Positions 1 through 64,000 of a stretch of DNA of 64,000 bases are shown here, piece after piece. Positions within the stretch are counted from its first letter, which is position 1. Each line of letters starts with the position of its first letter. The translations under genes and the position numbers were made by a program. Source of the stretch: Eublepharis macularius (taxonomy: Eukaryota; Chordata; Lepidosauria; Squamata; Eublepharidae); NCBI RefSeq assembly GCF_028583425.1, contig NC_072801.1, positions 20,976,001 to 21,040,000 of the forward strand. Direction: 5' to 3'. A model generated the notes under the pieces. The model was not told the DNA's origin and searched no databases. It worked only from the letters and a program-made list of their open reading frames with translations.

Positions 1-859
1 TACTTAGGGACAGGAAATGGGCTTCTTCATCCAGGAACCTGACTAAGTCAGTTATTCTCTTTCAGCCTATCCAGCCTTGCAGGGCTTTTGATGATGAAAT
101 GGAGGCAGAAAGATATATGCTGTTTAAAGTTTAAAAATGTGCTAGGGAATCTCCTTTGGACATGATGGTGCTGTAAAACAAAGAAAGAATACTAGTGCCT
201 TGTTGTCCTGTGTTTCTGTGATGCAAACAACTGTAAGAAGTGCATGACTTATTAATTTTAAAAGGTTAGGGTGGTAAGCCAGCAGTTACGAAAATAATAC
301 TGAATTGTTATACTCATGGGGGGGGGGAATCCCCTGGGCTGTTATCTTATAATGAAGCCTTAATATTAGTCTGGATTTCCTCAATGATTGTGCTTCTGAA
401 ATGCAGACACTTGGTTCTTAGAGAAGGGGGAAGTCTGTTTCTAAACACAGTTTGAGACACTGTGTATGTGGCTTGAATATGTTTGCTGGCACCGGTTCAG
501 CACAATTACCGTACAATGGGTGTGGAGTGGACTGCTAGAAGAATCACGCTGATGCAATTCTGGAAAATCTGATGCCGTGTGACACAATATAAAAGGCAGA
601 GGAATAATACCCTGGCTTTTTATAGCACCTTTCTTCAAGGAACAAACTGTGTTGGTTTTTATTTTATATAAACATATGAGTCTGCCTTCTACCAAGTCAG
701 ACCTTTGGCAATCTAGCCCTATTCTGACAGGCAGAGGCTCTTTGGAGTCTCAGACAGAGAGGGATCTTTCCCCAATGTCCATTAGAAAAGATCTTTTAAT
801 TGGAGATGCCAGAAAACTAAACTGGGGCTTTCTGCTAATATAACGTGTGCTCTGCCATT
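1..859. other. Unannotated flank, no gene seen
   Basis: I find no convincing exon, repeat family or RNA gene here. A short G run lies near 310-317. Short frames on both strands lack splice or protein signatures. Confidence 0.5.
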
Positions 860-968
860 AAGGTTGCTGGCCTCCCGACGGTGGCCAGTGATCTCCCTGA
901 ATTACAACTAATCTCCAGGCCATAGAGTTCAGTTCCCTTGGAGAAAATGGCTGTTTTGGAGTGGGGAC
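860..968 (-). mobile_element. hAT-like non-autonomous element fragment, GGTTGCCAG-end family
   Basis: The stretch begins AAGGTTGCTGGCC and carries the block 'attacaactaatctccagg ... gttcccttggagaaaatggc'. The same block occurs in reverse orientation in the complete copy at 30328-30546, so this is a second, 3'-truncated copy of that family. It has no coding capacity. Family assignment rests on the 30.3-kb copy. Confidence 0.6.
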
Positions 969-1130
969 TCCACGGCATGTGTGTGTGTGTTATGTGCCAT
1001 CAAGTCACTCCCATCCTATGACGATTCTATGAGAGACCTCCAAAATGTCCTATCATTAACAGTCTTGCTCAAATCCTGCAAACTGGAGGACATGGCTGTT
1101 TATTGAGTCAAGCCATCTCATTTATACTGC
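969..1130. repeat. Degraded squamate interspersed repeat with a short TG tract
   Basis: A (TG)n stretch leads into 'atgtgccatcaagtcac', followed by 'ccaaaatgtcctatcattaa' and 'ttattgagtcaagccatctc'. I recognise this text as a dispersed lizard repeat, but I cannot name its class from sequence alone. The copy is clearly diverged. Confidence 0.45.
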
Positions 1131-2185
1131 ATGGATAAACCAGGTCCACAAATTGTACTTCAAATTTGTGGACTACTAATGAAATGTAAAAAAAGGTATT
1201 CAGAGAGCAAGAGGGTGCTAAAGATGCTTTTCCCTTGTGGTGCCATTTGGTCTACGAATCCCTCACAGATTTCTCCACAAACTGTAATTTCAAACAATAC
1301 CCACATTTTGGTAAATCTGTATTGTATATATAATTGTATGTTATCTAATCTTTATCTTATCTAATGAGTTTTTGTCATTTTGTGACGGCCTATGGTTGGT
1401 TATACACAATAAACTCTGAACAAATAATACTATGGATTTGTAGTGTAGGTTACTTCGAAGTTAAAAACACAGTCCTCTGCATCTCTGTCTAGAAGTACTT
1501 ACTCCCAGGTACTTGTGCATAGGCGCGCACCTTCAATAATTTCTAACTAAATTTGATTTAGATCCAACGTGAGTGAAGGATAAGGCTCTTAATTTCTATC
1601 CTTTTCCACAATGAGGGCTGGGGGGAGAGCAATTCGACCTTGAGCCTGGCGTTGTGCCTGTGACGGTGCACCGATGCGTGAAAACTCGTAACGTTTGCAA
1701 ACGAGTAGTGCGGCAACGGAACGGTGAGAGGTACTGAGCATGCTTACGCTGCTAACCTCCCCCACTCCCCCTAGCGGTCGCGCCGCAGTCCAGCCGCAAA
1801 GTTCCAAGCTGAAGCGGATAGGAAAAGGCGGAAGGCAGCCTAAAGAATGGAGGGCCACGAGAAGGGTAGAGGGAAGGCGAGAGCTGTGCCCCACTGTGGT
1901 GACTGCCAGCGCATCCCGTCTAAAACCGGGACTCAAGCGTCCGCTCCAGTTTCCCAGCGCAAAACACGAAATGGTTCCTTCGTGAAAAAGCCCAAAGGGC
2001 AGAGCGACGCCAACCGGCGTCTGGCAGAGGCACCCGCTTTTTAACCGGAAGGTTAGCTGCGGGACTTCTCCGGCTCGTCTCTCAGGGGTCGGTGGCGCTC
2101 TATCCCTCTGCACCTTTATGGTGAAAAATCCCTGTCTACCTTGCGTTCGAGGCGAAGGTCCGTTCTTTTGTGGTTTGGAACGCAA

Positions 2186-5928
<3,743 letters not shown>

Positions 5929-5949
5929 GTCCATATTGAAATCCACTGA
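5929..5949 (+). CDS. SMIM10: SMIM10-family protein, exon 2 (last six codons and stop)
   Basis: After the strong acceptor TTTCTGTTTTAG the exon reads VHIEIH and stop. This restores the conserved family ending VRLQ-VHI and joins exon 1 in phase 0. Only 21 bases are coding. The exon continues as the presumed 3' part of the SMIM10 message, which is also the first coding exon of the ankyrin protein starting at 6006. Out-of-frame ATGs at 5953 and 5960 lie between the two frames. Confidence 0.88.
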   Translation, partial: VHIEIH

Positions 5950-6005
5950 TTCATGACCTATGCTGCTCTTCAAAGGCATTCCAGCAGCCCCTGCAGTTCT
6001 ACACA

Positions 6006-6827
6006 ATGCAGAGCTTTCAGGAGAAGCAAACCTCACAAATCTCTTGCATGAACCTGGGAAAGGAAAATGACTTAGGAGCTGGACAGGTATGCAGAAGTGC
6101 TCTCAGTCAGCAGGATGAGATTCTTCATCTTCCATCGATCCATTCGTTAATGAACAATACTGAGGAGGAAAATGGGAATTTACAGCAAGAGTTGTTTTCT
6201 CTGAAGATCAGGAACTGTGCTGTCTTTAGAGCTGTGCCGCTGCCTCACATTGCCAGAAAAATGGCACCTTGTCCCAGTGATTCAGGGGCCAGGCACACCA
6301 AGAAATTTCTGGGCCTGCTTTCCCCCCCGGAACCAGATGCATTGGAGAAGGTTTTTTGTTGCCTTGATCACACTCTGGCAGCAGACTGGCTGAGGAAAGC
6401 GCATAGTTTAATCAGGGACTTGGGCACCTGGAGCTGCTGCGGGGATAACTTTGTTCAGTTTGCACACTTTTGGCTGTCGGAGCTCCAGCAAAATCAGAAG
6501 CAGCAGTTGTTGGAACTGGAAATGGGTATTATCAAGAACGAACTTCGCCTTGCGCTTCTTCAGGGATCGGACTCCAAGGAGCTTCAGCCTTTCGATTTTA
6601 ATGCCATCCTGGCTTCAGCGCTGAGTGAATACCCAACAGAACTTGTCAGCAGCCAGAGTTCATGTGTTTTCCTTGACTACTTAAACTTCATGGCTTTGGA
6701 TCAAACTCCTGGATATAAGAAAATGCTTTCGAGTATACAGTACGCGTCCAAGAACCTGCAGATAGCCCAGTGGTTGCTAGTTATACGAGCATTTGTTCTT
6801 GCAAATCTCTGGCATGCAATAGTGAAG
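6006..6827 (+). CDS. Ankyrin-repeat protein of unknown function, coding exon 1 (helical N-terminal region)
   Basis: I do not recognise this gene. The exon supplies residues 1-274 of a predicted 483-residue protein assembled from five phase-matched exons. Residues 1-100 are polar and probably disordered. From about 100 (KFLGLLSPPEPDALEKVF) to 274 the sequence is dense in predicted amphipathic helix, with a Gln/Leu-rich stretch near 158-186 (ELQQNQKQQLLELEMG). It matches no domain I know. There is no signal peptide, and hydrophobic stretches such as 256-270 look like buried helix rather than membrane. The start is the first in-frame ATG after an in-frame stop at 5937-5939; its context (ACACAATGC) is modest and M15 is possible. 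The donor is GAAG|GTAAAG in phase 0. The exon is continuous with SMIM10 exon 2, so the two frames share a transcript unless a separate promoter is used. Confidence 0.75.
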
Positions 6828-9548
6828 GTAAAGCCGCAATAGTTCTGATGTGCTTCTGCTCAGTGTTTGGCATATACTCTATAAAGTACATTAAGGCACA
6901 ACGGGTACCGTGCAAGAAAATTTCAGTAGGTATTTTAGTACACTTACCTGGGCAGCTAAAGTTGTTATGCCCATTACATGTGTTGCTTGTAACCTGTTCG
7001 GTTGATGTGCACAGATCTGTGCTATTGCTGGGGGTGAGTGCTCCCCTTCTGTGTGGAGAAGCTTGAGAAACTAACTCTGGTGGTGGCTGATGATTATAGG
7101 ATTGCAGGTGAGTAGGTTAGGCTGGAGGGGTTTTTTTTACCCCTACGAACTGGAATTCAGGTTAACCTGTTCACCTTCTTGGCATTTCTATGGTTCCAGA
7201 GTTGGTAGGGAGCCGGAGTTAATTCTTGGCCATAATTTGCTATATCACACTCTCTGCAAGGAAGAAGGAGCAAGGTGTGTGCACAGTGCCAACAACAACC
7301 TGCGGGTCCTTGGACACATTGGTTCACTGTGGCGTCTGAAGGGATCCTTGGGAGTTGCAACTGGAGTGAGCTGTCATAAGGACTTTTCAGTGGAGAAGAT
7401 GTGACAGTTTTGAGGTCATTGAATAGTAAGATGTAGAGCTCTGATGTTTAGTAGAGGAAACAGGCTAATTACCGAAGTGCCCCCAAACTGTCAGGTAGCA
7501 GATTTTTTTTTCTTTTCTTTGGGGAAGAAAAAGTTCTATTTTCAGGGCAAATGCTTGAACAATAGGTAGTGATCACCATCTTAGAAAAGGCATTCTTCCT
7601 CTGCTCTCCGGAGGAGGGAATGCCTCTTTTAAGGTAGCACTTGCTGTGAGTTATATATACATGTATCTAAATCATGTATGTGGTTTTCCTTTCAAGCTCC
7701 TTTGATTATATGCACATTTATGCAGATTTCATTGATTAAAATCTGTTTACTTGTAGTAACTTTTTTTAATTAGGTGGCAGCCCTGGTTTAAACATGGTTT
7801 GCAGAGCTAGCTGAAAACAGCATTAAGGGCTCCCATCCTGTTACATTTCTCTGGTCCCATATATTTCTTTGGTTGAACTCTACTGTGACTTGCTTCACAC
7901 ATTTGCTTTCTCTTGAATGTATGCATGGCAAGGAAATGTCATTCTTGGCTTTTTGCACCTCTATCACATGCATGCTTGAAAGCATGTATTTGCTTTGAGC
8001 TTATGTTACATTTTTAGGCATATGTGCAAAGAGTTTCAGAAGTGCCCTTTAAACTATGACACGTTGAAGCGGCCCCTCAGCTGGTGTTGTATGGTGTTTG
8101 TGTTCAAAGTGGTCTGCCCTTTGCAGGGTATTGGAAGATTACCCGCTGTAATAACAGCAGAGCAAAAGGTACTTTTGATCCCTAGCACACACTCATGTGA
8201 GTCTCTTTGAAGAGCTGCTTAGATCCTTGCAGATAAAATTTCACTTTCCCATGGCCTTTTCCAGAAGTCTGCATAAGAATTGGCACTTCTCCTGATTCTG
8301 TTGTGGCTTCTCTGCAGGCCTGATTCAGTGATGGAGATCTAGGGCACTAATGTATGCTCGTGTGCTTCACTTGACATTCCTGAGACATACTTGGGATTAA
8401 GCATTTAGAGTGAAGTGCTCAGTTGCCCTGTTTTCTCCCAGCCGTACCCCCACATTAAGCTATGACAGCTATGAGTAGGCTGTGCCTGACGATTTCTGCT
8501 TTTTTTTTAAGCACTAGGAGAAAAAGATGGGCGCCCTCTCTCACTAGTCATCCTTAGGAACAGTTCCAACCTTGCATTTCTTGGGTTAGGATATAAACGG
8601 AACTATCTCATTTTAATGTAGACCTACAGTTCATGCAGCCTGTTCTGACTGGTAGCAGAATTCCTAGGTCTTAGGCAGAGATTTTCCCCAGGGTTGTTAT
8701 TTAGATCTTTTAACTAAAGGTGATGAGAGCTGAATCAGGCCAAATCTACAGTCTTGCTACAGTGCTGTGTTAACGATGAGAGTGCAGAATTGTGTAAGAG
8801 GGCTGCTGGTCATACAAGAATACGACCTAATTGAGAACAACCTTCAGATGAGAGTTTTGCATGTGATTCTTGGGTGAAGGGGGCATCTCTTTTTTCAAAG
8901 TTTTTAAAAAACAACTTTATCTGCACACTTTCTGTTGTTGTTTTTTTAAAAAAATTGTACTCTGAGCTTCTTGGTTGTTAGCTTGCAAAATCAGGGCTTG
9001 CAATGTAGCAGACACCTGAAGGAGCAAGTTGTGAAGATTAACTGTGAGGAAGCTGTTGCGCTTTTAGATGGACAAGAGTTGACATTTTTGCACTGCTATA
9101 AAACGTTATCTAGTGGTCTTACTAACTTGTGATTGGTGCTGTGAGCAAAATCTGTTACAGCGGTGTAGTTCTTGCTGCAAAATTTTAGGGAGTCAAGGAA
9201 GGGAAGTGTAGCTATTTGCATTAGAAGGATTTTTGTTGTTATACCAAATAGAGTTTGTCTTTTCCCAGTGCCAGTACTGTCAGTTTTAAGAAGATGAAGC
9301 TCCTCTTCCCCAGTACAATAGTTACTGAAAATCAATGGGAGTCTTTTGGAAAACGATGTGTATGAACTCACATTACCTTTTGTCGAATGAATCTATATCT
9401 GGTTCATATTGCAAATGGATGTCTCTTAATCAGAAGCAAGTAATACACCTGTGGAAAGAGATATGGACATCTCCAGAGGGCAGCAGTGAAACTTGTTTTA
9501 GGTAGTTCAGGCATGCTTTTCTTTCAGAACTGGTTTTTAACTTTAAAA

Positions 9549-9770
9549 CCAGTGTGGTATAGTGGTTTGAGTGGCAGACTAGGACCTGGGCGATCTAAGT
9601 TCAGATTCCCTACTCAGCTGTGAAACTTGTTGGATAAATTTGAGCTAATCGCTTTCCCTCCCCACCAAACCTACCTCACAGGGTTGTTGTGCAGGCAGAA
9701 CAGAGGAGGAGAGAGTCATGGATAACCAGCCACCCTGAACATCTGGGAAGGACAGGATAAAAATGGGATG
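9549..9770 (+). repeat. tRNA-derived SINE (family A), near full length
   Basis: The head 'ccagtgtggtatagtggttt' contains a box-A-like promoter, and 'agttcagattccc' is box-B-like. The body has 'cctacctcacagggttgtt', and the copy ends near 'ggataaaaatgggatgg'. At least nine related pieces occur in this window on both strands. The copy is moderately diverged. Confidence 0.75.
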
Positions 9771-10296
9771 GATTCACCTGATAATATTCCCGGAGCCAAG
9801 TACTGCTATCCTTTAAGAGTGCTTTCAAAATAGGGAAAGGGTTATAAAATCGTGTGCTCTGTCCCCTCCGCAGCTGGAATCACTTTCCCTTTGAACTTGA
9901 ACCATTCTTGGATGCAATTCCTGGGTCCAGTGTTCTTTTGTGGCACCCAGGATAAGAGAGGATTGTCTGAAGCCTGCTTCAGATTCTGAGTTAGGGGTGC
10001 ATCTGTTGACATCGGCTAGGGTTAACACTGGTGCAGGCTAAAACACCTTTCGTTGTGGCTCTGTCAGTCCCTTGCTAAAAAATGGATTTGGTGACTGGTT
10101 CGTTTCTCCTGCTTTCAGCCTTTGGCTGGCTCCTACTGCTTTTAATTTGTAACTGTGCGTATTGTACTTGCATGTCTGCATAATTCAGCTGCTTCTGAAT
10201 GTGACATCACAATCCACTGATCATATTGAGTGCGGCTTAGCTATGGTAGTTAAATGTTTTAGGGCTTGCACCCCAAATACTAAACAGGCTATCATG

Positions 10297-10380
10297 GAAT
10301 GCGGTCCTAAACAGACATAACACCCTTTAAAGTCCATTGAAGGTTTTGAAGGACGGGAGTCTATTTAGGATTGTACAGTC
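10297..10380. repeat. Short MITE-like repeat, 'gcaatcctaa' family
   Basis: The ends are complementary ('gcggtcctaaacag' and 'atttaggattgt'), with 'aagtccattgaag' inside. Related copies lie at about 15712-15800, 18358-18412, 44905-44992 and 57344-57421, all with the text 'cattgact(t)caatgg' or a derivative. It looks like a tiny palindromic DNA element with no coding capacity. Confidence 0.5.
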
Positions 10381-12067
10381 AGTTAACTATGCTTACTGTT
10401 TTAAATACTATATATTATTTTTTAGCTATTTTGAAACAGTTTCTCCATTAAAGAGATCTCAAACTACTTATTCTTATTTGGGGTACGTATCTATTGACTT
10501 CACTCGAGACCACTGTGGCTCTTACCCTTTCGGATGCTTTCGTCCAGGTGTGTAATGAACCAGGGATTCCATGAGAGCAGAGGCACTGTAAGGAGGTTTT
10601 GGTGCAGGAGAACCAGTAGCCTGTCTCAGACTGTGATATGCTCAAACACATATATAAGCTGCACAGTTTGTTTTCAAAGGAATTGTGGCAATGACTTTTT
10701 ACAAACATAACAAGAGATGTAGGTACTACAGAAGAATATCATGTGGTCAAGAGCAGGGGATTGAACTACAAAGGTGATTTTTCTCAAACTTCCAGAGCTA
10801 GAGATGGATCTTACAGTAAAAGATGCATACTTGTATATAGCTGTTAGAACTGCCGTAATAGTCATTTGCTAAGGGATTATTGCTCATGGTCAGCATGCAA
10901 AGAACTGTGAGGTTCCTTGTGTCTAAAGGGACTTGAGTTCCTTGAATGGCGTTCTCCCCACTCAGGCCATGCGACAACCTGTTTTTGAAACTCAAAGAGT
11001 TTTCAAAATCAGTTTGATGTGGCACTTGGAGCCTGTTGTTGGAAGGGCAAGTGTTGTGCATGTCAGCAGGGACTTCTTAGAGAAAAAATAAAGTCATTCT
11101 AAAATAGCTCTTTGTATACAAGACAAAGCTTGTTAACTGTGTGTAATTTTCTAAATTTTCTAAAAATGTGTCTTAATGAATGAATTTAATGCTTGTGAGT
11201 GTTAATGTAAACTGTGTATTTTTTGCCTTGCATATGATGATTACAAACCTGAAAGGGAATTGATACATTCCAGCAGAAACTGAGAGGAAGGTTGATTTAG
11301 TAAAATTATGAACAGCACGATCCACAACTCTTTTAAGCTGAACATTAATCATAGGTCCCACATGTGTTTACTTGGAAGGATCTCTCAGTGTGTTCAGGGG
11401 GGCATTTCAGGTAAGTGAGCACAAGCTTGTAATCTTATTTTGACTTCTAGCAGGCTAGTGCCCCTGTGCTCAAATTGATGTTCAAAAGTCCCATGTAGTC
11501 TAATGAATCTTACTTTCAGAGTACGGATTGCAATCTGTAATGAAGAAGATAGAGGAGCTTCATCTTAATTGAGTTGTGGGCTGGACTGTAAACATCTCTT
11601 GCATTTCTGCACTTTATATTTGCAAGCAAATCTACTTCATTAAGTTTTCTTGCACTATTAGAATTTAATTGTCAGAGCGTCTCTGTGGTGCTTTTGAAGG
11701 TCAGGAGACTTAGTATACATCAAAAAATGGGCCTGCTGAATATGAAATTATCTAAAAACACTAGAGTATCAGCTTACCAGTCTTTATTGAGCAGCGACCA
11801 TTCCAGGACGAGGACTTAAACATCTGAAGGAAAGGATTTTACTCCTGTAGGGTCAAGGCAGTTATAGGAAAGACGTTTTTACTAAATCTCCTTTAATGCT
11901 GGCATCTGAGATCCATAAAATAGTCTCTCTGCACTTAAGTGCGCTCCATTCTTCTCAAAACAAGGACTGGGTGTAGCTGGAGGGTTTGTGGATTGTTTCA
12001 TCTGCATACAAGTCCTTGAGGGCTTATTATACTGTAGCAAAATAACTTTGATATACTACTTTGGATT

Positions 12068-13575
12068 AGGGGTGTGCACCAAAAAAAGAAAATCAGGAAA
12101 TTCAGATCTGGGATTTGGGGATCCCAAAAAAATCCAGGATCCTCAAAGTTCAGGAAAGATTCCCTGATCTGGCTTGGACAGTTCAAAGAAATCTTGAGTT
12201 TATTTGGCTGTTATTCCCTATGGGAAAAACTATCTGGGGGCTATCCAGGAGGCTGGGAGTGGCATTTGTCAAGCAAATGCCACCAGCCTACTCCTGATTG
12301 TCCTCTAAACACCCCCCCCCAAGTTTCAGGAAGAGTGGATTCTAGGGTCCAGTTCTGTGAGTCCCTGAACAAGGCACCTCTTGCCACTCCATTGTTTCCT
12401 ATGGAGAAAAAGTCAAAGCAGCTGACTCCCACTGGAGAAACATACTGGGCAAAGCTGCCATGGCAGAGGCACACACCCAAATGCAAGCTCCACACACAGA
12501 ATGCCCAGCAAAACCAAACCCCCCAACCCCCCAACTACCCGAGTGTTCCCGAACAAGCTGCCTGGAGCCACTTTCTTATGATGCGAATGTTTCCAAGCTG
12601 GTTCTCAGGGCATGAATGCCAGTGGCCAGGAGCACTACTTCCAAAGCAAGCTCAATCCAGGGGAAGCCCGACAGAACCAAATTAAAGCCCCTCCCAAACC
12701 CAAGTGCCCCTGAACAAGCTGCCCAGCTTACTCACCGTTGTTCCCTATTATGGGAAAGTTTCCAGTCTGGTTCTTGGGCACAAATACACCAGGGCGCAAG
12801 GCTGCCATGGCCATAGCACACTCCCAAATGCAAGCTCATCTTTGAGAAAGCCCAACAGAACCAAAGTGAAGCAAGGCATTGGAATCCCCCAGAACCAAAG
12901 TGAAGCAAGGGGACTAACATAAAATCAGAGAATCACGTTCATTCTACCCAAACCAAACTGAAGCAAGGGACACTGTCGCAACTTAGCCCAACAGAACCAG
13001 TGTCATTCAAAGCAGCCAGGTAGAACCCAGAGCAAGTGGGAGAACACCGTAGATCAGAACCAAGCAAGTGCCCAGCTACAAGCACAAGGCAAATGGCAAG
13101 CAAACATAGTTGTTATGAGATGGATCCTAAGGTGAGAGTGAGGGACAATTTTGGGAAACCCAAGTTCACCTTTCTCTCTCTGCAGGCACTCGCACTTGCT
13201 CTGAGGCAAGCCTGTTTGTTTTTTTAAACTCCTTGCAGGGCAATTTGGAAAAGGTTCTCTCCTCAGAGACTGCCATTGGCCAGAGAAGGAGAACACCTGC
13301 AAGGATTGGCCACTCACTACTCCCTCCCTGCCTTGCTCCCCCTCCTCCCTGCCTCTTCCTCCCTCTCCCCTTTTTTTTGGAGGGAAATGCTGTTTCTTTC
13401 TGAGAAGATAAGGGAAACAGTCAAGCTATTCCTACTGAATTAACCTGGATTTATTTGGGGGGTCAATCCAAGTACCTGGATTGAATCTGGGATTCTCTAA
13501 TAATCCGGGAAAGCAGGATTTTGCCAAATCGGCAAAAATCCAGCTTTTTCCCTGGACCCAGATTGTGCACCCTTA
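12068..13575. mobile_element. Large non-autonomous hAT-like element, about 1.5 kb
   Basis: The ends are inverted: AGGGGTGTGCACC on the left and TGTGCACCCTTA on the right. Inside, a unit of roughly 170-200 bases is repeated in degenerate form between about 12370 and 13000, marked by 'gaacaagctgcc' and 'cccaacagaacc'. An open stretch at 12074-12685 shows no protein signature and is best explained by biased composition. I could not see a clean target-site duplication. Confidence 0.6.
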
Positions 13576-13715
13576 GTCTGACTGAGATCTACTGTATGAT
13601 CACTAGGATGCTGTTTTCATGGTCTCTGGTTTTAAAAAAGTTTTTTAAAAAAATTATTGACAATTCATGTAAAGTCATAAGATTGACTAAACAATGTCAT
13701 GCTTTTAAAATTCAG

Positions 13716-13816
13716 TTCTATAAGGCATTGGTCAGTACCCAGATCTCTTCCGAGCAACATGTCGAGAGTTCTGTTTCCGCTCCTGAAAAGCAATCCTGTG
13801 ATGTAGTTAAAGAAAG
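13716..13816 (+). CDS. Ankyrin-repeat protein, coding exon 2 (linker)
   Basis: This exon gives residues 275-307 and part of 308. It starts after AAAATTCAG in phase 0 with FYKALVSTQ and ends AAAG|GTAAGA in phase 2, which exactly fits exon 3. A second in-frame acceptor (TACCCAG, exon start 13743) would remove nine residues, so either choice keeps the frame. The encoded segment is polar and Ser/Glu-rich and probably links the helical region to the repeats. Confidence 0.62.
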
Positions 13817-16800
13817 GTAAGAGAACTTGCATCCCGAGAGAGAGAGAAATAACCTTCAGTAGACTTATTTTACTGCCTATTTGTGTTTAATAGAACTGAT
13901 ACCAGAGTTGTATTGCTTTAACTGAAGGCATTGGGCCTGATCTGCCGGGCTCTGTAAGTCTCAACAGAACTTGCACAGGAGTGAAGTTCTTCGTGGACAA
14001 TGACCATCAACTTTAAAGCCAGACAATGATTTTATGTAACCTTGAACTCTGAATATGTGCCTGTACTAAGTTTTATATGTAATGCCAAAAACCACAGTGT
14101 AATAATGATGAAGCTCTTATGTGTTTTACCTTGTTTTTAGTTTCTTTTTTTTTTCTCAGAACACGCAAAGCTTTACATAAGGGACTTTCTTCATTTTTAA
14201 ATAACGGTGTGCAGTGGTAGTGCTTTTGAAATCATGGCAAAAGCTCCAAGGGGCTGAAATGTCTATGGTGCAGAGACTTTGCTTCATAGAGCAAGGAGAA
14301 AGTGCAGAGGACCGTTTCAATATTCTGTACCTCTGTAAGATATCACTCTTCAGACACCCCTTTGCTCAGTTCAGTGGTACTTGTACAGAAGTCCCCATAA
14401 AATTAATTGAACCCAGGCTATAGTTCTTGTTTTCAATAACTGTGTGTAGAAGGCATCTGCTTTTTTAAAACACTAACATTTTAATGGGCTCACTCCAGTT
14501 AAGAGAGGATACTGAACCTGTTTGTGAATAAATCATACAGTGTTCTCCTCCCACCCCATATGCACGGGCACATGCGCATGGTGTCATTGAAAAGAACAGT
14601 ACGCCTATTGGCGACTTCCATGTTGCCATACGTCCCTCTGTCTGGATGGGGACATAGGATATGCTCATGGACTTCTCACTCCCTGCAGCATACCTTTGCA
14701 CTACCTAAATTGTGTATCTGTTGCCTCTTCTGTTAGGGGACAACAGGAATCTGTTGAACTTGCCTCTGTGGATGTCATGCCCGCACTCAACTGGTTTAAA
14801 AAGAAAAGGGAATTAATGCCTGATACTTGTGAACTAAATTTTTAAGATCTGACATGGCACCTGCTGGGAAAGATGCAAGCATTTCTGTAACAAGCTGGAG
14901 CTTTTTTTAAAAAATAGAAGAAAAATGTATTTGTTTAGTACAAATGTGTGCATTTGTTGAAACTGGTGTTGGAATTACTCAGTTAAGCCACAGGAGGGAG
15001 TTAGCGGTCAATGTTTGAATCCCAATGTGGGGTTTTTCTTTTTTTCTGGTAGACTTTTTCAGGAGCCTAAGGCCATCTTTCAAATATGTTGAATTAAAAA
15101 AAAAAACAAAACGTTTTCACCATTGTAATGACAATTGGTTTTGTGTGTCCATACGAAGGCAAAACATTCGTTGTGATGGTTTAACACTTGAACACAAAAT
15201 GCCTCTTAATGGTCATATGAACTTGTGTTTCGAAGGAAAAATAAAAAAACTCTGTGTTGCAAACCTTGAGCAGCTTGTTTTTTTTCCTGTCTTGTTTTTC
15301 AGATGTATTAAAATGTTTCTCTTGGACATTCTTCTGAGGGATTAAAATAATCTCAGGACTGTACTATCAGTTTGTCATTTGACGAACTCTCTGGGAACGA
15401 TATCGCCAATGTGGGGAGTGGGGAGGGTGATTTTCAATGTGAATTATTTTGTCTTGGGGAAGCTTCCTGTTGGCATTGCTTGCAGAATTGTGAAAGCTGT
15501 GTTTGCATGTCTGTGATAGGTCACGTGACAATTCAGACATGCAGCAATGTGCCAGCTGCCAAAATTGGATAAAGATCAGATTGGATGGTCTGCAGGTCTG
15601 TCCTGTGGTTGTTTGCCTGAGTGCGGAATGCCTTTCTTCTGACAATTAATAAGGGGCGTTAGCCACATTGTACCATTGTGTATACCACCCTTCCAAAGGA
15701 GCAGCAAGATCTATGGGTAAAATCCAATTAATGTGTCTTTACTTGAGAATGAGCCCCCTTTCATATTGTAGCATATGCTTCTGAGTAAAGCATTTCACTT
15801 GTTATAACCTGCATATGTTGAAGCCAAACATTGCCCCAAGCTTTATGCTGTAGTAAAGCTATTCGCCTTCAATACACCAAGGTTCCTCTAGTGATCTTAA
15901 ATCTCATCTTCCTTGTAACCAGTCACAACTCAAATTGGATAGGCATAAAATCCAAACTAGCGTTTTCCTTTTGATTTATTCCCATGTGAAGATTCACAAA
16001 TAGTTGCAAAAACAGCTTGTTTCTATAGTGTTTCTTCTCATATAAAATTTGTCTTGGTTTGGGAAATTTCAAGGGACGAGTATACCAAGATGCCAGTACT
16101 GCTCGACATTCTTGCTTCCAACTACTGGTTAGATTTAATTCCAGGCTATTGACCAGATAGCTTTCCCCCAAAGCATCAGTGGTTGGTCATCTGTAAAAGC
16201 CTCAAGACTGTTTTGCCAGGGGTGCTGTATATATCCGGGCATATTCTCCCTCACGTAAGCTTGCATCATGTTTCCCATTGGGAGCAAGGAATTGATGCTT
16301 TTACTGGAAAAAAAGTGAAACAGTACCAGGTTAATAGAAAGAATCCGAACTCCTATGCTGGGGGAAGCTTACTGCTGTGATGAGGAATGTCCCATGTACC
16401 CATAGGGATTCTCTGTTGTGTGTGCACAGGATTCCCCTGCACAGGGAAGCAGTCAGTGCACATATCAGAGCTGTGACGAGTGTGTCATGTTAAGCGGAAA
16501 AAGGGTGGCTTTTGTTTTGTTGACTGTATGAAGTCGGCTCATACTAATGCCCTCTGTCTATGCTGGCAGACAACAGCTCTCCAAGTTTTCAAGAAGAGAA
16601 TGGACTTTCTCAACCTCTGTTTGCTGAGATCCTTGCACTTTGAACCTAGAATGCTTTGCACGGCAAGCATGTACCCTGCCTCTGAGTTGAAGGCCTGCTT
16701 GGTAGAATCACAGTTAGAACATTTCACTCTCATGCGTAACAGCCTTGGAAAGACTCCACAAGCGGAGAAGTCCATAAAAACACTTCTAGACTGCAAGTGT

Positions 16801-19050
16801 TTTGGGTCATCTATCCTACCAGCAGTTCCACACATTAGTAGTTTGGGAAACATTGGTGGCATGGAAAAAAGAACAAAATCTCTTCTAACTTAGAAAAGCT
16901 GTCTTGCTTGGTCGCTGGGAGGTTGTTCATACTCGCCACAGGAGACTAGGCAAATGGCTGTTTACAATTCGAGTCTATAATAGTGAAGCTATAATTTATT
17001 CTGAAGCTGCTTTTTTCATCAATAGTTCAATTTAAAATGAAGGAGGCCGTTGTGCTCCAGTCCCTTTGAAAGCCTCAATTCTACCTGTTGTCAAGCAGAA
17101 CTTTAAATAACACTCTTCCGAAGTAGGTTGTTGGATTCAATTGGCTTTGTATTCTTTGTCAATTGGAAAAGGAAATGAAAATGATGCTATTCTTTGCTAA
17201 TAGCGTGTTGGAATTATTTTTTAAAAAGAGCTGCAGTGTAGGGAGAAAAGGTATGTTCCACTGGGCCTTTCTCTGAAGTAGGCATAGCTGAGATTTGTAG
17301 TCATTGCTGCTCTGTCTATTTCTATTATTGCTGAAGCCCAAGGTGGAATGTAGGCGTCTTGGTCTTGCAGCTTGGCTCTCCGACTGCTGTCCAATGGACT
17401 TTTCAACTGTCACTTGTCCAACATTCTGCCAAGCTGCCTACATTTCCCATCAAAACTTGAAGGAAGCTGACAAGTGCCCAACCTGTGTCATTCGTCACTT
17501 GTAGTTTGGCCCACAGTGTGACATGATGTCTGAATCCAAGATATCTCTGAGTTGTGCATGCCTAGTGGTGAGATGGGGGGGGCACATGAGCCTAATGCTT
17601 TCTATTGCCCATTCTCATAACCCACAGTTTTCTCTGAAGGCAGCCACTGTGGAAGGTATGTTACCAACCTATCCAGTGACTATAGCTGGACAAAGGTTGA
17701 GGAACCATGTCAGCTATGAAGTCTAACAAATAGAGTCACACTGCTGATGTAGATGGACTGGTATCCTTAGTTGCTTTTCATTTTGCAAGAAGAAGCCACT
17801 TTGGGCCAGGTTCCCTGGGGAGGCTGCATGGAAGTTTTCTTAATAAATGAATGAATTGAAGCCCTACCAGATTTGGAGTATGCTCCTGAAGGACATGCAT
17901 GCATTTATCATTTGGCTCCCCCCCCCACAGCCCTAAAAACAAGCACACGTTCCTATATCTATATTAAGGTGTTAACCAGGGTTGGTTAGATCACTTTCTA
18001 TCAAATATGCAAGTTTTGGTGACACTTAAAAGTTTCTTTCCTCATTTATTGTCCTTTTTTTGTTTTGGTCTCATGCTGTCCTTCTTTCCCATTTCTATAA
18101 TGCTAAGAAAAATATGTCTTAAAAATGTAGCTAGCATCAACACTACTGAAAACTGGTAGAACTTGTGTGACTTTGGACCAATGGAGTAGAGGCTTTTTTG
18201 GCTTGAAGGGCTGGAATATTTCTTCAGTCTCTATCCAGAGAGAAGTTTTGGGTTTATCCCTGAGCTGGTGCACACCCTGTTATGGCTTTCACTTTGTGAT
18301 CTAATTTTTTATTTCTATATCTTTATATCTCACCCTCCTTCCATCATGGAACTTAGCCATCCTAAGCAGAGTACACTGTTCTAAGTGCATTGACTTCAAT
18401 GGACTGTAAATCAGCTAATGGGGGATTTCTAGGAACTCTCCTGTGCAGGTGCTGACCTCACCTAGGTCTGCAGCAGAGTTGCTGAATGATTTCCCTGGGA
18501 CTTTGGACAGCCATGTCACAAACTGCTCTCAGCAGGGCTTTTTTTCAGCTGGAACGCGGTGGAACAGAGTTCCGGCACCTCTTGAAAATGGTCACATGGC
18601 CGGTGGCCAAGCGGCACAGAGGGCAATCTAAACTCCCCTCTGTCTGGATACGAGGGGCTGGGGCCACTGGCCATATGACCATTTTTGCAGAGGGCGATTT
18701 AAACTTTAAAAAACTCCTCCCTTCTTCCAGCTGACCCAAAGTGACGTCATTGTGCGGTCCTGAGTTCCACCACTGAGTTCTACCACCTCTTTTCCCAGAA
18801 AAAAAGCCCTGGCTGTCAGTACACCTTTACAAAAGAAGGGAGTGGGGAGAGGCTGTGTTCTTTGGCAAGCACAAGTTGAAAGCTTTTTACATGCTTGATA
18901 TTAACTGCATGATCTTTGGGTTCTGGCTGTTGGGACATAACCACTAGCCCATCAGTCTGTAGCAAACACAAATAATCAATAGTGTTTGCCTTTGTACTCC
19001 ACCAGCTTTAATTGTTAATGTATTTTGCTTTCCCTCTCTTCCCTTCTCAG
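13817..19050 (+). other. Ankyrin gene intron 2
   Basis: Mostly unremarkable AT-rich intron. Recognised contents are small MITE-like repeats near 15712-15800 and 18358-18412 and a hAT-like element at 18533-18811. The stretch 13817-15700 and the region around 15800-18350 contain nothing I can name. Confidence 0.5.
18533..18811 (+). mobile_element. Non-autonomous hAT-like element (CAGGGCTTTTTTTC family), copy A
   Basis: The ends are CAGGGCTTTTTTTC and GAAAAAAAGCCCTG. An 8-bp target duplication flanks it, GCTCTCAG against GCTGTCAG (7 of 8), which supports hAT. The subterminal parts differ: a 'ggaacgcggtggaacagag' side and a 'gaggtggtagaactcag' side. These give orientation and allow the other copies to be compared. 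There is no coding capacity. Confidence 0.85.
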
Positions 19051-19210
19051 AGCTCTTCAGAGTGTTCAGTTTGGATATGCAGATGTCTTGGATTATCTTG
19101 TCAGAAACCAAAAGCTTGATCTTGGGGTCATTGATGAAAAGAACCGAAATCTGTTGTTCTTAGCAGCGGTGTATGATCAGTCTAAGATCCTGGATTATTT
19201 CCTTGAAATG
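19051..19210 (+). CDS. Ankyrin-repeat protein, coding exon 3 (first ankyrin repeats)
   Basis: Residues 308-361. The acceptor is TTCCCTTCTCAG and the donor ATG|GTCAGT. The joined codon AG|A gives R308 ahead of ALQSVQFGYADVLDYLV, a first degenerate ankyrin repeat. NRNLLFLAAVYDQSKILDYF follows, with the LxxAAxxxxxxxLxxFL spacing of a second repeat that is completed in the next exon. Exon boundaries inside or between repeats are normal for this fold. The phases match on both sides. Confidence 0.8.
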
Positions 19211-19451
19211 GTCAGTTGCATCAAAGACCCATTACAATTTAGTCTTTAGATGTCAAAAATGTTATTTTTAAAATTAAGAAAATGTCAAAGGTGCTACATT
19301 GATTTAGCCATTGGGGCCGAATCTTCAGATTTCATCTGCAGAAGTGAAAGTAACTTTCTTACCGGTAGTTGGAAGTGGGGGGAGTTCAAAGCAGCAGATG
19401 TGCTGCTTTGTTGGCTTTCTTACCTGCACTCCATATCAGCTTGCTTTTACC

Positions 19452-19699
19452 CAGGGCTTTTTTTCAGCTGGAACGCGGGTGAACAGAGTTCCGGAACCTC
19501 TTGAAAATGGTCACATGGCTGGTGGCCCCGCCCCCTGATCTCCAGACAGAGGGGAGTTTAGATTGTCCTCCGGCTCGGAGGGCAATCTAAACTCCCCTCT
19601 GTCTGGAGATCAGGGGGCGGGGCCACCAGCCATGTGACCATTTTCTTCGAGGGCAACCCACTGAGTTCCACCACCTCTTTTCCCGGAACCCCCCCCCTG
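19452..19699 (+). mobile_element. hAT-like element, copy B, with a strong internal palindrome
   Basis: Starts CAGGGCTTTTTTTC and ends CCCTG, with the perfect 8-bp duplication CTTTTACC at 19444-19451 and 19700-19707. Inside, 'ctgatctccagacagagggg' near 19537 is mirrored by 'cccctctgtctggagatcag' near 19593, giving a long hairpin. The right end has decayed into a C run. Confidence 0.85.
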
Positions 19700-19741
19700 C
19701 TTTTACCTATGCTGCCAAATTTATTTTTATTTAAATAAAAA

Positions 19742-19905
19742 TAAGGAGAAGAAGTTAATGGATATGGGCTCCCCCTGGGCTTTATGCTCTCCACAACCCC
19801 TGTGAGATAAGTTGAGCACAGCTAAGGAAGGGGTTTGAAGGTCTCCGTTATCCAAGTCCAGTCGAAGGTAACAGTCTGGCCACTGTGCCACTTTGACTGA
19901 CTATC
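19742..19905 (-). repeat. Degraded SINE fragment (family A related)
   Basis: Reverse-strand text such as 'acaacccctgtgagataagt' and 'ctggccactgtgccactttg' matches the body and head of the family A SINE. It is strongly diverged and the boundaries are approximate. Confidence 0.4.
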
Positions 19906-20502
19906 CTCTCTGACTATTACTTATAGTTTCCATAAGAGTTACCTAACTTATCGATGATCTGCGTTATCTGCTCCAAATTGCTGACCATCTCATGATGCTT
20001 GACCATCTTACTCAAGCTAGTTTTAGGGAATTAAATCCAGTTAATTTAATTAAAGGGCCCCATCCATGAATACTAGTTCAGATTTGGGTGGGGGGCACCA
20101 GTTAGCCACTGTGTGCACGTAAGGGTGGGGGAGCCAGCCCATAAGCCACTCCTGAAATTGAATTGCGTTGGACCATGAATGGAGGGGAGGGAGGGAAGAG
20201 GACGCTGCCTAAATGATACTTGTGCCTGGACAGGGAACTGGGTGCCCCCTTCTCTGCCAGAGTACCCCGTTCTGCTCTGGTGCATGCCTGTCTGCTTTCC
20301 TCTTGTGCCAGCATACCCCCCCCCATTCCTTCCCACTCCAGAAGTCCATTCTTAGTTGTTATGAACTATACCATCTATGTGCATGGTGTTTGATAATGCA
20401 AGAAGATCGGTCCCAGCTTAGAAAATGGGCAGAGGGAGGTGGCAGAGGTGAGGGGAAGCCAGAGTGTGTATGAACATGCATTACTTACACTTTTTATGTG
20501 CT

Positions 20503-20915
20503 AAAAGGAGCCCCCCAGGTACCAGTTTTTCTACCACAGGGAATGTGGAATTTTGTCTGTCTGTCTATTTTATTCGATTTGTATTCTGCCCTCCCCACAT
20601 CAGCAGGCTCAGGGCAGATTCCAGTTAATACAATAATATAAAATACAAATACCTTTAAAACCAATAAAACATCTTAAATATTTTTAAAAAGAACACAAAA
20701 GAAGAATTTACCTGGCTGCCTCAGGTCTTGAGCTGCTTAGAGTATAAAACTACCTCCCCAGCTTTATTCTACCCCACCTCCAGTGTGTGGTAGAATAAAG
20801 CTGGAGAGGTAAATTCCTTATTGGGGTCTAGCAGCTTGAGGCTTGGACTAGCTGAATAAATTCCACATTTCCCATGGTAGAAAAGCTGACATGGGAAGGG
20901 GAGCAGTTTTTTACA
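20503..20915. mobile_element. Palindromic non-autonomous element interrupted by LINE-like DNA
   Basis: The text 'tttttctaccacagggaatg' near 20526 recurs inverted as 'catttcccatggtagaaaa' near 20866. Nested inside, 'agctttattctacc' at about 20760 is mirrored by 'ggtagaataaagct' at about 20789. The two arms therefore form a long imperfect foldback. A LINE 3'-end piece (about 20553-20690, minus strand, 'ctgccctccccacatcagca') sits inside the left half. I do not know the family. Confidence 0.5.
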
Positions 20916-21904
20916 CTGCTCGCTGGGGTGAAGTAGAAGTAGAGGAATGAGATGCCCCTCCGGTGGCAATGACATGGATCACACCATTTCAGACTGCTGG
21001 GGTGGGGAAGCATATACTATGGAATGCTCCCCATATTTTTTTTAAAAAAGGAACAACAATTCCTTGCAAACTGGAAATGAGCACAGCAAGCAAAATGAGG
21101 GGGGGGGGGGTTAAGAACAATGTTTCTGGCCATGCTACTTTTCTGTTTGCATGGACTTTTTAAGCAAAGGAACCTTCAAAGCAGAAATCTACCATCCAGT
21201 CCATTCTGCCCTCTCATTTTCCTACCTTTGCCAGCCAGGGAGTTTCAGGGATGGGCAGGAGGGAGTTCCTCTTTGGTTCTTCTTCCTTTCATCTTGCTCT
21301 GAGAATCTTCTGCCTCTATTACACAAAGAGTGATAATTATAGGATCCCTCTATCCTTTTGGCACTCGGGTCATTTTCCCAGGTATCTCTGAGCTGCCTGC
21401 AAGAAAGAAGAGATGGGTAGAAGTAGGAGGAGGGGAATGAGAATTTAGCAACTCTAACATAGCCCTGTGATGGACAGCGTCCAATGATTTGTCCTGGAAG
21501 GTGCTGGCTGCCCAGAGGTCTTTCCTGTGTTTCCTTTTCGCTTTGTGTGCTCTCTGTGTTTGGCAAACGTGTGTCTGTCACAGTCCACAGTTTGCAGCTC
21601 TGATGTACACCTAAAAATGTAATGTGTGAAACAATCCTTAAGGAGTGTGTTTGTGTCGAGTAAAGAAAACATTATGGAAACTTTACAGAGGGCTTCCTTA
21701 TTAGTACATAGGGAAGGAGTCTGCATGCCTGTGGAAATACTTGTTCAATTCCTCTTGGAGTTTTAATTATCTTTAACAGAAGCTTACTAATTTCAGCATG
21801 ATTAGTTTCAAGGACACATTTGAATCTCTGCTCCTACCTGTCAAACCCGGTAGCATGGCAAGGAAGCGCTGATGTTCTTCTTCAGAGGAGGGAGTTATAG
21901 GAAT

Positions 21905-22135
21905 AGGAACTTCTTTTTTTGCAGTCAAGTCGCAGTTGACTGATGGCAATCCATTAAGATGTTCAAGGCAAGAGAGCAACAGAAGAAAGTTTGCTGTTGC
22001 TTGCCTCTGCATAACATCTCAGGTCTTCCTCGGTGTTCTCCCGTCCAAGTACTAACCAAGGCCTGCCCTGCTCAGCTTCTTAGAGCTTATGAGATTGGAC
22101 TAGCCTGGGCCATCTAGGTAAGGATGATAGGAACT
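21905..22135 (-). repeat. 5S rRNA-derived SINE
   Basis: Read on the minus strand, the head contains 'aagctgagcagggcaggcct' and 'ggttagtacttggacgggag', the internal promoter region of 5S rRNA. A body follows, ending in 'atcagtcaactgcgacttga'. It is a retroposed SINE3-type element, not a functional 5S gene: only part of the 5S sequence is present and it has mismatches. Confidence 0.75.
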
Positions 22136-23546
22136 TGGTGAAGAGCAAGGCGAGTGTAGCTTTACATATATTGAAATGTCCTCTACCAATCTTTTGTCGT
22201 AAAAGACGCCTGTGTCGTCAGAATAGAAACAGAGGGCTTTAAGTGCCATGGCCAGGCTTCCGTTTGTAGACATCTGTGGATCATCAAGAGATCGTTATCG
22301 TTATTAGGATGTTGTAATTATTTTGGTAAACAGCAGTGCAGATTGCCGAGGAGGTCGCGTGGGTTTTCCCACAAACCCTGTCTCCATGGATTTAGTCCAA
22401 ACGTCATGTCTGGGGGCAGGGGAGGAGATGAGAGGGGGGTTTGGCATTGAGCTTGGGCCTGAGACACTGGAAACGGGTGCGTGTGCTTGAAACCAGTTTT
22501 CCTCCCACACCATTTCAATGGTGGAAATTGTTCCCCCACATCACCCCGAGTTACTGTTAGCCATGGAGGGAAGGTTCTTTTTAAAAAGCATCCTTATTAG
22601 ATTTTTTTCACCCATCCTTGCTCCTCCTGAAGTTGCTATCGACTGAAACGGTGCAGAGAGGGGTGAAGGGATTCAGCCCTCCCTTGCTTAGCACCCTAAT
22701 CCAATTCTTTTCCCTCTTTTCACGCTGCTGCTCTTTAATTCTGAAGAAAATGTACTTGTTCATTCCACCCCTCGCCTGGAATTTTTGGGTTTCCCCTTTG
22801 GGGAATATCAACTTGGGTGTGTGTGTGTCCCTTTTTGAAGTGGAGTTTCTTCAGAACTGAGAGAAATGTTTCATTCACATCTGGCCTTATCGTTTTTGAG
22901 TTCCGTGGAAGAATTCAGAGGGTTCTTCCCAGACAGCATCCCGTCCAGGCAATCCCCACTTTTAAGCTTTTACCCAGTTTGTGTCCTGGGCTCTAGCCTC
23001 TAGAAGAAACAATGAATCTGCAGAGGAATCCATCTGCATAGCATGAATTGGTCTATAGGACTGGATTTTCCCATCATTTGGTAACAAAAGTCCCCTTGTG
23101 AGGACTCTTCCTCCCATTGTCAGAAAGGACTCATTCCTGGTATCCTGGAGAACTGCAGGAAGAAGCACTCTGCAGGTGGGAGTGTTCTTCATTTGTGCTT
23201 GCGTCAATAGAAAAAAAAATGGCACTGGCTGCCTAGCTAAGCAGGCATCTCTTCCTGGAAAAGCAGGGATTTCCACATACTTAAATATTATGGGGAAGGC
23301 CATGGCTCTGTAGAAGTGATTGGTTTGTATGCAGAAGGTCCCACTCCCAAGTTCACTCTCCAGGACCTCCTGGTAACATATCTCAGGAAACAGGTATTAG
23401 GAAAGACCATTCTTTGCTGGAGACCCTGGAGAGCTACATCCTATCTGAATAGGCTGAAGTCCTGCATGCATTTAATATGTAATTTGAATAAGTATAAATT
23501 TTGAAAAACATGCTGAGCTAAGTGGACTAATGGACTAAGGCAGCAT

Positions 23547-24130
23547 CAGGGCTTTTTTTCTGGGAAAGAGGTGGTGGAACTCAGTGGGTTGCCCTCGGAG
23601 AAAATGGTCACATGGCTGGTGGCCCCGCCCCCTGATCTCCAGACAGAGGGGAGTTTAGATTGCCCTCCGCGGCACCAAGTGGCGCGGAGGGCAATCTAAA
23701 CTCCCCTCTGTCTGGAGATCAGGGGACGGGGCCACAGCCATATGACCAGGGCTTTTTTTCAGCGGGAACGCGGTAGAACGGAGTTCCGGCACCTCTTAAA
23801 AATGGTCACATGGCCAGTGGCCCTGCCCCCTGATCTCCAGACAGAGGAGAGTTTAGATTGCCCTCCGTGCTGCCGAGTGGCGCGGAGGGCAATATAAACT
23901 CCCCTCTGTCTGGAGGTCTGGGGGTGGGGCCACCAGCCATGTGACCATTTTCGCTGTGGGCAATTTAAACTTTAAAAAATTCCCCCCTTGTTCCAGCTGA
24001 CCCAAAGTGACGTCATTGTGCGGTCTTGAGTTCCACCACCTCTTTTCCCAGAAAAAAAGCCCTGCATGTGACCATTTTCAAGAGGTTCCGGAACTCCGTT
24101 CCACCATATTCCAGCTGAAAAAACGTCGTG
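23547..24130 (-). mobile_element. hAT-like element, copy C outer
   Basis: Opens with CAGGGCTTTTTTTCTGGG and is flanked by perfect 8-bp duplications GGCAGCAT (23539-23546 and 24131-24138). It is itself interrupted by copy C inner. Its far end is decayed ('gctgaaaaaacgtcgt'). Confidence 0.85.
23747..24064 (+). mobile_element. hAT-like element, copy C inner (nested)
   Basis: Complete ends CAGGGCTTTTTTTCAGC and GAAAAAAAGCCCTG, with target duplication CATATGAC against CATGTGAC (7 of 8). It sits inside copy C outer, so it is younger than that copy. Confidence 0.85.
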
Positions 24131-24479
24131 GGCAGCATCATGTATTCAAGTTACCTTATGCCAAGTACAACTACCAGTCTGTATAGCTCCAGATTTGCTA
24201 CCTTCTCAGGTGCTAATTTTTCCTGATCATGTTTCCGTTGATTCTTTGGCTTATGCCAGGACATGCTATATGCTAAGCACGATCTCTCTGCACTGAGATT
24301 TCCTGTAGATTTTTTAATTTGTTATTTCTTCTTACGTTTTTTGTTAGAGATATAATTATTATTTTTTTATTGTTAGGAATAGCATACAGTGTGTCACTAT
24401 TTGTGATTTTATTTTGACTTCTAATGTACGTCTCCTTATGTGTGTGGTATTCTCCACTGGCTATTGTTTGTTCTTCTAG

Positions 24480-24660
24480 ACCCTTCCCATACCTGATGTA
24501 AACCAAGCAGCAGAAAACGGAAACACGCCGCTTCATGCTGCAGTAAACACTGGAAAAATGCACCTGGTCTCACTGCTCTTGCATTACCCTGGAATCAATG
24601 TGAACATCCCCAACCCACAGTGCGATGGAGCTACCGCGCTGCACCTTGCTATTGTTTATG
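24480..24660 (+). CDS. Ankyrin-repeat protein, coding exon 4 (central ankyrin repeats)
   Basis: Residues 362-421 and the first base of 422. The acceptor is TTGTTCTTCTAG. The sequence contains GNTPLHAAVNTGKMHLVSLL, a canonical ankyrin repeat (TPLHAA, then LVxLLL), and begins the next with DGATALHLAIVYG. The donor TATG|GTAAAA leaves phase 1, matched by exon 5. The NVNIP-like loop between the repeats is typical of IkB-like ankyrin proteins, but I would not assign a subfamily from this alone. Confidence 0.88.
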
Positions 24661-25270
24661 GTAAAATCCCTGGCTGTTTTTTTTTTTGTGGCTTTAGGAC
24701 AGTTCTGTGTTTAAATCCATGCCATAATTCTTTAGTGATAGAGAAAACATGCCCACCTTGGGCTTTGAGATGCTTGAGAGAAAGGAGGAAATATAAACAC
24801 TCTAAACAAAATACGGATCGGTTCCTTAAGGTGGTTATGGTGATGCGGACAAACTAACTTTAATTTTGGCCTCTTCAGGATTTCAACAGAGGCATTGACA
24901 TTTATTGAAGCAAAAAAATGGTGTGCGTGTGTGTTAACATCTATAGTTACTATTTACTACCACATTTTTATCCCATCCTTTCTCAAAGAAGTTCCAGGGC
25001 ATCATATAAAGTGAAAAACAGAACAGTACTTAAGATCCCAGATTCAGAGTTACTGAAATGTATTGATTTCAGCGGGTTTAGACTGGAGCAGCTGTGTCTA
25101 GGAGTTGCCCTGCAAGAAGCGGACCCCAAGCAGCTCAATCGCTCAGATAAATGTCTAGGGAAGCCCGAACGCAGGACCTTTGGATCTTTTGCATATGTTT
25201 CGGTTGCTATTATCACCAGCTAAAAAAAAAAAATCTCTCTCCTCCTTCCCTCTGGTTTTATTTTTTTTAG
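24661..25270 (+). other. Ankyrin gene intron 4
   Basis: A short 610-base intron ending in a T-rich tract and TTTTTTTAG. It contains a small LINE-tail-like patch near 24740-24800 and nothing else that I recognise. Confidence 0.6.
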
Positions 25271-25458
25271 GGCACCTGGGAATTTGCTATTTATTGCTGA
25301 ATGCTGCAGCTGATGTTGAAAGTCCTGTCGGAGGGTTAACACCTTTACAGCTTGCGGAAATGTTTGGTAACAAAGCTATCATTGGCCTTCTCAAAATGCA
25401 TGTCAAACGATTTAAGCTTGAAAGTAAAATGTTAGGCTTGTCAGCTTTAGAATTTTAA
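25271..25458 (+). CDS. Ankyrin-repeat protein, last coding exon
   Basis: Residues 422-483 and a TAA stop. It completes the repeat started in exon 4 (GHLGICYLLLNAAADVES) and adds GLTPLQLAEMFGNKAIIGLL, a last repeat with the TPLQLA core. A short basic tail (HVKRFKLESK) ends in LSALEF. The C-terminus lies just after the repeats, so the protein carries no other C-terminal domain. Confidence 0.88.
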
Positions 25459-25473
25459 AAAAATGGTTTTTTA

Positions 25474-25479
25474 ATTAAA
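25474..25479 (+). terminator. Likely polyadenylation signal ATTAAA
   Basis: ATTAAA lies 15 bases after the ankyrin stop codon, followed by a T-rich stretch. If used, the 3' UTR would be very short; a longer UTR ending further on cannot be excluded. Confidence 0.4.
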
Positions 25480-27143
25480 GCTTTTTTTAAAAACAAAAGA
25501 AAAAACGTGCGATATTGTGCTTTTATTCCTTTTGAAAGAATGGTATTAATTTCCACTATATCTGATTTAGTTGTAAGCTGCATCTTAAATGTGTGAAAGT
25601 TTTCAAAATCTGAGGCTATTTCCTTCCATTGTTGTCCTGTTTTTTGTTTGTCTTCAAGCTACAGCTGTATTTTTCATATTGGGCTAACGCGGGAGGGGGT
25701 ACCCCATTACTTTGCTTTTTGTTTAATTCTTAGCCATCAACATTGTAACATAGCAGTAGACTGGGCCCAGATCTCCCACTTCCTTGCAAGTTTTTGACAG
25801 CGTGCAGTTAACATGATTTGAATAGCATTGCTGAGAATATTGTGGCTGTCAAGCTGCAACTGGTGGGTCTATGCTAATATTGTTGTATCGTTCCACAGTT
25901 GTTAACCTCAGTGAGTAGTGAGTCATCCATCCTAAAACCATACGATTGGGTTTAGAAGTGTAGAAGCTATTTTAAATAGCTAACTCCATTTTGGAAAATA
26001 AGGTTAGAAAGTCCACACAGATGGAGGGAGAAAAGTGGATGAAACCAGAACTGATTTGTTCCAGAATGTTAGGAAAATTTTTCTTTATATATTCTGCTTA
26101 AAGATAGTCTACTTGTTCCATATATTCTGCTTAGAGACAGCCTTCTTATCTCATGTTGCAATTTCTCCTATACAAGAGTGTGTATTCTGCTGTTTCACTT
26201 GTTCTTCATGTGGCTGACGTCCAAGGCATTCTCATTCGCTTTATGGATGCTCCATGGTTTTTGAATATTATTTCATGGTTTATCAGAAACTGAGCCCTGC
26301 ATCCATATTTCTGTTGTTTGAAATAGTTAAGTGTGTAGCACCAAAAATTATGGCTATGCTTTAATGTCCTTTTGAAAAAATCCATTCTCAAAATTGTTTG
26401 CCCTATAAGTTGCAAAAAGAAGGCTTGTTAAACTCACATTCTTCCTGGTTAATCTGGTTAATTAAAAGCAAGCTAATTCTTGCATGGAGTAATAAGTTTA
26501 GTTGCCTTGCTTTGCACTAGTGAATCTTTTTGCTAGACAAACCTGAGGAGTGATCAGAGACATATCGGAAGGGCTTAATGATCTTTAATGACCTGGAATC
26601 TTTTCTTTGGTGGATCTCGAAGTCCGGAGAAGACAGAGAAACAATTCTGAATCTGGACAAAGATGCATGCAGATAGAGGACTGACAGTCCTTGCCATAGT
26701 TAGCTGGCATTGAAGCTACTTGGGCCTGGGAGGGAAGGGCATGTGTGACAACTGCAGGCTTCTGCACGGTTGCTTTGAAAATCTGAAGCTGCATTAATGT
26801 CAATTTATTTGGATCCACCCACCATTTCACCCTTTTTCCTACAATAAACTTCTGTCTATAGAGACATTTTTGAGCTTCCTTAGTACATTACATTTCTCTG
26901 GGATATCTTCCCTCTGTGCCACACTGCTTGGGCACTACATATAAGGTATTTTCTAGTGTTTCCTTTCTGTTCCTTTGTTCTTGTGCTGAGTATGAGCTAG
27001 AAGCACTCCTTCTCAGCAGGTCATTCTAGATTTTCTCAGGCAATATCTCAGTGGTGGTACCCAATTACCAGGGTGCATTCCAGGGAGTCCGTGGTCTAAG
27101 ATTCCCAGCAAGGAAAGTCACATTTCTCCCCTTCCAAATTTAG

Positions 27144-27303
27144 AGCCAGTGTGTAGTGGCTAGAGTGATGGAGTAGGGTCTAGGTGACCCAGGTTCAGTC
27201 CCCCACTCTGCCATAGAAGCTTGCTGGGTGACCTTGGGTGACTGGGTGACCAGTCCCACACTCTTAGCCTCATCCACCTCATAGGGTTAATTAATTAATT
27301 AAT
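27144..27303 (+). repeat. tRNA-derived SINE (family A)
   Basis: Contains 'gtgtagtggctagagtgatg', 'gacccaggttcagtccccca' and 'agaagcttgctgggtgacct', the head and body of the family. 'tgactgggtgacc' is locally duplicated, and the copy ends in an (ATTA)n run. Confidence 0.7.
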
Positions 27304-27465
27304 GCAGTTGTGCTGCCTGCAGAGGTGCAGTGTTTGCTTTCCATTAGGCTCTGTTTGTTCATATTACAGAAGCACTGTGAATTTCTAGTGTTGTTCTACT
27401 CCAATCCTCTGCAGTCTTGTCCTGGTTAGATTACTAACATGGCAAATGTCTTATTATCCATTAGT

Positions 27466-27722
27466 TAAATTTTCAGTCCACCATTCTTCAGGGCAGTATA
27501 CATGGTTCTCTCTTCCTTCAACAATCACATGAGGTAGGTTAGTCTGAGAAAGAATGATTGGCCCAAAGTCACTCAGTAAGTTTTCTCCTCCATCTTATCC
27601 TCACAACAGCTCTGTAAGGTCAGTTAGGCTGAGAGGGAATAACAGGCTGATGGTCACCCAGTAGGAATTTGAACTCGGATCTCTCCAATGCTAGTCTGAA
27701 CCTCTGACCACTTCATTGGTTC
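27466..27722 (-). repeat. tRNA-derived SINE (family A), two joined pieces
   Basis: Minus-strand body text ('tcacatgaggtaggtta', 'tcctcacaacagctctgtaa') occurs twice, followed by the inverted head ending 'aacctctgaccacttcattg'. This suggests one copy inserted in another or a local duplication. Confidence 0.6.
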
Positions 27723-28565
27723 TGGTTTTATATGACTTTCTTAGAGTAGGGGACTAGTGACTGGATTAGAATGCTGTTGTCACACTGATCTGATTATTGT
27801 AACATACAAAGCACACAGAGTTTTAGAAATGTGTGGGATTTAAGATGAGGGCTGACTTTGAGGGCCCCTGTGAAAGCTATGGCCAAAATGTTCAGCAGAG
27901 ACTTCAGTAGTGCTGGGAAGACTGGCCAAATTCCTCTTGCAGAGGAAAGATAAAGTCTGAAGTTGGGAGGGGGCACAACAGACGCTTTCTACAATAGAAG
28001 ATGTGGCAAAACTGTTACAAAAGCAGGATAACTCTTTCTCTCTCCTAAACCAAATACTTTTACACATAAAATGCCAGTAATAGCAACTGACCATTAAAAC
28101 CTGTCCGCTAGACGGAGGAAATGACCCAGTTTGCCTTTGGGGATTCGTAAATTCCACTCAGGTCAAGTGCAGATGAAAAAGCAGACAAAAGAGAGAAGAA
28201 TATACAACACAGCTGGAAACATTCAACTTCGCTCTTCTGCAAACCTACAGCGGAATCTCCTTTCATAGGATAGAAAACATTTTTAAAAACTTAAAATTGC
28301 TTTTATATTTCAAGCAACAAGGTCTTTATGTATCAAAGTATCTGCTTGACACAGCACAGAAAATGAATTATATGTGCCTTGGAAACAGAAAGCTGGCATG
28401 GGGGAAATAGCCACCCCGTTTTTTTCATTTCTAGGTCACCAAGATTTCTTACATGTTCAATCATGTGGACAAAGAATTTAAACATACTTGCAGGAAGCAT
28501 ACTGTCCTTTTCATTATATTTCTTCAGCAATAAACAAGGCATGATTCCTTGACAGACAGAATGGG

Positions 28566-28706
28566 GTGTGGTTTAGTGCCAGACCTGGGAGACCCAAGTT
28601 CATATCTCCCCTCTGCCAGGGAAGTTTGTAGGGTGACCTTGCGCCAGCCTTGTGAGGATAATAGAGAGTCCTCACTGAGGAGAAGGGCCGAGTATAATGA
28701 ACTAAA
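28566..28706 (+). repeat. tRNA-derived SINE (family A), shortened
   Basis: 'agacctgggagacccaagtt', 'ctgccagggaagtttgtagg' and the tail 'gagtataatgaactaaataa' identify it. The middle is shortened compared with the 9.5-kb copy. Confidence 0.65.
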
Positions 28707-29639
28707 TAAGGAACAGGTATCTTACATTGGGATCCGTTGTTCAGAAAAATCCAGTAGGCATTCTCCAAAATTTAGCCATGTCTTAAGCATCCCTCTTTTG
28801 ATCCTGGCCAATGCATGAGAGAATTCTGATCCATTTTGGATTTGTCTGCAAGGCTGGTTTAAGGCTTCTTGCCTCCCCAAGCAAGACACATGCATCCCTA
28901 TTTGGGCCTTGTGCCGCCAGCAGTTGGGTGTAAGCCGAGCCCCCGAAGAGAAGTCATGGCAACGGTTGGACCTGGTTGGCAAGGGCACAGGCTCAGGAAG
29001 AAATGCCAAGCAGTTGCTTGGCTGGAGAACTGGCCCTGTTTGAGTATCTGCATTCCGCTGGTGGACTGCCTTTGAAGCCTGCAATCTGACAGTGTAGAGC
29101 TAACCGTGGAGGCAAAGAGATCGCATTTCTGTGCCGTAGGAAACACACAGCCATGCCTGGTGGTCCTCTACACATTTGTTATTGAAGTTCCTTCTGACCT
29201 TTGACCAAAAGGCCAGCAAGGACATCCTTGTTTGTTAAATGGCAAGTTTCCTAAAAAAGAAGCTGCAGGGATGGTTCAGAAACAATTCCAAGTATTACAA
29301 GGTTTAACAGCTTCCCCCTATCCAGGCTGTCACTGGGAAACATGAGTGTGGACTATCCTGGCTTTGAATGAACCCGTTTAGAGAAGGGGTGGGGGGAATG
29401 ATGGACTGGTTTATAAAAATTACACATGGAGTGGAGCAAGTAATGAGCTTTTCTCCTATTATATCATAATAGAATCAGGAAGTGGTTTACAAAATAGGCA
29501 AGAAATTAAGCTGGTACAGACCCGAAGAGAATACTGTTAAGAAAATGGCAGAGGTGTTCTGCTTCAAGCCCGCACAGCCAGACAGCGTACCAGTAAGAAA
29601 TTCAAGTTACTTTCACCCTTGCCCAAAGAACCATTTAAT

Positions 29640-29765
29640 GATGCAGTACACCAGGAGCATCAGGCAGCATCTGAGGAAGTGAACTTCACACACAATTAAA
29701 AAAAAAATCTTTAAGGTGCCACTGGACACCCTTTAAAAATATTTTGTTGCTATAGTTTTAATAAA
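29640..29765 (+). repeat. Degraded Penelope-like repeat piece (hammerhead-like family)
   Basis: 'catctgaggaagtgaacttc' followed by 'tctttaaggtgccactggac' has the same order as the 32.2-kb repeat: a CTGAnGA-like block, then the tail with 'taaggtgcyactgg'. The catalytic-like core is eroded here. Confidence 0.45.
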
Positions 29766-30049
29766 AATACCCTGCAGGGATTAAAGGATGCAATGCACCG
29801 CTAGCAGCTGTAGCAATGATCTTGACAGCTTTGACAGATCCATAGTGCTGATATTAGTCAGTGGCTGCGTACCAGGAGGAAACCCCCAGCATGGGGCACT
29901 CAGCCTCACCAGTGCTGTGAAGCAACATCAGGGCACTGCCTGAAACAGGATGCTGGACGAGATAAGGTCACAAGTGGGCCGTGTGTGGCTGGTAGGGTTG
30001 GCAGGAGACTTGGAAGTGCATGTGTGGGTGGAGACACAGCCAATTCCAA

Positions 30050-30240
30050 CTAACCAGGCAGGGGCTGTGGCTTCCTGTGGTTGATATGCCCAAGGTCCCA
30101 AGTTCAAGCTTTTCATCTCCAGTTAAATGATCTGGCAAGATGATGATATGAAAGACTGGAACCCTGGAGAGCTGCTGCCAGTCTGAGGAGACAATACCGA
30201 CCCTGCTAGACCAACGACTCAGTATAAGGAAATTTAATGT
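30050..30240 (+). repeat. tRNA-derived SINE (family B)
   Basis: 'gtcccaagttcaagcttttc' (box B region), 'ccctggagagctgctgccag' and 'gactcagtataaggaaattt' match the family tail. Moderately diverged. Confidence 0.65.
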
Positions 30241-30327
30241 GTTTTTTGTGGTGGGACTCCCAGTCCTGAGTGCCAGCACCTGGGGGGGGGGCTTTCCCAA
30301 GTCCTGTGTGGGGAATTGGTGCAACCT

Positions 30328-30546
30328 AGGGGCGCCAGGTTCAGGTTGGGAAATTCCTGGAGATTTTGGGGGTGGAGCCTGGAAAGAGGGGAGTTTGGGG
30401 AGGAAAGGGGCCTCAACGGGGTATAATGCCATAGAATCCACCCCCCAAAGTAGCCATTTTCTCCAGGGGAACTCATCTCTGTGGCCTGGAGATCAGTTGT
30501 AATTCCGGGAGATCTCCAGCCACCACCTGGAGACTGGCAACCCTAG
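30328..30546 (+). mobile_element. Complete hAT-like element, GGTTGCCAG-end family
   Basis: Ends AGGGGCGCCAGG and CTGGCAACCCTAG, flanked by a perfect 8-bp duplication TGCAACCT (30320-30327 and 30547-30554). It is 219 bases with no coding capacity. Related copies are at 860-968 and 60197-60645. Confidence 0.8.
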
Positions 30547-30562
30547 TGCAACCTTATACATG

Positions 30563-30700
30563 AGCTACCCGTGTCCTTTTTCTGTCAGTAAGCGTTATCA
30601 AAGGCCCGTGTCCCATCGGCGGAGTACTTAAAAGACCGAGACAGTATCCAGGGTGTAAGCTTTCGAGACTCCAAGCTCCCTTCGTCCCGCATCTGGGTCG
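30563..30700 (-). repeat. Penelope-like repeat fragment at the edge of a CpG island
   Basis: Read on the minus strand, 'gggacgaagggagcttggag', then 'tctcgaaagcttacaccctg', then 'cggtcttttaagtactcc' follow the order of the hammerhead-like family: (CT)GACGA, stem, GAAAGC, tail. It lies directly upstream of or inside the promoter of the gene starting at 31019. Confidence 0.5.
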
Positions 30701-31260
30701 GCAGGGCCCCGTGGCTGCTTGGCGAGCCAAGGACTCCGTGAGAAGAAGCCTCGCTGCCCCGGCTGGGCCACCTCCGGCGGCTCCAGAGTCCTCCCCTGCG
30801 GGTGGCGCGGCGCCGAGGGAGCAGCCGGGGCCGGGCCGAGGCGGCCTCTCGGCTCTCCCTCCCCTCATGGGTCACATGAGAAGCGGCGGGCGGGCCGAGG
30901 CGGCGGCGGCGGCGGAGCTGGTTCTGAGGGGAATTGGCTGGCGGAAGGGAGCGGGGCGAGAGGGAAGAAGCAGCAGAGGCGCCCCGGCTGAAATTTCCCT
31001 CAGGAGCGCGGCGGCATCATGGACGAGGAAGGCGGCGGGAGCGGTGAGCGACTCTGGGCTGAGGAGGGGGAGAAGGTGGCGTCGACAGGCGGGGGAAGGG
31101 GATGGGGACACGGCGAGACCCCGAAAGCAGAGCCCGCGAAGACGCTCTGCCACTGCAGCTGGGGAGGGAACGAGTGCTCCTGAGCGTGTGCAGAGTGCCC
31201 CCCGCTCGTCGTGTCGTGGGAAACGGACCCTCTCAGTCCGGCCCCATTCCCTCCTCGCCC
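30690..31260 (+). promoter_or_regulatory. CpG island of the second gene
   Basis: Very high G+C and CpG density, including GCC/GGC triplet runs near 30898-30918. No TATA box. The strong ATG at 31019 with a GTGAGC donor 25 bases later sits near its centre. Confidence 0.75.
31019..31043 (+). CDS. First coding exon of an unidentified gene (MDEEGGGSG...)
   Basis: ATG in a strong context (A at -3, G at +4) inside a CpG island, followed by DEEGGGSG and the donor GCG|GTGAGC in phase 1. A short acidic/glycine first exon is common in vertebrate nuclear or cytosolic proteins and does not identify the gene. The next exon should be downstream; a weak candidate with matching phase is at 58519. If so, intron 1 is about 27.5 kb. 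Confidence 0.5.
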
Positions 31261-31639
31261 ACTTTCCCCTCAGGCTATCCGGCCCTGGATTATTGCCCCC
31301 CTCCCGGGTCTGTTTTTGTAGTTAGCCCTGTGGAGATGTTTCCCCCCTCTGTTCAAATGCTGTTTGGAAATACGTATGCATTCTTAAAGCTGACTGTAAA
31401 TATTGCGGTTGTCGAAGAGTTGGTACCTTTCTGCTTTTTTTTTAAAAATGTGAAACTTTTCGGTTCAAAGGCTACTTAGAGATGTTGCCTTTTTTTTGAA
31501 AGGCTGCCTAGAAATATCGCAGGTAGTCGGTAACTTTTAAGTTCAGTGAAACTTTAAAAAATTATATTGGATATATTGTAAAAGTGTATTTATTGTATTT
31601 AGCACGTTTTAAATCTTGCACTTGTTCAAGGGAGCGTAA

Positions 31640-31796
31640 ATGCTTCTCTCGTCTTCTCCTTTTATCTTCACAACAGCCCTGTGAGAAGGATTAGACAGAG
31701 AGTGACTGGCCCAAGTAAGGCTCACAAGAAATAGGTGTTTGAACCTGGATCTACCCACTCTGAACACTCTAACTATTGCGCTATGCTGTTTAGAAA
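31640..31796 (-). repeat. tRNA-derived SINE (family A)
   Basis: Minus-strand text 'tcttcacaacagccctgtga', 'agtgactggcccaagtaagg' and 'ctctaactattgcgctatgc' covers the body and head. Confidence 0.7.
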
Positions 31797-31835
31797 TACT
31801 GCAAATCCCTTAATACTAAATCATACTCTTTTGGA

Positions 31836-31935
31836 GTCATAGAATCATAGAGTTGGAAGGGGCCATACAGACCATCTAGTTCAACCCCCTGCCCAGTGCA
31901 GGATCAGCCTAAAGCATCTGTGAGTTCCATAGACC
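31836..31935 (-). repeat. CR1-like LINE 3' fragment
   Basis: 'atcatagagttggaaggggc' followed by 'catctagttcaaccccctgc' is the familiar reverse-strand 3' region of CR1-type LINEs in sauropsids. Confidence 0.6.
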
Positions 31936-32050
31936 AGTGAAACTCTTCTTTCCCCATTCCTTGCCTGTAGGCATAGGCACTTGTGGGAAGTCAGTCTTTG
32001 GTGTCAACGCCTGTTAGCTTCCTATGCGCCCATGAAGCACATTTGAACTG

Positions 32051-32239
32051 AATCAAAAAGAGTCCAGTAGCACCTTTAAGACTAACCAATTTTATTGTAG
32101 CATAAGCTTTCGAGAATCAAGTTCTCTTCGTCAGACCAGTCTCTGTATCATGCATCTGACGAAGAGAACTTGATTCTCGAAAGCTTATGCTACAATAAAA
32201 TTGGTTAGTCTTAAAGGTGCTACTGGACTCTTTTTGATT
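32051..32239. repeat. Perfect 85-bp inverted repeat with hammerhead-like cores (Penelope-like)
   Basis: Arms 32051-32135 and 32155-32239 are exact reverse complements around a 19-base spacer. On the plus strand the right arm reads CTGACGA (32156-32162), an A, stem GAGAA/TTCTC (32164-32168 with 32174-32178), GAAA (32179-32182), a GC-TTAT-GC hairpin, then TAC. That is the order of a hammerhead ribozyme core with a very short stem III. The left arm encodes the same on the minus strand. A tail 'ccacagactaacacggctaa' follows to about 32270. Penelope-like elements are known to carry hammerhead motifs and to insert as inverted copies. The extra A between CTGACGA and the stem is atypical, so catalytic ability is uncertain. 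Confidence 0.65.
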
Positions 32240-32409
32240 TTGCTACCACAGACTAACACGGCTAACTCCTCTGCATTTGAACTGAAGGGGATCAAAGCAT
32301 GGAAGCATCCCATCTGCCACAGTGCCATGCTTAGGCACCTTTAGGGGAAAGGTCAGGGATTTTTCTGCAGTCCTTGATCCTGTTTGTGACACATTCCACA
32401 AGCATGCAG

Positions 32410-32493
<84 letters not shown>

Positions 32494-32495
32494 TT

Positions 32496-32575
<80 letters not shown>

Positions 32576-32577
32576 TC
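32410..32577. repeat. (TTTC)n microsatellite, about 167 bases
   Basis: An almost pure TTTC tract with a single interruption near 32492 (an added TT). It is likely to be length-variable between individuals. Peptides of repeated FLSF or KKER type read from it are artefacts. Confidence 0.98.
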
Positions 32578-32599
32578 GCACTCGCTGCCACTAATGACA

Positions 32600-33925
32600 G
32601 TTGGACTACACCCATTAGTCTGCATTGAAATCAGTTTTTTAAAAAACTCGACCCTTTCTTTTAACCCCACTGCTAAACAATCCCTTAAAGGAGCTCCCAT
32701 CTGACTAACATTCACTTTATCCTTTAAGATTAACAAGTAATCTCATGTGCCTAGTGTTCTCTTGAATGACACAGAGCATCTGCTGGCCTTTGCTGCACCA
32801 TTTTTTTTCCTTCTGGTTTTTCCACACAGACTTTAGTTGCATGTCAGAAGCTCAACAGGTTTGTCTGAATTAGACGGCTCTTGATTGTGCTGCTTCCTCC
32901 CAGAGGGCTGGCATTTGTGGCTAGCCTAGCAACCTGTGGTGACATAGTCTCTGTCCTTTGTGACATGGTTCTCCCTCTCTGTCACAAACACAGCCATTTT
33001 CTCTGTGGCTCTCCTTTCTGGATATCCCTTCATGAGTTCCATAGACCAGTTTCTGACAATGTACAACTGTGTAGAACTGATATTTTGCTACTGGCTGTAC
33101 AATCCTGGTTCCTTTTTGTTGGCAGGGCTTGCTTTACCCCTCATTTCAATTCATTTGCACCCCTAAACAGCCCCTTGCTATACCCCTCTCATTTCCCTAC
33201 TCTGTTTTGGGCATACCTCCCTGTCTCTTAATTGTGAACAGCCTCCCCATTCATGCATTTTCTGTTCTTGGCCCCTGCACCATCGCCTACGGATTGCCTT
33301 TTCACATATTTATCAATGCCTCTCGGGATGGGATGGGGGGTGGAGACTGAGAGGGGAGGAGTATAAAGTGTAGCACAGAGTAGTTTTCAGGCTGCTGCTT
33401 GCTTTATGAAGAGGAGTGTTTGTTGCTGGAAGATCAGGGTTGATCTCCCTGGCAAGGCAAATGCCAGAAATTCTGCCTGGTTTTGCTAATTCTAACGTAA
33501 AGATGCTGTTCTTAAGAAGATTGCTTCATTCACTGTTGAGGACAATAGAGAACTTTATACTGTGGGGTCTGCTTTAAGTTATGCACCCCCCACCCCCAGA
33601 CTCCTTCTGAAAGGTCAACTGTTTCTGAAAGATGAAAAATGAATGCATAGTGTTCAGGGGTTGTGTCAGTGGTAAGAAAAAGCAATTTATTAATGTAAGA
33701 TGAGGCCCAGTCATGGAAACAGTCGCATCTTCAGAATATGAGAAGGCATGGGGGGAATGCAGTGGACGCTTTCAAAGGGTAGATTCATTCCATTGGTGTT
33801 AATGTTAGCAACAAATTGTTAGTTGCTCTTTCTTGACACTGTGAAATCATTGTATTTTTCCTGTGCATACTTTGCAGAAAACAGTGAGCTTTGAAAGGTT
33901 GATCCCCGTCTGCACACTTAGCAAT
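32600..33925. other. Intronic DNA, nothing recognised
   Basis: No repeat family or splice-bounded frame with a recognisable protein is seen in this stretch. Confidence 0.45.
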
Positions 33926-33930
33926 AGGCA

Positions 33931-34279
33931 CTAGAGGCAGTCACGAACCGAAATACAAACCGAAGTTCATCACAAACTGGGCTGGTTCGTGGTTTGCGAA
34001 CTGGCGGTTCATGGGAGCTCATGTCTCATGATCCATGACAAATTTTATCCTGGTTCAATTTGGTTTGTATTTTGGTTCCTCACTGCAGACAGCCTGGCAC
34101 CGATCTATCAGTTTCTTAGGTAACAGGGGGATGGGCTCTCTGCAGACCTTTTGCCGACCCAGAAGTGATGTTTTCACGAACTTTGCGAACTGGAGCAAGT
34201 TTGTGAAAGGTCGTGAAACGCGACAAACCATGAACCTCACGGTTCGGAATTTTCCCGGTTCGTGCCCATCTCTGATGGG
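33931..34279. mobile_element. hAT-like element with 'cacgaaccg' ends
   Basis: Inverted ends 'cagtcacgaaccgaaata' and 'ggttcgtgcccatctct' and many internal GAAC/GTTC words ('ggttcgtggtttgcgaac') give it a foldback character. A possible 8-bp duplication is TAGGCACT against TGGGCACT. No coding capacity. Confidence 0.6.
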
Positions 34280-35106
34280 CACTTTTTGTTGCCCTTAGCT
34301 TTGGTGCAGCAATAAACACAGAATGGTTTGTCCACTTTTTAAACAAGGAGCATATGGTTTCCCTAAACATTCTCTTAAATGTTTGTACACACATCTCTTA
34401 CAAAGCCAGGGTGTGCATTTTGCAGTGTCTTTCAGTACAGCTTGTCTGACCTTTACAGGATGTTGAGTTATAAGGGATACCTCCATAACCTGAACTTCTA
34501 ATGTGACTCTTAGAAAAGTGTTTTTATTTCAGCTCAGATTTGCTCTGCGTGGGTGAAGTTTTTTTCTGTTTCTAAGATCTTGGAGTAATAAAGCTACAGA
34601 CTCTTATCTATAACTTACACACTTTCATTATGAAGCTTTTAATCAAGAAGTCTTTAGAATAAATCAGAAATCCTTAAGCTGGGTTGCTGAATGCATTTGT
34701 TGCCATGTAAATATGTAAAGTCATGGTTAAAAGAGGCATGAACTAGCAATGGTTGCGCTGCAATTGCTTACACCAGTCGGAAATCAGAACTCGGAAACCT
34801 GGTGGGTGTGGTGTGTTTACCTTGACAAGACGAGAGAATGCTGGGATGAATCAGGAAGGCATCCTTTAAACAAGCAATACTGTCATTGATGTTTCTCAGC
34901 CATCATTTCCTGAATTGTTTAGTCATCAGTAAGTATGAGACTATTACTTTAAAAGAAAAATTGTGCCAAGTTTTTGCCTTGTCCTTCTTGCTACGCAGCA
35001 TGGACACAGGGAGGAGAAGGAGATACTGAACATGCAGCCCCCAAATGAGCAAAGAGGGACTTTTCATGTTTAAAACTATTTTCAGTGTGATATAATAGAT
35101 GCTTAT

Positions 35107-35330
35107 GAATTATTTATTTATTTACTTCATTTTTTAAAAATCCAGCCTTTCTTTCCAAAGGGGACTCAAAGCAAATTACATAATTCTCCCTCCTCCATTT
35201 TATCCTTACAACCACCATGTGAGGTAGGTTATGTTGAGAGCGAGTAGCTGGCCCAAGGCCGCTCAGCAAACATCTATGACAGAGTAGGGATTTGAACCCA
35301 GACCAAAGTGGTTCCATATTCAATTAGCTT
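35107..35330 (-). repeat. tRNA-derived SINE (family A), near full length
   Basis: From the (TTTA)n tail through 'ttatccttacaaccaccatg' and 'ctggcccaaggccgctcagc' to the inverted head. The tail and head order shows a minus-strand copy. Confidence 0.75.
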
Positions 35331-36525
35331 AGCTTATCTAAACAGATGTCTTGTTAGAGTCTGTCTTCTCTATGTCCCTCATGAGTGGTCTGTTGATAAT
35401 GCCGTTTTAAAAATTATGAATAAAGTCACACAGAGGGGGGGCCTTAATGGTGGTTGCTCCCTGTTTTTAGAGCACCTTCTGTTGGAGAGTTGCCAAAGTT
35501 TGGGCCTGAACTTGTCGTACTTTTATATGAATGCATAGGGCAGTCACAAAGGGTTAACACTGAATTAAATTAAGACAAAAGTTGAAAGAAAAATAATCTT
35601 AAGTAACAGTTACATCTGTTTTTCTCTTCTTTCAGTTTTCAAGCTGCTGCAGTTATGTATATGTTACGCTGGACTTTCATCTGCTCTGTTGCTGAAAGGT
35701 TTCTAGAAAGTTTTAAAAAATTATTTAAGGGTATAGTGCACTATTCAGCAATGAAGCATTTGGGACCAGTAGTTCATCTACTGGTGGTGCTTTGTAATGT
35801 CCAAAAGAAATGTTGCGTGATGGCCATGTGCATGCGTTTTGCATGGCTTTGTTCAAGTTTCCCTTACTATATTACAAACAAATTTTGCTAGGTAAACATT
35901 TGTGTAAGTTCTTATGGATCTAGCTGGTAGTGCTTCTTTTTAGTTCCCTTTTTTGGGTTTGGGAGATTTATTTTTTTTGGTTAAAAAGCTACGTGAGTAT
36001 GAAGGATTTCTAAGTTTTTTTTTTAAAGAATGTGCTGTGTATCCTCTTTTAGGTGTTGCAACTTTTGGAAGCATGAACATTTTAATGTGGTTTCTTTCTT
36101 GTTAAAATTAGAACGTAGAGTCCATATTTTCAACCTCAGGTACTTTGGAGTCAGGGTTTTTTCCCCTCCCCGCTTATGTCAACTTGTGTTATCTCTCTCT
36201 GCATTTTTTAGTGTTTTAATTCTGTAGACCAGCGATTCTTAAACTTAGTTGCAATGACAACCTCCTCCCGCCCAAGCCCCAAAGTAGCATTTCTCTGGGA
36301 GTAGTCTTTCCTGTGATGGGAAGGAAGTTTTCTGCCACGTCCCTCCTTTCAAAGGAAATGAAAATCCAAACATTTCCTTTTTTGCTCTTCGTTTACAATG
36401 CGAAAATGGAGGACATGTAAATTCAACCTCATCACGCTGATTGCTGATGAACGCGGATTAAATTTGTGCTTTTCCTCTTTGCTGATCGCTTTGCAAATGA
36501 GTGTGCGTTCGTTGATACTTGTAGT

Positions 36526-36734
36526 CAGGGCTTTTTTTCTGGGAAAAGAGGTGGTGGAACTCAGTGGTGGAACTCAGGACTGCACAATGATGTCACTTTG
36601 GGTCAGCTGGAACAAAGGGGGAGTCTAAACTCCCCTCTGTCTGGAGATCAGGGGACGGGGCCACCGGCCATGTGCCCATTTTCAAGAGATGCCGGAACTC
36701 TGTTCCACCACGTTCCCACTGAAAAAAAGCCCTG
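36526..36734 (-). mobile_element. hAT-like element, copy D
   Basis: CAGGGCTTTTTTTCTGGG to GAAAAAAAGCCCTG, flanked by CTTGTAGT against CTTCTAGT (7 of 8). It is shorter than copy A because the internal palindrome has lost one arm. Confidence 0.85.
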
Positions 36735-36799
36735 CTTCTAGTCTTAAATGTATAGCAGCTTCAGAGATGGTTGTAACCCAGAGAAAATTGCTGACCCTT

Positions 36800-39780
36800 C
36801 CCAGGTCTCTCTGTCCATGTGTGTTTTGTTGGACTTCTGTTCCAGTGGGGAAATATTGACAAGAGCCAAAACGCAGAGTGGTTATGCTTTTGGCATTCTT
36901 GTACTGTCAGGTAGCAGGCTGAGACTTGGCCTGGCTGGATTAATTTTGCGTTTTGATGGCCCAGCTAAGATGTGCTCTGCATGTGGTTTTGTGTCAGATT
37001 TCCAGTTTGGTTTTGTGTCAGATTTCTTGTAAATGAAAATGAATATTTGGTGAAAATGGGAAACTAATAAAGAATATATTAAAATACTACCATATGATAC
37101 TCTACTGGCATTAATTCTCAGTGATGGCAACATGTGAATGCTGGGCTCCAAATATGTAAACAGACACTTGTTTGATTTACTTGTGGTGAGTAAATAATTA
37201 TCTCTAGGCAAACAGAAGTAATTCTTGAAAAGGTGAGTCTTTATTTTTCCTTTTAGACCAGAAATGCCTACCATATGGGGCTAGTAGCTATAGTATCGTG
37301 ACTCTTGAAAAACAGTAAGGGCCATTTTCTGATACCTGTTTTGGTATAAAACTTCAAGTTTATTTCAGTGGAGGTCATGAGCTTAAAACTGTGTTATGTG
37401 TCTTCCACAAATTTTGCAATTCTTATATAGAGTTTTATCTCATTTATTTCGTTGAGATTTCCTTTTGTTTAATGATCTTAGGGTCGAGATGCCCATGTGT
37501 TAATCTTCTGTTATGTTCTAGTTACAAGGATTTTTGCACTGTGTACTAATATTTAGAGATGAGACTGATTTCTCTGTTGATGAACTTCACTTGAATTCTC
37601 ATCTTTTTCTATTGCTTCAGTTGATTTTGTGGCTTCTCAGTAATCAAAGGGGTTTGGTACTGCTAACAGTGATTCTGGCAGCCATTATGTCTTTTGATTA
37701 TGGGCTTTATATTTGGTTAAAATTGTGAGAGTTTTGTTTGAAATTAAGCAGAAGCTCTTCTTGAATACAAAATTCATGGCATAATGCAGCTTCAGTTATT
37801 TCTTATACTGCTAAAGCTTCATTTATAGTTCCCCTCCCATAAAGTCCATGTTGCAGCTGGTTCATAATCTCTTTTTCAAATCAATGGAAATTCTGCTTAT
37901 GAATGAGCTGTATTATCAGGAACTTCCAGTATTTTTCCTACTAAGAATTGTTTTCTGTTATTTACCTCCCCTCCTTCCTTTCTTATGATGACCATTTTTA
38001 ATGCCGTGATGGAAAGTCACAGAGGCTTAGACTGACAAGTCAGCTTCTGAAAACTAATCCCCCAAAATGTGTGTATGAGTCCTAGTTTGGGGAGTAACTC
38101 TTTGGAGTGGGAGAAATAATGTCATTCTCTGATTCTTCCAGTTCTTTGCAGCCAGTGTTCGTGCGAGTGCCAAGTGTTGTACTGTTTATGTGGCTTGGGC
38201 ATGTGTCCACCCAGAAATGGGCTACTAGTTCCATTCATGTATTGGTTAAGGAGTTGTTGCAAATTGAGCTGTTTTAATTTCTTCTAGATTAAGAAGACGT
38301 AAAGGCCACATTATAAATATTTATATTTTTAATTTATAAGGGAATAAATGCTACCATTTTGCAATGGCTCAAATGTGTGAAGTCTGTGGCTTGGAAATGT
38401 CATGTTTTAGGTTTTGTGTCTTGGACTCAGCTGAAGTAGAATTAGGTGGACAGTCCCTGTTAGTTTCTGAGATCCTCTATTAATTTTGGATAGCAGAACT
38501 GAATTTTTTTTCATTGTTGTTTGCCTGAGATTGTGGGGAGTTCATGAGCTACTGCAAGTCTCAAGGACTGATGTTGCTGTACCAGATGGTGCTTTGATCT
38601 TAAATGCAAAATTCCACACATAAGAATTTGTTTATTTATTTACGTAATTTATAGTCTGCCTTACTCACTGAGACTCAAGGCCACCAAAAAGAACAAAACG
38701 TATTTAATAAAAGCAGTTATTAAAAATTGTAAGGGTACTTTATCAACTAACAGTTTTGATTATGAGATGTTATTCCCCCCCCCTTTCTGTTGTTCTCTGT
38801 GTCAAGAAAATATAATGAATGGGCAGGTTATGCCCATGCTGAAATGCAACAATCTTTCTCCAGTTATTGTTTAGCCATTATAAAGAAATTGAACAGTTTA
38901 GAAGTGACTCAGTTCTGAGCGGTGTTGCAGGCTTCAATCATACCCCACACTAGAGTAAATGCAGATGGAGGTAGTTTCTGCATTTCTGTATTTAACTTCT
39001 TTTTGTACTAATCCCCTTGCCTTCAGACGGAAGTGCCAGCATTCTAAGGCCGAGTGGAACATTGTTCCGTGGAACTACTGATGCATGCAGATCAGTATGC
39101 AGCCCAGTATCTTTTTAAATTATGGTCACAGTGCAACATTTGGGTGTGAGGGACAGTAAGAGTAAGGTATGTGGGTGTACAGGTTACAGATGACCAATAT
39201 TTAGCAGCTGCCGCAGTCACAGACAACCATAAATACTTGTATGGAATGAGGCAGAAGTCCTCCTAGAATAATTATGTAATGGGAGCCTGATGTAAAATGC
39301 ACACTAGTGGATCAAGAAAAACGTTGTATCGGCAACTAACTTTGGCATGTTCTATTTTTGAGTGGTTCACTCTGCCATATGGACTTTATCTTGTTTAGAT
39401 TTTCAATGGCATCTTAACAGTGCATTTTTATTTCACTTAGATGTTGACAGTATGCTTAAATCCAACAGATGCTTTGTTTAAAAACAAAAAAAACTTGGTC
39501 CTGAAAACTTTTTGACTGCAGTGTTTCCTCTTACTGGTTTTAGACCAACACAACCTGCTAGAAAGCCATTTGTTTTTCGTGGTCCTCTGAGATTTATATG
39601 AAGGAGGAAATGGCTTGACCCGTTTGGTTGCTATGAAATAAAAACATTCTTGTTTGTTTTTTTCGGTGAACATCTGTGTTGCATTTATTTAATTCCCTTT
39701 TGGAGGTTTTTAATCCTATAGTATGATGATTCCAGAGTTCATTAAAATGTATTGGTGTGGTTATACTTGTATTCAGGTCT
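36800..39780. other. Intronic DNA with one LINE tail
   Basis: A LINE 3' end on the minus strand lies at about 38628-38720 ('ctgccttactcactgagact'), resembling the end of the L2-type copy at 46.6 kb. Nothing else recognisable. Confidence 0.5.
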
Positions 39781-39787
39781 TAAACAG

Positions 39788-40438
39788 CAGGGCTTTTTTT
39801 GTGCCAGAATGCTCCGGAATGGAGTTCTGGCACCTTAAACCTGTGTGGTGTCCCCACCCCCTGATCTCCAGATGGAGATCAGTTCCCCTGGAGTAAATGG
39901 CATAAGGTAAGCCTGCTCCTGGGTTGGGGGGTAAGCACACATGGTGGAAAGGCGGAGGAATGCCATGGAACAGGCTGCTGCCGAGCTGGGGAGCAGTCCC
40001 CTGCTTGGCAGTGGCCTGATCCAGGCCGAATTGGGCCTGATCCTGGCCATTTTGGGCCCATTTTGGCCTAATTGGGGCCCTAAACGGCCAGGATCGGGCC
40101 TGAAACAGCCAAGATTGGGCTGCTGCCCAGTGGGGAGTGCTTTCCTATGTGGCAGCAGCCTGTTCAAGGCCTATTTGGGCCTGATCTGGGCCGTTTTGGT
40201 CCCATTGGGGACCAAAATGGCCCAGATCGGGCTGCTGCTGGACAGGGGCCCACTCGGGACCGAATCGGCCCCCTATGGAGCATGGGAGCACTCCCAGGGT
40301 GACCACGGCCTGTGTGATGACATCACTTCCCAGAAGTGATGTCATCGTGTAGGCACATGTAGTGACAGAGGTGCCCCCTCCTCCCAGGAGTTGCCTTGAG
40401 TGAGAATTCCCCCACCTCTTCGCCCAGAAAAAAGCCCT
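39788..40438. mobile_element. Long hAT-like element with G+C-rich internal repeats
   Basis: Starts CAGGGCTTTTTTTGTGCC and ends AGAAAAAAGCCCT, so it shares termini with the shorter family. The interior has a repeated motif, 'gggcctgatcctggccattt' and variants, mixed with its inverted form, so it folds extensively. It also has 'gatgacatcacttcc...ggaagtgatgtcatc'-like complementary words. Its right end abuts a SINE tail. Open stretches here are compositional. Confidence 0.7.
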
Positions 40439-40684
40439 TTATTTATTTGTTTGTTTGTTTACTTCAGTTATACTCTGTTGTTCTCCTCAGTGGGGATCCA
40501 AAGTGGCTTACATTGTTTTCTGCTCCCTCATTTTATCATCATAATAATCCTGCGAGGTAGGTCAGCTGAGAATTGTATGACTGGCCCAAAGTCATACAGC
40601 AAGGTTCAATGGCAGAATGGGGATTCAAACATGGGTCTTGTTGGTCTTGGTCTAATATTCTAACCATTGCACCATACTGGCTGT
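40439..40684 (-). repeat. tRNA-derived SINE (family A), full length
   Basis: Runs from the tail (TTTATTTATTTG...) through 'tttatcatcataataatcct' and 'tgactggcccaaagtcatac' to 'accattgcaccatactggct' at the head. It is about 245 bases and the best full-length minus-strand copy in the window. It abuts the element ending at 40438. Confidence 0.8.
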
Positions 40685-40744
40685 ATTGACAAAGTGACAC
40701 TTATGAAAGGGGGAGGTTAGAGGGTAGGAAACCTCCTGCTTATG

Positions 40745-41570
40745 CATTCTTTCATCAGATATCTGCTTTGGGTATCTAAAGATGCAGCCATATCTGGCAC
40801 AGATCAAGGCTTTGAAATCCTAAGTAATACAAACAACACACAATATTGGAGAAACTGTAATCAGCAAGGGGATTATATCCATGTGTGGTGGTCATGCCCT
40901 GTAGTATCACAGTTTTTGGGAAAAATATTTACAGAAATGGAACATATTATGCATCAAATGATTTACTCCACACTAGTGCTGGCCTTGTTAACAATTTGGG
41001 GCAAAAAAATGGAAAAGTGACACCCAAGGAATTAATAATGTTTATGTTGATGGCAGCCCATAGGGTAACAGCAAAGTGTTGGAAATTTGCAGAGTTTTTA
41101 ACATTTCATTATTGGTATTCTGAGCTATGGCAAATAGGTATGGCAGAAAAATTGGCATACCAACTTAATGTTGTTAAAGGTAAAACTAAAATGTCAGTTT
41201 TCTGTGAAACATGGCATGATTTTATTTCATATATGAATCAGAAAGGTATTCAACATCAACATCTGTCTATGCCCTTCCTCAGTTTATGGAAAAGGAATGA
41301 GATATAAAGTGTACAAAGAAATACTTTTTAAAAATCCCCTGACTCATTAATGATTTCCTCTCTTAGTTCTATCTTGTAAGATAATTTGAAAAAATGTTTT
41401 CAATATTAAGCCCTCTGTCAATCATTGGATTCAGCGTTGTCTATTTTTTGTTTTTGTTACCTGTCTTTTGTTTGGTAATCTTTTCTATGATTGTAATTTG
41501 GATGGTGGTTGTTTTTTCTTCCTGTTTTTTGTTTTTTTGAAAAATTGGTTAATAAAGCAGAGTTGCCTTA
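40745..41570 (+). mobile_element. L1-type LINE, 5'-truncated, ORF2 C-terminal end and 3' UTR
   Basis: The end of an L1 ORF2 protein is readable: YWRNCNQQGDYIHVWWSCP is the cysteine/tryptophan block near the ORF2 C-terminus. After a frame change, AAHRVTAKCWKF and a WYSELW segment follow, ending at 'agtttatggaaaaggaatga'. A T-rich 3' UTR ends near 'ggttaataaagcag'. At least one frameshift separates the two parts, so it is dead. Confidence 0.7.
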
Positions 41571-41663
41571 AGCTAGGGCTTGTAAAGGTGTTATTTTGCA
41601 GTTTTTGGTGGATTGCTATCCCTTTTTCCTTGTTCTGCTGTGCTGGAGAATATACTAATTTCA

Positions 41664-42330
41664 GGGCTTTTTTTCGGGGAAAGAAGTGGGGGAACTCTTA
41701 CACGGGGCAACTCCCGGGAGGAGGTGGTGCCTGCTCCTGGGATGATGTCACTTCTGGGAAGTGACATCATCACGCAGGGCATGGCCACCCTGAGAGCACT
41801 CCCGTGCTCCACGGGAGGCCCAATTTGGCTGAATCTGGTCAAATTGGGCCCGGATCAACCTGGAACGGGCTGCTGCCACACAGGAGAGCACTCCCCCGAC
41901 TGGCAGTGGCCCAATTCTGGCAGTTTTGGGCCTGATCCTGGCCATTTAGGGCCCAGTTTGTGCCAAAACAGGCCCGAAATTGTCAGGATCGGGCCTGAAT
42001 TGGCCTGGAATGGGCTGCTGCCATATGGTAAAGCACTTCTCCATCCAGAAGCAGCTCTATCCTGGCCATTTCATGCCTGTTTTGGCCAGGCTTCGGCCCA
42101 AAAGGCCTGGAATGGGCTGCTGTCACATGGGAGAGTACTCCCCCGCCCAGCAGTGACCAGATCACGGTCGTTTTGGGCCCGATCCTGGCTGTTTAGGGCC
42201 CAGTTTGGGCCCAAATGGGCCCGAAACAGCCAGGATCGGGCCTGAATCGGCATAGAATGGGCTGGTGCTGCACAGGAGAGCACTCCCCCACCCAGCAGTG
42301 GCCCGATCCTGGCTGTTTTGGGTCATCTCA
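41664..42330 (+). mobile_element. hAT-like element, right-truncated, with an internal minisatellite
   Basis: The left end CAGGGCTTTTTTTCGGGG is present and no matching right end is found. Four units starting near 41863, 42009, 42109 and 42254 each open with 'gaa(t/c)gggctgctg' or a close variant and contain 'gagcactcccccacccagca'-like text. Unit lengths are about 145, 100, 145 and a partial. An open stretch of about 210 codons across it has no protein signature. Confidence 0.65.
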
Positions 42331-42619
42331 TTCCCCCTCCCCAATTATTTCCCTTTTCTCTTCCCTAAAAGCCCCCATAGCTTTCCCCCTATGTTCTCCT
42401 TCCTACCCATCAAATGATCTCCCTTTATCTGCACCTCTGTCTTCAGCTTTCCATCCTTCCCTCCCCCTGGCATCTTTTTACCTGGGAAAATTATGGCCCA
42501 GTTGTGCACTTCTGGCTGCCAAGCTGGGCCCAGTTGCATGGTGAGAAACTCAAGGACTTGCAAGGGGCATGTCATTTCTCCCATATCCCCTTCCCCACAC
42601 TTTTTTCTCTTTCCCTCCT

Positions 42620-42835
42620 CCTGGCAACCCCCATATCATTTATACCCTGCCTTTCTCCCCAGCTTACACCAGCCTCCTCTCCTCCATTTTATCCTCACAA
42701 CAACTATGTGAGTTGTTAGATTGAGAATGTGTAACTGGCCCAAGATCACCCAGTAAACTTCCATGGCAGAGTGGTGATTCAAACCTAGGTTTCCCATATT
42801 CTATTTTAAGAACACCACCACACTAGCTTTTGTGG
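42620..42835 (-). repeat. tRNA-derived SINE (family A)
   Basis: 'ttataccctgcctttctccc', 'tcctcacaacaactatgtga' and 'caagatcacccagtaaactt' mark a near-complete minus-strand copy. Confidence 0.75.
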
Positions 42836-42839
42836 GGTG

Positions 42840-44900
42840 GCTACTGTTGTGCAGTAGCAAGCAGCCAGGCCTGGGTGAGTCATGCAAGTTGCATGTTTGC
42901 AAGTTTCCTGATTTTTGCTAGTGTGCCTGGGATCAATGAGTCTTCTCTCAAAGGTCAAAACAGCCCTGGAAGGGCCCTGCCCCCTTGCCCTGCATTTTAC
43001 TGAGATCAACCAAGACTTGAAGGTTGGCAGTTCTGTTGTGATTGCCTAGCAATGGCCACTGAGGGCAGTTATTTCTTGAAGCTACAGGTGCTACTCCTAT
43101 TAGGGGCGGGAGGGGGGGGCGGGTTTAACCCTCCAATGTGCGTGTTTGTGTTATTTTTTCTGCAAACCTTGGGCATTTTTCAAGTTTGTAGAAAGATCCA
43201 GCCATGTTGAGAATTAGATGTATTGATACTTTATGAGCAGCTGTCATTTTCAGCCTCCATATGTTTAGCTCTAAATAAAAGTGAATCTTAACAAATGTAA
43301 CCTAGTAACATCCTGCAGGCAATAGGCCACACAATCTTTCTGTAACCAATTAATTGAGATTTATTTGATGTTCTCAAATCATTAAAGAACTAAGGGACAG
43401 TTTTGTGGGGTGCAGGATGCAAAATGTCACTAGTAAGGACAGTTTTTGTAGACTGGGATTCTGAATATGAAAGAACAAATTAGTCATCAGTGTTATGGTA
43501 AGAGGAATTTGAAAACATTTGGAATATGTAGTTTTAGAGATTAATTTGTGCCTTGTATGAGAACATCATTCATTTTCTGCAAAGCTTTCAGCAAGAAGGT
43601 AAGTATTTCCTTCTAATTTATTCATGGTCTGTTGTATCCTCTAGATATTTTCTTTTAGATGTTTTTGTGAGTAGGTAATGGATTGTACATCTAGAAAACT
43701 GTTTTTGCTGTCATTCCCAGTGCTGAAGTTTTATTAAAAAAAATAGCTTGAAAGATTTAAAAGCTGTCAAACTTGTTTCAATCTATAGTTGCAAACATAA
43801 TCCTTTGGACTCGTACTGGGTCACATCCTGTTATCTGTTCTAGAAATCCATCTTTGCATGGGGTAGCAGCTGTTAGTACAGTTGTGTGCAGCTGTCGCAA
43901 CTCTCTCAGCGTCTGTGCCCCATCTGTAAAATAGGTCACTCTTAGGTGGGAATCACAGTGTGGTTTTCACAACTGGCATAAACTCTCAGAGGACACTGCT
44001 AATTAAAAGAACAACGTAAACTAGTAGCACTGGTTTGGTTATTAGAATACCTTCCAAGCAGTGTAGAGATATTGCTATGGTGAGCATGTGACTGTGGGTG
44101 CATAAGAACAGCATCACGTCTGTCACTGATTTGGTCATTTTGTGTACTACAGGTAGAGGATGTAACTACCTTGTCACTATGAATTTAGTCAGCTCCATTT
44201 CTTGGCCATATGGCTGGCTACTTAATGGAGGGCAGCCTTGGTACTTCTGAATCATGTCAGCTATTAAGGTTATAAATGGCTGCATCTCACAAACCTGGTG
44301 GATGTTGGGTCCAGAATTGGGAGTTTGTGTGGCACAGCTGGGATGAGCATCTCTCTTGCAAAGTCTGTAGAATCTTAGCTACTCTGACCCACCACCTGCT
44401 GATTAAAATGTGAATTCTCTGTGTTAGAGCCTATAGGCTGTTTCAAAATAGTTACTATAAAGGACCATTTTTAGATATAATAACATTCCAGTACTGCTTA
44501 GAAGTCCAAGTATATCTTGTGTGTTCAGCTTTCAGTTTTTGAATGTGTTTTCTCCTTGGAGCCACCAGTCTGCTTCCTCATTCCAACAGGCATCTTAAAT
44601 GATTTTCCTAGCAAGATTATGCATATGACCTCAAATGACTATTCAAATGATTATTCAAATGATTTTACTAGCACTGTATCCCAAGTTCTATCTCGAAGTT
44701 CTAAGGAACGGTACCTTTGTACAGGTTGATGTGTATTACTACATCATAGAAAAACTAGTATGTTGATCTTTTTTTGAGATACTTGCAAGGGCCTGAAAGA
44801 GAGAGCTAGCCAGCTGCTAAGGAAATGAAAACTATCTAAGAGATATTTGGAGCTGAGATATTCATCCTGGCTCCATGGAGAAGAGACCTTACTCTAGTAG
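42840..44900. other. Intronic DNA, one possible cryptic exon
   Basis: No repeat family recognised. A perfect-looking donor AAG|GTAAGTATT occurs at 43599, discussed under findings. A small tandem, 'tcaaatgattattcaaatga', lies at about 44630-44665. Confidence 0.4.
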
Positions 44901-44904
44901 ACAT

Positions 44905-44992
44905 AGGCTGAAATCCTAAGACTTCATGGGAATGAGCCCCATTGAATCAAATGGGATTTACTTCTGAGTAGACTTGCTTAGGATTGCTCCAA
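44905..44992. repeat. Short MITE-like repeat, 'gcaatcctaa' family
   Basis: 'gaaatcctaagacttcatgg', 'gagccccattgaatcaaatg' and 'gcttaggattgctcc' form a palindromic unit of about 85 bases. Confidence 0.65.
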
Positions 44993-45159
44993 TAGTCTGT
45001 GAAGTGCCCATCTGTAGCATTTGATAAGGTACTTCAGGAGGGCATTCTTATAATGGAATTAGAACTGTAGTAAAATGGAAGACTCCAGAAGGACATCTTC
45101 ATATGGGAATAGGTCTATAATCCACTTCAATGAGTATTGTTGTTATAATTTGTTGTTGT

Positions 45160-46662
45160 AGGTATCACCTGGCTTTTACATCATAGATCATTCTGTCATG
45201 TTGAGGAGTTTGAGGGCAGAATTGGGTATCAGGATCCTCATGGGCTAGACTCAAAGGGTTGGTATTGGAGACCAGCTATTCTCAGACTGGGAATTGTCTT
45301 GTGGGGTTCCACAGAACGCAGTCTTATCCCCCATATTATTCAACCTCTATGTAAAGACTTCAGGAGAAATCATTTGTAGCTTTAGAATTGGGTGTCATCA
45401 ATACCCAGGTCTATATTTCATTATGCAAATCCCGTGGTGATACAATAGAGATTGTGAGGCACTGCCTGACAGCTGTGGTCAAATAGCTGAAAGTGAATGA
45501 ATTGAAACTGAACCCAGACAAGTCTGAAGTGATGCTAGTTGGGAAGATGGATATCTTGAAGGACATTTTGCTCCCCATTTTCAATGGGGTTCAGTTGATA
45601 CTTGCAGACTCCGTTAAGAGCCTAGGGGTTATACTGGACCCAGCATTTTTGTTTTTAAATGTAAATTACATTTTATTATTGTAACCCGCCCTGAGCCTGC
45701 TTGCAGGGAGGGTGGGATAGAAGTCCAATAAATAAATAAGTTAATGTAGCTTCAAAAAATGCCTTCTTCCAACTCAATCTACTCCTAAAGATCGTCCTGT
45801 AACTTTACACAGCCACTTGGATCCACACCATGGTAACATTGGGTCTAGACTAGTGTAATGCACTCTACTTAGGTCTCCCCTCGAAGTCAACTCAGAGACT
45901 CCAGCTGGTGCAGAACACTATAGTTTAGTTATTATCAGGAATTAAATGGAGCATGCATATTACTCCCATTCTGCAGTCACTCAGTCGGCTCCCATCAGTT
46001 ACTTGGGCTCAAATCAAGTTTATGGTTATCACATGACCTTGATCCCTCATCACCTCGATCCCTCATATCTGTGGGGCCACCTCCTCTTCCTATGTTCTGC
46101 GACAGCAGCTTTGTTCATCTGAACAGGAACTTCTGCGGTGCAGTCCTGCAAACGAGCAAAATCAACAGTTGCTTATACGTGATCATTCTCTGTTGTGGCC
46201 TCCATCTTATTGAATGGCCTGCCTGATGAGGTTAGGAGGGTTCCCGTTCTTCCAGCTTTCCACAAACTCTGCAAAAATGAATGATTCAGGAAGACTTTTT
46301 TTAATACAAATAGGAGGGTTGTACTATAAGGAAATGCTTCAAAGAGATGCATTGGTAAAGGGATATGAACAGTAGTCTATACTACTGTGTACTGTCTGTT
46401 CTTGTAAGTATGTTCCAATGGAGTAGTTTCTGCATTGTTTAATATTTCATGTTTAATTGCTTATGCTCTGAATTTCAGCATTATTTCAGCTCTGTATTAG
46501 ATTTCTGCTTGTTTTCCAGTCATTGCAAATTTGCATTTGCATACTCTAATGCATTGTTTATTGAATGCCCAACTGTTGATCATATTGACTTACACTGTGT
46601 TATCCACCTTGAGTCTCAGTGAAAAAGGTGGACTATAAGTAATGTTAATAAATAAATAAAAT
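45160..46662 (+). mobile_element. L2-type LINE, reverse transcriptase 3' half, broken
   Basis: The reverse transcriptase block VPQNAVLSPILFNLYV (about 45308) and LKLNPDKSEVMLVGK (about 45505) are clear. Later come 'ctccagctggtgcagaacac' and the 3' tail 'ccaccttgagtctcagtgaa ... aataaataaataaa'. The active-site YADD region is degraded and there are several frameshifts. A separate LINE 3' end ('aacccgccctgagcctgctt', about 45650-45740) is inserted in the middle. Confidence 0.75.
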
Positions 46663-48320
46663 TCAAAAGCACGCTCTCAAGGTCTAGAGAGGCATATGAT
46701 GTTCAGGAACTCTGTTAATGTACTTGCTCTAAATTTCCTTCTCAATCACGCAAGTAGATCCATCCTGTAATGGAGTATTTAAAAATTGATTTGTGAATTA
46801 TGTTTGTGAGACTGGTCTTTTGATTTTATTCTGGCTGTTAGATTTTTTCAGGTTTTCTGCCAAGCCATCTCAAATTAAGGGAGAAATGATGCATAGGCTT
46901 TCCCTTCCTGGAAGGGGAATATCTGAACTTTTTAAGTGCCACTGCTGTTGCATAACCTTATTTCTGTGCCATCCATGGGCATTTTGGATGAAAAGGCAGG
47001 TGAAAAGAGATGCAGTCCTTTAAAAATAATCTTGGTAGTACAGAGAATCAGAAGAATTACGGAAAAAGAATTGACCAGGCAGAAGAAAGCAAGGAGCATC
47101 CTTTTCTAAATGTTGGAGCTTTATAGCTACTTACTCAATATAGTTACTTCAAATATAAACAAATCTGATACTATGTAAAGGGCTCTGACGCCAAGACCAT
47201 AAGGCAAAGTGGTGACTGACAAATCTTAAGGCTTCTGGTAGTATAGCTGTTGACACATTTTTGTGATCTTGCCCTCACTTTCTGAGGAAAGCTTTATATC
47301 ACTCAGGTTTCCCAAAACGAAGCATGAAACCTTTTGGAAGAACATTACTCGGAAAGATAAGGGTGTGTCTGTATAAAATGTGTAGTATTTGTTATACAGC
47401 TCGTGTTGGAGGACATTCTTGTAGCTGCTTGACTGTTTCATAGCAACACATACAAGAGGATAAGACATTAGCAGATGGAGGCAAAGAGGAAATAGAGTGT
47501 GTTGCAAAGATGGAATCGTATTGTTTCCATTCTCTCAGCTGAAGCAAGTGCCCAAGAAGAGGGGTTATTCTTTAATCTTAAAAGACAACTTAATGTGTTT
47601 ACAACTCTGGACTCCATTTTTCTTTCTAGTGTTTCAGTAAGACTTGTCACTAGGCTGGTGATGAACGAGCTCCAGTGGTTAATCTAGTAACCCTTGAAGA
47701 TTCTCTGATGTAGGCTTTGGATTTTCTCTCACATAATCTGTTGGGTTGTTCCTTCTAGTTGCTTATATTACCTTCTTCAGCTTGCTGTAGAAGTTTTAGA
47801 AAGTCCAATTAAGAAAGAACACGTGGAACTGGTTTATTTATCTGACTCAGTGGGATAGTTTGTTAAGCATTCACTATTTTTTGAAAATGCTGTGCTTGCA
47901 TTCAAGTATTCTTGGAAGTGAATTGCAAATCAAAATATCTGTGATAATTTTGTCTGTGACTCTTACAGCAGGCATGAATAAATTGACTTAGGGAAGCTTC
48001 TCCTTTGATGCAATTTTGATTGGGCCAGGAAGGAGAGTGAAACGTTTTGACGGTTAGCAATGAGATTGTTCCTCATCTTCTTTCTTTAGTTGTATTTTCC
48101 ACTTCGGCACCTCAACACATGTTGTGAGGTCCAACAACCCAGCTCTTTCTTTTGAGCAGCTTACCTCTAAGATGAGGACAAGGGTGAATGTTGCAAATCC
48201 TGTTTCTGTGTTTAATTAGTAGATCGCTGGCCAATTTGTTTCCTTGGGTCTAGAAGGGCTAAAAAACGATAAGTGTGAGAATCTTCTCTCTCTGTAGTCC
48301 AGGAATCAGAACAGTTATAA
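46663..48320. other. Intronic DNA, nothing recognised
   Basis: AT-rich, with no repeat or exon that I can support. Confidence 0.45.
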
Positions 48321-48321
48321 A

Positions 48322-48608
48322 CAGGCCTTTTTTCTGGGAAAAGAGGTGGTGGAACTCAGTGGTGGAACTCAGGACCGCACAATGACGTCACTTTGGGCCA
48401 GCTGGAACAAGGGGGGAGTTTTTTTAAAGTTTAAATTGACCTTGGTGAAAATGGTCACATGGTCGGTGGCCCCACCCCCTGATCTCCAGACAGGGAATCT
48501 GAACTCCCCTCTGTCTGGAGATCAGGGGGTGAGGCCACTGGCCATGTGACCATTTTCAAGATGTGCTGGAACTCCGTTCCACTGCATTCCTGCTGAAAAA
48601 AAACCCTG
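48322..48608 (-). mobile_element. hAT-like element, copy E
   Basis: CAGGCCTTTTTTCTGGG to GAAAAAAAACCCTG, flanked by GTTATAAA against GTTGTAAA (7 of 8). The internal inverted 'ctgatctccagacag' / 'ctgtctggagatcag' is retained. Confidence 0.82.
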
Positions 48609-48609
48609 G

Positions 48610-51149
48610 TTGTAAACCAGGGAGCCTCCCAGTGTGGAGTGATCCTTTCTACTGTGGTTTTAAAGGAGCATGAAAAGTGAGAAAGAGCATTGGATTAGAC
48701 CAAAAGAGAAAAATTCAGGGGGGAAATGTATTATAAGGAATTGAAGAGGGATGATGAGAAAAACAGATTAAAGTACACAAGGTGGTTTTAAATTTTGTTA
48801 CTAAGGTCCCTTGGCTTGGCTCTCCCCTTCCACCCAAGCCTTTGGCTTTTTGCAGCATGGCGACTAAAGAAAAACCAAATGTATGGTGTAGGTGACGCAG
48901 AGGTGACTGGCTCTGTCTGACTTTCCATATATCCTTTTATAGATTAGCCCTGAAGTTTAGTATTATAGTAAACTGGACTGTAAAGTACTGTCAAAGTCAA
49001 ACAACACATGCAGAAATATCATGCAGAATTGACCCAGTCTTCAGGTGTGTGTGTGTGGGGGGTGGTATTTGAATGCCTTCCCATGTGCAAATTCTTTGCC
49101 CTCAGAAAACTAGCATGCCAAAGATAGGCTAGAGAACTTGGGGTTGCCTTTACATGTTGAGGAAGCTTTTTGGGCCAGAGAGGAGAAAGAATCTATGGTT
49201 GCTACTGCTTCTCTGAATCTCTGTGAGAGGATGCGCTAGCCTCTTGCTGTCAGTGTTAGTACCTGTAGACTTGATATTGCAAGCTGCAGATTGGGTCATA
49301 TAATCATGACTTTTGGCTGAGCCACACTTAGGGATTCTGTGTGTGCATATGTGTAATGTGCATCTGACAAAGTGAGCTTTGATTAGAAACTTTTGTTCGT
49401 CTTTAACTTGCTACTTGACTTAAATTGTGTGTGGGGGCGAGGGGTTCATACATATATATTCTAGGGACTTGCATGATGTGAAATTAGTAACTGCTGTTTT
49501 TAAAGATAGGTGGCATTTTAAGTTTGAAGTTTTTCCTGTAATTTCACTGGAACGTATGACAATATTTATGTAGTTCTTGGAACAATACTATTATTATTTT
49601 ACCTGTGTCACAAGACTGATGGATAAAAAAATACTTTTATGATTCAATAGGATCTTAGATAAAACTAGCAATCAAAATGAATTAGGTGTAATTCTCAAAA
49701 CATCTCAGGAACTGTGTGTGGGTGGACTCAGCACACATGTTCATTCATAGTGTTATATTTAAATGCCCATATGGAGCTGATTATTTCCTTTTGGCTTTCT
49801 GTAGTAATTCTTTTTTTAACTTCCTACAAAAAGCTTTTCTAGTGTTTAAAGCTCAATTTCAGAAAAGGCATACTTGAGTTTATGGGGCACAATAGTAAGC
49901 AGCTGGATTATGTGATAGGGAAATAAATTGATTAAAATGTAGGAAAAGTTCCCCCACTGCTTACTTGGCTCTTGTGCATAGTAAATATATCTCAGAATCT
50001 TTGTGCATCTGGAAATAATACAGCTGTAAGAGTGTTTTCATGTGTGTATGGTTCAATGGTGGTCAAGTCTGAGTTATTGTATAAAAATTTACTAAAGGGA
50101 AAGGAATAGGGGTGGGAAAAAAGTGACACTGTAAAAATATTCAAGTGCAAGCAGCAGGAAATCAGTGCCTCCATTTCAGGCCTGTTTTTGCAAATTCCAA
50201 TCCCCACTGAAGCTAAAGCTTACAATTTTGTTTGAGACTTAGAGAGGGCTGTTGTGAATAATGTTTTTTTATTTAAAATGATAATGGGTATTCTCACTGT
50301 GTTGTCCTGTTCTGAGTCTGAACTTCGTGTGATCTATTGTTTCTTTTGCTGGTGGAGAATTTTTCTGAAGTCACCTTGTAGCAAACATTCAAGTTGCATA
50401 TACTGTTCTTTCAGTGAAGACTGAAACAAGGGAGAAGAAGTGGGGAGGTGGGTATAGTTTGAGAGTGGAGAATTACAAAGATATGTAGTATGTGTTCTCA
50501 TTTCAAGGCCCAGACGCGGAGGAATGCTTTGAGGAGACATTAACATAGCAATATAATATAAACCAGGAGTAGTGGTTTGAGTTTAGTGATATACTTTATA
50601 ATCTTTCATCTCAAGACTCTTACTTTTGCCGTGTAGTTGTTGCTGTTTAACTCCTAAACATGTGAAGAAGAATACCATGACAGTAGATGGAAGTGTTTTA
50701 AAATAGAGTTGATGATCTACTTACTGTAATACGTGCAGTAGGACAGCTTGCTGCTTTTATCAGTTTGGAGGTAAAAACTGCACACTGAAAGAGGTGTTCG
50801 GATGAGATTGCTAAATTTTGGGCAAGGCCTTTCCCCCGTCTTTCTCCCCTCCCTCCAATCCCTTTGCTACCTGGTGAAGCACGGATGCAGGAAGCATGGG
50901 AGTCCCTAGCATCGTGGGCAGTGGGTAAGGAAGTCCTCTCTTTGTTCCCCACCCTTCTTCCATCAGAGAGACCAGGCCATATCTCCTTCTCAGACTGGGA
51001 ATCAGTTGCAAGGAATGGCCTTTCTCTGCTTACCGTTCCAGGAATCTGCGTGACAAAAAGAACCAGCTGTGATGGACTCTAGCCTATTTCACCATCCATT
51101 AAGTCCAGAAGGTCAGGATATCTGTTTGATGGGCAAGGAAGGCGCTGTT
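48610..51149. other. Intronic DNA, nothing recognised
   Basis: Includes a short (TG)n near 49045. No gene or repeat that I can support. Confidence 0.45.
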
Positions 51150-51372
51150 TGTTGATTTAATTTGCTCCACCTCACCTTTCTCTCTAGTGGGAACCTAAAG
51201 CAGTTTTATGGCATTCTCCTCTGCTCTGTTTTATCCTCTGTAAGATAGGCTGAGAATGTGTGACAGTTCACAGTTCCAAGGTCACCCAGCAAGCTTCCAT
51301 GGCAGAGTGAGGATTCGAGCTTCATTGTTCCAGATCCTAGTCCAGCGCTCTAACAGCTGGGCCACACTGGCA
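51150..51372 (-). repeat. tRNA-derived SINE (family A)
   Basis: 'caaggtcacccagcaagctt', 'agatcctagtccagcgctct' and 'gggccacactggc' give the inverted head; the body is partly altered. Confidence 0.75.
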
Positions 51373-53090
51373 CTCATTCAGAACCCCTAGGCGGTGGGTC
51401 AAGGATTGCCTCCTTTCTCCTTTCTTTCCTATCTCTGAGGAGGATTCGTTATTTTATTTATCTCCTGTGTATTCTAGGCTGAGTTGGCTGGGTCTGAGCC
51501 AACTGTATCATGCTAGTTCTCAGGAAGGGGAAGGAAATGAATCATTCTTTGCCCAGACTGGAAAGCCCCCTTCCCATAGCCCCGGGGAAGCCCTCTCTCG
51601 TTCACAGGAGAGCCTCAGCAAGAGGGAAATGGGATTGCTTTTCTCAGCCACCCTGAAGTTTCTCTTGAGGACAGTTTCTGCAGGATGATGCAAGGTAGCC
51701 TCATCAGTAAACTGCTGCCATAAAGCTGTGAAGAATGAAAGTCCTTCGGTTACTAAAGCTTCATAAGGTTTTTTCCTTTCTTGCTGTCAGCTTATTGGGT
51801 GTTTTTTTTTTACCATCTCTGGGCTTCATTTTGAGATATTCTGGATTAGGAGAGACCACATGTAGCCATAAAGCAGTGGAGTTCAGTGGATGTGTACAAG
51901 CTGTCGCTTTGAATTTCCAGTAATTGCTATGGAAACAGTGCCATCTGCGAGCATTCTGTGTGGTGTGGAATATTGTATGGAATTGTCACAGCGTTCTGCC
52001 TGTCGATTTATTACAGCATTGCTTCCTTAAAATATTTTGCTAGCTGCTTTATAGAAAGCCACAAGAGCGAGATTTTATTTCAGAATGTTCTCTTTCCCTT
52101 ATACTTTCCACCAATAATATAAGCTTAGTTCTTTTTAGGTCATGGTCACCTGACTGTCTTCTGAAGCCTTGTGTATGCATTTTATGGTGTACACAAAACC
52201 TGTGCATATGTATTGCTCTTCCTGTGCATGTTGGCTCAAAAGAGGGCATGATGCATCCACACAAGCTGTGCCCCTGTGCTCAACATGAAATTTGTATACA
52301 CATTGGCACTGTGCTCTCATGCTCACAGTGTGCATAGAATGGGTGGGGCCAACGTGCACAGTTGTGAGCAGTGGTGGGGCCAGTGTGCTTGTGCTAACTC
52401 CTCCAGTGTGCTTGGACTGTGTGCATTCTTTGTTTTACCTATGGGTCTTCAGGTTCCCTTGTGTTACCAAAAGGATGAGTGTCTTTCGGTGCTAAAACTT
52501 GATTACTAGATGCATTCTTAGTGACTTTAAGATCTGTCCTAAGCACTTAGGCATAGCAGTGCCTCCTTTAGAAGCAGCTTGGCCAGATGGCTGAGCCAGT
52601 CTTTGATTATCTCTCAGCACTTCCATCTGTAAAGTACTGAAAGCCACCAGACTTCACCTTCTTTTAGGTTGCTGCTGGCAGCTGCTTTGGCCTGTGTTAG
52701 TGAAGGAGTTTCTACATGCACTGAAAGTGCCAGAATGCTGCTCTTGGTATGAAAGTCTTCAGATTTATTCATCGTAATGTGCTTCAGATGACAGCTCCAT
52801 GCCAAACAACGGCACCATTACATCTTCTTTTGAAATTCCAGTGCATGATGATATTGTTATATTGATGTGATGCCATGTTTATAGGAAGCTGTGCTAGTTC
52901 AGCAATTAATACACCTCCATCCTAAGTGGTAATTAGAAGCTGTTGTAATTCTAGGATTGGCTCATTGCATTAATCATTGTGGATCAGCAGCTGTTACTGC
53001 TGGGATTAATTCTTCAGTTTGTGGTTGCCTTGGATAGATGTTTTTTGGGAATTTTACTTTCTTTTGAATTCTTGGTTTATGTTACAGATG
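51373..53090. other. Intronic DNA with a TGTGC-rich patch
   Basis: Between about 52180 and 52440 'tgtgc' words recur on both strands without a regular period. No exon seen. Confidence 0.4.
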
Positions 53091-53094
53091 TAAG

Positions 53095-54590
53095 ATTTTG
53101 TCGTTGGGCTTCTGTGCAGTCTCACATTGGGACTTCCCAGCCACAGGCCAGCTATGGAGAAAGATTCTCTAGCTCTAAAACTGTAGGGTGCGCTTCCCCC
53201 GTTCATCACGTATGTGCAGGAGTTTTCCTGCCAAAATGATGCATTGTCGGGCTTAGCGCCCCCATAACCCTCAGCTCCTCTTTCGCTGCCATTGAGAAAG
53301 GTTCTTCTCTCACTCTTTCTTCTTCGCTTCACTTTTTGGATCTTTCCCCTTCAGATAGGTTCTTCTCCTGCAATAAAATAAAGGAAAGATATTATAGAGA
53401 CAGCTATTTTTTTATATAATTTTGGTGGCCAGGTATGAGAAAAGACATAGAGACAGATATTTAAGAAGTGCTCAAAATGTGACACCAAAACGCGTCATAC
53501 AGATGAACATGATTTCTACCTTCTCTGCCTGGAGAAATCACATAATGTCTCTGCTTGTCGATACTGTCAAAGAAGGAGTGATCGGGCCTCCCGCCTCAAC
53601 ATGCTGACGTGGGAGATGGTTTTGTCAGGTTCCAACAGGCCAGCAGCAAAGCTGTCTTTCAAGTATGAACTCAAAACAACCCTTTTTGGTTCTGAAGGCT
53701 CACACATCAGATCTGACCAGGAGTCGCTCACCAGTTCCATCTGGACCACCTGCAGAATCCTGCCCATCTAGGGAATCGACACCTGTCCAACAACCAAAGT
53801 GCAAGACAGAAAGTTCTAAGTGCTGATTTCAGGAACCATCCCATTCCGAGTGTGCCGCATCGGAACTGCCTATGAAGAAGCTGAAAACAAAAATCAAACA
53901 TTCCAAGAGACCAGCTTCTACTTCTTCGCATCGTAGACAGCATCATTCTTCACCTTCAACACCATTGCTTATTGTCGAGGAGGAGCTCATTACTGCTCCC
54001 TCTACACCCTCGCCTCCACCTACTCCAATCTTACATCAGGAAGAAGAGGAGGTGAGTCCAGCAGAGGAGTTGCACTCCATCTTTACTATGGATCCAACTC
54101 AGTTGGTTCTATTAACATTGGTTCGGGCTCTTTCGGTTCCAACAATCTCCTCGGCTCTGGTAGCAGGTCCATCTGTTCAACTGCTGACGCCAGAAGCTAT
54201 ACAACAACAGCCTATTTAACCCTTGCCTCGGATGTGGAACCCAACTTTGATTCCACCAAATGCACCTTTTCCTTTATCCATGCCCTGGCCACTGGGTTCA
54301 GCCTATCCAATCAGATATTAAATTGGCAAGAATTTCTGACTTGGCTACACCTCTTCTCGCCTCAGCGCTGAGTCCCTCAGTTCTGGCCCCATTGGTTCCA
54401 ACTGACCCATCAGTTCCATCTCATTGATTCTGGACTCGATCCCTGACTCTTGGATTCTGAGGAGGAGGAAGCAGCAGCCTCTCATTCAGACATTACATCT
54501 GGGTTGGCATTGGACCCTTCTCCTGAGGAGGCGGAGAGGTGCCTTCGTCAACCAATGATGATTTTCACCTTTTCTCTGAGCAAATGCTAA
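53095..54590 (+). mobile_element. DIRS-like retroelement fossil (leader and gag region)
   Basis: A broken, old fragment. A Cys/His-containing block around 53475-53640 resembles the knuckle region of DIRS-type gag proteins. A Ser/Pro/Thr-rich and then Glu-rich section follows to about 54590. The 53.1-53.4 kb part looks like the untranslated leader. I see no reverse transcriptase or recombinase part, so only the 5' portion is present. It has several breaks. Confidence 0.5.
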
Positions 54591-54599
54591 TTTGCTAAT

Positions 54600-55299
54600 T
54601 AGCTGATTTTCAAGCTATAACAGGCTCCTACAACCTACTCCTATGGGAACGTCTGTAAAAACAGTTACAAGTAAGTGCAACCCTGTTTTTTCCAGAAATG
54701 TTGAAGCATGAACAACAACAAAAAAATCAGGTACTTGTCAATTTTTGCTGTCACTTCCATTCACTTGGAAAAGAAAGTTGCTGATTGATACCTTAGAAGT
54801 ATCACAGTAATTTTTAAAAGACATTTTGGAATTGTTTGATGCACAACCATTCAATAGGATTTAGTCATTAAAGCATTATACAGGACCATGGGTGGATGAT
54901 GATGATAGTAGTATATTATGATCATAGGACAGCAGAAAAAATACATCAACAGAAATATTTACAAGAAGACATTACAAAAAATTAGCAAATATATATCTCT
55001 AAATCAGCTTTGAGGAACAGTATACCATGGCAAATGTGTAGTTTCTGGCAACTTGGTCCGTGGTTCCAGGCTCAAGGTCTGCTGAAAGGAGGGAAGTGTA
55101 CTATTCTAACAATCTTCCAGGTTTTTGTGGGTTTTTGGGAAGATAGTGATGAACTCAAATGTAAGACTATCATAGAAGGGACAGTGGGCAACAGACACAC
55201 GCAGTCATTCCATGGGTGAATGAAATTGTACTCTCCCCCTTCTGAAATGGGAGACATTGAAGAAAGCACATGATTAGCTACCAGAGATGGCTTTTTTGA
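54600..55299. other. Intronic DNA, nothing recognised
   Basis: No repeat family or exon that I can support. Confidence 0.4.
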
Positions 55300-55665
55300 T
55301 CATAGCGCCTTGTCTTTGGAATGTCATCCTCCTTGAGGCTTGCCTGGTGCCTGCTTTACTCTCTTTTAGGCGCCATGCCTTTCCCCAGGCATGGCGCCAT
55401 GCCTTTCCCCTTTTAACTAAGGGTTTCCATCGTTTTTAGCTGTCTTATGGTTGGCTTCAAGCCTGCAAACTGTTTTATCAACAATGTTTTAGACTGTTCT
55501 GTGTTAAGCTTTCTTACATTTGGCTTGTTTTTGTTGGTAATGTTTTTTTATTGATATTGATTTCTTTAAGTTGTTGTTACTGTTTTTACTCTAAGCAATC
55601 TCAATCAGGTCTGGGGAAGCCACATACAAATACTCTAAATAAAATAAATCAATCAATGGCCATGG
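55300..55665 (+). repeat. LINE (L2/CR1-type) 3' end
   Basis: The C-terminal reverse transcriptase-protein text 'tttggaatgtcatcctcctt ... tttactctcttttaggcgcc' reads like LWN..L...ALLSFRR, the usual L2 ending. A 3' UTR and an (AATAAATC)n-like tail follow. 'ggcgccatgcctttcccc' is tandemly duplicated. Confidence 0.55.
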
Positions 55666-57164
55666 TCCACAAAGCTTGGAGTTCATTTCAGGCACCTTAG
55701 AGGCTTTTATTGTGGCCAGAGGTACTCCTATCAGCTTCCATATTTGTTACGAACCATCTTGAAAAGGAAGATAGATTTAGTAGGATTGCAGCTTTATAGT
55801 CAACCTTCCATTCTCTTGTATGATCGTGACACTCTTTAAATTACTTCACTTTTGAAAATTGTTTAATTTTAAGAGTGATGTCTACAGATTTGTTGCTGTT
55901 GCCACATAGCAGTGGAAAAAAGCAACCTCAAAGTGTTACTAAAAGCAAAATCCCTTTAAAGAGAAGTATCGGCTATTTATAGGTGATGCAAGATTACTAT
56001 ATACTAATCATGTTTCCTTTACTGTTGTCAGATTAAGTGTGAATTTTTTTCATTATGAAAAGAAAAATTTCATTTGCAAAACCAGGATGCATTCCAATTT
56101 TCCGTGTGACTCAAACAATTGTGAAAGTTCTGAGCAGCAGAGTTGAAAGCATCTGGGGAAAAGGAGCATACAGAAGAGAAACAAGATGTCATGGAAAACA
56201 GCGGAGTCCTGTGGGAACCAGATTACAGGCAGTTGTCTGAGAGGGGGAAAAATGTGCCTATAGTCATGCTCAGTTCTCTTAATTTTGGTGGGTGGCGGAA
56301 TCATTATACTTGGCAGCTGTGTCCCACCTATGGCCAATCACTGTTTCTGAATAGGCTTATGGTTTTTTTTTGGTTCAACATATTGAAAACCAAATCTGAT
56401 GCTCTTGTTTTTAGAAGTGAGCCTGCCTCTTCTTATAACATCTGGTACTAATATCTTATTGGCGTGTGCTAACATACGTTATATAAAAATGCATATACAA
56501 AAATTCAGCTCTTTGGTTGTTAAAACAGGGTACTCATCTGCGATACTCTCAATGTTTATGTTGGGACTGGATGAAAAAGAGAATTTTAATACTTATGTCT
56601 CTCTTCACTATTGAAAAATTCACTTGGGTTACTTGTATCTTGCATGATCAGATATGTGAGCATTTGGATTTTCTTGGTTCCTTTGCTTGAAGAAAAGCTT
56701 GGCACTTTGTCTAAACCTTGATGCTGTAATCTCTTTGAACTATTCCAATGTCAATGACTTTTCCCCATTTATAGTTCATGAGAAGGAAACGAGTAGCATT
56801 ACTTGTGCTTTTAAAACAAAAGGGGAGAAAAGTTGGGTGAAGAAAATTGAATGAATTGTTGCTCTATGAGTTCCTGAGACAATCCTTGTAGAATATTTCT
56901 ATAGTTGTATCAAGTGAAAAAGCATTGTGCTTAGATCTTTGTATGCCATTAAAGGTATTGGAATTGAATTGAAAAAGCATTGTGTAGCCTAATCCATCTT
57001 GTAACTCCATGTGCAAGTCTTGTTCTGGGCTTAATATGAAAGACATACACAGAGAGGGCTTGGGGGAAACATGTTCTATCCAGTTGCTCTAATAGCTTTT
57101 CCTGCCTCTACAGAACTGCTTTATCTTTGGAGAGCCTGACTCTGGGCAAGAGAACCATAACCAT

Positions 57165-57260
57165 ATAGATTCAACTTAAAGAGAGCATACACAGCTTACA
57201 CCCTTGGAAAATCTTGTTGGTCTCAACGTTGCCAGATTCAAATCCTGCTGTTAAAGAGAG
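57165..57260 (+). repeat. Penelope-like repeat tail fragment
   Basis: 'cagcttacacccttggaaaa', 'tcttgttggtctcaacgttg' and 'attcaaatcctgctgtt' match the downstream part of the same hammerhead-like family as 30563-30700. The core itself is missing. Confidence 0.45.
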
Positions 57261-57343
57261 CAGGTATCTTTTTAATATGAACTATTAGAAATTTTTAAGT
57301 GGCTAGATTTTTTTTATAGAAACAGTGGGGCAACCCTGGCTTT

Positions 57344-57421
57344 ATAACCGTGCAGTCTTAAGCAGAGTTGCACCCTCCAAAATTGGGCTTAGAAGGGTGT
57401 AATTCTGTTTAGAATTGCAAT
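57344..57421. repeat. Short MITE-like repeat, 'gcaatcctaa' family
   Basis: 'gtgcagtcttaagcagagtt', 'gggcttagaagggtgtaatt' and 'gtttagaattgca' form a foldback. Confidence 0.55.
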
Positions 57422-58518
57422 GTGGATAGCCTTTTCCATATGGGTACTGAAAGTATCACTTCATTTTAAAAGGATATTTTCGTGTTTTGCTAGAAGTAGC
57501 TGTTTAAAACCCACTTTTTATGTTCACAGTATAAAATCCATTATAAGACAGTACAGCAAAAAAAAACACTTAATTTCAGATACCTTGGCAGCAGCTCATG
57601 GTACGTGATTGAAGAAGTATGAATGAGAATAGAAAAAACACATTACCTTAGTTTAAATGCATATGTTCCCATCCCTTTGTCATTGAGGTAATTAAGAAGA
57701 TGGACCAAAATTTGTACTGTGCTTTTATCTTCATGTTTAAGAGTTAAGCAAATGTTTGCTAAGTAACACACAAGCCTTGTGGTCTCCATAAGAGACACAT
57801 TACCATTTAATGCTCTCTGCCTCCTGCTTTTTCCTCTTTTTTCCCTTTTCTGTCTCACGTATGTGGAAGAACCATATAAATTCTCAGTTCATTGCAGTGC
57901 TGTGTCTTACCTAGAGGGATGCTAAATAAACAGTTGCTTTATTTTGTCAGGGAATAAATGACCTGGACATAATCCAAGTTGTGTGTTTGAGGAGATAAGG
58001 TGAGTAAGATGAGTTCAACTGCCCAATAAAGAAGACTTTGGGCAGGGGGAGCAGAGTTTTAACATACAGCTTTGTTACAGCATCTTCATAAGCTCATGTG
58101 ATGAGGGTGAGGTTCTCACTAATGCCACCTACCCTTGACTGCAGCTGGCTAATTAGAAATTTCCAGTTTCATGATAAACTACAGTTTGCTGTTGTATCCA
58201 AACTGACAAATTCAGTCTTGAGTGTTCCCTGGAAATCAGGATTTCAGGCAATAGTGTGATGCTAGTTCAGAATCCTGTTTGTTAGAAATGCACAAACCAC
58301 AGTTGATTGGTTTGGATGTAATTGCAAGCTGTTTGTTGTGGAAGTGGCTCAGCTGCATACAAGGAGAGTGCATGTGAGCCCAAGAACCTCCCAGCCTCGT
58401 GAATTTAGTCATAAACCTTGGTTTGCTGTTATGTCTGAGCCAAGCCTTTGTATTTGCTCAAATGAAATGTATTTTGCAGATTAGAAAAGCCCTCCCTAGA
58501 GGATGTCATTCTGGTTAG

Positions 58519-58628
58519 TGGACATGATTGAGGAAGCCATAAAAAGCAATGAGGTTTCCTTTAAAAAGGGGAAATCTTGCCCAAATGAGGAAACAATAGC
58601 GCCAGAAACTCTGGCAAGACAAATGCAG
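58519..58628 (+). CDS. Candidate coding exon (weak)
   Basis: An open segment (DMIEEAIKSNEVSFKKGKS, then NEETIAPETLARQMQ) ends in a good donor ATGCAG|GTAAGC. The only workable upstream acceptor in frame is TTCTGGTTAG at 58518, which is mediocre; a stop precedes it. With that acceptor the exon starts in phase 1, matching the exon ending at 31043. The composition (charged, helical) looks protein-like. I cannot match it to a family and it may be chance. Confidence 0.25.
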
Positions 58629-58689
58629 GTAAGCAGTAAGCAAAAACTGAATTTGTGGAGTATATTGCCAGACATATTAAACAAGAAAA

Positions 58690-58878
58690 GACCCACCTAG
58701 TGTCAGACAAGGGTCTGGAAGATTGAGTTTCAAATCCCTCTCTGCCATGGAAGCTTGCTGGTTGACCTTGGGCCAGTTAAGTTACATGCTGTCTGCCTAA
58801 TCTATCTCACAGGGTTTTTCAGAGAAGAATGATGTGATTCGCTTCGGGTCCCCATTGGAGAGTGAATAAATTAAAAAA
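58690..58878 (+). repeat. tRNA-derived SINE (family A)
   Basis: 'ctctgccatggaagcttgct', 'accttgggccagttaagtta' and the tail 'gcttcgggtccccattggag' with (AAATT)n. The 5' head is eroded. Confidence 0.7.
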
Positions 58879-59574
58879 TATTACATTGCATTGTTGAGCT
58901 GAGGTCACTCGTATTCCTTTTTCCTGTCATTGCTGTGAAAGTAAAAGTACATCAGAAACCAAATGGTAGGAGTGATGTCTAATTTACTTTTAATTAAGTG
59001 GTTTTATTTGCTTTTGTTGGCTGTTGAACTTTATTCATCTTGTTTTGCTTCTTTTCTTAATGTCTGGTACTGGCAAGAAAAAAATCAGGTGAATTTTTAT
59101 TATTCACAAAACCTTGTGCTTATTAATACTAAAATTAGCTGTGTGTCTTTTGGCGAGGTTGAAGTTGATTCGTGTTGGTTGCTGCATCGGTTCCTGCTTC
59201 TCAGCTTTTTAAATCATGTTTTGCTGCTCCACAACCTAACTTGAAGATTATTTCACAGAAAGTAGGAAAGTGACTTGTGCTTTTCAGTCAGCAAAGGGTC
59301 TTACCAGGCAAGGTCCACACCCGTGACTTCCTCCGGTATCCTTGAACTGCCAAAAATGATCTAATCTCTGTTTTTTGAAAAGATTAGTGATCTCAAAGCC
59401 CAAAACTGAAACAAAAAAATTTGAAAAATAATTAACTTCCTTTTTCTGATTTGGAATGTGCTGCTGTTCTGCTGTTAACTTTGTATGGATTTTATAATGC
59501 AAGTCTAGATTTTTAAAATCCAAAAATCAGTACTTTAGTCCCTGCCTCCCATACTCAGATAATCAAATTTATTA

Positions 59575-59815
59575 TTATAATAACAAGAACAGCAACAACA
59601 ATAACTGTGTTTATATAATCCTCTTCTAGACAGATTATGCCCCACTCAGAGCGGTGAACAAAGTCAGTGTTGTTATTATCTTCACAATGCAGCTTGGGAG
59701 GAATGGCTTACCCAAGGCCACCACCTGCTTAGCTCATGGCAGCAGTGGGACTCAAACCAGCAGAGTGCTAATTCACAGTCCAACCACTTAACCACTGTGC
59801 TACAGCAGTGGAGTA
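59575..59815 (-). repeat. Variant tRNA-derived SINE
   Basis: 'atgccccactcagagcggtg', 'gcttacccaaggccaccacc' and 'ccacttaaccactgtgctac' define a related but distinct subfamily on the minus strand. Confidence 0.6.
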
Positions 59816-60196
59816 GATTTCCATTTGTGTAAAGAGCTGGCTATCTAAGATTCACTAACATTGTCTTGCTCTCCCTCTGCAAGCTTTTTTTTTTGTAGGG
59901 CTTGACAAATCCCAGGCACCAGGGTGTCATGACACCTAGAAATTTCAATCTGGTACCTAGCATTTTTGGCAGTCATTTATTGTAAGTTCCTCTTGGTAAT
60001 TCTCAGTAGAAAGAGGGGGGTCACCCAAGCTTGTCCTACTGCTCCCTTCTTCCTGACTGAAGGCCAGGGATTCTCTGTAGAAGTGAATAGAGAAATGTTT
60101 TTTTTTTGGAGATGAAACCCCTTTTTATTATTTATATGCTACAACACTTTTGTTTAAACTTGAAAAAATTACAAGAACCTGTAAAAAGTGTAGGAT

Positions 60197-60645
60197 AAGG
60201 ATCCCAGGTCCCCTGGTGGGGACGGGGGATCCCCTGTTCCCACCTTCCGCCCCCTGCCTCCACTCACCTGGCTGGCGGAGGGAGGAGGTGTAGGTATAGG
60301 CCTCCTGGGTGCATTCCCAGGGCAGTGCGACATCATTCCTAGGGTGACACTCCCGATGACATCACTCCCAGGAGTGATGTCATCACACTGCCCCAAGAAC
60401 TCTCCTGCGCTTCACAGCGGGCTGATTTAAGCCCCAAACAGCCGAATCAGGCCCATTTGGGGCCTGAATTGTCCCTCTGCAAAGTGCATGTGCCCCCCTG
60501 CACCTGTGCAGTCATGTCTCCCAGAAGTGCCGTCACTGGAAGTGACATTATCATGAAGGTGCAGGGGGCAAGGAGCAAAGAGCAAAGAGAAGGTAAGTGG
60601 CTCCCCTCCACACATCAGGAAGGTAAGGAGATCTGGCAACCCTAG
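60197..60645. mobile_element. hAT-like element, GGTTGCCAG-end family, longer form
   Basis: Left end AAGGATCCCAGGTCCCC and right end GATCTGGCAACCCTAG are inverted. The possible duplication TGTAGGAT against TGTACGAA is weak (6 of 8). Internal 'gatgacatcactcccaggag' and its inverted partner give a hairpin, as in the 40-kb element. Confidence 0.6.
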
Positions 60646-60919
60646 TGTACGAACAGGTTTTGTGATAGCAATAATTAAAAAGTGTGATCATTAAAATATA
60701 AAACCCTGAAGGCTGCAAAATACGATGGGCTCCCAAATTTTTGGCGTGGCTCATACAGCCAAAGTAAATTTGTTAAGGCCTGTTGTCCTGTGTTAATTTA
60801 TCAATTTCAAAGAATATAGTTCATCAAAATTATATTTATTAGGTTGCTTTCAGATCATGAGCAGATGGAGCCTTCTGTTCACTGAAGGCCTCTTTCTGGG
60901 AGATGGAAAAGAACTTTAG

Positions 60920-62830
60920 GTCCAAGCCTTTATTTATTTCAATTTGTATCCTGCATTCCTTGCAAGCAGGCTCATGGTGGGTCACAATAATAATAAGTAC
61001 AAGGTTAAAAACACTTTAAAAGAAAAAGTAAGTCACAAATCACATACAACCAGCAATTAAAATACGTTAACTGTGAGATCTCAATGAGGCTGTAACAAGA
61101 CTACAAAGTAAAGCCAGTAATGTAGATCTACTGATCACATCGAGGGCAGCATGGGGTGGAGCACGGGCAGTCAGGAGGGACAGATTGCCAGCATCTCAGC
61201 CATAGGCCCAACAGAACATCTCCGTCTTACAGGCCCCATAGAACTGTAACAAATCCCACAGGGCCCTGGTCTCCATTGGGAGAGCATTCTACCAGGCCAG
61301 TTCCAGAGCCAAAAAAAGCTCTGGCCCTGGTCAAGGCTAGGTGAATGTCCCTCAGGCTGAGGACCAGCAGTAACTGCTTATCTGCAGAGTGCAAGGCCCT
61401 CCAGGGGATATATTGAGAGAGGCGGTCCTGCAGGTATATTGGTCCCAGTCCATTAAGGGCTTTAAATATCAAAACCAGAACTTTGGACTAGATCTGGAAC
61501 TCAACTGGAAGCCAGTGCAGCTGACTCAGCACTGGATGGCTATGCTTCCTATTCAGTGTCCTCATGAGGACATGAGCTGCCACATTCTGGACCAGCTGCA
61601 ATTTCCAGGTCAGGCCCAAGGGCAGCCCTGCATAGAGCAAATTACAGTTGTCCAGCCTGGAGGTGACCATTGCTTAGATCACTGAAGCCAGGTCCTGGGA
61701 GGAAAGATAGGGCACAAGCTGCCTGATCTGTCGAAGGTGAAAAAAGGCAGACCTGGCAATAGCTCTGACCTGGGCCTCCATCGAAATTGTGGCATCCAGG
61801 GTCACGCTCAGGCTCTTCACTGTCAGCAAAGGCATTAATTTAATTACACTCCGTCGAGGTTTGGGAGCTGGATCCCTAAGCCCATTGTCCCACGGCCCAG
61901 GAGCAGGACCTCTGTCTTCAGAGGATTCAACTTCAAGTGACTCTGTCTCCACCATCCCACCTTCCAGACCTTTGGCCAAGGTATCTGGCTTGATGTCCGG
62001 CTAGCCTTCATCAACAGATATAGCTGGGTGCCATCAGCAAACTGGTGGTAATCCAGCCCCAAACTAAGGATCACCTAGGCGCAAGGAGCACATATAGATG
62101 TTAAACAGCATCGAGGAGAGAATAACCCCGAGAGCCTCCACACAACAAGGGGTGGCATAATGATATCTGCTCCCCAAGTGTCACCCTTTGCCCCCAACCG
62201 TGGAGAAAGGAGCACAATCACTGTTACGTATCGCCACAGTGGTGAGGTGGTGGGTCAAAAGATCATGATCAACTATGTCAAACGCAGCTGAAAGATCTAG
62301 TAATAGCAACAACACTGACCCACCCTGATCATCTGTGAGGGTGACTAGTGCTGTCTCTGTCTCATGGCCAGGACTGAAATGGGTCCAGGATGGAGGAATC
62401 CTCCAAGAATACCTGGAGTTGCTCAGCCACTGCCTGCTCAATTACCTTACCCAGAAAAAGGAGATTCGAGACAAGGCAGTAATTAGCTGGATCAGTAGGA
62501 TCCAAAGATAGTTTCTTTAATAAGGGCCATGCCACTTCCTCTTTTAGTGAGCCTGGAAAAATCGCAGAACTCATGGACAAGGGGGCCCGTATCCCTGCCC
62601 ACCAGTCTTCACCAACGATGACAGGCACAGGTCCAGTGGGCACATGGTAGGCTTCACAACATTTAGGATCCTGTCCACCGCATTCTGAGAGAGTTGTTTG
62701 AATTGAGCCAATATCAACTTTGAAGTCAGGAGGTAGAGATGTTTTGCAACTAGAACTCCCGACATTGTTATCTGAATCTCACCCATTGAGTGGGACATAT
62801 ATTGGAGGCAGTGCTACACATGCTAATTGT
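60920..62830 (-). mobile_element. L2-type LINE, minus strand, broken
   Basis: Minus-strand reverse transcriptase blocks are clear: LLLLLDLSAAFDIVDHDLL (about 62290), FADGTQLYL in place of YADDTQLY (about 62030), LKLNPLKTEVLLLGR (about 61930) and SRLDNCNLLYAGLP (about 61650). The 3' tail (TTTATTTATTTC on the plus strand) is at about 60930. Several frameshifts and stops separate the blocks, and the active-site DD is altered to DG, so it is inactive. Confidence 0.82.
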
Positions 62831-63189
62831 CAGTCCTCCTGTCACTGAAAGTTCATATAAGGAAAAAGACGGAATTGAGAGAGCTGCTTAAGAATTTTTA
62901 AAAGGAGTTTTCAAGCATTGTTGTGTTTAAACCCACTTTTTGAGGGTGGTCCTTCCTTAAATGGAAATATACACCATTGTCTCCGGTTCTGTTTTAATTA
63001 CTAACAAGACTTTTAGTTACCTAACAGATTTTGCATTTCCTTGCTTGGTACAGAATTGAATCAATTCATATCCATTTGTCCTAGCAAGTATTCTTTTTAT
63101 GAAGCTTCCTGGCATGAAAAAAAAATGGAAACTTTGTTCTCATATATAACCATATCATAATGACATCAAGGAGTCTGCTCCAGCCGAAT

Positions 63190-64000
63190 AAAAATAAAGG
63201 ACTATTCATATAAGGTCAGAGCATTTGCGGATGACATAATGTTAATTGTAGAGGACCCATTGGAGAACATGCCAAGAGTGATAGATAAGATCAAGGAGTT
63301 TGGAGACTTGGCAGGTTTCTTCATTAACAAAAAGAAGTCAAAGATATTATGCAAAAATATGACTAAGCAGAAACAACAATTGTTAATGGAAACAACGGAT
63401 TGTGAAGTAACAAGTAAAGTGAAATATTTGGGAGTCGAATTAACTGCAAAGAACATAGATCTATTCAAAAACAATTATGAAAAACTATGGACTCAGATAG
63501 AGAGAGACTTGATTAAATGGAATAGATTGAATTTGTCATGGTTGGGCAGGATTGCAGCAGTTAAGATGAATGTGTTACCAAGAGTAATGTTTTTGCTACA
63601 GACAATACCAATCATCAGAGACTCCAAACAATTTGAAAAATGGCAGAGGAAAATATCAGATTTTGTTTGGGCAGGCAAGAAGCCTCGAGTGAAAGTGAAA
63701 GTTTTACAAGATGCAAAGGAAAGAGGCGGAATGCAACTGCCCAATCTGAGACTTTATCATGATGCAATCTGCCTAGTTTGGTTGAAAGAATGGATGACAT
63801 TAAAGAACAAGAAACTATTAGCCCTAGAGGGATATAAAAAAATATTTGGATGGCATGCATATTTATGGCATGACAAAGTAAAGGTCAACTCGATGTTCCT
63901 GCATCACTTTGTTCGGAGAAGTCTATACATAATCTGGAAGAAGTACAGAATTTATCTACAAGAAGGAACCCCTTTGTGGGTGGTTCCATATGAGGTGATA
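63190..64000 (+). mobile_element. L1-type LINE, 5'-truncated, long open ORF2 segment running off the window
   Basis: From about 63192 the frame is open without a stop to the end of the window, about 270 codons. It begins just before the catalytic AFADDIML box and continues through KSKILC, VKYLGVELT, NLSWLGRIAAVKMNVLP, WAGKKPRVK and GGMQLPNL, the normal order of the L1 reverse transcriptase palm and thumb. Upstream text is not L1-like, so the copy starts inside the RT domain, as expected from incomplete target-primed insertion. The lack of stops suggests a young copy. Confidence 0.82.

Follow-up and report, generated by a model that had tools for sequence, protein, structure and literature searches.

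A SMIM10L3-FAM220 locus in Eublepharis macularius with two separate coding sequences on one predicted transcript

Introduction

SMIM10L3, first named SAGSIN1, is described in the HGNC account as a protein-coding gene of mouse and human that lies nested within the FAM220A 5' UTR (PMC12807706, HGNC, 2026). The HGNC source is Ueda et al., 2009, which, by its title in the reference list of that paper (PMC12807706), deals with two proteins from one Acpin1 mRNA. The same account gives the human SMIM10 family as SMIM10L3 plus four further paralogs, five members in all (PMC12807706). The mammalian FAM220A protein (SIPAR) is reported to bind and repress STAT3 (PMC6559655, citing Ren 2015), and a single deletion at human 7p22.1 is described in the same article as intersecting both FAM220A and RAC1 (PMC6559655). 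On a wider scale, 14 polycistronic human transcripts have been reported (PMC13303939); SMIM10 and FAM220 are both absent from the main text of that article.

Here the window, that is, the whole 64-kb stretch of DNA analysed (C12:20976001-21040000, with positions lacking a contig name counted from its first base), is compared with these systems. With a probability of about 0.85, it is proposed to carry one SMIM10L3-FAM220 transcript with two separate coding sequences, at a locus orthologous to mammalian SMIM10L3-FAM220A.

Results and Discussion

Two coding sequences and a shared exon

The features on which this reading is built are the following:

1501..3000, no strand assigned: CpG island, probable SMIM10L3-FAM220 promoter region; the only island before 30401 by the same criteria
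2445..2633, plus strand: SMIM10-family (SMIM10L3) coding exon 1; 63 codons, phase 0 end, DUF4560 match
5929..5949, plus strand: end of the SMIM10L3 coding sequence (VHIEIH and stop); acceptor score 6.21, profile reached to position 64 of 64
5950..6005, plus strand: spacer between the two coding sequences, 56 bases; two short out-of-frame ATG frames, four AGs, no unusual fold
6006..6842, plus strand: FAM220 coding sequence; 278 codons, PF15487 E 7.4e-53, single genome match

The first coding sequence has its start at 2445, with a further in-frame ATG upstream at 2418, and its predicted product is a membrane microprotein of 69 residues. Exon 1 runs to 2633 and ends there in phase 0, as the original prediction had it; the acceptor AG of the second exon is at 5927-5928, and the stop codon at 5947-5949. 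Only 0.83% of the 9114 AGs in the window are as good as this acceptor. The spliced protein belongs to the SMIM10 family by its match to Pfam PF15118 (DUF4560; E 5.9e-39, 132.2 bits, curated cut-off 27), in which residues 6-66 align to positions 4-64 of the 64 in the profile. Because the DUF4560 profile finds one match in the genome, SMIM10L3 at this locus, and the human family has five members, this FAM220-linked gene may represent the ancestral copy. Among bacterial and archaeal genome contigs, where no relative is expected, 594 pattern matches to SMIM10 were obtained and none was confirmed.

The frame that opens at 6006 had been read as an ankyrin frame of 274 codons, an assignment that has to be replaced. 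It matches the FAM220 family (PF15487) at 180.4 bits against a curated cut-off of 27, the domain occupying residues 29-265 and profile positions 27-270 of 271. PF15487 is the only Pfam family listed for 6006-6827 at E up to 1, and no ankyrin repeats were found by Pfam in that stretch; the first exon with ankyrin homology is the one at 19051. The stop codon, TAG at 6840-6842, lies in the same exon as the start and ends 15 bases past the exon end proposed at 6827. The FAM220 profile has one match in the genome, at this locus. In a viral collection, where no relative is expected, five pattern matches to FAM220 were found in the contigs and none was confirmed.

The coordinates that place the end of SMIM10L3 and the frame from 6006 within one exon held, the splice from 2633 to 5929 being predicted from sequence. 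A search of the genome for retrocopies recording the splicing gave none at E up to 0.001; its outcome was one DUF4560 match, one FAM220 match and one match to the exon DNA genome-wide.

Locus identity and genomic neighbours

RAC1 exons are matched on the minus strand at C12:20954435-20963769, about 12 kb to the left of the window; these exon matches make up 4 of the 80 matches of this query in the genome, have 86-98% identity and form its best-scoring group of separate exons. The higher-scoring matches of the RAC1 query elsewhere are whole single-frame relatives of the Rho type, at 45-74% identity. On the other side, about 8 kb to the right of the window, CYTH3 exon matches are found at C12:21047590-21068698 on the plus strand (11 of 46 in the genome, including the two best), and the paralog groups of this query are located at other places in the genome. 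Within the 64-kb window the two queries gave chance-level exon matches only (E about 3), and a search there with a small number of short motifs from RAC1 and CYTH3 gave nothing credible.

Human CYTH3 is presumably also a neighbour of the RAC1/FAM220A locus. RAC1 and CYTH3 thus stand on either side of a SMIM10-family coding sequence that is directly upstream of FAM220 and, with the predicted splice, ends in the same exon. As RAC1 and CYTH3 flank the window, and human FAM220A adjoins RAC1 at 7p22.1, the locus is identified on synteny and predicted gene content as the orthologous SMIM10L3-FAM220A locus.

A second CpG island, at 30401-31500, is located upstream of the CYTH3 exon matches that start at C12:21047590, and is probably the putative promoter and first exon of CYTH3. 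The window also contains a long simple repeat at 32331-32630, whose open frames encode repeats of Ser/Phe/Leu (plus strand) and Lys/Glu/Arg (minus strand), and a reverse-transcriptase-like fragment at 62181-62441 on the minus strand (RVT_1, E 2.6e-5, not reaching the curated cut-off), perhaps a decayed LINE.

Promoter and translation of the shared transcript

The island at 1501-3000 came from a scan in 500-base windows with a step of 100 (GC > 0.5, CpG observed/expected > 0.6), and being the only one before 30.4 kb, it argues for one promoter. In the proposed arrangement the transcript would begin in this island near 2400, splice from 2633 to 5929, and carry the SMIM10L3 coding sequence followed by that of FAM220 from 6006, the latter with 278 residues if it ends in the shared exon. 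SMIM10L3 and FAM220 would then both be translated from one mRNA, as is published for mouse according to the title of Ueda et al., 2009 and the HGNC statement. As a counterpoint, a non-CpG start in the 2634-5928 intron may give FAM220 a monocistronic mRNA of its own.

FAM220 would be reached mainly by leaky scanning. Six ATGs precede that of FAM220 on the spliced mRNA between 2300 and 6006, and five of them (2418, 2445, 2610, 5953 and 5960) lack a purine at -3; the sixth, at 2613 and internal to SMIM10L3, has an A in that position, as does the ATG at 6006. This proposal is drawn from the fact that both SMIM10L3 starts and both spacer ATGs are without the -3 purine and the FAM220 start has it. 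Against it, the ATG at 2445 has a G at +4, and scanning ribosomes may be caught at 2445 or 2613 before FAM220. The two spacer ATGs are indeed out of frame, opening frames at 5953-6051 and 5960-6070 that both overlap the FAM220 start, and the hindrance to initiation at 6006 attributed to them was overstated given their -3 context. Reinitiation after a frame of 69 codons with a spacer of 56 bases should be inefficient.

A structured internal ribosome entry site in the spacer was also considered and was rejected. The predicted RNA fold of 5929-6028 is no more stable than those of shuffled sequences (z 0.89; equal or greater stability in 160 of 200 shuffles), so nothing points to such a site, and no Rfam family reaches its gathering score anywhere in the window.

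Later acceptors and an in-frame fusion

The nearest in-frame stop upstream of 6006 is at 5937-5939, so that 5940-6005 is open as originally stated, and the three later AGs, with their last bases at 5984, 5987 and 5996, do leave the FAM220 frame in phase 0. Splicing to 5985, 5988 or 5997 would therefore place the membrane segment of SMIM10L3 in frame with FAM220, in fusions with predicted lengths of 348, 347 or 344 residues, or with FAM220-ankyrin, in a fusion of about 550 residues. An open frame in the right phase is what such a fusion needs; however, 22 open codons are expected by chance in about 35% of cases ((61/64)^22, by hand), and at least three of four AGs being in phase has a probability of about 0.11 (by hand), two of them forming one NAGNAG pair. 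All four AGs in 5929-6005 are inside the spacer, and none is a good acceptor: the sites score -1.10 (5985), -1.88 (5988) and 0.34 (5997) against 6.21 for 5929, and 19.8%, 24.7% and 13.0% of the AGs in the window, respectively, are as good. A weak point against the fusion is that the protein spliced at 5929 reaches position 64 of 64 in the SMIM10 profile, whereas exon 1 plus one intron codon reaches 62.

With acceptors 6 to 8 bits under the one ending at 5928, the fusion through tandem AGs is very improbable. These splice-site scores were calculated with assumed base frequencies and no fitted model, and since they disfavour the acceptor at 13716 as well as the late AGs, the score alone does not decide. 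The original prediction of a bicistronic or in-frame fusion locus thus stands in its first half, which agrees with the synteny and is already known, because HGNC places SMIM10L3 in the FAM220A 5' UTR, and loses its second half to the weak later acceptors.

Ankyrin exons downstream of FAM220

Between FAM220 and CYTH3 the window contains further candidate exons, with a donor-like site shortly before the FAM220 frame ends:

6828..6833, plus strand: donor-like site AAG/GTAAAG, candidate splice to the ankyrin exons; phase 0, score 3.59
13716..13816, plus strand: putative linker exon; phase 0 in, 2 out, weak acceptor, strong donor
19051..19210, plus strand: ankyrin exon; phase 2 in, 0 out
24480..24660, plus strand: ankyrin exon; phase 0 in, 1 out
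25271..25459, plus strand: final ankyrin exon, which contains the stop; ATTAAA signal at 25474

The linker exon has no family match over a cut-off, and the ankyrin exons at 19051 and 25271 taken singly have Pfam matches below the curated cut-offs. Joined, the exons from 19051 to 25459 match Ank_2 (E 2.4e-19) and Ank (E 8.6e-17), both over their cut-offs, as expected of an ankyrin-repeat protein. The ankyrin query has 14 matches in the genome, the best four of which are the exons of the window itself and the other 10 have 28-41% identity. In the PDB, 402 distinct sequences were matched by the ankyrin part; most of the 60 matches listed are either ankyrins or designed ankyrin proteins, which names no close relative. 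NCBIfam gave eight matches, all far below the cut-offs.

It is possible that the donor at 6828 joins FAM220 to the exons at 13716, 19051, 24480 and 25271, to give a second cistron of 483 residues with a FAM220 and an ankyrin part. The reading frame stays open across all four joins, and the exon at 13716 requires an upstream partner in phase 0, which the site at 6828 offers; phase agreement at the 6827/13716 join occurs, however, in one of three cases by chance. The donor itself lies 12 bases before the FAM220 stop codon and is matched or exceeded by 1.67% of the 6539 GTs in the window, yet an in-phase donor-like CAG/GTATGC at 6087, early in the FAM220 frame, scores higher (4.57 vs 3.59). At the other side of this join the acceptor is poor, with a score of -1.63 and 23% of AGs as good.

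The alternative is a separate ankyrin gene that has a promoter and a first exon of its own in the interval from 6843 to 13716 and is linked to FAM220 by position only. The FAM220 stop at 6842 comes just past the end of the domain (residue 265, profile position 270 of 271), as it would if FAM220 ended there. Two of the ten donor-like sites scoring at least 3.0 from 6843 to 13600 could end a separate ATG-led first exon in phase 0; the two candidates end at donors 7034 and 13132, and their leader peptides may be chance. No CpG island that could serve a separate ankyrin gene occurs from 3.0 to 30.4 kb, an interval that includes the stretch where its promoter would have to be. The polyadenylation signals are divided in a similar manner: no AATAAA or ATTAAA is present from 5950 to 7734, which favours a transcript that continues through the FAM220 exon, and four such words, at 7735, 10447, 11087 and 12681, fall within 6843-13715, so that the transcript may end upstream of the ankyrin exons.

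Against the extension, the end of human FAM220A is only a few residues away from that of the shared exon. To our knowledge human FAM220A has no ankyrin part, and we know of no mammal with an ankyrin extension of FAM220. The extended protein and the separate gene are about equally probable, each a little short of even odds. The former is compatible with the proposed transcript of two coding sequences and alters its second product; if true, a domain of a STAT3-repressor family would have a four-exon ankyrin extension in this lineage, encoded downstream of a membrane microprotein on the same mRNA. As a separate observation, if the FAM220 exon were skipped, SMIM10L3 exon 1 would join the ankyrin exons in frame (2633 to 13716), giving 272 residues.

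Comparison with known systems

The locus resembles the human and mouse SMIM10L3 (SAGSIN1)-FAM220A (SIPAR; Acpin1 mRNA) system in having a SMIM10-family sequence upstream of FAM220A in what would be one transcription unit, with RAC1 as a neighbour. It differs from its mammalian counterpart in the ankyrin exons that separate FAM220 from CYTH3 and whose phase fits the donor-like site of the FAM220 exon; we know of no ankyrin exons at the mammalian FAM220A gene. As in the dual-coding mRNAs with upstream-ORF microproteins of SLC35A4/STREMI and MIEF1, a small protein is encoded upstream of a larger one, although the proteins named in the accounts of those systems differ from SMIM10 and FAM220 (PMC13303939, PMC6283296). 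The bicistronic arrangement is already known from mammals, and the present locus is a further member. Its order and neighbours, the same as in human and mouse, would suggest that the pairing of SMIM10L3 with FAM220 is old and has been kept, and its ankyrin exons bear on a possible lineage-specific extension of FAM220.
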